Source: Planctomycetota bacterium (lineage in GTDB: Bacteria > Planctomycetota > Planctomycetia > Gemmatales > Gemmataceae). Taken from it: 48,239 nucleotides of DNA. The stretch lies in the NCBI GenBank assembly GCA_021809185.1, contig JAKBAI010000010.1, positions 1 through 48,239 on the forward strand, given 5' to 3'. The position numbers were made by a program, and so were the translations under genes. Below the pieces are notes generated by a model. It was not told where the DNA came from, made no database searches, and saw only the letters and a program-made list of their open reading frames with translations. Below are positions 1 to 48,239 of this stretch, one piece after another; the stretch's first letter is position 1; every line of letters starts with the position of its first letter.

Positions 1-31
1 GAAATAGTCGTATTTTCACTGCAACTATCTC

Positions 32-2704
32 CTAGTTCATATTCTCCAATCGAACCAGCAATCGTTGGATCCGATCGGCCAATTTTTCGCTGCTCATCGT
101 GCCTTGAATCCGTTCGACCAGCAAAGGGAATGAGAAAGGAGAAGGATTTCGCAACGGAACCATACGCAGTTGAAGGGAAGGAAGTTTCTCGAGCACGGTT
201 TGAATCTTTTGCCAATCGAATTGGCGGTTGAGTACCTCTTCGCGTGCTTGACGTAAAAGTAAGTTGTCGGGATCATATCCCCGAAAAACTTCGTAAAACA
301 TATTGCTGCTCGCTTGAAGTTGGCGATCCGGTTTGCCGGTACCCGGATAGCCGGAAGAGACTAGCCCACTTATTCGGGCAATTTCACGGAATTGGCGTTT
401 CGTCGCTTCGGTTACATTCACCATTTTCTCTAGATCAGCTGGGACACCCTCTAACTGAAACCATTGGCGAAAGTCTTGTTCTGTTGGAGATGGTAAAAAT
501 GATAATGGGGGACTGAGTAACAGAGTAAATCCGTGATCGTTCACTGCAAATTGGACCGATATTTTTACTTGTTGCGTTAATCGATAAGCGAGCAGGGTAG
601 CTAAACCTTCATGGACCAGTGCCCCTTCAAAAGGATAAATAAATAGATATAGACCTTCTCTGGTTTCCCAATTCTCGATAAGCCATTCATTTTGGTTAGG
701 AATAACGGAATATTTTTGTTGCAATTGCAAAAGCGGTTGCAGAGCAGTAAGAGCTTTTTTTACAGCGGTGCTAGCCGATTTCCAGTCGTTGTCGTTCTGC
801 CCTTGCTGTTGATCTGGTTGAGAGTCGCTGTTCGCTAAGCGATCGAGTAGACAACGAATTTCGGTGCCAATCTCGGCGGATAAAGGCAATTTGCCCCCCA
901 ACCAACGAGGAATCAATGTGGCTTGGCGTTTCGACTTTTTGACCCAGACGGTCATCTCATGCGTGCGGACCATCTCCACCGCTTGGCCAGCAAATATAAA
1001 GCAATCCCCTTCTTGCAGTTTGGCTATAAACGATTCCTCAATAGAGCCTAATCGTTTCCCGCTCAAATAGCGTACTCCCATGGTGCTCTCGCTCATAATC
1101 GTGCCAATGGCCATTCGTTGCCGTCGGATAATTGCTTTATCTGTCACCCGATACAGCCCATTTTCTAATTTTACACGCTGAAAATCGTCGTATGCCGACA
1201 AGATTTTTCCCCCTCTTGTTACAAAATCGATGGCCCATTCAAATTCTTCTGGTGTGAGGGTTTCATAGGAACGAGCGGTGCGTATTTCATTAAACAGATC
1301 TTCTTTTGTAAAACCACTACCAATCGCTATGGTCACTAGAAATTGGATTAGAACATCGATCGGTTTACTTGGATGGATGATCGCTTCTATTTTTCCTTGC
1401 GAAATTGCTTTTTCTACAGCAGCAATTTCCAATATTTCCAGGGCATTCGCTGGTAAGAAGTAGACATTGCTCTGTTTACCTGGTTGATGTCTACTCCGCC
1501 CGATACGCTGAATAAATCGGGCAATCCCTTTGGGACTGCCGATCTGAACCATCTGATCGACCGGAGAAAAATCGATGCCAAGATCGAGACTCGAAGTGCA
1601 AATAACGCACTTCAATTTCCCCAAGCGAAGTTGATCTTCAATCCAGGTGCGCAGTTTGCGATCTAGGGAGCCGTGATGAACCGCTAAGAGACCCGCCCAG
1701 TCCGGTCTTTGCTGTAAAATTGCCTGATACCATATCTCTGATTGTGCTCGGGTATTGGTAAAAACAAGTGAGCTTTGTTGAGAATGAAGAACCTTCAGTA
1801 ACTCGGGAAGGAGCTTTAATCCCAAGTGACCAGCCCAAGGGAATCGGTCTAGCTTTTCGGGTAATAGTATTTTGAGATCGATTTTTCGTTTCTGATAGTC
1901 CTGAATGAGAACCCCAGAATGATTGGTCCCCAATAAAATTGACATAGCTTCCTTAGGATCTGCTAGAGTTGCAGATAATCCCCAAATTCGCATCTGGGGA
2001 TTCAGAGAGCGAAGATGGGCCAGTAGCAATTCTGTTTGTACCCCTCGTTTACTGGCCAATAACGCATGCCATTCATCGACGACGACTAAACGGAGGTTGC
2101 CTAGGATTTGATGAGCTAGCTCTTGCGTCATCAATAAACAGATACTCTCTGGAGTGGTGATTAAAACATCTGGCATCTTTTTCAGCTGGCGAGAGCGCGC
2201 GGAATTTGAAGTGTCCCCCGTGCGAATGCCGATCTGCCAATCGGGCATCAGCTTTTGAATCGCTTTATCGAGATTCATGAGCGTATCGTTGGCTAATGCA
2301 CGTAAAGGGGTTACCCATAATATTTTTAGATTGCTTTTACCAAATTCGATGTTTTCGGCTTGCGGTTGAACCGTATTCTTTTCGATGGGTTTTTTTAGCC
2401 TAGCTTCTAGTCTAGCTTCTATGAGAGCTCCCAAAAATGCCGCATAGGTTTTCCCCATCCCGGTTGCTGTTTGGATCAAACCACTTTCACCAGCTAAGTA
2501 TCTTTCCCAAGCTTCAATTTGAAACAGGAAAGGTTGCCAACCCTGCTCTCGAAACCATTTTTTGACGTTGCGAATACCGGCTTTTTGCTCCGATGTTATT
2601 CGATTGGTATCTATCTGAGTCGTTTGCTGATTCGCTATTGAACATTTTTCTTGGTTCGATTTTTCTGGAATGGGAACTTCCGATATTTGTTGGTTTCTGC
2701 TCAT
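32..2704 (-). CDS. Lhr-type DEXH helicase, ligase-associated class
   Basis: Superfamily 2 ATP-dependent helicase of 890 residues, complete, with its stop near the left edge. Visible motifs are Walker A TGMGKT (residues 81-86), motif II DEWH (210-213) followed by LLASKRGVQTE, which is typical of the Lhr-core/ligase-associated helicases, motif III SAT (244-246), and the C-terminal helicase block with IQRIGRSRHQPG. In other bacteria this class is encoded with an ATP-dependent DNA ligase, a nuclease and a metallo-beta-lactamase-fold exonuclease and acts in DNA repair. Any such partner would lie downstream, beyond the left edge, so the link is unproven here. A Gln/Asn/Asp-rich stretch interrupts the C-terminal half, near residues 635-655. 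The 45-residue N-terminal tail is low complexity, and a later start is possible. Confidence 0.9.
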   Translation of the reverse strand: MSRNQQISEVPIPEKSNQEKCSIANQQTTQIDTNRITSEQKAGIRNVKKWFREQGWQPFLFQIEAWERYLAGESGLIQTATGMGKTYAAFLGALIEARLEARLKKPIEKNTVQPQAENIEFGKSNLKILWVTPLRALANDTLMNLDKAIQKLMPDWQIGIRTGDTSNSARSRQLKKMPDVLITTPESICLLMTQELAHQILGNLRLVVVDEWHALLASKRGVQTELLLAHLRSLNPQMRIWGLSATLADPKEAMSILLGTNHSGVLIQDYQKRKIDLKILLPEKLDRFPWAGHLGLKLLPELLKVLHSQQSSLVFTNTRAQSEIWYQAILQQRPDWAGLLAVHHGSLDRKLRTWIEDQLRLGKLKCVICTSSLDLGIDFSPVDQMVQIGSPKGIARFIQRIGRSRHQPGKQSNVYFLPANALEILEIAAVEKAISQGKIEAIIHPSKPIDVLIQFLVTIAIGSGFTKEDLFNEIRTARSYETLTPEEFEWAIDFVTRGGKILSAYDDFQRVKLENGLYRVTDKAIIRRQRMAIGTIMSESTMGVRYLSGKRLGSIEESFIAKLQEGDCFIFAGQAVEMVRTHEMTVWVKKSKRQATLIPRWLGGKLPLSAEIGTEIRCLLDRLANSDSQPDQQQGQNDNDWKSASTAVKKALTALQPLLQLQQKYSVIPNQNEWLIENWETREGLYLFIYPFEGALVHEGLATLLAYRLTQQVKISVQFAVNDHGFTLLLSPPLSFLPSPTEQDFRQWFQLEGVPADLEKMVNVTEATKRQFREIARISGLVSSGYPGTGKPDRQLQASSNMFYEVFRGYDPDNLLLRQAREEVLNRQFDWQKIQTVLEKLPSLQLRMVPLRNPSPFSFPLLVERIQGTMSSEKLADRIQRLLVRLENMN

Positions 2705-2880
2705 GCTTGTTGCAGCTTGGTGTTCTGGGTTTTCCCCATGAAGATTTTTATTGAATTTCTATTATTTCATGCTTGAATTTTTCATGCTTTATAGCATTCA
2801 TAGTCAGTGAAGTGCCATAAAAAAAGAGCTGAACTGCGTGGAGGAGAAAAGGGATCTATAATAATCAGAAATAACAATAA

Positions 2881-2915
2881 AAGAGGGGTAATTGATTTTC
2901 TCAATTACCCCTCTT
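2881..2915 (-). terminator. Hairpin downstream of the PDZ gene
   Basis: Perfect 15-bp inverted repeat (2881-2895 with 2901-2915) and a 5-nt loop, 73 nt past the stop of the PDZ gene. Read on the minus strand it is followed by a T-rich run (TTATTGTTATTT), as expected of an intrinsic terminator. The core AGAGGGGYAA recurs in the hairpin at 4859-4890. Confidence 0.75.
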
Positions 2916-2988
2916 AATGACCTCTATTTAAACCATCGATCGAAACGGAATTCCAACTAATTTGGGCGAGATATCTAACACGCAGAGT

Positions 2989-4224
2989 TTACTGAACCGA
3001 ATTCAAAAGTTCCTTGACTCGGTCCCGGTATGATTCTGGAACATCTTCGATCTTTTTGACATCGTAAGATTTCTTTCCATCTTTAATGGAAACATTATCC
3101 AATTCATTTTTATTGTCGGTTTTGTGTCCTTTGATATCGATCCGAACACCATTTTTGACGGAATGAATGGCGAAATCGTCGTTATTGACGGAAACAGAAA
3201 TCGATTCCTGATTCAAATTGTTGTTACCATTGAAAAGATTGTTACCACCAACGCCAATTCCACCAATCTCTCTGGGTTGATCGAAAACAGGAATTTCTGG
3301 CAGCTTGATATTGTCGACTTTTTCCCGTTTTCCTTTGCGAATAATGGTCATGGAGAATGGGGCTTTCTGATCAAGATTCTGAACGGTGCGGGAAAAAGTA
3401 ATCGGGTCATCCGCCACCGATTTCCCATTCATTTCCACGATAATGTCATTGGTTTTAAGCCCTGCTTTATCGGCAGCAGAACCTACACGAACGGAACGAA
3501 CAACCATCCCAGTACGAGGCGGCAAATTTAGCTGATCGACTAGAACTTCCGAAGGGGTTTCTATCGATATTCCCAATCGGCCATTACCGGGCTGTCCAAA
3601 AGGGAATCCTCTACCAAAATCTCCGGGCATAAAATTGATAATTCCGCCATTTCGTTGCATTTGCTGAAATCGTTCTAATTGACGCCGATTCATTTCTTGA
3701 ATTTCGCGGATCATTTTATCCATATCAGCAGGGAAACCACCGAAACCGGGCATCATGCCGGGATTAAATGCAGGGCCTCCAAAGCCACCAAACCCTGGAT
3801 TAAATTGATTTTGTGGAACCTGCGGGCGATTTTTGGCATCGATTTCATCCATAATTTTGTGATATTTTCGTATTGTTTCTTCATATCGTGGATCGTTCAA
3901 ATCCATCTTTTTGATCATTTCCTCGAGCTGCTTCCTCTGAGTTTCTAGATCGGTATTTTTCCCTTTTTCTGGGGTCACTGTTTTGGGATCTTTAGGGTTT
4001 GGATTTCCCGAATCTTCTGGGCGAGTAACGGGAGCTACTTTCGGAGGATTTGTCTGGTCCCCTTTGACGGGAATCAGTTTTTTATCCAAAGGCGGGGTAT
4101 CTTGGGAGATCTTATCCAAAGCTGATACCACTGTCGTAGATAAGCCATATGCCATAGCTGTTGATATGCTTCCGACTCCTAAAAATAACAAAGCCCATTT
4201 TATTTTAATCAATCGATTTTTCAT
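2989..4224 (-). CDS. Exported PDZ-domain protein
   Basis: The longer reading frame begins at 4266, but the ATG at 4224 has GAAAGGAAAT upstream and starts a clean signal peptide or anchor (MKNRLIKIKWALLFLGVG), giving 411 residues. Order of parts: signal segment; Pro/Lys-rich charged linker; a Glu/Lys-rich helical stretch; Gly/Phe/Pro-rich stretch (about 135-165); Gln/Arg-rich helix; one PDZ domain (about 210-305) with AGLKTNDIIVEMNGKSV; Asn-rich tail. No protease catalytic domain is visible, so it is probably a periplasmic adaptor or binding protein rather than a DegP-type protease. Its PDZ closely resembles the C-terminal PDZ of the M56 protein encoded upstream on the same strand (5013-8384). 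Substrate unknown. Confidence 0.8.
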   Translation of the reverse strand: MKNRLIKIKWALLFLGVGSISTAMAYGLSTTVVSALDKISQDTPPLDKKLIPVKGDQTNPPKVAPVTRPEDSGNPNPKDPKTVTPEKGKNTDLETQRKQLEEMIKKMDLNDPRYEETIRKYHKIMDEIDAKNRPQVPQNQFNPGFGGFGGPAFNPGMMPGFGGFPADMDKMIREIQEMNRRQLERFQQMQRNGGIINFMPGDFGRGFPFGQPGNGRLGISIETPSEVLVDQLNLPPRTGMVVRSVRVGSAADKAGLKTNDIIVEMNGKSVADDPITFSRTVQNLDQKAPFSMTIIRKGKREKVDNIKLPEIPVFDQPREIGGIGVGGNNLFNGNNNLNQESISVSVNNDDFAIHSVKNGVRIDIKGHKTDNKNELDNVSIKDGKKSYDVKKIEDVPESYRDRVKELLNSVQ

Positions 4225-5012
4225 AGTTCTATTTCCTTTCGTGCAATTCAATTGTTTTATTTTCAACTAAACTTCAGAATCTTCTGTTTAGGTTTTTTAA
4301 TTAGATTTTGTGAAAATTTTAATTTTGTTTAATTCCTATAAAATTAAACCCTATTAATACTAAACTTCACTTCCGTGTTAACTTGCGCAGTTTTGGGAAG
4401 AAAATTATTTTTTTTCAAATAAATGAATGTTTGATCTAATTTTATCCGCTCGAAATCGAGATTTAGCAATCGAGGTTTCGAATCATTGCATTAAAATTTT
4501 AATTTCCTTTTACTGATTGGATATTTAATTCCATCTTATTGTTCCGAACTAACATAAAAGTTTCCACATCCATTATCTCTCCTTTTTTCATGAATCTGCT
4601 CAGATTGTGCACTGAGAATGCACTAAAGTGGGTTTTGGATAACTTATATAATCTTTTCATCCTTGAATTTGGGGTAATATCATGTTCTATTCTTTAAACG
4701 TCCGTTGCTAATCATTGGTTTGCTCATTTCTGCCATAAATTTTTTAACAATTATCAACCGCTTTTCGTTTCGATATATAAATATAAATAATTCTTTTATG
4801 TATAAATTCGAGGTTTTCTCCTTTCTCAAATTAAAGTTAGAATCAAACTTCTAGCAAGAGAGGGGCAATTTTTTGATTATTTGCCCCTCTTTGATTTCAT
4901 CTGATAAACTTTTTCCTACCCTGATACCTCTTTTTCAAAAAGCTTGTGGATTTTGAAGAACTGGTTCAGGGGAGGAATCTATCTAGCAAAACTCATACTT
5001 TCGTAAACATGC
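4225..5012. other. A+T-rich intergenic region
   Basis: About 790 nt between the PDZ gene and the M56 gene, with no convincing reading frame. It is markedly A+T-rich and must hold the promoter of the PDZ gene, but I see no box pair near consensus. The only clear structure is the hairpin at 4859-4890. Confidence 0.6.
4859..4890 (-). terminator. Hairpin downstream of the M56/PDZ gene
   Basis: Perfect 10-bp stem (4859-4868 with 4881-4890) with a 12-nt T-rich loop, about 120 nt past the stop of the M56 gene. The stem AGAGGGGCAA nearly matches that of the hairpin at 2881-2915. No strong T-run follows on the minus strand, so termination efficiency is uncertain. Confidence 0.5.
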
Positions 5013-8000
5013 TTATGGTTTGCATTCTACTTTGACTGTTTTACCTTTACGAATCAGCTGAATGACGATCTTTTTACCGGAAGCTTGATCGACAAGAGCT
5101 TGAAAACTCTTGGGTTCCGAGATTACCTCTTTATTATTGATGCGTAAAACAATATCATTCGCTTTTAAGCCAGCTTTTGCTGCTTTCGATTCCGGTTTAA
5201 CCTGAATAATCACCAGCCCTTTTCCCTGTTTGAGATCGAACTGTTCTGCCACAACCGAAATTGGTTTCTCCACTTTCATTCCCCATTTGATATAATCCGT
5301 GGTTTGCGTAGGAATAAAATTGGAATCGATCGAAAAATCGACACCTATCACACCCGTAGGAACAGTATTAGTTGGCGGTAGTAGTGGCGGTGGAGATTTT
5401 GTCGCACTACCAGGAACTCCAGGAAGTGGATCGGGAGTTAACGATATCGATGGAGTTCCAGGACTCGGAATTACTCGAATTGTTGGCACGCTACCAGGAG
5501 CTTCAGGAACTGGAGCAGCTGTTGGCGGTAGCGGTGGGGTATTTGAAGTCGGAGCTTCTCGAAGGGGTGGCATTCTTGGTGATTGACCAGGATTTGTAAC
5601 TCGGATTGCAATAGGATTTTTTTCTTCCTGAGTGACAGTGACCGTTCCGTTTTTATCAGATATGGTAGTGTAAGTTGTTGACGATTTTATTGTTGTGTTC
5701 TCTTTATCGGATTTGAGATTCCATTTTGTTTGATTCCTTTCCGCTGGACCATGGCAGGCCATGCAAGCCTGTTTTTTTAGTAATACGGATAAAACTTTGA
5801 AATCATTCTTTTTAAGTTCCTCAGAGCTGATCACCTCGTCAATTTCTTTCATAAGGATTAAATCTCTTTTTATAGGGTGCAGATTCTGAAGTATAGAATG
5901 AAGTTTTTTGGCCAAGTCAACTTGTCCTTCCAAGAACTCAATTTCTCCGATTGCGTGGGCGGCCCTAAGTTTGCAAATCGCTGCCAATTTCTTTTCGATG
6001 AGTTTGGTCTCATTCGTACCCAATTGCGAAATATGCAAACTTGGTGTATACGCCGTGATGAGAGGAGCATCAATAACAACCCAATCTGTAACAGAATCTT
6101 GCCGAGAAGATAATAACCTCATCCGCAATTTTTTAATTTCTTCAGCTTTGGCTTTAACCTCTTCTAACATTTTCAATCGAGTATTTTCTAGAGATTGAAC
6201 CTGTTGGGCGATTTGTTTAGCGATTGCATCCGAGGAGTGATATCGTTTTAATCCCGCAATTGTTTGAGCAATTTGGTCTATATGAGCTTCGGAGGTTTTT
6301 ACATGTTGTTCCAGAGTGGCAATACGTGTTTTGAGCAGCTGCAAATGAGCCAGTGCTTCTTTATTTGATACTGCTTTGAAATAAAAGGTATTTCCAGATT
6401 TATTCTTATCTGGTTCAGGAACCTCCATATAAAAGAACAAGTTATCTTTCAGCATTGACTTCTTATCAGAACTGGCTTGGTTTTCTGGAGTTTTGATTAT
6501 GGTAGGGAAAAATTTAAGTTTCCATTGAGAATCGTTGTTTTTCTTGGCGGGATTATTTTTATCATCTGAAACAATATCCCCTAAAAACAACTCGGCTTGC
6601 GTTTCAAAAATGTCTTGTTGGATAAAGATCCCTTTGGACTGATTATTTTTAGGTGAAGCAGATTTGGATTTCAACGTATTTATCTCCATCTGCAATTTCG
6701 TTCGTTTCTTTTCGAGAATGAGCAAAATATCTTTCACATCGGTATCTTTGGCAGATTGTAATTGAGCCATAGCGGAATTTATTTTTTGCATTTCGGCTTC
6801 GAGCTGTTTTATACGGTTCACTAGCTCATTTTTATCCGATTGCATCTGGAATGTCATGTAAAAGACATTAGCATCCCCTTTAATCTTTTTACGACTGTTT
6901 TCGATTTCAACAATTCCCTGTGCCAATTGGAGGATCGATACGTTCTTTTGATTTTTGAGTAATTTTTGATATTCCTCTAATTTCTTTTTGGCAGTAGCTA
7001 AGTCAACTTTGGATGATTTATCCTTTTCTTTTTGTTGAATCACTTTTGCAAAATCTTTCAAAAGTTCATGGAAATAGACTTCCATAACCTGGTGGGCCAT
7101 TTTACTCTGAGCCGATTCTTCAACGGCAAGCTCGATCCTGCCACTAAATTGCACAGGTTTATTGGTTTGAGCCGAAGCCTCGCTTTGCGTAAATCGAAAG
7201 CTACCCAAAAACATTGCCAACAACAAAAATAACGGTGCACAGAAATATCGGCAAAACCGCGACGGTCTTCCCGATCCCTGCATCATTGTTGGCGGGGTAT
7301 TCAATAACATATCAATTCTCCTCGATAATTGTGATGGGACGCTCGCCATGCCGACAACCCCTGTCGCCATTACTGGACGAGTCGCCATTCTCAATAAAAA
7401 TGAAGCATATTCCAGCACATTCCCTTTTTCATGAGTATGAGTCTGGATAATCGTCGACCGATCCGCAACCAATTCCTGGTCCAGTTCAATTCCTTTGCGA
7501 AATATGGAAAATAACCGTAACCAGCAATAATAAAATGACTGAGATAATCCTAATAGCCACATAAAACGAATATCGCCGCTGTGCAGATGGTGGCATTCAT
7601 GGCAGATAACCCAGCGAAGTTGTTCTTCGTAAGCGGTTGTTCCCAGTTGATTATTCAGTTCGATTGGCAATAATATCTTTGGCTGCCAAAGACCAAAGCA
7701 AATGGGTGAACTGATGCGCTGACTCACTCGGATTTGCAATCGTTCACGTAAGCGCTTTTTGTCTTCGGGTATCAGTGCTTTCCATAGTTCGTCTCGATCC
7801 GCCGATAATTTCCGCGCTTGTTTCCACCAGCGGTATAGGCCGATTTGACCTATCATAAACCAAATCAGAAATAGGCCGGCCCCGGCGATATAAGCAATTC
7901 CAAAATAGTAGAGCCATTTATGTTCACGGACCGCTTCGGAATTGGCAGCAAGTTCCGAGGAATCGGCAGTTAACTTATTGATGGTATTTTCAATCCACTC

Positions 8001-8384
8001 ACTAGGGCGAATTATGTTCAAATAGTCATCACTAGTGATCAATACGGGCTGTGACCCCCCCGCATTTGCCATGGAACCCGAGCTGGTCTCCCTAGCCAGA
8101 TCGACTTCTGTCGCGCTGCTATCCACAAATTTATCTTCGTTCAAATAGTTATCTGTTTTTGCTGTTGCTGAATACGGATCGCCCGCTAAAGTAAACCAGC
8201 GCGGTAAAAGAGCGCAGACCGGAATGATCAGCAAAGTAATAACGCACCAAAATGCCACTCGTAACCGGTCCGTTGGGTTACTTAACCAACCCCTTAAGAG
8301 GATCGATAGAGTCAGGACGATTCCCCCTGCCAGTACCGTTCTCAAGGCCCATTCTTGTATCTCCACAGTTGCAATGAGGATCAT
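5013..8384 (-). CDS. BlaR1-like M56 membrane protease with CxxCH motif and PDZ
   Basis: Membrane sensor-protease of 1123 residues. The N-terminal half is M56/BlaR1-like: several membrane helices, zinc motif HECHH (262-266), downstream ELDQELVAD, and a last membrane helix near 375-395. In BlaR1 the protease faces the cytoplasm and the part after the last helix is an external penicillin-binding sensor. Here that part is replaced by a long Lys/Glu-rich coiled coil (about 410-850), a haem-c-like CMACH (874-878) followed by GPAERNQTKW, a Pro/Thr-rich linker (about 925-1010) and a PDZ domain (about 1030-1120). The start is fixed by GGGGAGG overlapping the stop of blaI, 2 nt apart, implying translational coupling. 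Known BlaR proteins trigger cleavage of BlaI. That this one senses redox state, ligand or protein ends is inference. Confidence 0.85.
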   Translation of the reverse strand: MILIATVEIQEWALRTVLAGGIVLTLSILLRGWLSNPTDRLRVAFWCVITLLIIPVCALLPRWFTLAGDPYSATAKTDNYLNEDKFVDSSATEVDLARETSSGSMANAGGSQPVLITSDDYLNIIRPSEWIENTINKLTADSSELAANSEAVREHKWLYYFGIAYIAGAGLFLIWFMIGQIGLYRWWKQARKLSADRDELWKALIPEDKKRLRERLQIRVSQRISSPICFGLWQPKILLPIELNNQLGTTAYEEQLRWVICHECHHLHSGDIRFMWLLGLSQSFYYCWLRLFSIFRKGIELDQELVADRSTIIQTHTHEKGNVLEYASFLLRMATRPVMATGVVGMASVPSQLSRRIDMLLNTPPTMMQGSGRPSRFCRYFCAPLFLLLAMFLGSFRFTQSEASAQTNKPVQFSGRIELAVEESAQSKMAHQVMEVYFHELLKDFAKVIQQKEKDKSSKVDLATAKKKLEEYQKLLKNQKNVSILQLAQGIVEIENSRKKIKGDANVFYMTFQMQSDKNELVNRIKQLEAEMQKINSAMAQLQSAKDTDVKDILLILEKKRTKLQMEINTLKSKSASPKNNQSKGIFIQQDIFETQAELFLGDIVSDDKNNPAKKNNDSQWKLKFFPTIIKTPENQASSDKKSMLKDNLFFYMEVPEPDKNKSGNTFYFKAVSNKEALAHLQLLKTRIATLEQHVKTSEAHIDQIAQTIAGLKRYHSSDAIAKQIAQQVQSLENTRLKMLEEVKAKAEEIKKLRMRLLSSRQDSVTDWVVIDAPLITAYTPSLHISQLGTNETKLIEKKLAAICKLRAAHAIGEIEFLEGQVDLAKKLHSILQNLHPIKRDLILMKEIDEVISSEELKKNDFKVLSVLLKKQACMACHGPAERNQTKWNLKSDKENTTIKSSTTYTTISDKNGTVTVTQEEKNPIAIRVTNPGQSPRMPPLREAPTSNTPPLPPTAAPVPEAPGSVPTIRVIPSPGTPSISLTPDPLPGVPGSATKSPPPLLPPTNTVPTGVIGVDFSIDSNFIPTQTTDYIKWGMKVEKPISVVAEQFDLKQGKGLVIIQVKPESKAAKAGLKANDIVLRINNKEVISEPKSFQALVDQASGKKIVIQLIRKGKTVKVECKP

Positions 8385-8386
8385 GC

Positions 8387-8785
8387 TTACCTCCCCTTAG
8401 AACGGAGTTGTTGCTGTTTCGCCTTTGCCTGTTCAATTAATTGATGAAGTTGATTCAACTCTTCTGGCGGAATTTTTTCTGCTTTAAGCAAGCTCATCAC
8501 CAACTGAGATGCTGCACCATCAAAAACTCGATCCAGAAATCGCGACGCCGATTCTTCACGAGAAAAATTGGGGGTATAGATAAAAGTTCTTCCTTCTACG
8601 TGATGCGAAACCAATTCTTTGTTTTCCATCACCCGTAAAAGGGTTTGAACGGTGTTGTAGGCCAAATCTTCTGCTCCATCCTGGTTCAACTCTTCGTGTA
8701 CCAAGCGAACACTACTAGGCCCTTTTTCCCACAATACTTTGAGAATTTCCAATTCTCGAACGGTGGGAGATGGCAAATCTTCCAT
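8387..8785 (-). CDS. blaI: BlaI/MecI/CopY-family repressor
   Basis: Winged-helix repressor. The open frame extends to 8854, but GAAAGGAGAGAAGAA directly before the ATG at 8785 and the usual family length (about 125 residues) favour the internal start, giving 132 residues that begin MEDLPSPTVRELEILKVLW. The segment LAYNTVQTLLRVMENKEL is the DNA-recognition region typical of the family, followed by the C-terminal dimerisation part. It is the first gene of a two-gene unit with the M56 protease, which presumably inactivates it by cleavage. A near-consensus promoter and a dyad lie 70-130 nt upstream, so autorepression is likely. The target genes beyond its own operon are unknown; classical beta-lactamase genes are absent from the window. 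Confidence 0.9.
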   Translation of the reverse strand: MEDLPSPTVRELEILKVLWEKGPSSVRLVHEELNQDGAEDLAYNTVQTLLRVMENKELVSHHVEGRTFIYTPNFSREESASRFLDRVFDGAASQLVMSLLKAEKIPPEELNQLHQLIEQAKAKQQQLRSKGR

Positions 8786-8854
8786 TTCTTCTCTCCTTTC
8801 TTCGAAGCTCTTCTTCGAAAGTTTTCTTTTTAATATTTTGCGGAGGGACTTCAA

Positions 8855-8879
8855 GTCTTAAAGCCTAAAAACTTAAGAC
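8855..8879 (-). promoter_or_regulatory. Dyad, candidate BlaI operator
   Basis: Inverted repeat GTCTTAA, 11 nt, TTAAGAC. It begins 6 nt after the -10 box of the promoter at 8886-8914, so it covers the predicted transcription start. This is the usual place for a repressor operator. Binding by BlaI is inferred from position only. Confidence 0.6.
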
Positions 8880-8885
8880 ATAGGT

Positions 8886-8914
8886 ATTATCCCGCTTTTT
8901 TCCTACTCTGTCAA
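8886..8914 (-). promoter_or_regulatory. Sigma-70-type promoter of blaI
   Basis: On the minus strand TTGACA (8914-8909), a 17-nt spacer and GATAAT (8891-8886). This is one mismatch from the housekeeping consensus with ideal spacing. The predicted start is near 8879, leaving a leader of about 94 nt before blaI. Confidence 0.7.
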
Positions 8915-9091
8915 TAGCAGAAAGAAGAATTTCTAGAAAAACTTGGAATTCGCTGAAAAGTTCGAGGTTCCTTGAATCGGTTAGAAATGCCACCCAATTC
9001 ATAAATCCTAAGGGATTTAGTCCTAAAATCCGATCTATAGAGAACTTACGATGTGCGCGGATGGATCGTTTATTTCAATCGATTCATGGAA

Positions 9092-9439
9092 TCAAGAACC
9101 AGATTCTTCTTTTTCGATTTGCACGATTTGAACATCTTCTATGGTCAATAAGCCAAAAGAGGAATACGGAACAAGTATTTCCAGAGCTTTGGAATAGTGT
9201 TGTTCGGTCTCGATAATTTCGATCCGTATCGGCAGATTTTCACTGAGGGAAAAGAGATGAGTGGTATGCAGAGTGGCATGTTTCCCATAACCGGCAACAC
9301 ATTGCACCACACTAGCCCCTGCGATCCCTTGATGCAGGCACTCTTCGATAATTTTGGCATAAAGCAGTTGGTGATGTATTTTTTGTGTGGAATCGCAATA
9401 GAAGATCAATTTTTTGGCGGTAACAGTTTGCCATTTCAT
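9092..9439 (-). CDS. DUF190 family protein
   Basis: Small soluble protein of 115 residues resembling DUF190, a family often encoded beside CrcB fluoride channels. Typical features are an early AKKLIFYCDS strand, a helix with YAKIIEECLHQGIAGASV, and a C-terminal LLTIEDVQIVQIE strand, giving an alpha/beta ferredoxin-like outline related to PII-type folds. GGAG lies about 9 nt before the ATG. The CrcB gene lies 81 nt upstream on the same strand, which supports a shared role in fluoride tolerance. Its biochemical role is not established. Confidence 0.85.
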   Translation of the reverse strand: MKWQTVTAKKLIFYCDSTQKIHHQLLYAKIIEECLHQGIAGASVVQCVAGYGKHATLHTTHLFSLSENLPIRIEIIETEQHYSKALEILVPYSSFGLLTIEDVQIVQIEKEESGS

Positions 9440-9520
9440 ATTCGAATACTCCAGCGAAGAAAGTATAGCGGTGGTATCTGGGTCGTGTGACGGAGTTGAT
9501 AGCGATCGAGGAATAATCGA

Positions 9521-9952
9521 TTATCTTCTGCCAAAAATAGACAGCGCGAGCAGAACGCCAGCGATAACACCAATCAACCCCAAAAGAACACTCAAAAAAA
9601 TATTGCCACCTGCGGCCAGATAATTTTGTTCTCGGATTAGTTTATATGTTTCCCATTCAAAAGTGGAGAAGGTGGTATAGCCGCCACAAAAACCGGTTCC
9701 AAGTAAAAGATAAAGTTCGCGCCGAGGGGGTAAAAGGCGTTCCAGAAAGATGATCGCTAGAAAACCGAGAAGAAATGAGCCAGAGACATTGATAACAAGA
9801 GTTCCCCAAGGGAACCCCCAAGGCCAGCCTTGCTGGTCGATCCAGCGGCCAAGATAATAACGCAAATTGCCTCCCACCGCACTGCCCAAAGATACAAGAG
9901 TGATGGGATGGGTTACTAAATCATAAGCTGAGTTAGCCAAAAAAATCGGCAT
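9521..9952 (-). CDS. crcB: Fluoride channel CrcB/Fluc
   Basis: Small four-helix membrane protein. Family signatures are seen: GSAVGGNLRYYLG, GTLVINVSGSFLLGF and GFCGGYTTFSTFEWE, which line the fluoride pore in Fluc dimers. The longest frame starts at 9985, but AAAAGGAG sits 7 nt before the ATG at 9952, giving 143 residues, near the usual family size of about 125. It exports cytoplasmic fluoride as a dual-topology dimer. A single crcB gene is present, so a homodimer is expected. No fluoride riboswitch is recognisable in the short gap to the upstream gene. Confidence 0.93.
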   Translation of the reverse strand: MPIFLANSAYDLVTHPITLVSLGSAVGGNLRYYLGRWIDQQGWPWGFPWGTLVINVSGSFLLGFLAIIFLERLLPPRRELYLLLGTGFCGGYTTFSTFEWETYKLIREQNYLAAGGNIFLSVLLGLIGVIAGVLLALSIFGRR

Positions 9953-9998
9953 GTGATCGCTCCTTTTGTTCAATCCCATCAGCACGATTCTCGATGAA

Positions 9999-11192
9999 CT
10001 AAAGCAAGACCTTTTCGCAAATTTCGATGGTGCTTTCTAGGCCAGGAAAGATTCTAGACGATTCTTCGGTCAGAGCGGGACTAGATGGACCAAGAACGAT
10101 TTGCCATTCTTTCAAGGGCGTAAGCAAATTTCGTGGCGATTGATTGCTCCAGATCCAGAAGCGGCTTTGCTCTGGTCGACTTAAATCGATCGTATCTGTA
10201 GTTCCCGATCGGTAGTGATAGAATCCACCATGTTCTTTCGAACCGGATTGCTCCGGTTCTTGTCCTTCGCCTTTATAATAATTGACCCATTCGATTCCTG
10301 GGAGCAGTCCCATATCTTCTATGCCTTCTTGTTTTAAAGCATCTAAGAGAAGGATCTGCATCTGGCGACAATTTTCCACCCCGTGCAACAGAACTTTGAA
10401 ACTCACTTTTTGTTTGGGTAGGATAACCGTAACAGGCCAATCATCGGTCAATTGGAGCAACTGATCGATCTGGTTGGCGATCGGATCGAACCAAACCAGA
10501 CTTTTGATCATCGCGGGAAAATAGGCTAAGCTTCGGGCAATACGACGAGATAAGCGCGACCGAAAAAGTTCATCACGAATTTCTGCCCCTGCTACCAAGA
10601 ATTGCTGATAGGCGGCAAATAATTTCGGTTTTTTTCTGCTGATTGCCTCCAATTGATCGTCGAACCCCTCAGAATATTTATGGTGAGGATACATCTGGTG
10701 TTGCCCAGCGCTCGCTTGTTCCATCTTCGCGCTGTTTATCGAAGTCTGGAGATCGAGCCGATTCGAAGAGATTAATTGATCTGATTGGGACTTTGAACTG
10801 TTTGATGTACCTAAACTAGATTCCTGTCGAAAGTCCCATTTCATTTTACCAGACATCGGATCGGAGCTTAATTCTGAGCTTACTAACGAAGTAATCCGTG
10901 GTTGAGGTCGTTCGAAATAGTCTGATAAGCGAATAACTTCCGAACACAGCTTAGCAAACAACTTCAAATTTTGGAGAACTTCATAGGAGGTTCCTGATTT
11001 GCTTTTTGCAGCTTGATTACTACTAACCTGCCCAGGAATTTTTCTATTTTCCCTGGAAGCGCTTGACCCTATCGAAAGAGTATCATTTGCATGAGGAGCT
11101 TTGGGGATGGTGAAAGTGGCTAGTGCAGATGAACTAGGTGTAGACGAAGTAGGTATAGATGAAGTAGTTGCAGATATAGCTGGTCTAGTCAT
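9999..11192 (-). CDS. Unrecognised protein with Ser/Thr-rich N-terminus
   Basis: I do not recognise this family. The frame opens at 11288, but TTAGGAGAA lies 8 nt before the ATG at 11192, giving 397 residues. The first 80 residues are Ser/Thr/Ala-rich and probably disordered. Then comes a mostly helical middle (YFERPQPRITSL; later FRSRLSRRIARSLAYFPAMI) and a more compact C-terminal part with many Trp and Gly (WVNYYKGEGQEPEQ, HGGFYHYRSG, WIWSNQSPRNLL). There is no signal peptide or membrane helix. The stop is 46 nt upstream of the crcB start, so it may be cotranscribed with the fluoride genes. That association may be incidental. Confidence 0.7.
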   Translation of the reverse strand: MTRPAISATTSSIPTSSTPSSSALATFTIPKAPHANDTLSIGSSASRENRKIPGQVSSNQAAKSKSGTSYEVLQNLKLFAKLCSEVIRLSDYFERPQPRITSLVSSELSSDPMSGKMKWDFRQESSLGTSNSSKSQSDQLISSNRLDLQTSINSAKMEQASAGQHQMYPHHKYSEGFDDQLEAISRKKPKLFAAYQQFLVAGAEIRDELFRSRLSRRIARSLAYFPAMIKSLVWFDPIANQIDQLLQLTDDWPVTVILPKQKVSFKVLLHGVENCRQMQILLLDALKQEGIEDMGLLPGIEWVNYYKGEGQEPEQSGSKEHGGFYHYRSGTTDTIDLSRPEQSRFWIWSNQSPRNLLTPLKEWQIVLGPSSPALTEESSRIFPGLESTIEICEKVLL

Positions 11193-11392
11193 TCGAGTTC
11201 TCCTAACTCTCCGATTTTGAATTTCACTCAATCTCGTTGAACATCCTGTCAACGGATAAAGATCGAATTTGTAATCGATTACCCGCATGGCTATCGATTA
11301 CTTCCAAGGATTGATTATAAATCGCTTTGAAACAATTTTGATTTTTTTCAGCCAACCTTTCGTATTGCTGATTTAATTCTTGATTATAACTT

Positions 11393-11424
11393 TCTTATCA
11401 ATTCACTCATCTTATCAATTCACT
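11393..11424. repeat. 15-bp direct repeat, two copies
   Basis: TCTTATCAATTCACT occurs at 11393-11407 and again at 11410-11424, separated by 2 nt, in the gap of about 270 nt between the ABC-F gene and the unrecognised gene. It could be a small duplication or a protein-binding site. No other structure is evident in the gap. Confidence 0.6.
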
Positions 11425-11464
11425 TGATCTCTCGGAATCTACAATCGATTATTTCCAATAACAA

Positions 11465-13441
11465 TCAATTCAATTCACTTGCTTCTTCCCAGTGTTCATA
11501 AAGCTGAGCGATTTGATTTTTGGTATCTTCTAGCAGATTCATGGTCTCATTTAATTTTACATGATTCCGATAGATTTCCGGATCGACCATATCCCCTTCC
11601 AATTTAGCTGCTAATTCCTCTTTTTCGGCGATTTCTTTTTCGATATCGGCAACTTTACGGTATGGGAATCGCCGCTTTCGTTTTGGAGGTTTGTTGGTTC
11701 CACTATTCGAAGGATTTATCAATTCGGAGGAGCTATTTTTCTCTCCCATCGAATCCGAGGAAATCTTATCCCCTTTTTTATCGCTTTTCTGATTTTTTTG
11801 GGGTTTGCCTAGTTTTTCCTCTTTTTGTGCCAATAATCGAGCTTCTCGAAGTAATTCATAAGTAGAGTAATTTCCATAAACTACTTCCGTTCGGCCAGGT
11901 TCGAGAACGATCAGCAGATCAATAATTCTATTCAAGAAATAACGATCATGGCTGACGACAATAACTGTGCCATCGAATTCTTTTAAGGCCTCTTCTAGAG
12001 CCTCGCTAGCCCAGATATCTAGATGGTTCGTAGGTTCATCCAGGATGAGAACATTGGCACCTTGCACCACTAAACTAGCCAAGGCTGCTCGGCTGCGTTC
12101 TCCCCCGCTCAATTCTCGCACGGGCTGTTCAACTATTTTACCAGCTAAGCCAAAGCGTCCTAGCAAATCACGCATTCGCTGTTCTGTCAAGCTCGGATCT
12201 GGTTCTGGCCAAATAGCGCGGATGACCGATTTATTTTCATCCAACTTATGCAAATGCTGATCCAAATAACCAAATTCCAGCAATTGGCCGTGAGTCAGCT
12301 TACCACTGGTAGCATCTTCTTGGCCCAAAATGATCTTTAATAAAGTTGTTTTTCCAACGCCATTCGGACCGATAATCCCCAGTTTTTTCCCGCGTTCTAA
12401 CGTAAAAGAGAGATTTTTGAATAGTTCTTTATCTCCAAAACTTTTACTTATATCTTCGGCCTGAATGATAATATCACCTGCTCGGATTACTTTTTCAAAT
12501 TGCATCTTTGGAGCGGTGATCATCACGGGGGCTTCTACCACTTCGAGCTTATCCAGCGCTTTTTGCCGAGATTGCGCCATTTTTGCAAGCTGCCCATAAT
12601 GCACTCGGCGAATGATCTCCTCCTGCTTTTCGATATACTCTTTCTGTGCCAGATAGGTTTTTTGTTCCTGTTCAAATCTTTCTTGTCTCAGCTTGACATA
12701 TTGATCGAAATTGCCGGGATAGGATACCATGCGTTGGGGAGATAACTCAAATATTTTGGTTACCACTTTGTTGAGAAAATAGCGATCATGACTCACAATA
12801 AACATTGCTTGAGATTGTTGCGCCAAATACGATTCCAACCAGCGCGTTGTTTCTATATCTAGATGATTGCTTGGTTCATCCAGTAACATGATATCCGGGC
12901 TGGATAAGAGCAGAATTGCCAATAGTAATCGTCTTTGCTGCCCGCCCGAAAACGATACGACCGGACGATCGTAATCTTCCGGTTTGAATCCCAAACCGCA
13001 CAGCACCTCTTCAATTCGATGATCCAGGGTATAGGCATCCTGATGATGCAATAGTTCTGTTAAACGATCGAATCTGGCGCTGAGGGATTTGAGCAAAATG
13101 GGATCGGTGGTATGCGATATCTCATCCGCAACGCGGACCAATTCATCTTGAGCTTCCAGCAATCGATTGAAGGCCGATTTTGCTTCCGCAAAAAGTGTTT
13201 GATCCGAAGAGAAATTCGCTTGTTGTCTGAGCAATACCGATCGCGCCCCGGCATGGAGCTGAACTTCCCCGCGATCGGGCTGATCTTCACCAGCTAAAAT
13301 TTTCATGAGCGTGGTTTTGCCAACTCCATTGGGACCAACTATCCCAACACGCTCTCCATGATATAGCTCAAAACTGAGGTTTTCGAATAAAGTGCCACGA
13401 TCAAAAGCCCTCGTCAATCCCTTGCATGACATTAATAGCAT
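11465..13441 (-). CDS. ABC-F family ATPase (translation factor type)
   Basis: Soluble protein of 658 residues with two ABC domains and no membrane segment, which defines the ABC-F class acting on ribosomes or in resistance. First Walker A GPNGVGKT (36-43), signature SFSGGQQRR and Walker B LLDEPSNHLD; second GPNGVGKT near 355, signature ELSGGERSR and LILDEPTNHLD. Between them lies the long charged helical linker (about 245-315) that reaches the ribosomal P site in known members. A Lys/Ser/Asn-rich linker and a C-terminal coiled coil (about 595-655) resemble Uup and YfmR-like members. The start has GGAG about 12 nt upstream, slightly far. Uup-like is the best guess, and exact substrate class cannot be decided. 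Confidence 0.92.
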   Translation of the reverse strand: MLLMSCKGLTRAFDRGTLFENLSFELYHGERVGIVGPNGVGKTTLMKILAGEDQPDRGEVQLHAGARSVLLRQQANFSSDQTLFAEAKSAFNRLLEAQDELVRVADEISHTTDPILLKSLSARFDRLTELLHHQDAYTLDHRIEEVLCGLGFKPEDYDRPVVSFSGGQQRRLLLAILLLSSPDIMLLDEPSNHLDIETTRWLESYLAQQSQAMFIVSHDRYFLNKVVTKIFELSPQRMVSYPGNFDQYVKLRQERFEQEQKTYLAQKEYIEKQEEIIRRVHYGQLAKMAQSRQKALDKLEVVEAPVMITAPKMQFEKVIRAGDIIIQAEDISKSFGDKELFKNLSFTLERGKKLGIIGPNGVGKTTLLKIILGQEDATSGKLTHGQLLEFGYLDQHLHKLDENKSVIRAIWPEPDPSLTEQRMRDLLGRFGLAGKIVEQPVRELSGGERSRAALASLVVQGANVLILDEPTNHLDIWASEALEEALKEFDGTVIVVSHDRYFLNRIIDLLIVLEPGRTEVVYGNYSTYELLREARLLAQKEEKLGKPQKNQKSDKKGDKISSDSMGEKNSSSELINPSNSGTNKPPKRKRRFPYRKVADIEKEIAEKEELAAKLEGDMVDPEIYRNHVKLNETMNLLEDTKNQIAQLYEHWEEASELN

Positions 13442-13757
13442 CGATGAATTATTCTCCAGATTTGCTGGTTAACTGCCCGCTTTTCGCCGGTGCTCTTTTG
13501 CTTCCTTTCGTTATACATGTTTATATTGTTTTTCAATCCTTTTCTTGACTCATCTTCTCATTCGCTTTTGGATTGGTATTTGTTTTTCTCATTGTTTAGT
13601 ATTTCCATCGCCAATCCTAAGTAGTCTAGCTTAATTTAACCGTATTCTTAATCTATCGATTAAACGATTTATAGTTCGTTCTCTCGAATATTTCCGTTAT
13701 CAAGTTTAGATTATAGTAAAGAAAACTCGATTTGGTTCCTGAACATATTTCAAAGTT
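13442..13757. other. Intergenic region, nothing recognised
   Basis: About 316 nt between the ABC-F gene and the FGG/TPR gene, both minus strand. It is A+T-rich, with no hairpin or reading frame that stands out. Confidence 0.5.
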
Positions 13758-15560
13758 TTATTTTAGAAAATAGAGAACATTTTCATCATCTTTGTTTTGG
13801 CTAATCAACTTCTCAAAATGAACTTTAGCCTCTTTTTGCTTCCCCTCAAACCAGAGATGATAGGCATAGAGGAATTCTAGGATACTATCTTTGGGAGATT
13901 CTTTCACCAATTTTTCTAAGGCCATTAGTTGATCTTCAAAAACAAATTGTTGGACACCGTAAAGTTGGCGCGGGGAAAATCTCGTTTTCGGCCAATTTTT
14001 CTGGACCTTCAAGCCTTTGTTAATAGTAGCAACCGCTTCGCGGTATTTTTCGCAAGCAAATTGTGCTTCTGCTAATAAAAAATAATTATCTCCTTGGTCG
14101 GGAGCTATACGAACCGCTTGCTTCAACCGTTCTAAGGCTTTACCAAACTGATGTTCTTCAAAAGCATCTAACCCGAGCTGCTGCAATCGTTTAGATTCCT
14201 CAATCGGGTTGGCTTGAGCCACTTCCGAAAGGAGATTGCCACCTGGGCCTTCTTTTTTTACTTCTAACTTCTTTTTGGGTATCTCTATTTTTACTTCCGG
14301 GGCCTTTTCTATCTTAGGCATTTTTAGATCGTTGGGCTGCTTGGGAACTATAGGAAATTTGGGTAGATTCCCTTCGGGTAGTTTGGGGAGTTCTGGTATT
14401 GGATTATTAAGTTTTGGCAAATTAGGCTGATTCGCTTGATTTGGTGGTTTGGGTTGAATGATGATAAATTCCCCCGGATTGATTGGGATTCCAGGTTGAA
14501 TTATAACATTGCCTGGGGCATTCATAACAATTTGAATCGGCGGTTGTGCTACAGGGGGCGTAGGCTGAATGACTAGCGGTCGCTGAACGGGATTAACGAC
14601 AATATTGATATTATTAACACCGCCAAAGCCCCCAAAAAAAGGATTGCCAAAACCACCAAAGCCCCCTATAAACGGATTACCAAAGCCGCCGAAGCCACCC
14701 AAGAAGGGATTGCCAAAACCACCAAAGCCTCCAAAAAACGGATTGCCAAAGCCGCCGAAGCCACCCAAAAAAGGATTGCCAAAACCACCAAAGCCTCCAA
14801 AAAACGGATTGCCAAAGCCCCCAAAAAATGGATTGCCAAAGAAAGCATTACCAGCGAAGAATGGCCTGCCAAAAGCAGGAAATCCAGCATTAAAAGGGAA
14901 ACGCGGTCCTACCACGGGATGCGCGGGGAAAAATCGTAAACCACCTGGTAAAAAAGCATTAAAGCTGGTTACGAATTCTAGCTTTTTTGGATCATTGGCT
15001 AAAAGATCAAAAAGTTCATCTCCTGGATTGGTAATATTGTGAGCGAAGTCCATATCATTCAGATTATTTCGACAAACAGTGGAATCAGTATACTTGACTG
15101 TGGTAAAGTTAGGTGGGCCAAATTGATGAGTTCCGAATAACGGTTGAGTGAAATCGTATTTAGCTAAACTTATCTGTTGATCTGATCCCATTTGCTCAAA
15201 TCTAGCGGAGTGAATCAATGACGTGTTGTTAGAAATCGACCATTTCCACTTTTCATTTGCATTCCCTATCTGATAATTAGACTTCGCAGATAATTCCAGG
15301 AACTCCCTTTTTTTTAACTTGGCAGTCTCCAAGTCGCTGTCTTGCTTTTTCTGAACAGAGGAAGAACTTACTGGAGAATTTAATGGATAATTTAATGAAG
15401 AACTTACGGGAGAATAGACAGGGATATTGGAGGGAAAAGATGGCGATTGCTTATGTCCGGGTGATTGTCCGGGTGATTGTCCGGGCGCTTGCCCGTAACG
15501 ATTCACCAATAATAACATTAGGATAGACGCACCATTCCTCAACCAACGGAAGTTTTTCAT
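13758..15560 (-). CDS. Exported FGG-repeat and TPR protein
   Basis: 600 residues. N-terminal signal peptide (MKNFRWLRNGASILMLLLV), then a short GQSPGQSPG repeat, a Ser/Pro-rich stretch and a region of about 110 residues unlike nearby sequence. A glycine/phenylalanine-rich repeat follows (about 225-315), built of 11-residue units of the type FGNPFFGGFGG, then Val/Ile/Pro-rich and Lys/Pro-rich linkers. The last 150 residues contain two to three tetratricopeptide-like repeats (ALERLKQAVRIAPDQGDNYFLLAEAQF and following). TPR units bind proteins. The FGG block is aromatic and glycine-rich like surface or cohesive sequences, but function is unknown. It ends naturally, with no frameshift seen. Confidence 0.8.
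   Translation of the reverse strand: MKNFRWLRNGASILMLLLVNRYGQAPGQSPGQSPGHKQSPSFPSNIPVYSPVSSSLNYPLNSPVSSSSVQKKQDSDLETAKLKKREFLELSAKSNYQIGNANEKWKWSISNNTSLIHSARFEQMGSDQQISLAKYDFTQPLFGTHQFGPPNFTTVKYTDSTVCRNNLNDMDFAHNITNPGDELFDLLANDPKKLEFVTSFNAFLPGGLRFFPAHPVVGPRFPFNAGFPAFGRPFFAGNAFFGNPFFGGFGNPFFGGFGGFGNPFLGGFGGFGNPFFGGFGGFGNPFLGGFGGFGNPFIGGFGGFGNPFFGGFGGVNNINIVVNPVQRPLVIQPTPPVAQPPIQIVMNAPGNVIIQPGIPINPGEFIIIQPKPPNQANQPNLPKLNNPIPELPKLPEGNLPKFPIVPKQPNDLKMPKIEKAPEVKIEIPKKKLEVKKEGPGGNLLSEVAQANPIEESKRLQQLGLDAFEEHQFGKALERLKQAVRIAPDQGDNYFLLAEAQFACEKYREAVATINKGLKVQKNWPKTRFSPRQLYGVQQFVFEDQLMALEKLVKESPKDSILEFLYAYHLWFEGKQKEAKVHFEKLISQNKDDENVLYFLK
14641..14829. repeat. 33-bp coding tandem repeat (66-bp higher order)
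   Basis: Units start at 14641, 14674, 14707, 14740 and 14773, then a 24-nt short unit at 14806. Each encodes FGNPFxGGFGG on the minus strand. Odd and even units differ in a consistent way (AAACCACCAAAGCC against AAGCCGCCGAAGCC), so the repeat evolves as 66-bp pairs. The opposite strand is open as a Lys/Pro-rich frame, which is an artefact of the repeat. Confidence 0.9.
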
Positions 15561-15694
15561 TTGTATCCTTTCCCTTACAGATTTGGCTATGATGGTTATA
15601 TCAGTATTATCAAGAAAAATCTCTGCTCCTGCAAGATGAAATCAAGGAAATCTGGTCCAGATTCATCATTTTTTCGATTAGTAAATGAATATTT

Positions 15695-15934
15695 TCATCT
15701 GAATTTTATTCGGTTTTTGCCTGGTTTGTCTCTATAAGGTGAATTTCTGTAAAAAATTTCTTTGGTCAAAATAGGTTTTGAGTCCCCATCCATTGCATAG
15801 GTGATTTGTTCAACTAAAGTTCTTCGATTCTTTTTGCTGTTGATTCCCGAAAAAAAATACGCAATGATTTTCGAAGCAGAGCTATATTTTATAAACTCGA
15901 AAGGCAGATTATTCAAAGCAGATTTCGATGACAA
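15695..15934 (-). CDS. Possible small ORF after the DUF4129 gene
   Basis: 79 codons beginning with TTG, placed 3 nt past the stop of the DUF4129 gene and in the same frame. No ribosome site with usable spacing is present (TAAGGA abuts the TTG). The translation contains SGINSKKNRRTLVEQITYAM and ends GKNRIKFR. It could be a separate small protein, a readthrough extension, or chance. An overlapping plus-strand frame looks no worse. Confidence 0.25.
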   Translation of the reverse strand: MSSKSALNNLPFEFIKYSSASKIIAYFFSGINSKKNRRTLVEQITYAMDGDSKPILTKEIFYRNSPYRDKPGKNRIKFR

Positions 15935-15937
15935 TCC

Positions 15938-17929
15938 TTACCGAGTAACGAGAACCTCGGATTCGGAATTTTGTGCGGGGGCTTTAGGGCGTGGCATGGG
16001 AACATCCAGAAGCCGATCCCAGAATTTTTCCAAAATTTGCATCGACGAAGAGGGTAAATCCCCCGCAGCATAGGCATTGCGCGAAACCAATGTCCCCAAT
16101 CGAACAATATCGTTTTGCATGAGAGGATGATCTTTAGTCAATCGGCGCGCAAACTCACTTGGTGTTTCTTCTTCGAGATAAGCTTCCCCCGCATCGGCAG
16201 ACCAAGCTTGTAGAGCTGCAAAACTGTATTCAATCAAATCCTCTAACGACTGCCGCTCCGCTTCTCCAGAGGTGAATGGATTCCGAAAACTAGTAAACGA
16301 GCGAGTTTGAACTATCTCACGCACGGGTTCTGATTGCGGCTTTTCAGCTTTAGTGCCAAATAGACGTTCAAAAAGCCGATTGATCCAATCCAGAAGTTTT
16401 TTTAACCCTGGGAATAACTCTAGCAAATTCGGCAATGTTCCCCGGAGCAAAAGTAAAACAAAAATGAGCACCAAGCCAATCATGATCACCCATTTCAAGA
16501 TTTTCGCGATCATGGAAAATAGCTTGCCAATACCGCTTGATTGGAATTTTTTTAGTGGATCTTCAGAACTACTAGACCCTTTTTGTCCTGAGCGGGGATT
16601 GGAAGAAGATTTGTTCCTGTTGGTTTGGTTGCTGTTATCCCCTTCCTTTTTTTTATTCTGATCCCCTGATTGTGTATTTGAAGAATTGTCCTTTTGATCT
16701 TGATCTGAATTATTGGCTCCTTTTTTATTTTGATCTTTGTCATTCCCTTGCTGATTCTGGCGCCCATTATTCTGATTATCATTCGATTTTTTTCCGGCGG
16801 AGGATTGGCCATTTTTGCTTTTTTGATTGCCACTACCATCTTTATTATTGCCTTTACCGGAGCTACTCGGTTCTCCGTTTTTAGCTTGATTCGGGCCATC
16901 CCCTTTCTGAGTTTGTTCTCCTGCTGCCCCTTCCTCTTTCCCACTACTATCTTTAAGTTGCGCATATTTCGATGCTTGGCGATTCGAGGAACCACCTTTA
17001 CTAGCATTGAAGAGAGAAACCTCTGGATATGGTCGCGGTAAGATTGCAGCAACACCTACAATAGCTGCCAACAAAATTGCCCCGCGCATTAACCAATGAG
17101 TCGTCATGCTTAACGGCATCTGCGTCTGCCGTTTGCGTAAATAATGCCGCATCCCGAGAAAACTAGTAGTTAGCAAAAGACCCAACGCGCAAGAGATATA
17201 AATCAATGCCAACCAGAAACTCGCAACGCGGTGTTCGGAATCTTCACTCGGTATCAGAGACTGGCCCAATCCAAAAATGGGCAATGCCGCTAAGGAAAAA
17301 TAGATAACGGTCAAACCGGGCGAAAACGGTCTTTTTTCCTTATTTTTTTGATAGAGATACCAGCGAGCGATAAAACTTTTCTTGTCTTTCTTTTTTTTGC
17401 CTTTGCCAGATTTTCGTTTTTCTTTTTTAGAACGATACTTATCCGCGCTATTTTCCGGATTGAATCGTTCTTGATATTCATCACTTGGATCCAGTTTTGC
17501 TACAGCTAACAATCCTTGGCTCGAAGCAGGTCGTTCTTCATCAACGAAGGTGCAATCCCATGTTAATTGATAGGCACACCACCAAGCCAGTAAAATGAGA
17601 AACGCATTGATAACCCCACTGAATCGACTAATAGAACTATCTTCAGGGAATTTTACAAATGCCCCCAAAGCGACCCAAGTTACTAGACCCAGAACCATGC
17701 CATAATAGCGTGAACGTTCGCGATCTACGACAATCGAGATTCGAGCAACCAACACAATCCCGATCGAAAAGAAGAACAGGGTATGATTTAGTCGGCCTTG
17801 ATAGTCTCCGGAATAAAACACCGTCCCCAAAAAAATAATCAAGCTACCAATCAATCCGATGATTAATGCAGGGGCAATGGCAGGAATCAATAAATCGAGA
17901 ATCGTTTGCTTTTCGGTTGATTTCGCCAT
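15938..17929 (-). CDS. DUF4129 membrane protein
   Basis: 663 residues. N-terminal membrane helices (about 10-35, 40-60, 70-90, 95-120), a Lys-rich cytoplasmic stretch, two or three further helices (about 200-305), a Gly/Asn/Gln/Ser/Lys-rich disordered stretch of about 130 residues, another membrane helix (about 465-490), and a C-terminal DUF4129 domain (about 560-640) with EYSFAALQAW and TPSEFARRL. DUF4129 occurs at the C-terminus of membrane transglutaminase-like proteins and beside DUF58 and MoxR genes. Neither neighbour is present here. No transglutaminase Cys-His-Asp core is seen, so this is probably a structural or scaffold membrane protein. The role is unknown. Confidence 0.8.
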   Translation of the reverse strand: MAKSTEKQTILDLLIPAIAPALIIGLIGSLIIFLGTVFYSGDYQGRLNHTLFFFSIGIVLVARISIVVDRERSRYYGMVLGLVTWVALGAFVKFPEDSSISRFSGVINAFLILLAWWCAYQLTWDCTFVDEERPASSQGLLAVAKLDPSDEYQERFNPENSADKYRSKKEKRKSGKGKKKKDKKSFIARWYLYQKNKEKRPFSPGLTVIYFSLAALPIFGLGQSLIPSEDSEHRVASFWLALIYISCALGLLLTTSFLGMRHYLRKRQTQMPLSMTTHWLMRGAILLAAIVGVAAILPRPYPEVSLFNASKGGSSNRQASKYAQLKDSSGKEEGAAGEQTQKGDGPNQAKNGEPSSSGKGNNKDGSGNQKSKNGQSSAGKKSNDNQNNGRQNQQGNDKDQNKKGANNSDQDQKDNSSNTQSGDQNKKKEGDNSNQTNRNKSSSNPRSGQKGSSSSEDPLKKFQSSGIGKLFSMIAKILKWVIMIGLVLIFVLLLLRGTLPNLLELFPGLKKLLDWINRLFERLFGTKAEKPQSEPVREIVQTRSFTSFRNPFTSGEAERQSLEDLIEYSFAALQAWSADAGEAYLEEETPSEFARRLTKDHPLMQNDIVRLGTLVSRNAYAAGDLPSSSMQILEKFWDRLLDVPMPRPKAPAQNSESEVLVTR

Positions 17930-18332
17930 AATTCATGTTCTTTCTTTTCTTCTTCTCATCGCTAAAAAAAGCTTTCGATTTATCTATTCCCAACGAAAAT
18001 CCAATCCCCTCAAGATAGACTATAGTCTAGACGGTCCGATCTTCTGTTTAGTCTCCTATCTCTTATTTCCAATATCTTATTGTACTTAATATGTAAAAAA
18101 ATTGTCTATTCACCCTCTAAAACTTCTTTATTTCCCACGATTTGATCTATTAACAATCTACGAATTATCTGATCGATCAAGTGTCCACCGAGAATCGATT
18201 TCCCTTATTGTTATTCCGAATACCGCCCCATCTTCATGTTTTTGACTTTCAGCGAAGGGGATTAGAACTTTACCAAATGAGCAGATCGTCGAAGTGGTTC
18301 TTCTCCGTTTACTCAATAAAAGATTATTTCTC
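17930..18332. other. Intergenic region, nothing recognised
   Basis: About 400 nt between the DUF4129 gene and the DCC gene. A minus-strand frame at 18158-18412 overlaps the end of the DCC gene and has no plausible start or composition, so I treat it as noise. Confidence 0.5.
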
Positions 18333-18737
18333 TTAAGGGTTACAGATCCCTGAATCGCAGGATTTTCGAACTTTCTTGGGCAAGAGTGGTCTAATTCGGG
18401 CAAAGAGGGCATAGCTCATTTTGGAGAGGGTATAAAGGATGGGTAAACGAACTATATGATAGAGCCAGCGATAGCCTGGAATATATCGCCAGATCGTTAA
18501 AAAAGCATCAACGCCGGTAATAATCTGATTATTCTCTTTGACATGCATGGTGCGGTGAACCATTTCGGGATCGATCCCTTCCTGTACCGGATTAAAATCT
18601 GGCAAAGTAATATCCACAAATGAAACGGTTTCTGGATGCGGAATACGATTCATGCGCTGTCGATAATGTTCGATTTCTCGTGAGCACAAATGGCATAAAC
18701 CATCATAATAGATCGTTAGTTTCGCTTCCGGGTTCAT
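18333..18737 (-). CDS. DCC-family thiol oxidoreductase-like protein (DUF393)
   Basis: 134 residues of the DUF393/DCC family, a thioredoxin-like group named for the YDGxCxxC motif. Here it reads YYDGLCHLCSREIEHYRQR at residues 10-28. The middle VDITLPDF and the segment ITGVDAFLTIWRYIPGYRWLY followed by a hydrophobic helix are typical. Family members are thought to be thiol-disulfide oxidoreductases, but substrates are unproven. There is an extra CDSGIC pair at the C-terminus. It is transcribed away from the kinase unit across a gap of about 270 nt that contains an operator-like palindrome. Confidence 0.88.
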   Translation of the reverse strand: MNPEAKLTIYYDGLCHLCSREIEHYRQRMNRIPHPETVSFVDITLPDFNPVQEGIDPEMVHRTMHVKENNQIITGVDAFLTIWRYIPGYRWLYHIVRLPILYTLSKMSYALFARIRPLLPKKVRKSCDSGICNP

Positions 18738-18883
18738 AGAATTAAGTTCTCAGAATTCATTTAGACTTTTTGTAGATTATTTCTCATTTATAGGCGAGCA
18801 TAATTGCCAGAGGCAAATCGCATCGAAATCGGTTACTCTAAAACTCTGGTTTTCTTAGAAAGGGGATCGATTCAATGCTCAGA

Positions 18884-18901
18884 TTCTATTCAAGAATAGA
18901 A
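18884..18901. promoter_or_regulatory. Perfect palindrome, operator-like
   Basis: TTCTATTC, AA, GAATAGAA: 8+8 bp with a 2-nt centre, located between the divergent DCC gene and the micropeptide-kinase unit, 106 nt before the micropeptide start. Symmetry and length suit a dimeric regulator. No regulator is identified. Confidence 0.4.
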
Positions 18902-19007
18902 AATCGGCCCATTTTTGCACTACAGAGCTTAGTGAATTCCGCTCTAGATATTACGGGAAAAATGATCATAAAATAGAATGGTGAAAATCATTTTTGGGAG
19001 AAAAGTG

Positions 19008-19151
19008 ATGAAAAACGCGATTAAAATAGTTTTATTGGTCCTATTCATGTCGATTGTGATCATCTTAAAAACTCGATCGATTCAAGATCTTTTATTTGGT
19101 GAGCCGAAAAATCATTCGATTCAATATGAATATTCTGTGCGGTTCAAGTAA
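19008..19151 (+). CDS. 47-residue single-pass membrane peptide
   Basis: A short gene of 47 residues. GGGAG lies 8 nt before the ATG. The peptide starts MKNAIKIVLLVLFMSIVIIL, a basic start followed by one membrane helix, then a 27-residue polar tail with Arg, Lys and Tyr (KTRSIQDLLFGEPKNHS and onward). It ends 86 nt before the favoured kinase start, on the same strand, so cotranscription is likely. Whether it is a partner or regulator of the kinase is inference. No family is recognised. Confidence 0.6.
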   Translation: MKNAIKIVLLVLFMSIVIILKTRSIQDLLFGEPKNHSIQYEYSVRFK

Positions 19152-19237
19152 AATCTTTATCAGGGGTGATTGGAAATAACGAGCAAAAATGTAAGTTAAC
19201 TGATGAAAAAACAAAAGCAAATTCAGAGAGAAAAGAT

Positions 19238-22200
19238 ATGAAAAAAGGGGATTTGCTACGAGTTAAAAAAGCGATTCAATTGTTTGATGAGGCACTGGAA
19301 AGTGGCCAAGCCATTACAACCGAGGAAGCTTGTGCCCGAGCGAATTGTTCGGATCTGCTCGATCTATTGAAAGCAAGTCTAGCGAAACGTGGGAGTGTGG
19401 AAAAGTCCCTAAATCCCGAAGAGGAGAATGAAAAAACGCCGCCAATTCCCTTATTTCAAGAGCCGTATCGGGGCTTGTCTCATTTAGCTGCGGGGGGATT
19501 GGGGGATGTCTATTTAGCAGAAGATAAAAAATTTCATCGGGTCGTCGCCATTAAAGTGATGAAAAAATTGGTCGCTCTCGATGAAAAAGAGACCAAACGG
19601 TTTTTACGAGAAGCAGAAATCACCTCCAAGTTAAATACCACAGGGGTAGTACCGATTCACGATTTTGGCCAATGCCAAGATGGAAGACCTTATTATGTAA
19701 TGAGTTACATTCGTGGCAAAACCCTCCATGAGGCGATAGACGATTTTCATCAAAATAATATTGAAAATAATAAACAACCTGGCCAGAAAGTAATTGAATT
19801 TCAGCGATTGTTGCGCAATCTGTTGCGTATCTGTTCAATTGTTTCCGTTGCTCATCAGCAAGGGATTATTCATCGTGATTTGAAACCTGCAAACATTCTC
19901 CTCAGCACCGATGGGGAGGTGCGCGTATTAGACTGGGGGTTAGCTACCCCAGTTCCAGTAAACAATAGTAACAAGCAGACGGGGAAGTCTCTCGCCAAAG
20001 CAGAATCCTCCCACCTATCATCACCATCATCTTTACCATTATCATTACCATCTGGTTCGTTTCCAGAACAAGTTTCAACGTTTGGTTTATCGACTCTGTC
20101 GCTAAAGATAAATGCCAGAAGTAAAGGGGCGGTTTCTATCCTCTCTGAATCCGATTCTGATTCTAGCAACCAAGTCGAAAACAAGACGAAAGAAGCCACA
20201 CGCGAGACAAAAAAACAGGATAAGGACGATTCTCGAAATCTTTCAGGACAGGACTACTCTGTGCAAGAATCGCTCGGTTCAGAAGAGTCTCATTCCAACA
20301 AAGGCGACTATTTTTCCCATTTACCGATCAAAACAGAGGTGGAGCGTTCACAAATCGGCTACTGGAAAGGATCCCCAGCCTATATGAGTCCGGAACAAGC
20401 ACAAGCCCGGGGGGAATTGACAGAATTATCGGACCAGTTTAGCTTGGGTGCCATTTTATACAAAATCCTCACGGGAACGATTCCGTATCGAGGTTCTACA
20501 GATCATGCTATTGTTGAAGAGGTGAAACAAGGGAATATCGTGCCTCCGGAACAACAAACTCGCAACCATCCCGCCTTTAAAACCCCTTCAGCGCTGGTGG
20601 CGATTTGTTTAAAGGCAATGTCTCTTTCGCCAAGCCAGCGCTATCCCACTGTTGCAGATTTTGCTCATGATCTGGAATGCTGGTTGGCCGATGAACCCGT
20701 TGAAGTATATCGCGAACCGTTTGCGGTTCGATCCCGGCGCTGGGTTAAAAGACATCGTACCCTGGTAGCCTCTGCTCTGGGAATGAGCGGCATCGCTTTG
20801 GCAAGTGGTGTTATACTTGCACTGCAAATGCGAAATAGTTATATAGAACTATCTAAAATCAATCAAGACCTGGAGAATTCACAGCTAAAAATTACACAGG
20901 CGAATAAAGATCTAGAGAATAGTTATCAACAGTTGAAGAGTTCCTATCGATTAGAACAAAAGAATTTTGAGGAGGTTGATCGCAGTTTACTCGAGATTGC
21001 CGCCAAGATCATGAGCCGAGGTTGGGGGGATGCGAAAACCACGGCACCGATTCGCGCTGCGGTTTTGACGGAGGTGGCCGATCATTATACCCGCTATATC
21101 GAGGATAATATAAACAAATCTGAAACCCGAATTGAGCTTGCCTTGGCCTATTTTCGCCGAGGGAGCCTCAAGCTTTTTCTTGCACAAATCCCGGAATCGG
21201 TCTTTACCGATTTCAAAAAAGCAAAATCACTCTTGCAATCTCTAGCAACGGCAACAGATCCAGAAAAAATTGAAAAAAATACTCTGAACACGGAAGCTCC
21301 AAAATCAGATAGGTCAGGAGGAGGTGTTCAGCTGGGGCAGATGCCGCTGTCAGCGGATGAATTTAATTATGCAGTAGCCATTGTCGATCAAGCTTTGGGC
21401 GAAGCCTATTACAAAGCCGGTCGTGACAGCGAAGCTTTGCCCTATTTACAACTGGCCTATGATCGCTTAGAGCCATTTTTGAAAAAAGGGGGGTCGTTCC
21501 CGGTAAACCGCTTTAATTTCGGCTTCAAATCCGCGGAAAAATCGGTGATCAGTTTAGCTAATTTGGTCAAGATGATGATTCTGATCGAACGCAATATCGA
21601 TCTGGGCAATCGTTTTGTCAAGGCGAAGACGAGCATATCCAAACAGCATCGTGAATTATTATGCCGGCAAGCAGTTGAAATCGATCGTCATTTCGAGAAA
21701 GAAGAAAAAGAGATAACAGCGGAGGCTAAACCGATTTATCGATTTTTTCAGGCCGATTTCAAGCTTATCCTCGCCGAGTTAGAAAACTCCTTACAATTAA
21801 TCCCTGCTGCTAGAAAACATTTGCAGGAAGCCAAGGAGATTTTTTCTATTCAAAATCCCAATGGTCAACTAGACTTCGAAAGAAAATTTTCCCTGGCGCG
21901 TTGTCTGCATAGACAATTCGAATTGCTGAATCAGCAAGAAAGACTACTGCCCAGCGCTCAAGTCTATTTGCATAAAGCTAATGAGCAATTAACTGAAATT
22001 TTGGCAAAATCATGGGATGTAGATCCGTTTTCGATGGAAGCTTCTGCTTGCATCGAACAAGCGGAGATTCTCTATTCGATGATTCTCACCGAGGGTAATA
22101 GTTCTACCCCAGAAAAATTGAAGAATTGGGCTTTCGAATACAATACCTATCTCAACCGTTTTGCTCAATTTTCTGATCGGGATATTGGGGATCGTTATCG

Positions 22201-22939
22201 TGCGATCTGTTTGCGGATTAGCGAAGCAGAACTGTTATTGGAACAATTCCCGCAATCGAAAATAAGTTCTTATCTCGAATCGGCTCATTTAGCTTGCTCC
22301 GATGCTAGGCTGGAATGTAATCGGTTAATTCAGTTGATTCCTGGAGAGAGTCGATATCAAGAATTATTGTTCGAGATCGATTGTTTAGATATGAATACTC
22401 TTTTGACTGCCAATAAATCGATTGAAAACCAGTTGCAGATAACATCCTCTCTGGCCGATAAGATTGTTAAACAGACTCAAAATTTAGAGGAAAAATTGAC
22501 GTTCCAAGTGAATTTACTGCGCTTAGAGGCCATCTATCTCGCTGGCCAGAAGAAGAATTATAAACTAGCCCTTGCCAAAATCCGCAACGCTCTCAATAAT
22601 TGTCAGATTTATTTGAAAGATCACTCACGCCCAGATTGGATGACCGAGACCACCAACGAGCTGTCACGTTTAGAAGCACTGGTTCTGGTCCAACGCGGTT
22701 TGGATAGCTTAGATCAGCCTATGTTATCCTTTCTTTCAAGAGAATTATTGAAGGACCAAGCCAACAAAGATTTGCAACAAGCAAAATCGATCCTTCAATC
22801 GATCAAGAACCTCCCTGTTGCAGCTCGGCAGGGTGCCATGCAAGGGATCGATCTTCTAGAGAAAAAAATCGCAGGTAATCTATCCGAATCAGAAAGCTTT
22901 ATGGATACGATTCGAAAAAACCTCCTACCGAAAAAATAG
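19238..22939 (+). CDS. Transmembrane Ser/Thr protein kinase with large insert
   Basis: Hanks-type kinase. The frame is open from a GTG at 19166, but ATG 19238, after GAGAGAAAAG, is preferred, giving 1233 residues. In numbering from the GTG: glycine loop AAGGLGDVYLAE, catalytic lysine in VAIKVMKKL, HRDLKPANIL, and DWGLATP from 256 (Trp for Phe, common in planctomycete kinases). GSPAYMSPEQ begins only at 402. About 145 residues separate the two, against roughly 25 in ordinary kinases, and the insert is Ser/Lys/Glu-rich. A membrane helix follows at about 533-555, then a short coiled coil and some 650 residues of helical, TPR-like sequence. If the C-terminal part is extracytoplasmic it could sense; topology is inferred. 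Likely cotranscribed with the 47-residue peptide. Confidence 0.9.
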   Translation: MKKGDLLRVKKAIQLFDEALESGQAITTEEACARANCSDLLDLLKASLAKRGSVEKSLNPEEENEKTPPIPLFQEPYRGLSHLAAGGLGDVYLAEDKKFHRVVAIKVMKKLVALDEKETKRFLREAEITSKLNTTGVVPIHDFGQCQDGRPYYVMSYIRGKTLHEAIDDFHQNNIENNKQPGQKVIEFQRLLRNLLRICSIVSVAHQQGIIHRDLKPANILLSTDGEVRVLDWGLATPVPVNNSNKQTGKSLAKAESSHLSSPSSLPLSLPSGSFPEQVSTFGLSTLSLKINARSKGAVSILSESDSDSSNQVENKTKEATRETKKQDKDDSRNLSGQDYSVQESLGSEESHSNKGDYFSHLPIKTEVERSQIGYWKGSPAYMSPEQAQARGELTELSDQFSLGAILYKILTGTIPYRGSTDHAIVEEVKQGNIVPPEQQTRNHPAFKTPSALVAICLKAMSLSPSQRYPTVADFAHDLECWLADEPVEVYREPFAVRSRRWVKRHRTLVASALGMSGIALASGVILALQMRNSYIELSKINQDLENSQLKITQANKDLENSYQQLKSSYRLEQKNFEEVDRSLLEIAAKIMSRGWGDAKTTAPIRAAVLTEVADHYTRYIEDNINKSETRIELALAYFRRGSLKLFLAQIPESVFTDFKKAKSLLQSLATATDPEKIEKNTLNTEAPKSDRSGGGVQLGQMPLSADEFNYAVAIVDQALGEAYYKAGRDSEALPYLQLAYDRLEPFLKKGGSFPVNRFNFGFKSAEKSVISLANLVKMMILIERNIDLGNRFVKAKTSISKQHRELLCRQAVEIDRHFEKEEKEITAEAKPIYRFFQADFKLILAELENSLQLIPAARKHLQEAKEIFSIQNPNGQLDFERKFSLARCLHRQFELLNQQERLLPSAQVYLHKANEQLTEILAKSWDVDPFSMEASACIEQAEILYSMILTEGNSSTPEKLKNWAFEYNTYLNRFAQFSDRDIGDRYRAICLRISEAELLLEQFPQSKISSYLESAHLACSDARLECNRLIQLIPGESRYQELLFEIDCLDMNTLLTANKSIENQLQITSSLADKIVKQTQNLEEKLTFQVNLLRLEAIYLAGQKKNYKLALAKIRNALNNCQIYLKDHSRPDWMTETTNELSRLEALVLVQRGLDSLDQPMLSFLSRELLKDQANKDLQQAKSILQSIKNLPVAARQGAMQGIDLLEKKIAGNLSESESFMDTIRKNLLPKK

Positions 22940-22970
22940 GATGGATGAAAATTCCAAAATAAGGAGGCCC

Positions 22971-23081
22971 TCAGACTTTTTTCTTGTTAGCGATCCATTC
23001 GAAAAAATGTTTGATGGCAGCGAGTGCACGAGGATCAGGATCATCTATCGAACCGGTTAGTTTTTCATTGCTGCTGACCAC
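22971..23081 (-). CDS. Possible tiny ORF or gene remnant
   Basis: 36 codons from a GTG, ending at TGA 22973-22971, in the convergent gap beyond the terminator of the DUF1549 gene. The translation contains DPDPRALAAIKHFFEWIANK, which reads like a natural protein C-terminus. No ribosome site precedes the GTG and a TGA blocks the frame upstream. It may be a decayed gene tail or chance. Confidence 0.2.
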   Translation of the reverse strand: MVSSNEKLTGSIDDPDPRALAAIKHFFEWIANKKKV

Positions 23082-23154
23082 GCTTGGAGGAGAGCTTGCC
23101 TCTATTCCAAATTTTGATCAAGGTCAAATCTTGGTCAAATCCGAGCATAAAAAA

Positions 23155-23196
23155 ACTCTCGGAATTGCTATTCTTGAAAAGAGCAATTCCGAGAGT
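23155..23196 (-). terminator. Intrinsic terminator of the DUF1549/DUF1553 gene
   Basis: Perfect 15-bp stem (23155-23169 with 23182-23196), a 12-nt loop, and a T run on the minus strand directly after the stem (GAGAGTTTTTTTATGC). It lies 32 nt past the stop. Confidence 0.88.
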
Positions 23197-23227
23197 AAAT
23201 TTACTTGGTTAAGTATATCTGAGATTC

Positions 23228-25810
23228 TTACTGATTAAAGAGGAACTCTTTGGTGTTAATCAAAGCCCAGATAATATTTTCGTAAGCCTGTTTTTTATCT
23301 TTTTCATGTTTCTTCAGATGACTCAATGCTGCATCTAAATCTGCTGAAGAAGGTTTGCGAGCGAAGGCCCAGAGAAATAGTTCCTGAACTTTTTCTTGAT
23401 CGGAACGTTTATCTTTTACCAGCATATCGGATCGAGAGTTGGCTCTAGCCAATTTGTTTTGAACCTCATCGGAATTCAAAAGGTGCAAAGCCTGTGCTAG
23501 ATTCGCTTCGTTGACTCGTTCGCATTCACAAGCACTAATTCGCTGAGGGCGACCAAAGACATCCAGGAAGTAAGAGGAGAACGATTCATCCGGAAGTTTC
23601 AGAGCACGATTGGGTGCAAACTTATCCGTAGGGAGTCCGTTGAACTGAGTTGGGCTAGCAGTAACTTCGGAAATCGCATCGAGGAGGACTTCTGCCGAGA
23701 GACGTTTTGGATAATACCGTGCATAAGTCTGTTTGTCGTTTTGATTGAACGAATTGGGAACAGCGCTGAGTTGATAAGTTCTGCTCTTGCAAATGACCTT
23801 AACCATATGTTTAAGACTATATTTATGATCGATCAATTCTTTGGCGAGCGTATCGAGCAATTCTGGGTTCGAAGGAGGGTTGGTAATACGCATATCATCA
23901 AGAGGATCAACAATCCCGCGTCCAAAGAAATGTGCCCAGTATCGGTTAGCGACGGCTTTGGCAAAGAATGGATTTTTTGGATCGGTCATCCAGTTGACTA
24001 AAGCTTCGCGCGGATCTTCATCGGCAGGGATATTCATATCGGGACCATCCAGTGCCCGAGTCGCAGCAACCTTATTGGTCCGTTTGTTGATCACATTGCC
24101 ATCCGAGCGGGTGTAGACAATCATGCGATTGATCTGCTGAGTGGTTGTGGGAACCTGAATCACTTTCTTAGAAACACGAGCAAAAAAGCTGGCCATACCC
24201 CAGTAATCGTCCTGGCTCCATTTTTCGTATGGATGATGGTGGCAGTTTGCGCAAGCAATACGTAATCCCAGAAAGACCTGAGCGGTATCGTCGACAAATT
24301 GCTCTGGCTTCTGCAAGTCTTGGTACCATACCGAGGGAGGGGATTTTTGCACATCGCCAGTAGCAAGTAAGATCTCTCGAACAAATTCATCGTATGGTTT
24401 GTCGTTGGTGATCGATTCTTTAATCCAAGCATGGAAGGCGAAAGTTCCTTCAGCTCGGTTCATATTCTGGCCCCCCTGGCCACGTTTGACTCGAAGAATA
24501 TCAGCCCATTTGTTGGCGAAATAGTAGGCATATTCATTGGAATCGACAAGCCGATCTACCAATTGATCCCGTTTGTTTGCTTGTTTATCGTTGACAAAAT
24601 CTTCTACTTGTTTAGGAGTTGGCAGGGTACCTGTTACATCCAGATAAACTCGGCGAATGAAATTTTCATCGGAAGCAAGATCTGAAGGAACTAAATTGAG
24701 TTCACGCCATTTTTTGGCGGTGAACCGATCGACGATAGTCTGTTCCTTGAATGTCCAATTAGGGGTTTTGAGTTTTTGAGGAACCGTTGCTCGGAATGTC
24801 GCAACCTTCCCTTGATAACGAGCCATGATTGCTGCTTCGCCACTGAGATTTAGCGTGCGGACCAACCCGGTGGTATCGACGATGGCAATTTCTTGATCGT
24901 TACTTTCATACTGTGCTCGGCGAGTGATGTCCAAAATAGTGCCATCCGAATAATGGGCGTACACCGCGAACTGCTGTTTGGCCATTGTTGGCATGATGCG
25001 GTGATCCGGATAAATAGAGATTTTGGTAACCGTGGGATCGGTCGGTTTGCCATAAGGCATACCCGCAGCAATCCAGCGCCGAACTAATTTGTATTCATCA
25101 GAATCTTTTTCCATCTTTTTGCCGCCACCGTGAGCCACGGCACCCACCGCTTTTACTAACAGTAGGCTATTTTCTGGAGAAGAGGGCATTAATCGACGAC
25201 CGCGACCTTCTTTCACTAATGCCGTAAAATCGGTTTCTGGTTCGAAGCCGAGAAGCGAAAGTTTAAAGCCGTTTTGACCACTGGCCTTGCCATGGCAACC
25301 ACCGCTATTACAAGTTAGTTTCGTAAAAACTGGAACCACCTGATTCGCAAAATTGATCGGTAAATTTTCGGTCATGTGGTTAACTTCAATGGGAATCGAT
25401 GCTATCTTGTCCCCATAAGTGGCGAGAATCTTTCCTGAACCGTTTGCCAAAGGAAGAACTCGGCCATTCGTTAAAATTTGTGCGACAACTGCACCCTGGG
25501 TTCTGGTCGAATCAGTGCTTTTGGGAGCTTCAGGAATCAATTGGTACTGGACTTCTCCCGTTAAATCGTATAAGCGGCCATCGGTCCCAAATGCCGTTAC
25601 TATCAATTGTGCTGCTTCATCAATACCGTTCAAGGTGATCTTGCCCGGATATAATTCCATTTTCGAAATTTCATTCGGTTTAATAGCATTCGATGGTAGG
25701 TTTCCAGTCGCTTGCCGCTGGGCATCCTCAGCTCGGAGCGCAGGAGAATAGAAAATTGTTATTTGAAATAGGATTAATGATAAGCAAGTAATCCGTAATT
25801 TGTTATTCAT
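23228..25810 (-). CDS. Exported DUF1549/DUF1553 protein with haem-c-like motif
   Basis: 860 residues, planctomycete-specific architecture. Signal peptide (1-27). An immunoglobulin-like region (about 45-145), then a cytochrome-like segment with CNSGGCH (167-173) and MPSSPENSLLL, a second Ig-like region (about 265-350), DUF1549 (about 370-570) with CANCHHHPYEKW, and DUF1553 (about 600-850) with NRYWAHFFGRGIVDP. These proteins are extracytoplasmic and abundant in Planctomycetota. Haem attachment at CxxxxCH or CxxCH is suspected, with function unproven. GGAG precedes the ATG by 9 nt. The common partner, a DUF1501 gene, is missing on both sides. Confidence 0.9.
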   Translation of the reverse strand: MNNKLRITCLSLILFQITIFYSPALRAEDAQRQATGNLPSNAIKPNEISKMELYPGKITLNGIDEAAQLIVTAFGTDGRLYDLTGEVQYQLIPEAPKSTDSTRTQGAVVAQILTNGRVLPLANGSGKILATYGDKIASIPIEVNHMTENLPINFANQVVPVFTKLTCNSGGCHGKASGQNGFKLSLLGFEPETDFTALVKEGRGRRLMPSSPENSLLLVKAVGAVAHGGGKKMEKDSDEYKLVRRWIAAGMPYGKPTDPTVTKISIYPDHRIMPTMAKQQFAVYAHYSDGTILDITRRAQYESNDQEIAIVDTTGLVRTLNLSGEAAIMARYQGKVATFRATVPQKLKTPNWTFKEQTIVDRFTAKKWRELNLVPSDLASDENFIRRVYLDVTGTLPTPKQVEDFVNDKQANKRDQLVDRLVDSNEYAYYFANKWADILRVKRGQGGQNMNRAEGTFAFHAWIKESITNDKPYDEFVREILLATGDVQKSPPSVWYQDLQKPEQFVDDTAQVFLGLRIACANCHHHPYEKWSQDDYWGMASFFARVSKKVIQVPTTTQQINRMIVYTRSDGNVINKRTNKVAATRALDGPDMNIPADEDPREALVNWMTDPKNPFFAKAVANRYWAHFFGRGIVDPLDDMRITNPPSNPELLDTLAKELIDHKYSLKHMVKVICKSRTYQLSAVPNSFNQNDKQTYARYYPKRLSAEVLLDAISEVTASPTQFNGLPTDKFAPNRALKLPDESFSSYFLDVFGRPQRISACECERVNEANLAQALHLLNSDEVQNKLARANSRSDMLVKDKRSDQEKVQELFLWAFARKPSSADLDAALSHLKKHEKDKKQAYENIIWALINTKEFLFNQ

Positions 25811-26627
25811 GGTTTAACTCTCCATGGGAAAATTTAGAGACCTTTAATCACTGGGGCATTTCAGCTATTCGTATGGGTTTTTCCGTTTTGGGGAATAACC
25901 TTACAAAATTCAACTTTATCTTGATTCAACGTTATATTGGCGATCATTATCTTGTGTTGATTATTATTTACCTTTCACCGATATCCAACCAGTTGTTTAG
26001 AATCTGTTTCTAGTAAAATTATCATTCTAATGAAGCGATACGTAAGAATCAGTAACGATTCGTTTTCGCGGAATATTACAAACTCTCGAAATCCTCGTTA
26101 GCGGATTATAGTGAAATGGATTATTTTGCTTATGATTCCATTTTATCCAATTTAGTTGAGGATGAACCATTCTTTTGCACTTTTCTCTTAGGCTTTATTT
26201 ATGCGATATATTACAAAGCCCAATTTTTTGAGTAAATATTTTGAAAGAATACTATTTTGGAGTAATTTCAAAAAAACAAAATAAATTACCACAGATTATT
26301 TTTTGAAATCGTTTAACGGTAGGTATTTTCGGTGGGTAAATTAATATCTATCATATTTTGAGGGATCTGGGAGTTTTTTTCAAGAGAGATTTGGCCAACT
26401 TTTTTGTTTTTTGGAAAAAAATAGCCCACTTTTATCAATTAAAGAATTTTATTTGATTATAATTCCGTAAAAATAGACTTAATTTATCCATTGTTTGAGA
26501 TTTATTGGTTATGTTGAGGTAAATTATTTTAATCTCCAATTTGCTATACAATAATAATAGTTGAGGGTTATTTGAGGATGAATGGTCCAGAAGTGAACCC
26601 ATCTTGACGAATACGAAAGAACAATTT
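25811..26627. other. Long A+T-rich divergent intergenic region
   Basis: About 815 nt between two divergent genes (DUF1549/DUF1553 and rsmH), strongly A+T-rich, without a credible reading frame or stable hairpin. TGCTATACA at 26542-26550 resembles an extended -10 box about 80 nt before rsmH, but a -35 box is not evident. Confidence 0.5.
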
Positions 26628-27557
26628 ATGAGTTCCAAGCTGCGTCATCTACCTGTTTTGTCCAAAGAGGTACTTTCTCTGCTTCAGCCAAAGCCAGGGG
26701 AGGTGTGGTTCGATGCGACCGTGGGATTAGCTGGGCATAGCCAATTGATCTTAACGGCGATACAGCCAAATGGTCGATTGATCGCTATGGATCAAGATCC
26801 TGCGATGATGGTATTAGCACGCGAGAAGTTAGGAAATGAAAAGAATATACTGATATTTCAGGGGAATTTTGATCAGATAAGTGATTTGTTTGCTCAACAC
26901 CAAATTCCGTTAGTCGATGGACTGCTTGCCGATCTGGGTATCTGTTCGGTGCAGCTCGACGATCCTCAACGTGGTTTCAGTTTTCGCATGGAATGCCCGT
27001 TAGATATGAGAATGAATCAGGAGATAGGGGAACGAGCGGATCAGATAATAGCCCGGTCGGAAGAAGAAGAACTAGCCGACATTTTTTACTATTATGGTGA
27101 AGAGAGACAAAGTAGGCGAATAGCCAGAAAAATTGTTCAAGAAAGGAAAAAGCAAGCAATTACGACGACGGGTCAGCTCGCAAATATTGTTCGATCCTGT
27201 TTGCCGCGTTCTCCCAAACAGCGAATCGACCCAGCAACAAGAGTTTTCCAGGCCTTGCGGATCGCAGTCAATGATGAGTTGGGGGCACTGGAGCGCTTCT
27301 TGAGCCAGATTCCCAGTATCGTTAAGCCAGGGGGCCGTGTCGGGATTATCTCATTTCATTCTCTTGAAGATCGAATGGTAAAATTAGAGTTCAAGAAACA
27401 GGATCTTTGGAGTACGATTACTAGGAAACCGATCGAAGCTTCCGAAGAGGAACTAAAAGAAAATCCACGCTGTCGCAGTGCTAAGTTGAGAGTTGCTATT
27501 CTCAAAGACCCTTCTGGTCAGCCCGTTTCGAACGAAACGAATCTAGGGATCGGGTAG
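26628..27557 (+). CDS. rsmH: 16S rRNA (cytosine1402-N4)-methyltransferase RsmH
   Basis: RsmH (MraW) uses S-adenosylmethionine to N4-methylate C1402 in the ribosomal P site. The frame opens with a TTG at 26604, but ATG 26628 gives MSSKLRHLPVLSKEVL, matching the family start, and 309 residues, the normal length. Motifs are FDATVGLAGHS (SAM-binding loop), MDQDPAM, LLADLGICSVQLDDPQRGFSF, RVFQALRIAVNDEL and GGRVGIISFHSLEDRMVK. Elsewhere rsmH sits in the division/cell-wall cluster next to mraZ and ftsL. None of those genes is adjacent here. The ribosome site is weak for either start. Confidence 0.95.
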   Translation: MSSKLRHLPVLSKEVLSLLQPKPGEVWFDATVGLAGHSQLILTAIQPNGRLIAMDQDPAMMVLAREKLGNEKNILIFQGNFDQISDLFAQHQIPLVDGLLADLGICSVQLDDPQRGFSFRMECPLDMRMNQEIGERADQIIARSEEEELADIFYYYGEERQSRRIARKIVQERKKQAITTTGQLANIVRSCLPRSPKQRIDPATRVFQALRIAVNDELGALERFLSQIPSIVKPGGRVGIISFHSLEDRMVKLEFKKQDLWSTITRKPIEASEEELKENPRCRSAKLRVAILKDPSGQPVSNETNLGIG

Positions 27558-27793
27558 CAACCATTATAAAATAAAGATGGATTAAAATAAGGATTGAGAT
27601 CTGATCGACCAGGAATATCGTTTAGATCGATTTTACTAATAGGGATTTAGAAATAAAGATAGTTATACATCAATACAGTTAAGTTGAAGAGGGTAATAGA
27701 AGAGAGTAATTCAGCGGAGGGTAGTTATAAATTCATTGGAATTTTAACCGCAAAACAATTCGATAATCTCGTAAATAAAGGGAGTTATTTACA

Positions 27794-30067
27794 ATGTCGC
27801 GAATAAGTTTGTCAAAGAAATGGAAAATCCGAATCGGTGTTGGGTTGGTTGTTCTAGGGGTTGTTGGGGCAACCGTATTATCGGAATTTGTCTTTGCGAA
27901 AAAGAAATCCATCAAAGTTGCCGAAAGAACAGTTGCTTCTGAAAATAAAAACAACTCTGAAAACTCGAACTCCGAAGGGAATAGTTCCGAAAATAGTAAT
28001 TCAAAATGGCCCTCGGCGACCGAGAACTCTTCATCGATCATAGAGAGTCCTAAAGAGAGTCCTAAAGAGAGTCCTAAAGAGACTTCAAAAAATAGTCCTG
28101 TTGAGACAACCAATGCTCCTAATCTCCTATCGAATACTAACAATTCGACAATACCATCTGTCAATTCAGACAATCCGGTGAATAAAGAGTCGACAAATGC
28201 ACCCAAGACTACACCCAATAACAGCAATCAGATAGGCGAAGTGGCATTTCAACCTGCAAAAAATCTCAACCCAGTGAAAAATTCGTCAAATATTGAATTA
28301 CCGCCGTTTGGCGATCTCATAAAAACGCAGCCCAACAATCTGCCACCGAATACGAATACTCAAACCGCGAACAGTAACAGTAATTCGCCAATGAACGGGT
28401 TACCCCCTCTCGAAGCTGTTAATCTGGATAATCAGAAAACGAAAACGAACTCTGAGCCTGAGAAATCTGCTGTTCCCAGTCCATCGTTGACTGGGTCAGA
28501 GCTTGAAAAACCGAAGGTGGGTGGGAATAATTCGCAAAATCCTGGATTGCCTTCATTGGATTCGATAGAGCCAACCAATCCTAAGTCAAATCCGAAAGAG
28601 GATCCAAATCTCATTCAGATTACCCAGCCGCCGATATTAACCAACACGAGCAATACTAATCCAGATCCTAAGAAAAGTGTTGAATTACCAAAAGGACTTG
28701 GCAATACAAACGAGAAAAAAAAAGTGGAATCGCCTATGGGATCTGAGTTGAATGTACCTCCGCTTGAAGTTCCTTCTCTAAATGGAAATACTACTGGGAA
28801 CGGGAATACTGCTGGGAATACTACTACGGGACTTCCTACCAATCCCCCCTCTCTCCTATCAAATAATAATAAAGGGGAATCTTCCACACCGCCTAATAAA
28901 AAAGGGGATTCTTCCACAATCCCTAATTTTGCCGACCTATCTGGCAATAACACACCAAAAACGAATTTGCCGAAACCGAATGAGGTACCAAATCCTGTTA
29001 ATCCATCGGTACCTGGAGTGCAGACTGGTGTAAATTCTGGGTTGAATTCAGATGGGAGTAAAGAGTTTCCAGGTTTGTCGGGAACGAATCCTTCTCCAGG
29101 ATCTCCTCCAGGATCTTCTCAAGGTCCAAGTCAAGGAGGGGGATTACCAAACAAATTGGATTTTCCATTAGAACCAACAAATAGTTCGCCCACTCCGATT
29201 CCATCCTCGACTAAAGAGGAGAATCTATCGAAATCCAAAAACAATCCGAGTAACTTGAACGTCCCCCCAATAAATGAGATCCCATCTGCCGTAGGGACGA
29301 CTCCAGATAAGAAAAAGACAGAACCGAAATCGATTCCGACGCTCAACTATCCTGGGAACGTTGGGGATAATAATAAGCAATCCAACTCAGGATCGAGCTT
29401 GAATGGAGAAGGGAATAGTTTGAAGGAAACACCACTTTCGGGGTCGCCACTACCATCGACCAATTCGATCGCTAACACCTCATCGACCACAGAGATGAAA
29501 TCTTCTAACAACAAATCGAGTTCGATCGGTATTGGTGCAGAAGGGTATGATGAAGATCTTTATCGGCCAGGATTTAGCGAAAAATATGCCTCGGAATCAG
29601 AAAAATACCAGGCGATGAGCAGGAAGTTTTACGAAGATAATCAGTACTGGCAAGCGTTGTTGCTTTATAATCGTGAAAACCCGACTGGCAATGGCAGTAT
29701 CCGAATTCCACCGATTGCCGTTTTAGAAAAACAGTTTGCCCGCCAGATTCCGCATGGAGATCGTTCGCAGAATCTGAACAGAACATCGATCGCATCCCCT
29801 ACAGGCCGGGCGAACTCAGGAGGCCTTTCTACCAATTCTAGTAGTTTTGGTAACGATCCTAGTGCCGATTGGGAAAATCCACTCAAGAATTTTCCTCTCT
29901 ATTCGGTTGTCCAAGGGGGCGAGACTATGCGGGAAATTGCTCAGAAAACCCTGGGAGATACCTCGCGCTGGTCCAGGATCAAATCGTTGAACCCAGCAGT
30001 CAACGAAGATGAAAAAATACCGGCGAATACCAAGATCTATTTACCGATCGGTGCCAGAATTCCATAA
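27794..30067 (+). CDS. Membrane-anchored LysM protein with long disordered linker
   Basis: 757 residues. N-terminal anchor (about 12-33, VGLVVLGVVGATVLSEFVF) after a basic start. Then about 560 residues of Asn/Ser/Pro/Lys-rich low complexity with no predicted fold, a short helical part (EKYQAMSRKFYEDNQYWQALLLYNREN) and a C-terminal LysM domain from about 703 (YSVVQGGETMREIAQKTLGD to LPIGARIP). LysM binds N-acetylglucosamine in peptidoglycan or chitin-like polymers, so the protein may tether the membrane to the wall, with the linker as spacer. GGGAG lies 9 nt before the ATG. A 12-bp tandem repeat is embedded in the linker. Confidence 0.85.
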   Translation: MSRISLSKKWKIRIGVGLVVLGVVGATVLSEFVFAKKKSIKVAERTVASENKNNSENSNSEGNSSENSNSKWPSATENSSSIIESPKESPKESPKETSKNSPVETTNAPNLLSNTNNSTIPSVNSDNPVNKESTNAPKTTPNNSNQIGEVAFQPAKNLNPVKNSSNIELPPFGDLIKTQPNNLPPNTNTQTANSNSNSPMNGLPPLEAVNLDNQKTKTNSEPEKSAVPSPSLTGSELEKPKVGGNNSQNPGLPSLDSIEPTNPKSNPKEDPNLIQITQPPILTNTSNTNPDPKKSVELPKGLGNTNEKKKVESPMGSELNVPPLEVPSLNGNTTGNGNTAGNTTTGLPTNPPSLLSNNNKGESSTPPNKKGDSSTIPNFADLSGNNTPKTNLPKPNEVPNPVNPSVPGVQTGVNSGLNSDGSKEFPGLSGTNPSPGSPPGSSQGPSQGGGLPNKLDFPLEPTNSSPTPIPSSTKEENLSKSKNNPSNLNVPPINEIPSAVGTTPDKKKTEPKSIPTLNYPGNVGDNNKQSNSGSSLNGEGNSLKETPLSGSPLPSTNSIANTSSTTEMKSSNNKSSSIGIGAEGYDEDLYRPGFSEKYASESEKYQAMSRKFYEDNQYWQALLLYNRENPTGNGSIRIPPIAVLEKQFARQIPHGDRSQNLNRTSIASPTGRANSGGLSTNSSSFGNDPSADWENPLKNFPLYSVVQGGETMREIAQKTLGDTSRWSRIKSLNPAVNEDEKIPANTKIYLPIGARIP
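28043..28078. repeat. 12-bp coding tandem repeat, three copies
   Basis: GAGAGTCCTAAA three times without change, encoding ESPK units in the linker of the LysM protein. A fourth copy has decayed (GAGACTTC). Confidence 0.9.
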
Positions 30068-30103
30068 GCTTTGATTGTTTGATTATCGCTTTGTTTAGAT
30101 TCA

Positions 30104-30149
30104 TTTTACCAATCCAGTTTCAAGGGTTACGAGAGCTGGATTGGTAAAA
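30104..30149. terminator. Convergent hairpin between the LysM and mutS2 genes
   Basis: Perfect 14-bp stem (30104-30117 with 30136-30149) with an 18-nt loop, between two gene ends facing each other (stops at 30067 and 30176). It can serve both strands. T-runs are short, so efficiency is uncertain. Confidence 0.65.
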
Positions 30150-30175
30150 GCGGTTTCTGAGGAGCGACTTGTCGA

Positions 30176-32443
30176 TTATTTGAGTTTTTCCGGTAAAAGC
30201 TCTGTTATCGGAATTTCCCACTGGCCGATGCCGACACTCACGTGAGCCGTCCCTTTGCGCGAATCAAGACGGATTACTTTGCCCATCTTGTCAAATTTTT
30301 GGACATACACCATGCTATCTGCTGATATAGTTTTACGCCATTCTTGCAGTTGAGCTGCTGCCCGCGCTTCGTGCTCTATCTGTTTTTTCAGCTTTTCATA
30401 CTCGGTCTTTTCTTGAATGGCCTTCAATCTTGCTTCTACTGCATCATTGCGAGCGAGTTCCGATTCTTTCTGAAGTTTTTGTAAGATACCCAAATCGCCA
30501 TTTTTTCTTCTTCCTTTTCGTAAATAGCGGTTAGCATTTTTGATTAATTGGGGTGGAAGATTCAATCGTTTGGCAACTTTGATAGCAATACTAACCCCCG
30601 ATTCGCCAATCCCAAGTTGGTAAGTTGGCAATAGCGTTTTTACATCGAAGCGAAATGCCGCGTTTTTCGCAAACGAATTTTTAACCGCATATGTTTTCAA
30701 ATCTCCTAAATGAGTGGTAAGCATCGCCAAGCAATTTAATTCTCCCAGATGGTCCAGAAGTGCTCTACCCAAAGCTGCCCCTTCAATCGGGTCGGTTCCT
30801 GCCCCCAATTCATCTAGTAATATCAACGATTTTGCCGTTGCTTTTTTCAAAATAGTAGCGATGCGCGTAATATGAGAACTGAATGTACTCAGAGATTGTT
30901 CCAGACTTTGCTCATCGCCAATATCAACAAAAATATTATCGAAAACTGGCAGTATACTCCCCTCGGCAGCAGGAATGTGCATCCCGCATTGCGCCATGAC
31001 ACATAATAGCCCGACCGTTTTCAACGAAACCGTTTTGCCCCCTGTGTTCGGGCCAGAGATGATTAGCAATCGAAAATCGATGCCGAGATGAATATCGATC
31101 GGTACCACTTTTCGGTTTGTATTGTTTGATGTATCGGTGATGGAGTTTGAAATAGGATTGGCAGATGGTTGTTGGATTAGCTGGTCGGGATTGGAAGAAT
31201 TGTTTAAGGAGAAGTTGGTTGGAGGCCCTGAGATCGATTGCTCTTTGGCGCTTATCTTTGGCGCGGAATTTGGCCCGGAATTTGGCGCAGAAGAGGTAAT
31301 CATTTTTTCGGGTAGAGTATACGCCGAGGTTGATCTGCTACCAACCGATTCTAAGATGGGGGATCGATTTTCTGCCGATTTTGTCGGTTCGATAACGGAT
31401 CGGATTTCTTTTGGAGATTCTGAAGTCGAGTTTGAACTGGATTCCGTAACAGCAGAGAAAGAAGAAAGGGGGGGAAGAGAGTTAGAAGGAGGAGTATTGG
31501 TTCGAAATATCTGTTCGAGAAGGGGATGTCTCGCCTGGCGCAACCAGAGTTTGTTTTCGGGGACGATCGTTGGCGGAAACATTCGATAATCTAGAGCCAG
31601 ATGGGCTTTTGCTGTAATTAGATCGAGATGGGCTAGCAGTTCTAATGTGTAGGATAAGGCTTTGGCATGTTTACCTACTTCTGCGGATAATTTTCGAAGA
31701 ATTCTGCGGATTTCTCGCTCTTCATCCCCTTTGAGTACCGATCGTTCCATACTCAATTTAGTTACGCTAACAGGTTCAATAAATAGCGTTTCCCCCGTGG
31801 CACTGGTACGATGAACAGTACCCGGAACCTTATGCCGATAGTTGACCGCAACGGATAGAACAAAATGATCGCCGTTCATCGTGGCATTGCTGTTTCTCAA
31901 GGCTTTGCGAATCTCGGGATTGCTTAACAATCGGCGAATCTCTATCTGCACTTTATGGTCTAAATCGGCTAGCTTTTCGCGGATTTCTTTTAATAATGGA
32001 CTTGCTGAATTTACTACGTGTCCCTGTTTATCGATATGGGCATGAATCATTTTTCCAATGGGGCCGAGATCTTGCACGGGAACAAGGAATTGAATAAGCT
32101 GAGAAAATTCCCCTTTTAATGTCATTCGATAACGATAAATATTTCCCGTGGCAACTAGAGTTTCCGCTATTTGCAAAAGCTGATCAGCGTCGAGCTGCGA
32201 CCCGATTTCTGCCCGGCGAATTTCCAATCGAACATCGTATATCCCACCCAGCGGGGGAGCCTGCCCGGTGCTAATCGCCTCTACCATTTCACTAACTCGT
32301 TGAATCTCCAACTGGATTTGTTGAAGATCCGAATAGGGAGTCAATTGACTGCCGAGCTGTTTCCCTAAACTCGTGCTGGTATATTGGCAAAGCAATAACC
32401 GGAGCTTATCGAATTCCAGTAATTCCAGCGTATGTGCATCCAT
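30176..32443 (-). CDS. mutS2: MutS2 ATPase lacking the Smr domain
   Basis: 755 residues. N-terminal MutS2 core with LEFDKLRLLLCQYTSTSLGKQ, the clamp/lever region with HRTSATGETLFIEP, and the ATPase with GPNTGGKT (about 465-472), LILLDELGAGTDPIEG and a coiled coil after it. MutS2 suppresses recombination and in some bacteria rescues stalled ribosomes. Two oddities: an insert of about 135 Ser/Asn/Pro-rich residues between ARHPLLEQIF (about 305) and VPIDIHLG (about 450), normally joined by a few residues; and an end just after the KOW-like segment (VYVQKFDKMGKVIRL) with no Smr nuclease domain. The closing sequence ELLPEKLK has a normal stop. GenBank-style start ATG 32443 looks natural. Confidence 0.93.
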   Translation of the reverse strand: MDAHTLELLEFDKLRLLLCQYTSTSLGKQLGSQLTPYSDLQQIQLEIQRVSEMVEAISTGQAPPLGGIYDVRLEIRRAEIGSQLDADQLLQIAETLVATGNIYRYRMTLKGEFSQLIQFLVPVQDLGPIGKMIHAHIDKQGHVVNSASPLLKEIREKLADLDHKVQIEIRRLLSNPEIRKALRNSNATMNGDHFVLSVAVNYRHKVPGTVHRTSATGETLFIEPVSVTKLSMERSVLKGDEEREIRRILRKLSAEVGKHAKALSYTLELLAHLDLITAKAHLALDYRMFPPTIVPENKLWLRQARHPLLEQIFRTNTPPSNSLPPLSSFSAVTESSSNSTSESPKEIRSVIEPTKSAENRSPILESVGSRSTSAYTLPEKMITSSAPNSGPNSAPKISAKEQSISGPPTNFSLNNSSNPDQLIQQPSANPISNSITDTSNNTNRKVVPIDIHLGIDFRLLIISGPNTGGKTVSLKTVGLLCVMAQCGMHIPAAEGSILPVFDNIFVDIGDEQSLEQSLSTFSSHITRIATILKKATAKSLILLDELGAGTDPIEGAALGRALLDHLGELNCLAMLTTHLGDLKTYAVKNSFAKNAAFRFDVKTLLPTYQLGIGESGVSIAIKVAKRLNLPPQLIKNANRYLRKGRRKNGDLGILQKLQKESELARNDAVEARLKAIQEKTEYEKLKKQIEHEARAAAQLQEWRKTISADSMVYVQKFDKMGKVIRLDSRKGTAHVSVGIGQWEIPITELLPEKLK

Positions 32444-33559
32444 AAATAATTTCTACGTTTCCTTTTTGTTTTAAACGACTTATTCCCCGCAAAAAAGTTC
32501 AATGCTCATTTTAGGAATGATTCACTTATTTGGCTATTTGCTCTAAAATGTGTTAAAAACCTTTTTTTTTCTCATTATGGATTTAGTTCGCCCTCTTCTT
32601 GAAAATGTGCAAACCGATCGTATTTTGTAAGTTCATTTTTTATCGGAGTGATTTCAGATTTTCATTCAGCGAAAAGTTCAAAATCTTTTGTAGATATTCT
32701 GCATTTTTGAATGAAAGTAAAGAATGCCTCTTATCCTACGACTCGCATAATGGAAAAGTAATAGAATCGGTTTTAGTTTCATCCGTGTTGAGATGGAGCT
32801 AATCGACTGAATAAGAAATTGTCTCTATTAGAATCATAAAGGTTATGTTCCCTGCTCGTTTTGTCTTTCGGCTTGGTTATTGCATTAGAATTCAGATTAT
32901 CTGTTAATCGATTAAATCGATTGTTCCTGACCTGTTACGCAAAGCTGATGGTTTCTTCACGATCTTTTCCTCGCTATTGGAGTAAATCTGGACTCCAAGA
33001 TGGTTGCAAAGCTTTTTTGGATGGACAAATTTGGATAGACAAACTCCTATAGCACTCGAGTCGTACGACAACCCTTGACAACCTTTGACAACTGAGGATA
33101 GAGAGAGATAATCTTTGTCGACACTTAAGTAACTTGATTATATTCGTGAACGATTCCGATTTCCAAGGATGGTCTCGCGGTGCAGTTATATATCTATTTT
33201 TCGAGTGGAGTTTTGAGTTATCCGCTAAATGGATTTCTGGATCACAAGCTGTTTTTAGCTACAATTCACTAAAGTTACTGACTCGCGGAGCCTAAACTAT
33301 CTGTTCGGAGATGAGGAAGGATATTATGAGAAAAGTTATGAGGAATATCTGGAATTTCACTTGAAATTTAAGTTGTAAACGAAAATGTTCTGAACCATAA
33401 CCGATCTTGAAAAGTAAATTAGGAGATTAAAGACTCGGGTAAGGGGGAAAATGTTTTTCTATCGATGTTAACTTGTTCTCCAACAAAAAGTCGAGAAAAA
33501 TCGATATATTCTTAACCGATCTGCTACGCGATTATTGAATTTCTAGCTATAACAAAAGG
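32444..33559. other. Long divergent intergenic region
   Basis: 1.1 kb between mutS2 (minus) and the oxidase gene (plus). Two open plus-strand frames (32599-32802 and 32861-33052) lack ribosome sites and look random. The notable element is the promoter-like repeat at 33067-33112. The 440 nt after it contain a 12-codon mini-frame (33325-33363) behind GAGGAAGG. A thiamine (TPP) riboswitch was looked for and not seen. Confidence 0.5.
33075..33112 (+). promoter_or_regulatory. Promoter with duplicated -35 box
   Basis: TTGACA at 33075-33080 and again at 33085-33090, within a 10-bp direct repeat (GACAACCYTT). GATAAT follows at 33107-33112, 16 nt after the second box. The -10 hexamer is the same as in the blaI promoter. 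The predicted start near 33119 is about 440 nt upstream of the oxidase gene. Confidence 0.55.
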
Positions 33560-34720
33560 ATGAAAACGAGTGCGGATATTATTATTATTGGTGGCGGAGT
33601 CATTGGCTTAACTTGTGCGATGCTAGCAGCAGAAGCTGGGAAAAAAGTAATTCTTCTAGAACGCGGCAAAGTAGGGAAAGAGTCATCTTGGGCGGGGGCG
33701 GGGATAATTCCACCAGGAAATAGCAAAAATACCGAGCATCCAGGGGATCGGTTACGAGCCTGGAGTTCAGAACAATTTCCGCTATTTTCGGAAGAATTAC
33801 AAAAACGAACGGGGATCGATAACGGTTATTTTCGTTGTGGCGGGTTAGAGTGGCTTGACGAGAACCAAGTCGATAACCTAGTAGAGAGTTGGCAGAGGGA
33901 ACAGATTCCTTTTGAAGCGATTGAGGCAAAAAAAGGTTCTCAGCTTTGGCCGCAACTCGATTGCTGGCGTTTGGTAGGAAAAGAAAGGGCGTTTTATTTT
34001 CCGTCCATGGCCCAGGTAAGAAATCCTCGCCATCTAAAAGCATTGTTCAGTTCCTGTATAGAGCTTGGGGTTGAGGTAAAAGAAAATCAAGAGAGAGTAC
34101 GATTTCAAACCGGTGAGAGCAGTCAAAAAATAATCGGGGTGATGAATGACGAGAATAATCTGTTCAACGCAGAACATTATCTAATAGCCTCCGGGGCTTG
34201 GAGCGACGAGTTGACAGTACCATTGGGGGTCTCTCTGGGGGTAAAACCGGTACGTGGACAAATAATAACGTATCAGCTCGGTGGGGTGCCGTTTCGAGAA
34301 GTCATTCTTATGGGGAAATGTTATCTAGTGCCGCGACAAGATGGTCTATTGTTAGTAGGGGCAACCGAGGAGTGGCAAGCCGGTTATGCCAAAGAAATTA
34401 CGGAAAGTGGTCGGGAAGATTTGCGCCAATTTGCTGAGAAAATCTGCCCAGAGCTGCGTAAGGAAAAGATCGTGCATCAGTGGGCTGGATTGCGGCCAGG
34501 ATCGTCCTCCCCGAGCTGCGTACCGATCATCGATCGTTTGCAGGATTATCCAGAAATCTGGGTGTCAACGGGACATTTCCGCGCGGGGATCCAGCTCTCG
34601 ATCGGTTCGGCTCGATATTGGTTGGATCAGATTCTCCAGCGGCCTTCGTTTTTGCCGCTTGGTGCCTTTCCCCTTCAAGGAAAGAGGGATGATCATTGGT
34701 CGCCCGCATTTCGATCCTAA
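33560..34720 (+). CDS. thiO: FAD-dependent glycine oxidase-like enzyme (ThiO type)
   Basis: 386 residues of the DAO/ThiO family. The N-terminal Rossmann motif IIIIGGGVIGLTCAMLAAEAG leads to VILLERGKVGKESSWAGAGI. Late signatures are GQIITYQ, LLVGATEEW and WAGLRPGSSS, with a final FAD-contacting STGHFRAGIQLS. ThiO oxidises glycine to the imine needed for the thiazole of thiamine; other D-amino-acid or sarcosine oxidases share the fold, so substrate is tentative. No other thi genes are near. The start ATG has AAAAGG only a base away, an unusually short spacing. It is the first gene of a plus-strand run with two GTPases and a CHAD protein. Confidence 0.82.
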   Translation: MKTSADIIIIGGGVIGLTCAMLAAEAGKKVILLERGKVGKESSWAGAGIIPPGNSKNTEHPGDRLRAWSSEQFPLFSEELQKRTGIDNGYFRCGGLEWLDENQVDNLVESWQREQIPFEAIEAKKGSQLWPQLDCWRLVGKERAFYFPSMAQVRNPRHLKALFSSCIELGVEVKENQERVRFQTGESSQKIIGVMNDENNLFNAEHYLIASGAWSDELTVPLGVSLGVKPVRGQIITYQLGGVPFREVILMGKCYLVPRQDGLLLVGATEEWQAGYAKEITESGREDLRQFAEKICPELRKEKIVHQWAGLRPGSSSPSCVPIIDRLQDYPEIWVSTGHFRAGIQLSIGSARYWLDQILQRPSFLPLGAFPLQGKRDDHWSPAFRS

Positions 34721-34728
34721 TTTTGATC

Positions 34729-34776
34729 AGAATTGCGAATAGAATTGCGAATAGAATTGTGAACAAAATTGTGAAT
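34729..34776. repeat. 12-bp tandem repeat, four copies
   Basis: AGAATTGCGAAT twice exactly, then two diverged copies (AGAATTGTGAAC, AAAATTGTGAAT), starting 9 nt after the oxidase stop and noncoding. It continues the stop-rich frame with TGA codons. Confidence 0.85.
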
Positions 34777-34848
34777 AGAAGAATCGAGCAGTAACCGATC
34801 TGATCTTACAAAAGTAGCTTTAGATTATTTTGATCAGATAATCGATAA

Positions 34849-34896
34849 ACAAAGAAATCGGACAAGAAATCGGGTAAGAAAGCGAATAAGAAATAA
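34849..34896. repeat. 12-bp imperfect tandem repeat, four copies
   Basis: Four units related to RNAAGAAATCGG (ACAAAGAAATCG, GACAAGAAATCG, GGTAAGAAAGCG, AATAAGAAATAA), 42 nt before the first GTPase start. It has the same period as the block at 34729-34776 but a different sequence. It may overlap the ribosome-loading region. Confidence 0.65.
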
Positions 34897-34937
34897 GATA
34901 TTTCTCGGAAAACCGATAGGAAATAAATAAGAAAGCG

Positions 34938-36863
34938 ATGTTCATGATCGAGATTTCGGAACTGCGAAAACTGATCCGTCAGGTTGCTGAGGATTTGAGA
35001 TGGTTGGAAGATCATCTCAAACAAAACGGCACTGAGGCGATTCCGTTATTTCGGTTGCGTTTAGCAGGGGTAGTTGTACGCAATGTCATCGCCCCCTATT
35101 TAGAAAATCAGAATGCCATCCCTTTGCATCTAGCAGTTTTGGGGGGTGCGGGGACGGGCAAAAGTACAATCGTCAATGCAATTGTTGGCCAAGTGGTGGC
35201 CGAAGCCAATCCCCAGGCGGGGTACACTCGTCATCCTACCGCTTATCTCACCCACCCCGAAGCCGATTTTAAAATACACCCGTTCGGATTTCTGGGATCT
35301 CTGGAACGTTCCGAAAAGCAGGTTCCAGCCAATACCGATCAGGATATTTATCAAATGCGTTTGGTCTCTCGGTCTGGAACAGAGCCGGGGGGAGAAGCCA
35401 ATTCGCCAGGAGCACTAGAAGAAGCAGTAAAAGGAGCACTAGAAGGATCGACTCAAAATCCGATCCCTGTTCCTTGGGTAGTATGGGACTGCCCGGATAT
35501 GACAACTTGGGCGGCAACCGGATACGTGAGCCGGTTATTAGAGATTATAGGCCTCGCGGATGTGATTATCTATGTGGCTTCGGATGAACGATATAACGAT
35601 ATGGTCCCCACGGAGTTTCTGCAGTTAGCGGTACGAGCTGGGAAATCGGTGGTTATCTGTTTAACTAAGATGAATGAAAAAGATACTTCCTCATTTATCC
35701 AGCATTTCAAGAAGGAAATATTCCCCAAATTGCAGGAAAGTAAAAATAATCCCTTACAAATTCCGGTTTTATGTATGCCGTTTAGAAAACCGGAACAGAT
35801 GGTGGGGGACGAGCTGAGAAAAGATCGTTATCGGATCGCTCTGTTTAATCAAATTCTAGTAATAACCGAAAAACCGGAAGAGGCTCGGCGAGCAACGGTG
35901 AATGCGGGGATGCACTTTTTGCATCAAGAGGTTCAGGAATTACTGGCACCTGCCCAGAAGGATCTGGAGGTCTTGCAAAATTGGCGCGAACAGGTGTTAA
36001 CGGGGCAATTGGAGTTCGATCAACGCTATCGGCGCGAGTTTCTGAATACCGAGCCATTGCCCCGCTTTGATGAAGCCCGCGAACAGCTCGCGGAGATGTT
36101 TGAATTGCCTGGAGCAGCGCGGGTAGCGAGTGTATTTTTTCGAATCTTACGCATGCCGTATCGATTTGTGCAAACAACCCTGAAACAGACCTTAGCTCGA
36201 CCATTGGCATTTCAGCAAGGGGAATACGATGTATTGCAATCGGCTTTGCGGGCATGGTTGGATGCCCTGCATGCCGAAGCGATTCGTGCCAGCCAACGCC
36301 ACCCGCTATGGAAACAGATTGCCGATGGGTTTCAGAGTGGATTGGTAGCTTTGATCAAGGAGCAATTCGAGAACAATTTTCGCCGATTTCAGCTGAGTGC
36401 TAGCAACGAAATGGAGGCAAATAGCTCCGCAATTGCCGCTCGACTACTGTCGAATCAATCGGTATTAGCCGGGCTGCGTATCTTGAAATTGGTGTTCGAC
36501 TTATTGGCGGTACTGGCCGGGATCTGGGTCGGTGGGTTGAATTGGTTGACCATCATTTGGGTTGTGGTGTTCGTGTCCCTCGTGCAGATCGGAGTCGATC
36601 TGCTATTGCGATTTTATATCGACCAGAAACGGGAACAGACACGCAGTAGGAAAATAGGGTTGATCCAACAATTTATTTCGGCACCCTTAGCGGAATGGAT
36701 GGTTCAGTGGCCGAGTAGCGGTGGATCTGCCTATGAAAAATTGTTGCTAGTGGTCAAGCGAATTCCAGAAGGGATTCGTCAGCTCAGTGGGGTAATTGCC
36801 TCTCATCATGCCCATAAAGGGGATCTAAGCGAAAAAAAGAGTCAAAAGGAAACGGGTAGTTAA
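34938..36863 (+). CDS. Membrane GTPase, first of a pair
   Basis: 641 residues with a P-loop GTPase core: Walker A GGAGTGKST (69-77), WDCPD (183-187) in the position of the G3 motif, and CLTKMNEKD (241-249) in the position of G4, where TKMN replaces the usual NKxD. The latter half is helical with two adjacent membrane helices (about 518-560), giving a layout like dynamin-like or YcjX/DUF697-type membrane GTPases. A Gly/Glu-rich loop (about 145-175) is inserted before G3. Start choice is between ATG 34938 and ATG 34944; no strong ribosome site. The next gene is a second GTPase of the same layout after 54 nt. Role unknown; membrane remodelling or ribosome binding are both possible. Confidence 0.8.
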   Translation: MFMIEISELRKLIRQVAEDLRWLEDHLKQNGTEAIPLFRLRLAGVVVRNVIAPYLENQNAIPLHLAVLGGAGTGKSTIVNAIVGQVVAEANPQAGYTRHPTAYLTHPEADFKIHPFGFLGSLERSEKQVPANTDQDIYQMRLVSRSGTEPGGEANSPGALEEAVKGALEGSTQNPIPVPWVVWDCPDMTTWAATGYVSRLLEIIGLADVIIYVASDERYNDMVPTEFLQLAVRAGKSVVICLTKMNEKDTSSFIQHFKKEIFPKLQESKNNPLQIPVLCMPFRKPEQMVGDELRKDRYRIALFNQILVITEKPEEARRATVNAGMHFLHQEVQELLAPAQKDLEVLQNWREQVLTGQLEFDQRYRREFLNTEPLPRFDEAREQLAEMFELPGAARVASVFFRILRMPYRFVQTTLKQTLARPLAFQQGEYDVLQSALRAWLDALHAEAIRASQRHPLWKQIADGFQSGLVALIKEQFENNFRRFQLSASNEMEANSSAIAARLLSNQSVLAGLRILKLVFDLLAVLAGIWVGGLNWLTIIWVVVFVSLVQIGVDLLLRFYIDQKREQTRSRKIGLIQQFISAPLAEWMVQWPSSGGSAYEKLLLVVKRIPEGIRQLSGVIASHHAHKGDLSEKKSQKETGS

Positions 36864-36917
36864 TAGATCGTCGATGGTGAAGTTGACGGATCATAGCGCT
36901 AGAAGCTGAGGTGAGCA

Positions 36918-38936
36918 TTGTCGGAGGAAGAGAAAATAACTGGTGAAAAAGGCCACGATGTTCCGGGAGAATCGATCAAAGGGGGAACGCCATCGAGCCA
37001 GCCGATTCTGCGCACTCTGGCTCCCTTGTTGCGCGGTTTACAGCGAGAATTGGCCCAATGGCAATCTGTCCCTAAACATGGGCCGGCCAATCTGATCCAT
37101 CAAGCGACGATGGAGGGATTGATCAACGATCTATCACGTGTTGCTGCTAATCTGGATGTCGACAGACCGTTTTTAGTCATTATGCTTGTTGGCGGTACGG
37201 GAGTCGGTAAATCGACCTTGTTAAACGCCTTAGCCGGGGAACCGATTGCTGCAGCTTCGATCGCTCGCCCGACAACGCTCGACCCTGTTTTATATTATCA
37301 CCAATCGGTTCGACCAGATCGGATCGATCCGCTCTTGCGCTATTGCCGCCCGGTCGCTCACCGGCGAGATTCCCTTCTGAATAAAATTATTGTCGATACC
37401 CCTGATGTCGATAGCAATGAATTGGAGAATCGCGAAAAATTGCTGGCATTGTTGCCCGCTGCAGATATCGTTCTGTTTGTCGGTTCTCAAGAGAAATATC
37501 ACGATCAGATTATCTGGAATATTTTCCAGCAACAGCGCAAACGCCGGGCTTTTGCATTTGTTCTGAACAAATGGGATCGCTGCTACAACGCAACATCGGG
37601 CTTACGCCCGGATGAAGATTGGTTGAACGATCTCCGCGCGGAGGGTTTTCAAAATCCGAAATTATTTCGTATCTGCGCGCAGTCTTGGCTCGATTGGCAG
37701 TTGCGGATTGCCGCGGAGACTACCAAACCTCCATCAAAAGAATCCTCTTCGAATAATGCTTCTTTGCAGCCTGGGAGTCTTCTTTCTGGGAATCTTCAGC
37801 CTGTAGGTCTTCAGCCTGTAGGTCTTCAGCCTGTAGGTCTTCCTCCCGGAGAACAATTTCTCGAATTGAAAACCTGGTTAGAGACCGGTTTGAGCTTATT
37901 GGAAATCGAAGCGGTCAAAACACGCGGAGTCGATCAGTTATTGAGTTCTGTGATCGTTGCTTTGCAAACGGCTATGCCGCTATTGTTGACTGAGGTTGCG
38001 CACCATACCGAAGCGAGCTGGGAAAAAATTCTTATTGAAGAGGCCTCCGCGACCGGAGACATTCTATTAAATACTCTGGAACCTTACCAGAAAGAGATCG
38101 AAGCCCATTTTCAAATGGAAGGGCAACAGCGTTATCGTGGGTTCATGGCACTGTATCTACGACTGACATCGAGAATCCGCTTAGCCTCCTCTTCGTTGCG
38201 TGATCGATTTTCGGTTCTACCTAAAGAGACCAAGGTGCAATCCCCTACTCAATGGAATTTAGCAGTTTTTGCGCATGAATGCACTCGTGTTGCGGGTCAA
38301 AATGTGTTGAATCAACGCCGCACCGCTTTGGCGAATCGCTTGCTGGTCGATGCAGAGAAGAGCGGATTTCCTTTGCTTCTCATTCAACCAGAAATGGAAA
38401 AAGCGACTTCTCAAGATTTTCAAAAGCTGTTTGATCAAGCGATTATGGACGGTCTTGCCGAGATGGAACAGATTCTCACTCATCCGACAGGGGTTCGTAA
38501 AATCTTTCAGGCGCTGCTCTCATTGCTCGCCAATATCCTTCCAGAGATTGCGTTTATAGGGGGATATTTAATTTTTCTCTGGCGGTTTTTTGTCGTGGAA
38601 GGGTACCAAGCTTCGCTGATCGATGTGGTTTTACCCCTTATCGTTACCGTGATTGTGCTTATCTTCATGCAAGCGATTATCGCCGCTATTTTGCCTTTGC
38701 ATTGGTCAAAGATCCGCGATGCCTTTCACAAAAAATTGGTCCTTCGTTTGAGTAAAGAATTCAAGCAATACTATGGCAGTATCCCTCAACAAACGGCTCA
38801 GCTCATTCTGGCCGAGCGGGATCGAATTCTATTTTTGATCGAGCAGTCAGGGCGAATTCAAAAATGGTTACTCGATCAGCAAAATAACGCAACTGTTAAT
38901 GAGTTATATAGTCAACTGACAGACCATAATCATTGA
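36918..38936 (+). CDS. Membrane GTPase, second of a pair
   Basis: 672 residues. It starts with TTG, supported by GAGGTGA 4 nt upstream; no in-frame ATG gives the full domain. G1 GGTGVGKST (92-100), conserved switch region RPTTLDP (118-124), G3 DTPD (160-163) and G4 NKWD (217-220) are all canonical. This contrasts with the divergent motifs of the first GTPase. A Gln/Pro-rich linker with GLQPV repeats lies at about 275-315. Near the C-terminus are two long hydrophobic helices (about 540-600), then a helical tail. Tandem, non-identical GTPases often act as a pair, for example as heterodimers, but that is inferred. Followed by a CHAD protein gene after 94 nt. Confidence 0.85.
   Translation: MSEEEKITGEKGHDVPGESIKGGTPSSQPILRTLAPLLRGLQRELAQWQSVPKHGPANLIHQATMEGLINDLSRVAANLDVDRPFLVIMLVGGTGVGKSTLLNALAGEPIAAASIARPTTLDPVLYYHQSVRPDRIDPLLRYCRPVAHRRDSLLNKIIVDTPDVDSNELENREKLLALLPAADIVLFVGSQEKYHDQIIWNIFQQQRKRRAFAFVLNKWDRCYNATSGLRPDEDWLNDLRAEGFQNPKLFRICAQSWLDWQLRIAAETTKPPSKESSSNNASLQPGSLLSGNLQPVGLQPVGLQPVGLPPGEQFLELKTWLETGLSLLEIEAVKTRGVDQLLSSVIVALQTAMPLLLTEVAHHTEASWEKILIEEASATGDILLNTLEPYQKEIEAHFQMEGQQRYRGFMALYLRLTSRIRLASSSLRDRFSVLPKETKVQSPTQWNLAVFAHECTRVAGQNVLNQRRTALANRLLVDAEKSGFPLLLIQPEMEKATSQDFQKLFDQAIMDGLAEMEQILTHPTGVRKIFQALLSLLANILPEIAFIGGYLIFLWRFFVVEGYQASLIDVVLPLIVTVIVLIFMQAIIAAILPLHWSKIRDAFHKKLVLRLSKEFKQYYGSIPQQTAQLILAERDRILFLIEQSGRIQKWLLDQQNNATVNELYSQLTDHNH
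37794..37838. repeat. 15-bp coding tandem repeat, three copies
   Basis: CTTCAGCCTGTAGGT three times exactly, encoding LQPVG units in the linker of the second GTPase. A partial diverged copy lies upstream. Confidence 0.9.
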
Positions 38937-39030
38937 TTTTTCAAAAAGGTTTCTTTCGCTCAATCGAGGAGATCCTCGCTCAGTTGAGCTGTTTTAACAT
39001 AAATGATCGATCGATCAGGGATATAGGAAT

Positions 39031-40224
39031 ATGGCTAAAAATACTTCTGGAAAGGCGGAGCATCCGAAGAAATCGAAATCTGAAGCAAAATCCGAAGCGA
39101 AAATTGAAACAAAATCTGATGCAATAGCTGATTATAAAAAATTGATTTTGGAAGAGAATTTATCGGTGATCGAGGCTGGGCAAAAGCTTCTTCATGCCCG
39201 GTTTCATATGGTCAAACACTATCTTATTCAAGTGATGCAAGGGATTCCCTGTTCTAATCCTGGATCTGACCCTGGAACAGTAGTAAAACTGGACAGCTCG
39301 GAAGCGCTACCAGGTGAGAGAAGTTGGCCCGTGGAACCGGTTCATCAATTAAGAGTCTCCACCCGAAGGGCGGGGGCCAGTTTACGATTGTTGCGCCCTT
39401 ATTTGTCACCCAAGCCGTTTCGCTCATTGCGTAAAATCCTCCACCAGCTTCGTGCCCTAGCCGCACCTGCTCGCGATGCCGATGTTTTTTTGCTGGCTTT
39501 GCAAGCCAATCGGCTCTTTCGGAAAGAGGCCAATCGACCGGCATACTTCTTTTTACTTGGATTGATTGGCGCGCAAAGAAATACCGCTCAGCAATTATTG
39601 ATTGCCAATACTCCAGATTCCTCTCTTCCAAAGATTTTAGCTAAACTACAAAAAAAGTGTTTCGAAACTGCTGATGAGTTTCGAGTTTATTTTAATCTCG
39701 ATGTTCCTGGAATCGGTCGTTCTTGGTTGGAGCCAGTTCTATCCCAGCTCAACGATGCCGAAAATCTCTTCCGGCTCCATCTAGATCCGATTCCCGACTC
39801 GGTAAGCAAACTCCACGAACTTCGTATTCTGGGTAAACGGGTCCGCTATACCATGGAACTTCTAGCGCATAGCCTTGCGGGACCATGGAAAGAAGAGCGA
39901 TTGCCGATGATGGAACAGGTTCAAGAAATTTTGGGGGATATCAACGATTGCGACCAGTTTGGCGAACAAATCGAGGCGATTCGACATCTGGTAAGAGGGA
40001 TACTCCAGGAATCTGATCGCTATACCATCGAGCCAGTTTTGCAATCTCTGCGTCAACAGTATCGCCGCAAAATGTTAGCCGATAAGAACTTATTCCTTGA
40101 TTGGGTTCAAAAATGGTCTGCCCTGCAATCCTCTTTGACCATCGATCGATCTTCCAATCATTCTTCCGATTCCTCTCTGGACCACACCGAAGATGAAACC
40201 TCCCACCCAAGCAAGACCGATTGA
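39031..40224 (+). CDS. CHAD-domain protein
   Basis: 397 residues. N-terminal Lys/Glu/Ser-rich tail (1-35), then a CHAD domain: an all-helical, His-rich fold that binds inorganic polyphosphate. Conserved parts visible: HQLRVSTRRAGASLRLLRPYL (about 110-130), LAAPARDADV (about 145-155), LHELRILGKRVRYTMELL (about 255-272) and EILGDINDCDQF. Standalone CHAD proteins bind polyP granules or phasin-like granules. There is no CYTH or triphosphatase domain. The N-terminal tail carries repeated SEAK. ATG follows ATAGGAAT. Last gene of the oxidase-GTPase-GTPase run. A polyphosphate link for the GTPases is speculation. Confidence 0.88.
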   Translation: MAKNTSGKAEHPKKSKSEAKSEAKIETKSDAIADYKKLILEENLSVIEAGQKLLHARFHMVKHYLIQVMQGIPCSNPGSDPGTVVKLDSSEALPGERSWPVEPVHQLRVSTRRAGASLRLLRPYLSPKPFRSLRKILHQLRALAAPARDADVFLLALQANRLFRKEANRPAYFFLLGLIGAQRNTAQQLLIANTPDSSLPKILAKLQKKCFETADEFRVYFNLDVPGIGRSWLEPVLSQLNDAENLFRLHLDPIPDSVSKLHELRILGKRVRYTMELLAHSLAGPWKEERLPMMEQVQEILGDINDCDQFGEQIEAIRHLVRGILQESDRYTIEPVLQSLRQQYRRKMLADKNLFLDWVQKWSALQSSLTIDRSSNHSSDSSLDHTEDETSHPSKTD

Positions 40225-40375
40225 TTCACTCGCCATTCTAGAGCTGGTATGTAGTTTATTTAGCAATCTGCTGTTGAGAATAGAAGGGCAGAGCAAGCCA
40301 AAAATCTCACGGTTCTGAGAGACTATCTCATCAGGTTAGCTCGATTTTGAGGATAATGGGTCGAAAATCTATTTG

Positions 40376-40513
40376 TTACACTTCGGCGATGCCGAGTCCC
40401 TGAAAGATAAGCACTTTTGCCTGTTCTACTTTTACCCAAAAAATCACGATCACCATGTTCTCCGTCAAAGAGAAATCGAAAGCGGAATTCCAGGATTTTG
40501 AAGGGGTTGCCAA
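40376..40513 (-). pseudogene. Possible gene remnant
   Basis: 45 codons from a TTG ending at TAA 40378-40376. The last part reads MVIVIFWVKVEQAKVLIF then GLGIAEV, which has the alternation of a real beta-rich protein end. There is a TAG 9 nt upstream of the TTG in frame and no ribosome site, so if real it is the tail of a decayed gene. Overlapping longer frames on both strands look like shadows. Confidence 0.25.
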
Positions 40514-40620
40514 AAGAACGGGCTACCAACATGCAGATACAAAATCAATCTGTTTGGATTATATATGGGATAGCTGATGATGGATTTGTAGAAATCTTTA
40601 ATACTGTATAGACGATCTCG

Positions 40621-40660
40621 TAAGAAGAGGTTATCGAAACTTATTGATAACCTCTTCTTA
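40621..40660 (-). terminator. Hairpin downstream of the small exported protein gene
   Basis: Perfect 15-bp stem (40621-40635 with 40646-40660) and a 10-nt loop, 38 nt past the stop of the minus-strand gene. The T-tract is limited to the end of the stem (TTCTTA). Confidence 0.6.
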
Positions 40661-40697
40661 AAATGCGTTCAAAGAAAATAGCTACGCTTATAATGAT

Positions 40698-40973
40698 CTA
40701 TTTTGCCGGAACTACGGAAATGTCCCCCGTTTCGCAAATATAGATCAGATTACCGTTGTTTTGGTCTTTGAAAACTTCAATTCCAAACGACTTGGTTGTT
40801 TTGGAAAAATCGGTTTCCCCGCTTTTACGTACTCTTAATTCATGGGCATGGACCCATTTGGGGCCTTTCGAAGATTCATCTTGAGCATGTATAAAGGTTC
40901 TGCTCAGGTCGCAAGCGACATAGCCAATCAGAAATCCTAATAACAGGATCAGAGCAACATTTTTTTTGGTCAT
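40698..40973 (-). CDS. Small exported or anchored protein, unknown
   Basis: 91 residues from ATG 40973. The open frame extends to 41078, but the preceding 35 residues are unlikely and AAAGGAG lies 13 nt before the ATG (10 nt before an adjacent GTG). MTKKNVALILLLGFLIGYVAC is a signal or anchor segment, then FIHAQDES as probable cleavage area. The mature part contains WVHAHELRVRKSGETDF and FGIEVFKDQNNGNLIYICETGDISVVP, a compact beta-rich domain. It looks like a conserved small protein type of this phylum, but I cannot name the family. A cysteine in the hydrophobic stretch is not in an obvious lipobox. Confidence 0.7.
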   Translation of the reverse strand: MTKKNVALILLLGFLIGYVACDLSRTFIHAQDESSKGPKWVHAHELRVRKSGETDFSKTTKSFGIEVFKDQNNGNLIYICETGDISVVPAK

Positions 40974-41684
40974 CACGGTTTTAAAACTCCTTTGGTTTCG
41001 ATGGGGTAAACCATCAACTAAATTCCCAGTGATTTGCTGGAAATACGGTATCGATCGAAGAATATCGTCTCTATTCAAGTTCGATCAACTCTCGACTATA
41101 AATTTAGGCAATTTGCTCTTAAAACGGAATGAAGTAAGAAAAATATGTTATCGAATTCCCCTGATTTCAAAAAGTTTCCTAATATGAAGTCCAATCTAAT
41201 GAATAATCGGTTAGAAAATATCCATTCTTGGGAGATTATCAACAGTATAGCTTCAAATTAGGCAAAATAAAGATAACGATTAGGGGACAAGTGCCAATAC
41301 CGTATGAATCACACAAAAGTAAGATAACACTCACTTAGCTGACAAAGAGAATGGAATTAAAATAGGATATTTCGAGTTAATTTGCAGGAATTGGGGAATA
41401 GTCGCTGAGTTGATGGAATCGTTCAACTAGAAAAAGCATAGAAGAAAAAGAAACATCTCATCAGGAAATCTCGAAAAAAAAGGAATAAAATGGACGAAAT
41501 GCCCTTGCTTGAATTTCTCTTGCATATTACTGTCGCCGCGATTAGTTAAAGAATCATTCGTTCTAGAAAAATCAAACGTTTGCGGCGGGAACCGGGACCA
41601 TACTAGTCTTCGTGCTCACGCGATGGGGGATTACCGATGGGATCGTTGCGAATGGGGGAAAATTCCAACGTTCAGGAGGGGATA
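40974..41684. other. Divergent intergenic region before the secretin gene
   Basis: About 710 nt. Mostly A+T-rich, except for a clearly more G+C-rich patch at about 41580-41640 just before the secretin gene. The short frame 41637-41684 is in phase with the secretin but lies before its best start. No riboswitch or hairpin recognised. Confidence 0.5.
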
Positions 41685-44600
41685 ATGCAGAAGTTTTGGG
41701 AAAGGAGTCCAAAGGTGGGCCAAGGAAAATTAAGCAACGTCATAAAAATGGGAATTAAACAGACTGGGGTAATGGGGTTGATGACCGCAGCTTATCTAGC
41801 AGTCACACCTGTTATTCAGGCTCAGACAGGTGGCTTTGCTACCGGAGGAAATACTCCGGGCGGAGCTGATAGCACGAACGTGCGAGGTTCTGGATCTTCC
41901 AGTTCGGAAAGTCCCAGTACCGTGCAGGCACGCGAAGCGATGAAAAAGGCTCAGCTCGCGTATATAAAGGGGGATTATCGTACCGCTAAGTCCTATGCCG
42001 ATAAAGCCAAATTTTTGGTTGCTGGGGTAACAGGCATCAAATGGGAAGAAAGCCCTGATGACTTTCTGAAAAAAGTAGATGCGAAGTTGAAATCAAGTCC
42101 TGGTGGTCAACCCTTCTCGGAAAAATACTCAACGGCAACTAATCCTAACTCGGTACTACCAAAACCGGCTATAGGTCAAACAGGTTCGATATCTGCTCAA
42201 TCTAGCTATGCCAAAAAGACAACCACTGATCCAAAATTGCTTCTCAAAAAAGGTCGCGAAGCTCTAGCTATCTCCAAGCTCAGCGATGCCATGAATTATG
42301 CCAAACAGGCAGAAGCCAACAAGCATCTAGCTCATTGGGGGCTATTTGACGATACCCCCGCTTCTTTAATGAAAGATGTACAAAAGGCGATCGAACGAAA
42401 AAATCGAGCGGATTCGGATCAACTGCTCAAAAAAGCACGCATGATCGTTCAGCAGTTACAGAACGACAAAAATCCAAGTCCGCAAAGACTGGAAATGCTT
42501 GAAAAAGCTCGAGCCATGGCTCTTCAGGCCGAACAACTCCACGGCAGTTATAGCATGTGGGATTTTGGCGATCGGCCTATTAGCATTATTCGCGATATTG
42601 AGACTATTCGTGCTCGTGCGGGTACCATCCCCCAGCAAGGAACCACTCGTCTAGCCAATAATAGCAAGACGAAACCTTCTGGTAGTAATCGTAAGGGTAA
42701 TGAAACGAATGAACCCCCGATCCTAGCTCAAAATAAAGGGACCTATAACCTAGTTGGCACCGATACCAAAAAGGAGAAGCCATCGGGGGATTCCAATTCG
42801 GTAGCCAATAAAACGCAACCGGTTAAACCTTCAAGCGGTTTTCCACCACTCGATCCTGAACCAAAACTGACCGATTCGAATATTCAGCAAGTTGCTGGCA
42901 AAAACGTAAGCCCTGTTGCTACCAGCAAAGAAAAGACCTTTGCTCTCAATTTAATGCGCGAAGCACAGGCATTACAGGTAAGCGGAGATTTTATTGGAGC
43001 TAAAGAAAAATTAAATCAAGCTTCCAAGTACCAATCTCTCTTCGGTCCCAACGAAACTAGTCCAGAAATGGCCAAAGTTCGTTTGAATGCCGAAGCGATA
43101 GAATACATTAGCAAACTTTGTAATCAAGCTTCGGATCAGGCAACTCAAGGCGATCCTGCTTCGATTAGTGGTGCCGAACAAAAATTGTCGCGAGCCGATT
43201 CTTTGGCATCGAGTATGGGATTGGATAACCAAGCGGTCCTGCATTGCCAATCGTTTATCAAAAAACAAAAGTCGGCCATGATTGTTGGCGCAGGTACAAA
43301 TACCGGCAAATCTTCGAACTTAGTGAAACCGGTTCAAAATCTAGAAATGCCTTCCATGCCAAGTGGCATCGCTGGCACCGGTGGCACCACTCTGGATGGC
43401 CAAAACTTGATTGACGCCGCTCGGCAAGAACTTCGCCGAGGGGAATTAGATAATGCTCGGAATTTGAGCGAACAGATTCTGGCAGGAAACTACCCCTCTC
43501 AAGTCAAAACCGAAGCGGGTAATCTATTACGATCGGTCAATGCCGAGAGTTTCAAACAACAACAGCGAACCGCTCAAAAATCTTTCCAAGCCGGTATGGA
43601 TCACTACAATGCTCACCATTATGCAGAAGCTTTGTCGGTGTTTCAATTAATCGATGTTAGCAAATTAGCATCCCCGCAGCAGACCCAATTACGAGAATTG
43701 CTGGTTTCCAGCCGATTAGGACTGAAAAATCAGCAATTAGCGCAAAATAAAGGGGATTCGTTGCAACAGGTTTCTGGAAAAGAGAATCCTCCGATTGGTG
43801 GGGTAGGAACTGCCAGTGTGGGTAGCGGTGAAGTGGTGAACCGGACCGGTCCAGATAATCCGGTGCAACAGCAAGAAGCGATGCTGGAAGTTCGCTATCA
43901 AAAATTGCGGACGGAAGGTTTGAAAATCCAGACCGAAGCTCGTGCGATGTTTGGCAAAGGGGAAACCGATGCTGCCATTCAATCTCTGCAAGCTTACGAA
44001 GATCAGGTCAAGAATTCCAATCTGGATAAAAACAAAATTGCTCTGCTGATCCGCCCTATCGATCGGAATATCCAGCAATTCCAGATCATGAAAAAGCACC
44101 AGGATGTCTTTTTCAGCGAACAGCGGGATAAAAAGGCTTTCCACGACGATCTGGAACATGATCGTCTGGCGAAAATCCATAAAGATAAAGAGCTTACAAA
44201 GTTGTCGCGCCAATTTACGCAACTCATGGAAGCAAAGAAATTCAACGAAGCGGAAATGGTCGCTCTGAAAATGCAACAGATCGATCCGAAAGATGTTTCT
44301 GCGGATGCCGCCGTGCGAATTGCTCATATGGCAGGGCGAAAAAATCTCCGTGACCAGATCGATAAAAACAACGAGCAGTATAATTTCGATCGATTATCCA
44401 AAGATGAAGATTTCGGTCCTTCCGTGAACGTTATGGATCCGATCAAATTCAATCCTGCTATTTTCAATGATCCTCGTCGAAAAGGGCGTGATCTGTCGCG
44501 TGGTATCAACATCATGCGTCATCGTACCGATCGCGAAAAAGAGATCATGAAAAAGTTGGAAGAACCGATCGATCTGAAGTTCCAGGGGACTCCTCTGACC

Positions 44601-46286
44601 GAAGTGATCGAGTATCTCCATACCACGAAAAATATCAATATCTCGGTCGATAAAGAGATGTTACGCAAGGAAGGGATGGACCCGAATAAGGTTCTTATCT
44701 CGGAACGGTTTGATAATCTCCCAGTGAAAAGTGTTTTGAATATTATCCTCAAAAAGATCAAATTGACCCATATCATCGAGGACGATGTTCTGAAAATCAC
44801 TACTTCCGAGGGGGCTAGAGGCAAGCTGCAACTCAAAGTATTGCCGGTTACCGATCTAGTAATCCCCATCCCCGATGCCAAAGAGCTTTCGAATTACGAT
44901 CTCTTGGGTATCCGCGATCCGAATTTACCAGTGAATGGTTCGAATGGACCCCTTGGAAATTATTCCGCTCCTTTTGGTTTACCTTCGGGAGGGGGAGAGC
45001 AAGTTAGTTCTCCAAGCCGATCTGGTGGTGGAAAAATCGACAATCAATCTTCGGATAATGGTTCCAGTTCATTCACCATCAAAAAATCGAATCGTGGTAG
45101 TGCCACTCTGGAACAGGATTTGATTAAATTGATTACCTCGACGATTGCTCCTATGACTTGGAGCGATGTCGGTGGACCAGGTACCATTCAGTATTTCCCT
45201 ACCGGTTCTGCGCTGGTAATCAATCAAACTCCTGATATTCTGGAACAGGTTACTACGTTACTTGAACAGCTCCGGAATTTGCAGGATCTCGAAGTGGCGA
45301 TTGAAGTTCGACTTGTTGCCTTGTCCGAAGCTTTCTATGAGCGTATTGGGGTAGATTTCAATATGAATATCACCCAGAATACGACGAAGTATCAGCCTAA
45401 TATTACAACGGGTAACTTTTCACCGTTCCCGTTCATCAACAGTCCGAATGCCTTCAAGGGGGCAGTGTTTGGTTTGACTCCTGCTGGAACGTTTACTCCA
45501 GATTTGAACATTCCGATTTCTACCTCTTCGTTCGGGCAAGCGATTCCGACTTTTGGTGGGTTCCAGAATTCACCGGGACAAGATGGGGGTGTATCATTCG
45601 GGTTAGCCTTCTTGAATCAGATCCAGGTCTTTTTGTTCTTGGAAGCTGCACAAGGGGATCGCCGAATCAACATTATGCAGGCACCGAAATTAACCATGTT
45701 CAATGGTCAATCGGCCTCGTTAAACGTTACCACCCAACAATTCTTCCTCTTGAATTTGAATGTGATCAGTGCCAACGGTCAGATCGTTTTTCAACCGCAG
45801 AATACCCCGATTCCATTGTCGATGTTTATGACACTGCAACCGGTTATTACAGGAGACCGCCGCTTTGTTCGATTGAATATTAACCAAACGATGCGTAACC
45901 TGGTATCCACGAATATTCCTCTGTTCCCGACAACGGCCTTCGTTACCCCGTTCTACTATGGGGGTTATACAGGAACACCGGTACCATTTACCCAGTACAT
46001 CCAACAGCCTTCGATCAGTACACTGTTCGTTCAGACAACGGTTGCTGTTCCTGATGGTGGTACGGTTCTGCTCGGTGGTTTGAAAACATTGGCAGAAAAT
46101 CGCAATGAATTCGGTCCACCTGTATTAAGCAAAATTCCGTATCTGAATCGTCTGTTCAAGAACGTTGGCTATGGCCGCGAATCGCAAAGCATGATGATGA
46201 TGGTAACTCCACGCATCATTATCAATCGCGAAGAGCAGTTGATCCAAACCGGAGTTACGGAAACTCCACCTGAAATTCCAAACTAA
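41685..46286 (+). CDS. Giant TPR-secretin outer-membrane protein
   Basis: The frame opens at 41637, but AGGAGGGGATA directly precedes ATG 41685, giving 1533 residues. A hydrophobic signal segment lies near 20-45, with VIQAQTGG as likely cleavage area. The N-terminal 900 residues hold repeated TPR-like helices (REAMKKAQLAYIKGDYRTAKSYADKA; REALAISKLSDAMNYAKQAEA; MREAQALQVSGDFIGAKEKL) separated by Ser/Gly/Pro linkers. A secretin N0-like domain follows (about 955-1055, FQGTPLTEVIEYL), then a Gly/Ser linker, an N-domain and the secretin barrel (about 1185-1510) with VAVPDGGTVLLGGL (1453-1466) and LSKIPYLNRLFKNVGYG. Secretins form outer-membrane gates for type II/III secretion or type IV pili. No gspE/gspF-type partner is in the window. 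Confidence 0.9.
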   Translation: MQKFWERSPKVGQGKLSNVIKMGIKQTGVMGLMTAAYLAVTPVIQAQTGGFATGGNTPGGADSTNVRGSGSSSSESPSTVQAREAMKKAQLAYIKGDYRTAKSYADKAKFLVAGVTGIKWEESPDDFLKKVDAKLKSSPGGQPFSEKYSTATNPNSVLPKPAIGQTGSISAQSSYAKKTTTDPKLLLKKGREALAISKLSDAMNYAKQAEANKHLAHWGLFDDTPASLMKDVQKAIERKNRADSDQLLKKARMIVQQLQNDKNPSPQRLEMLEKARAMALQAEQLHGSYSMWDFGDRPISIIRDIETIRARAGTIPQQGTTRLANNSKTKPSGSNRKGNETNEPPILAQNKGTYNLVGTDTKKEKPSGDSNSVANKTQPVKPSSGFPPLDPEPKLTDSNIQQVAGKNVSPVATSKEKTFALNLMREAQALQVSGDFIGAKEKLNQASKYQSLFGPNETSPEMAKVRLNAEAIEYISKLCNQASDQATQGDPASISGAEQKLSRADSLASSMGLDNQAVLHCQSFIKKQKSAMIVGAGTNTGKSSNLVKPVQNLEMPSMPSGIAGTGGTTLDGQNLIDAARQELRRGELDNARNLSEQILAGNYPSQVKTEAGNLLRSVNAESFKQQQRTAQKSFQAGMDHYNAHHYAEALSVFQLIDVSKLASPQQTQLRELLVSSRLGLKNQQLAQNKGDSLQQVSGKENPPIGGVGTASVGSGEVVNRTGPDNPVQQQEAMLEVRYQKLRTEGLKIQTEARAMFGKGETDAAIQSLQAYEDQVKNSNLDKNKIALLIRPIDRNIQQFQIMKKHQDVFFSEQRDKKAFHDDLEHDRLAKIHKDKELTKLSRQFTQLMEAKKFNEAEMVALKMQQIDPKDVSADAAVRIAHMAGRKNLRDQIDKNNEQYNFDRLSKDEDFGPSVNVMDPIKFNPAIFNDPRRKGRDLSRGINIMRHRTDREKEIMKKLEEPIDLKFQGTPLTEVIEYLHTTKNINISVDKEMLRKEGMDPNKVLISERFDNLPVKSVLNIILKKIKLTHIIEDDVLKITTSEGARGKLQLKVLPVTDLVIPIPDAKELSNYDLLGIRDPNLPVNGSNGPLGNYSAPFGLPSGGGEQVSSPSRSGGGKIDNQSSDNGSSSFTIKKSNRGSATLEQDLIKLITSTIAPMTWSDVGGPGTIQYFPTGSALVINQTPDILEQVTTLLEQLRNLQDLEVAIEVRLVALSEAFYERIGVDFNMNITQNTTKYQPNITTGNFSPFPFINSPNAFKGAVFGLTPAGTFTPDLNIPISTSSFGQAIPTFGGFQNSPGQDGGVSFGLAFLNQIQVFLFLEAAQGDRRINIMQAPKLTMFNGQSASLNVTTQQFFLLNLNVISANGQIVFQPQNTPIPLSMFMTLQPVITGDRRFVRLNINQTMRNLVSTNIPLFPTTAFVTPFYYGGYTGTPVPFTQYIQQPSISTLFVQTTVAVPDGGTVLLGGLKTLAENRNEFGPPVLSKIPYLNRLFKNVGYGRESQSMMMMVTPRIIINREEQLIQTGVTETPPEIPN

Positions 46287-46327
46287 ACGATTCGTTAAGT
46301 TTGAATTTTTAAGTTTGAACTTTTTCC

Positions 46328-46355
46328 AAAGGCAAATCGTTACCGGTTTGCCTTT
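46328..46355 (+). terminator. Intrinsic terminator of the secretin gene
   Basis: Stem AAAGGCAAA (46328-46336) with TTTGCCTTT (46347-46355), a 10-nt loop and a following T-run, 41 nt past the stop. Typical rho-independent shape. Confidence 0.85.
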
Positions 46356-46528
46356 TTTTGTTTGCTATAAGGTAAAGTGCATTGGCGAGAAGATATTAAT
46401 TCTAGAGATCTCGATTCCGGAAAATAGAACCGGAGCCTATAAGAATTTGATGTTTCCAACTCGTTTATTTCCGCGGAAATTATTTTGAACCTATTTCTTC
46501 CATTTTTACAAGTTCTCTTTGACCGATT

Positions 46529-46537
46529 TGATATAAT
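46529..46537 (+). promoter_or_regulatory. Extended -10 promoter element before the AAA+ gene
   Basis: TGATATAAT fits the TGnTATAAT extended -10 box exactly. The nearest TTGACC is only 7 nt upstream and cannot serve as its -35 box. The AAA+ gene starts about 240 nt downstream. Confidence 0.4.
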
Positions 46538-46614
46538 CAGAGTAACCAATAAAGTAAGTAAAATGTGAAAATAGTGTATTTCTTGAAAAATTTTTCCGCA
46601 CAAGCAACCATCAA

Positions 46615-46641
46615 TCCATATGTATTATTTCCATATGTATT
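46615..46641. repeat. 12-bp direct repeat with CATATG core
   Basis: TCCATATGTATT at 46615-46626 and 46630-46641, period 15, between the putative -10 box and the AAA+ start. It could be a regulator site. Confidence 0.6.
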
Positions 46642-46777
46642 GTTTAGTTGGAGCAAACAGAATCGGTTTTTGATCGTTTCTTGTTCCAAATATCTGAGAA
46701 ATAGCAGGCTTTCTGTGTTTTTTGGTAATAGTTGGGAATTATAAAAATTCAAATAGCTCTTAAAAGGATTAAGGCTC

Positions 46778-47581
46778 ATGATAAATTTAGGTTGGCACCA
46801 AGAAGCAGATCAAATTTTGAAAATCGGTCGTCCCCCGTTACTCATGCTGGTTGGTGAACCGGGCACAGGCAAAACAACGTATGCCCAGTCTAGCGCACGT
46901 AAATTAACAAACCAAAACGCTATAACGTTATCAGGTTCTCCAGATGTTGAAGAATCTCATCTATTTGGGAGATGGACCCTAGCGGGATCGGAAACGAAGT
47001 TTGTTGATGGACCTTTACCAAGAGCTTTGAAAGAGGGGCGTTGGCTGATCATTGAAGAATTCTCGCAAATACCGATCGAGACCAGAGCTTGTCTAATGCC
47101 TTTGCGCGATCAAAAAGAGATTACCAATCCTTTAACGGGTGAAGTAATCGATATACCGAGTAGTTTTCGTTTGGTCGCTACCAGCAATTCCGAATCGTTA
47201 GCCTGTCGAAAAAATACTGGGATCGCTCGTGTTCTCTACGATGGCTTTTTTATTCTCGAAACTCCCGAATTACAGGATGAACATATCCGGGAATTTCTCA
47301 TTTATGAAAATCCAAAATTAAATAAGAGAAAAGCGGATCGGGTCGTGAAAATATGGCGTAAATATCGTTCTATTTCTAAAGGGGACGAGAGCGCAAAATC
47401 GTCGTTGAGCTATCGCGCTGCTAGTCATTTGAGTGCTTTATTGGATGCAGGTATGGACGAAAAAAATGCGATTCAGATCGGCCTTATTAATAAGTTCCTA
47501 CCTGCGGATGCCGATCTCTTTTCCGCAGCAAAAATGAAATTGATGATGGAAGATGACGGAGATAGTTTAGAGGAGGTTTGA
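46778..47581 (+). CDS. MoxR/CbbQ-like AAA+ ATPase
   Basis: 267 residues. Walker A GEPGTGKT (26-33), Walker B WLIIEEF (89-95, with EE instead of DE), sensor 1 VATSN (133-137) and the pair-motif block GPLPRALKEGRWLIIEE typical of MoxR, CbbQ, NorQ and CobS-like AAA+ proteins. These act as chaperones or activators, almost always with a von Willebrand-type protein encoded next. The C-terminal helical part (RKADRVVKIWRKY) fits. AAGGATTAAGG precedes the ATG. The following gene starts after about 200 nt and is cut by the window edge, so the partner type remains unseen. Confidence 0.85.
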   Translation: MINLGWHQEADQILKIGRPPLLMLVGEPGTGKTTYAQSSARKLTNQNAITLSGSPDVEESHLFGRWTLAGSETKFVDGPLPRALKEGRWLIIEEFSQIPIETRACLMPLRDQKEITNPLTGEVIDIPSSFRLVATSNSESLACRKNTGIARVLYDGFFILETPELQDEHIREFLIYENPKLNKRKADRVVKIWRKYRSISKGDESAKSSLSYRAASHLSALLDAGMDEKNAIQIGLINKFLPADADLFSAAKMKLMMEDDGDSLEEV

Positions 47582-47783
47582 TTGGGAGCTTCTGTCGAGT
47601 CGAGCGAATCCTAAAGCATCCATATAAAGTACCCGTATCGATTCCTTTGATTTTTGGTGTAGGCGAACAGCCCTTGTGCTGTAGTAAGTGCTGAAGTAGT
47701 AAGAGTTGTAGTAACTGTATTGTTGCGTAAATTTCTGGAGATCGAGTCGAAATCACGAAGCGATGGGAAAAGGAGAAAGATCC

Positions 47784-48239
47784 GTGTCAGATAATTTGAA
47801 CCAGTATAGTTTGCGGTCTTTGAATCTGTTTGCCTCGTATTTATCTGATCAAGATGCCCGCGTGACGATTTCGGAACGCTATACGAATCCCTTGACGGTA
47901 TCGCTTGGCCCCAATACGATTGCTTTAAATCCGGATGAGGCCAATATTTATGACCTTATCTTGGGCGCGTTTCTACTGCGTATGCGCAAAATTCGCAATC
48001 GGGCACCAGCGAATCCGGACCGCCAAGATGACTGGTTGACTCGGCAAGCGATCGAAAAATTGGTTCCGAAAATCCATCGCTATCTATCCGAAAAGTTCCC
48101 TTCAACTCGCCATTTACCTGGCTTGTTCAAGCCAGGTAAATCGATCGATCAAATTCGATTGACCATGAATTCCGTTCAGCTGAGTCCATTAGAAAAAGTG
48201 CGGACCAAGTTTGCCAATGTTGGCCGATTAGAGAGATCG
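47784..48239 (+). CDS. Partial gene after the AAA+ ATPase, possible VWA partner
   Basis: Open from a GTG at 47784 with AAAAGGAGAAAGATCC upstream (good spacing) to the right edge: 152 codons without a stop, so incomplete. It begins VSDNLNQYSLRSLNLFAS and contains YDLILGAFLLRMRKIRNRAP. No signal peptide. Position after a MoxR/CbbQ-type ATPase suggests an N-terminal part of a VWA-domain protein such as a CobT- or CbbO-like partner, but no VWA motif (DxSxS) is in the visible part. Confidence 0.75.
   Translation, partial: MSDNLNQYSLRSLNLFASYLSDQDARVTISERYTNPLTVSLGPNTIALNPDEANIYDLILGAFLLRMRKIRNRAPANPDRQDDWLTRQAIEKLVPKIHRYLSEKFPSTRHLPGLFKPGKSIDQIRLTMNSVQLSPLEKVRTKFANVGRLERS

Follow-up and report, generated by a model that had tools for sequence, protein, structure and literature searches.

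A BlaI–M56 protease module of Gemmataceae with a coiled-coil and PDZ ectodomain and a putative shared operator

Introduction

Gene pairs for a BlaI repressor and an M56 protease are usually annotated as regulators of beta-lactam resistance. The cryo-EM structure of BlaR1 shows an N-out/C-out protein, and BlaI is cut directly by BlaR1 (PMC9834060). Such a pair is encoded in the window analysed here, a stretch of 48,239 nucleotides from a planctomycete of the family Gemmataceae, and the question arises whether it serves beta-lactam resistance or responds to another signal. A preliminary description of the locus had read it as a protease–repressor switch for redox state or misfolded proteins rather than for beta-lactams.

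Results and Discussion

The M56 protease and its predicted topology

The BlaR1-like M56 metalloprotease is encoded on the minus strand at 5013..8384 and carries an ectodomain with coiled coil, CxxCH motif, Pro-rich stalk and PDZ domain. The gene starts with ATG and comprises 1123 codons (1123 aa) with no internal stop. Its M56 peptidase domain (residues 118-360; 7305..8033, minus strand) was detected as Pfam Peptidase_M56 with E=2.7e-25, and PF05569 scored 89.6 bits against a cut-off of 31. The zinc motif HECHH (residues 262-266; 7587..7601, minus strand), which had been described as intact, was confirmed in the alignment of relatives, and the catalytic set is complete with H262, E263, H266, E304, D308, R355 and R356. 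HExxH, the third zinc ligand E304, D308 and the Arg pair are invariant or nearly so in this alignment. E304 corresponds to E242 of BlaR1. Further counterparts in BlaR1, namely H201, E202, H205, D246 and R293/R294, have been discussed (PMC9834060).

Four hydrophobic helices were located by hydropathy at residues ∼11-36, 38-66, 156-184 and 375-400. The loops 31-43 and 185-215 are rich in Lys and Arg and loop 63-155 is acidic; this charge bias puts the protease on the inner side of the membrane and the last 720 residues on the outer side. Four transmembrane helices, a cytoplasmic protease site and an external C-terminus are thus predicted. The family profile matched the BlaR1 structures 8exp and 8exs with E ∼1e-9. 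Both were also the top matches in Foldseek against the PDB (8exp, E=2e-5), followed by DegP and DegQ, which were matched via the PDZ domain. AlphaFold with 17 aligned sequences predicted the M56 domain mostly, and the PDZ domain throughout, with confidence.

The protein resembles BlaR1/MecR1 (S. aureus, 8exp) in the M56 domain, the predicted N-out/C-out arrangement, the third zinc ligand and the Arg pair. It differs in its C-terminal part, as the beta-lactam-binding domain of BlaR1/MecR1 is replaced by a coiled coil, a CxxCH motif, a Pro-rich stalk and a PDZ domain. No transpeptidase or beta-lactamase domain was detected with Pfam and NCBIfam in the M56 protein or the scanned neighbours, and the blaR1_generic model reached only 41.6 bits compared to its cut-off of 400. 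A conventional regulator of beta-lactam resistance would have in its favour that the bla and mec regulators belong to the BlaI and M56 protein families; yet with a PDZ domain in the place of a penicillin-binding sensor and no beta-lactamase among the scanned neighbours, this is extremely improbable. The earlier view that beta-lactams are not the signal was upheld by the missing sensor domain, and the locus cautions against reading such pairs as resistance genes.

The repressor, its promoter and a putative operator

The BlaI/MecI-family repressor is encoded at 8387..8788 (minus strand; PF03965 Penicillinase_R, E=1.4e-27), and 2 bp separate the end of its gene from the M56 gene downstream. Translation likely starts at the ATG at 8788, which lies behind AAAGGAG, rather than at the listed TTG at 8854. 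The protein could be aligned with S. aureus BlaI (1sd4) and MecI (1sd6) through the dimerisation and cleavage region, where the alignment puts a hydrophobic residue at P1'.

Upstream of blaI, a sigma-70-like promoter, TTGACA-17-GATAAT, was found at 8886..8914 (minus strand) with 11 of 12 positions matching. Directly 3' of its -10 element lies the dyad CCTATGTCTTAAGTTTTTAGG (CCTA-N13-TAGG; 8864..8884, minus strand), the putative BlaI operator and the single match to CCTA-N6/N13-TAGG in the 48-kb window. CCTA-N6-TAGG or CCTA-N13-TAGG occurred at the same position upstream of blaI in 15 out of 19 relatives and only twice elsewhere in 202 kb; this enrichment is only descriptive because the pattern was picked after inspection of these same sequences. 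The four relatives lacking an exact match comprise three near variants and one gene with a doubtful, probably mis-called start codon. The arrangement of promoter and dyad is repeated in relatives, and at one locus (L037) the dyad is a perfect 23-bp palindrome.

The position of the putative operator beside the -10 element would be hard to explain otherwise, and the shared dyad is, at the sequence level, the strongest new evidence for an autoregulated repressor–protease switch. Owing to this shared element at the promoter, such a switch is the most likely reading and not a beta-lactam sensor. The proposal that protease and BlaI form a switch was thereby strengthened. An adjacent winged-helix repressor and a dyad at the promoter are also found in the BlaR1/MecR1 and BlaI/MecI systems.

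CCTA-N6/N13-TAGG is put forward here as a new, putative operator common to the BlaI–M56 modules of Gemmataceae. It differs from the operators of BlaI in Firmicutes, which follow the pattern TACA-NN-TGTA, a type that was not enriched in the 48-kb window. Within the same window, no regulated target was found besides the own operon. With a different sensor and a common, testable operator, the regulon of such planctomycete switches becomes mappable.

Relatives in Gemmataceae

A search of genome contigs with the single protein yielded no relatives, which were found with an alignment as query. They belong to Gemmataceae, e.g. Limnoglobus roseus among the named records, and the M56 or the PDZ part was matched in 43 of 95 genomes of the family. 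Twenty relatives were read with their flanks. In all 20, blaI immediately precedes the M56 gene, and since no further neighbour is widely conserved around them, the module consists of BlaI and M56. Sixteen end in a PDZ domain, usually followed by a further conserved C-terminal tail, whereas four do not contain it (L041, L042, L044 and L052), so that the PDZ domain is not essential to the module.

Judged by these sequences, the M56 protein is a member of a widespread Gemmataceae family of the type BlaI–M56–coiled coil–PDZ, although its identity to the relatives is only 22-29%. It shares with them (e.g. Limnoglobus roseus, L064/L038) the gene order, the M56 domain, the coiled coil, the PDZ domain and the position of the putative operator. 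The other members are shorter (∼680-980 aa), lack cysteines in the ectodomain and mostly possess the C-terminal tail that is missing here. No paper on planctomycete M56-PDZ proteins or on haem-bearing M56 proteins was found in the literature searched.

Coiled coil, stalk and PDZ domain

The external sensor had been described as rebuilt, with a coiled coil of some 440 residues, a CMACH motif, a Pro-rich stalk and a PDZ domain. The last three were found on the minus strand as described. The coiled coil is present as well; however, confident AlphaFold helices were obtained only for residues 423-576 (6657..7118, minus strand) and 674-762 (6099..6365, minus strand), and it therefore consists of two stretches, with ∼97 residues of low confidence between them, and not of a single one of 440 residues. 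Residues 790-872, N-terminal to CMACH, are helical and poorly predicted. AlphaFold with the 17 aligned sequences gave no reliable structure for residues 802-1029, CMACH included, and residues 760-930 alone were modelled with a pLDDT of 37. The Pro-rich stalk (residues 925-1010; 5355..5612, minus strand) was recognised by its composition with 30% Pro.

The PDZ domain of the HtrA/DegP type (Pfam, residues 1013-1121, E=1.3e-11; 5022..5348, minus strand) is conserved better than the rest of the ectodomain and scored 45 bits with PF13180 compared to a cut-off of 27. Its nearest solved relatives are DegP, DegQ and DegS. In the ligand loop, Gly1035 is invariant, and the loop reads WGM here and RLGV in the relatives. 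The ectodomain segment that links the fourth helix to the PDZ domain is hypervariable among the relatives, and for residues 408-937 neither the 102 genomes of the order nor the rest of the own genome contained a relative.

The CMACH motif and the question of haem

The haem-c-like motif CMACH (residues 874-878; 5751..5765, minus strand) is not conserved. It contains two of the four ectodomain cysteines (804, 874, 877 and 1121). When the four Cys and 11 His of the ectodomain were placed at random, a CxxCH arose in 2.3e-4 of the trials. A second formal CxxCH, CHECH at residues 261-265, is the cytoplasmic zinc motif with the preceding Cys. The loop charge bias and the profile and fold matches to the N-out/C-out protein BlaR1 agree with the exocytoplasmic position claimed for CMACH in the preliminary description; by predicted topology, it lies outside and not in the cytoplasm. 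Three readings of the motif, as a haem site, a thiol pair or a sequence without function, were weighed; they bear on a single part of the protein and overlap with, rather than oppose, the autoregulated switch as the main explanation.

A haem-c sensor for redox state or a gas such as NO, in which haem c bound covalently to the exported CMACH would change the ectodomain and switch on the M56 protease, and BlaI would be cut inside the cell, was considered first among these. The predicted outward position and the low chance value are consistent with it, as are two matches to cytochrome families that stay below threshold and have CMACH at their centre (PF22678, E 0.01; PF11845, E 0.05). A scan of 199 class genomes gave six weak matches within long intact open reading frames, all of them on cytochrome CxxCH sites. 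CMACH with its HGP context resembles haem-c sites, and the genome encodes ResB and 13 PSCyt1 haem-c domains; judged by its genes, it makes c-type cytochromes.

Against this, no cytochrome family in Pfam exceeded its cut-off on the M56 protein, the best score at CMACH being 16.8 bits (PF22678) compared to the required 27, and PF07635 (PSCyt1) did not match the protein. The flanks of CMACH scored 13.7 bits with the genome's own PSCyt1 domains, a marginal likeness, as 117 of 2000 flank shuffles with CMACH kept fixed were equally good (P 0.06); the case for an origin of CMACH from PSCyt1 is equally marginal. With the exception of the motif's own Met875 and His878, no His or Met lies within 28 residues, and a distal haem ligand is therefore not obvious. 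The predicted structure around CMACH has a pLDDT below 50. A CxxCH not conserved in relatives had been named beforehand as refuting the earlier proposal, and this is the outcome: none of the 16 PDZ-bearing relatives has a CxxCH, nor any cysteine in the ectodomain. The haem and redox part was not supported, and the haem claim was downgraded. As the entire middle region occurs in this genome alone, the relatives do not test haem binding fully.

A wider comparison covered 148 distinct planctomycete M56 proteins, two of which have a CxxCH in the ectodomain, with 0.03 expected by composition. The second one, L139, is an unrelated M56 protein of another family and carries CASCH together with a DUF1549 (PSCyt2) fragment. 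PSCyt2 goes with planctomycete cytochromes. A haem-bearing M56 ectodomain may, on this sequence evidence, have arisen twice in planctomycetes; given the two proteins out of 148 and the absence in relatives, it is possible and not a feature of the family.

Similar combinations are found in other systems. In the haem Cache sensors of the DUF3365/Tll0287 type, which behave as NO sensors, a short cytochrome-derived CxxCH segment was gained (PMC12889525). They provide a precedent for a haem sensor, but their CxxCH is conserved to ∼99%, unlike that of the M56 protein, whose match to this family is sub-threshold. The magnetosome proteins MamE (in its form with a single magnetochrome, Trypsin-MCR0-PDZ) and MamP combine a very short CxxCH haem domain with a PDZ domain and/or a protease (PMC3971196). 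This likeness is a precedent and not a membership: MamE/MamP have a serine protease or none and no BlaI, and the matches of their profiles to the M56 protein were confined to the PDZ domain. Taken on these points, the haem sensor is unlikely; if true, it would be a new way of controlling a transmembrane protease.

The CMAC cysteines could also act as a thiol pair, either a disulphide switch or a metal site, that senses oxidation in the envelope. Four ectodomain cysteines are present here and none in other members of the family, and across M56 ectodomains as a whole CxxC is more frequent than chance would give (10 observed, 1.6 expected). The following His and the HGP context are, however, of the haem-c site type and no thioredoxin-like fold was predicted, which leaves a thiol function decidedly improbable.

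CMACH might finally have no function, as a neutral sequence particular to this lineage within a linker that drifts. The ectodomain is hypervariable, no counterpart of this region was found in the order, and only one draft genome (5.47 Mb in 407 contigs) has yielded the version bearing CMACH. The shuffle probability and the cytochrome-like context argue against neutrality, which is a real possibility but still a doubtful one. From the sequences compared, CMACH was most likely added in this lineage to a hypervariable stretch of the ectodomain; it may bind haem, or it may not. As the motif is real but confined to one genome, a haem sensor is possible and unproven.

Proposed mechanism

The explanation preferred here, which we consider somewhat probable as a whole, is a two-gene, autoregulated BlaI–M56 transmembrane switch for an envelope-protein signal, in which coiled coil and PDZ domain stand in for the beta-lactam sensor. 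We regard the switch as such as very likely. BlaI would bind CCTA-N13-TAGG, where its own transcript begins, and keep the operon off, while the M56 protease would span the membrane, the zinc site in the cytoplasm and the C-terminal ectodomain on the outer side. A signal received by the ectodomain would be relayed through the coiled coil and activate the protease, which would cleave BlaI and release the operon and any other genes carrying the operator.

The signal may be the state of envelope proteins, which is moderately likely by analogy. Given the invariant Gly in its ligand loop, the PDZ domain would bind, in the manner of DegS, C-termini that envelope proteins expose, and such termini would be the best candidate. 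The module would thus be similar to envelope stress sensing by DegS/RseP, where a PDZ domain controls protease signalling across the membrane, a role that we infer for the PDZ domain here. DegS/RseP act with an anti-sigma factor, in contrast to the M56 protease and BlaI of this locus. A contribution of haem bound to CMACH is, in comparison to these parts, rather doubtful.

A neighbouring PDZ gene

An adjacent gene at 2989..4224 (minus strand) encodes a probably exported protein with coiled coil, PDZ domain and tail; its likely start is the ATG at 4224, compared to 4266 in the list of open reading frames. A terminator-like hairpin (AGAGGGGCAA/TTGCCCCTCT; 4859..4890, minus strand, z -4.7) lies 3' of the M56 gene and suggests a separate transcript for this gene, which has no operator box and is followed by a strong terminator at 2881..2915 (minus strand, z -5.5). 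It was considered as a split-off half of the M56 protein. This origin was not supported, as the family has many PDZ-tail genes that stand alone and neither BlaI nor M56 was found near the 20 such loci read; the PDZ tree does not resolve the origin, and no decayed M56 remnant was found in the 746-bp gap before the gene. The product could be a partner of the M56 protein, and its tail is the C-terminal tail that most of the M56-PDZ relatives carry within the protease itself.

A dyad of the form CCTA-N6/N13-TAGG was found at 8864-8884 in the window, directly 3' of the -10 element, and likewise upstream of blaI among the loci of the Gemmataceae BlaI-M56 relatives (L035-L054). This dyad is probably the BlaI operator in Gemmataceae, and the same putative operator is present in four BlaI-M56 modules (L041, L042, L044 and L052) whose M56 ectodomains gave no PDZ match. 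These four also have genes 3' of M56 in common, and their ectodomains perhaps represent another type of replaced sensor.

The minus-strand gene at 2989-4224 encodes a probably exported protein that combines a coiled coil with a PDZ domain and carries a tail domain at its C-terminus; stand-alone members of its family are widespread among Gemmataceae. Upstream of blaI, mutually adjacent genes for DUF190 and CrcB-like (fluoride channel family) proteins were located at 9092-9985 on the minus strand.

CxxC was enriched in the sampled M56 ectodomains, with 10 observed compared to 1.6 expected. The M56 protein of locus L139 (G212:C9:19500-25500, 1567-5298, minus strand), from a different planctomycete family, carries CASCH in its ectodomain and a C-terminal DUF1549 (PSCyt2) fragment (E 2.7e-11), and is an independent M56-cytochrome-type fusion. 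PSCyt2-PSD1 (DUF1549/DUF1553) proteins are typical of planctomycetes; one is encoded within the window at 23228-25810 (minus strand).
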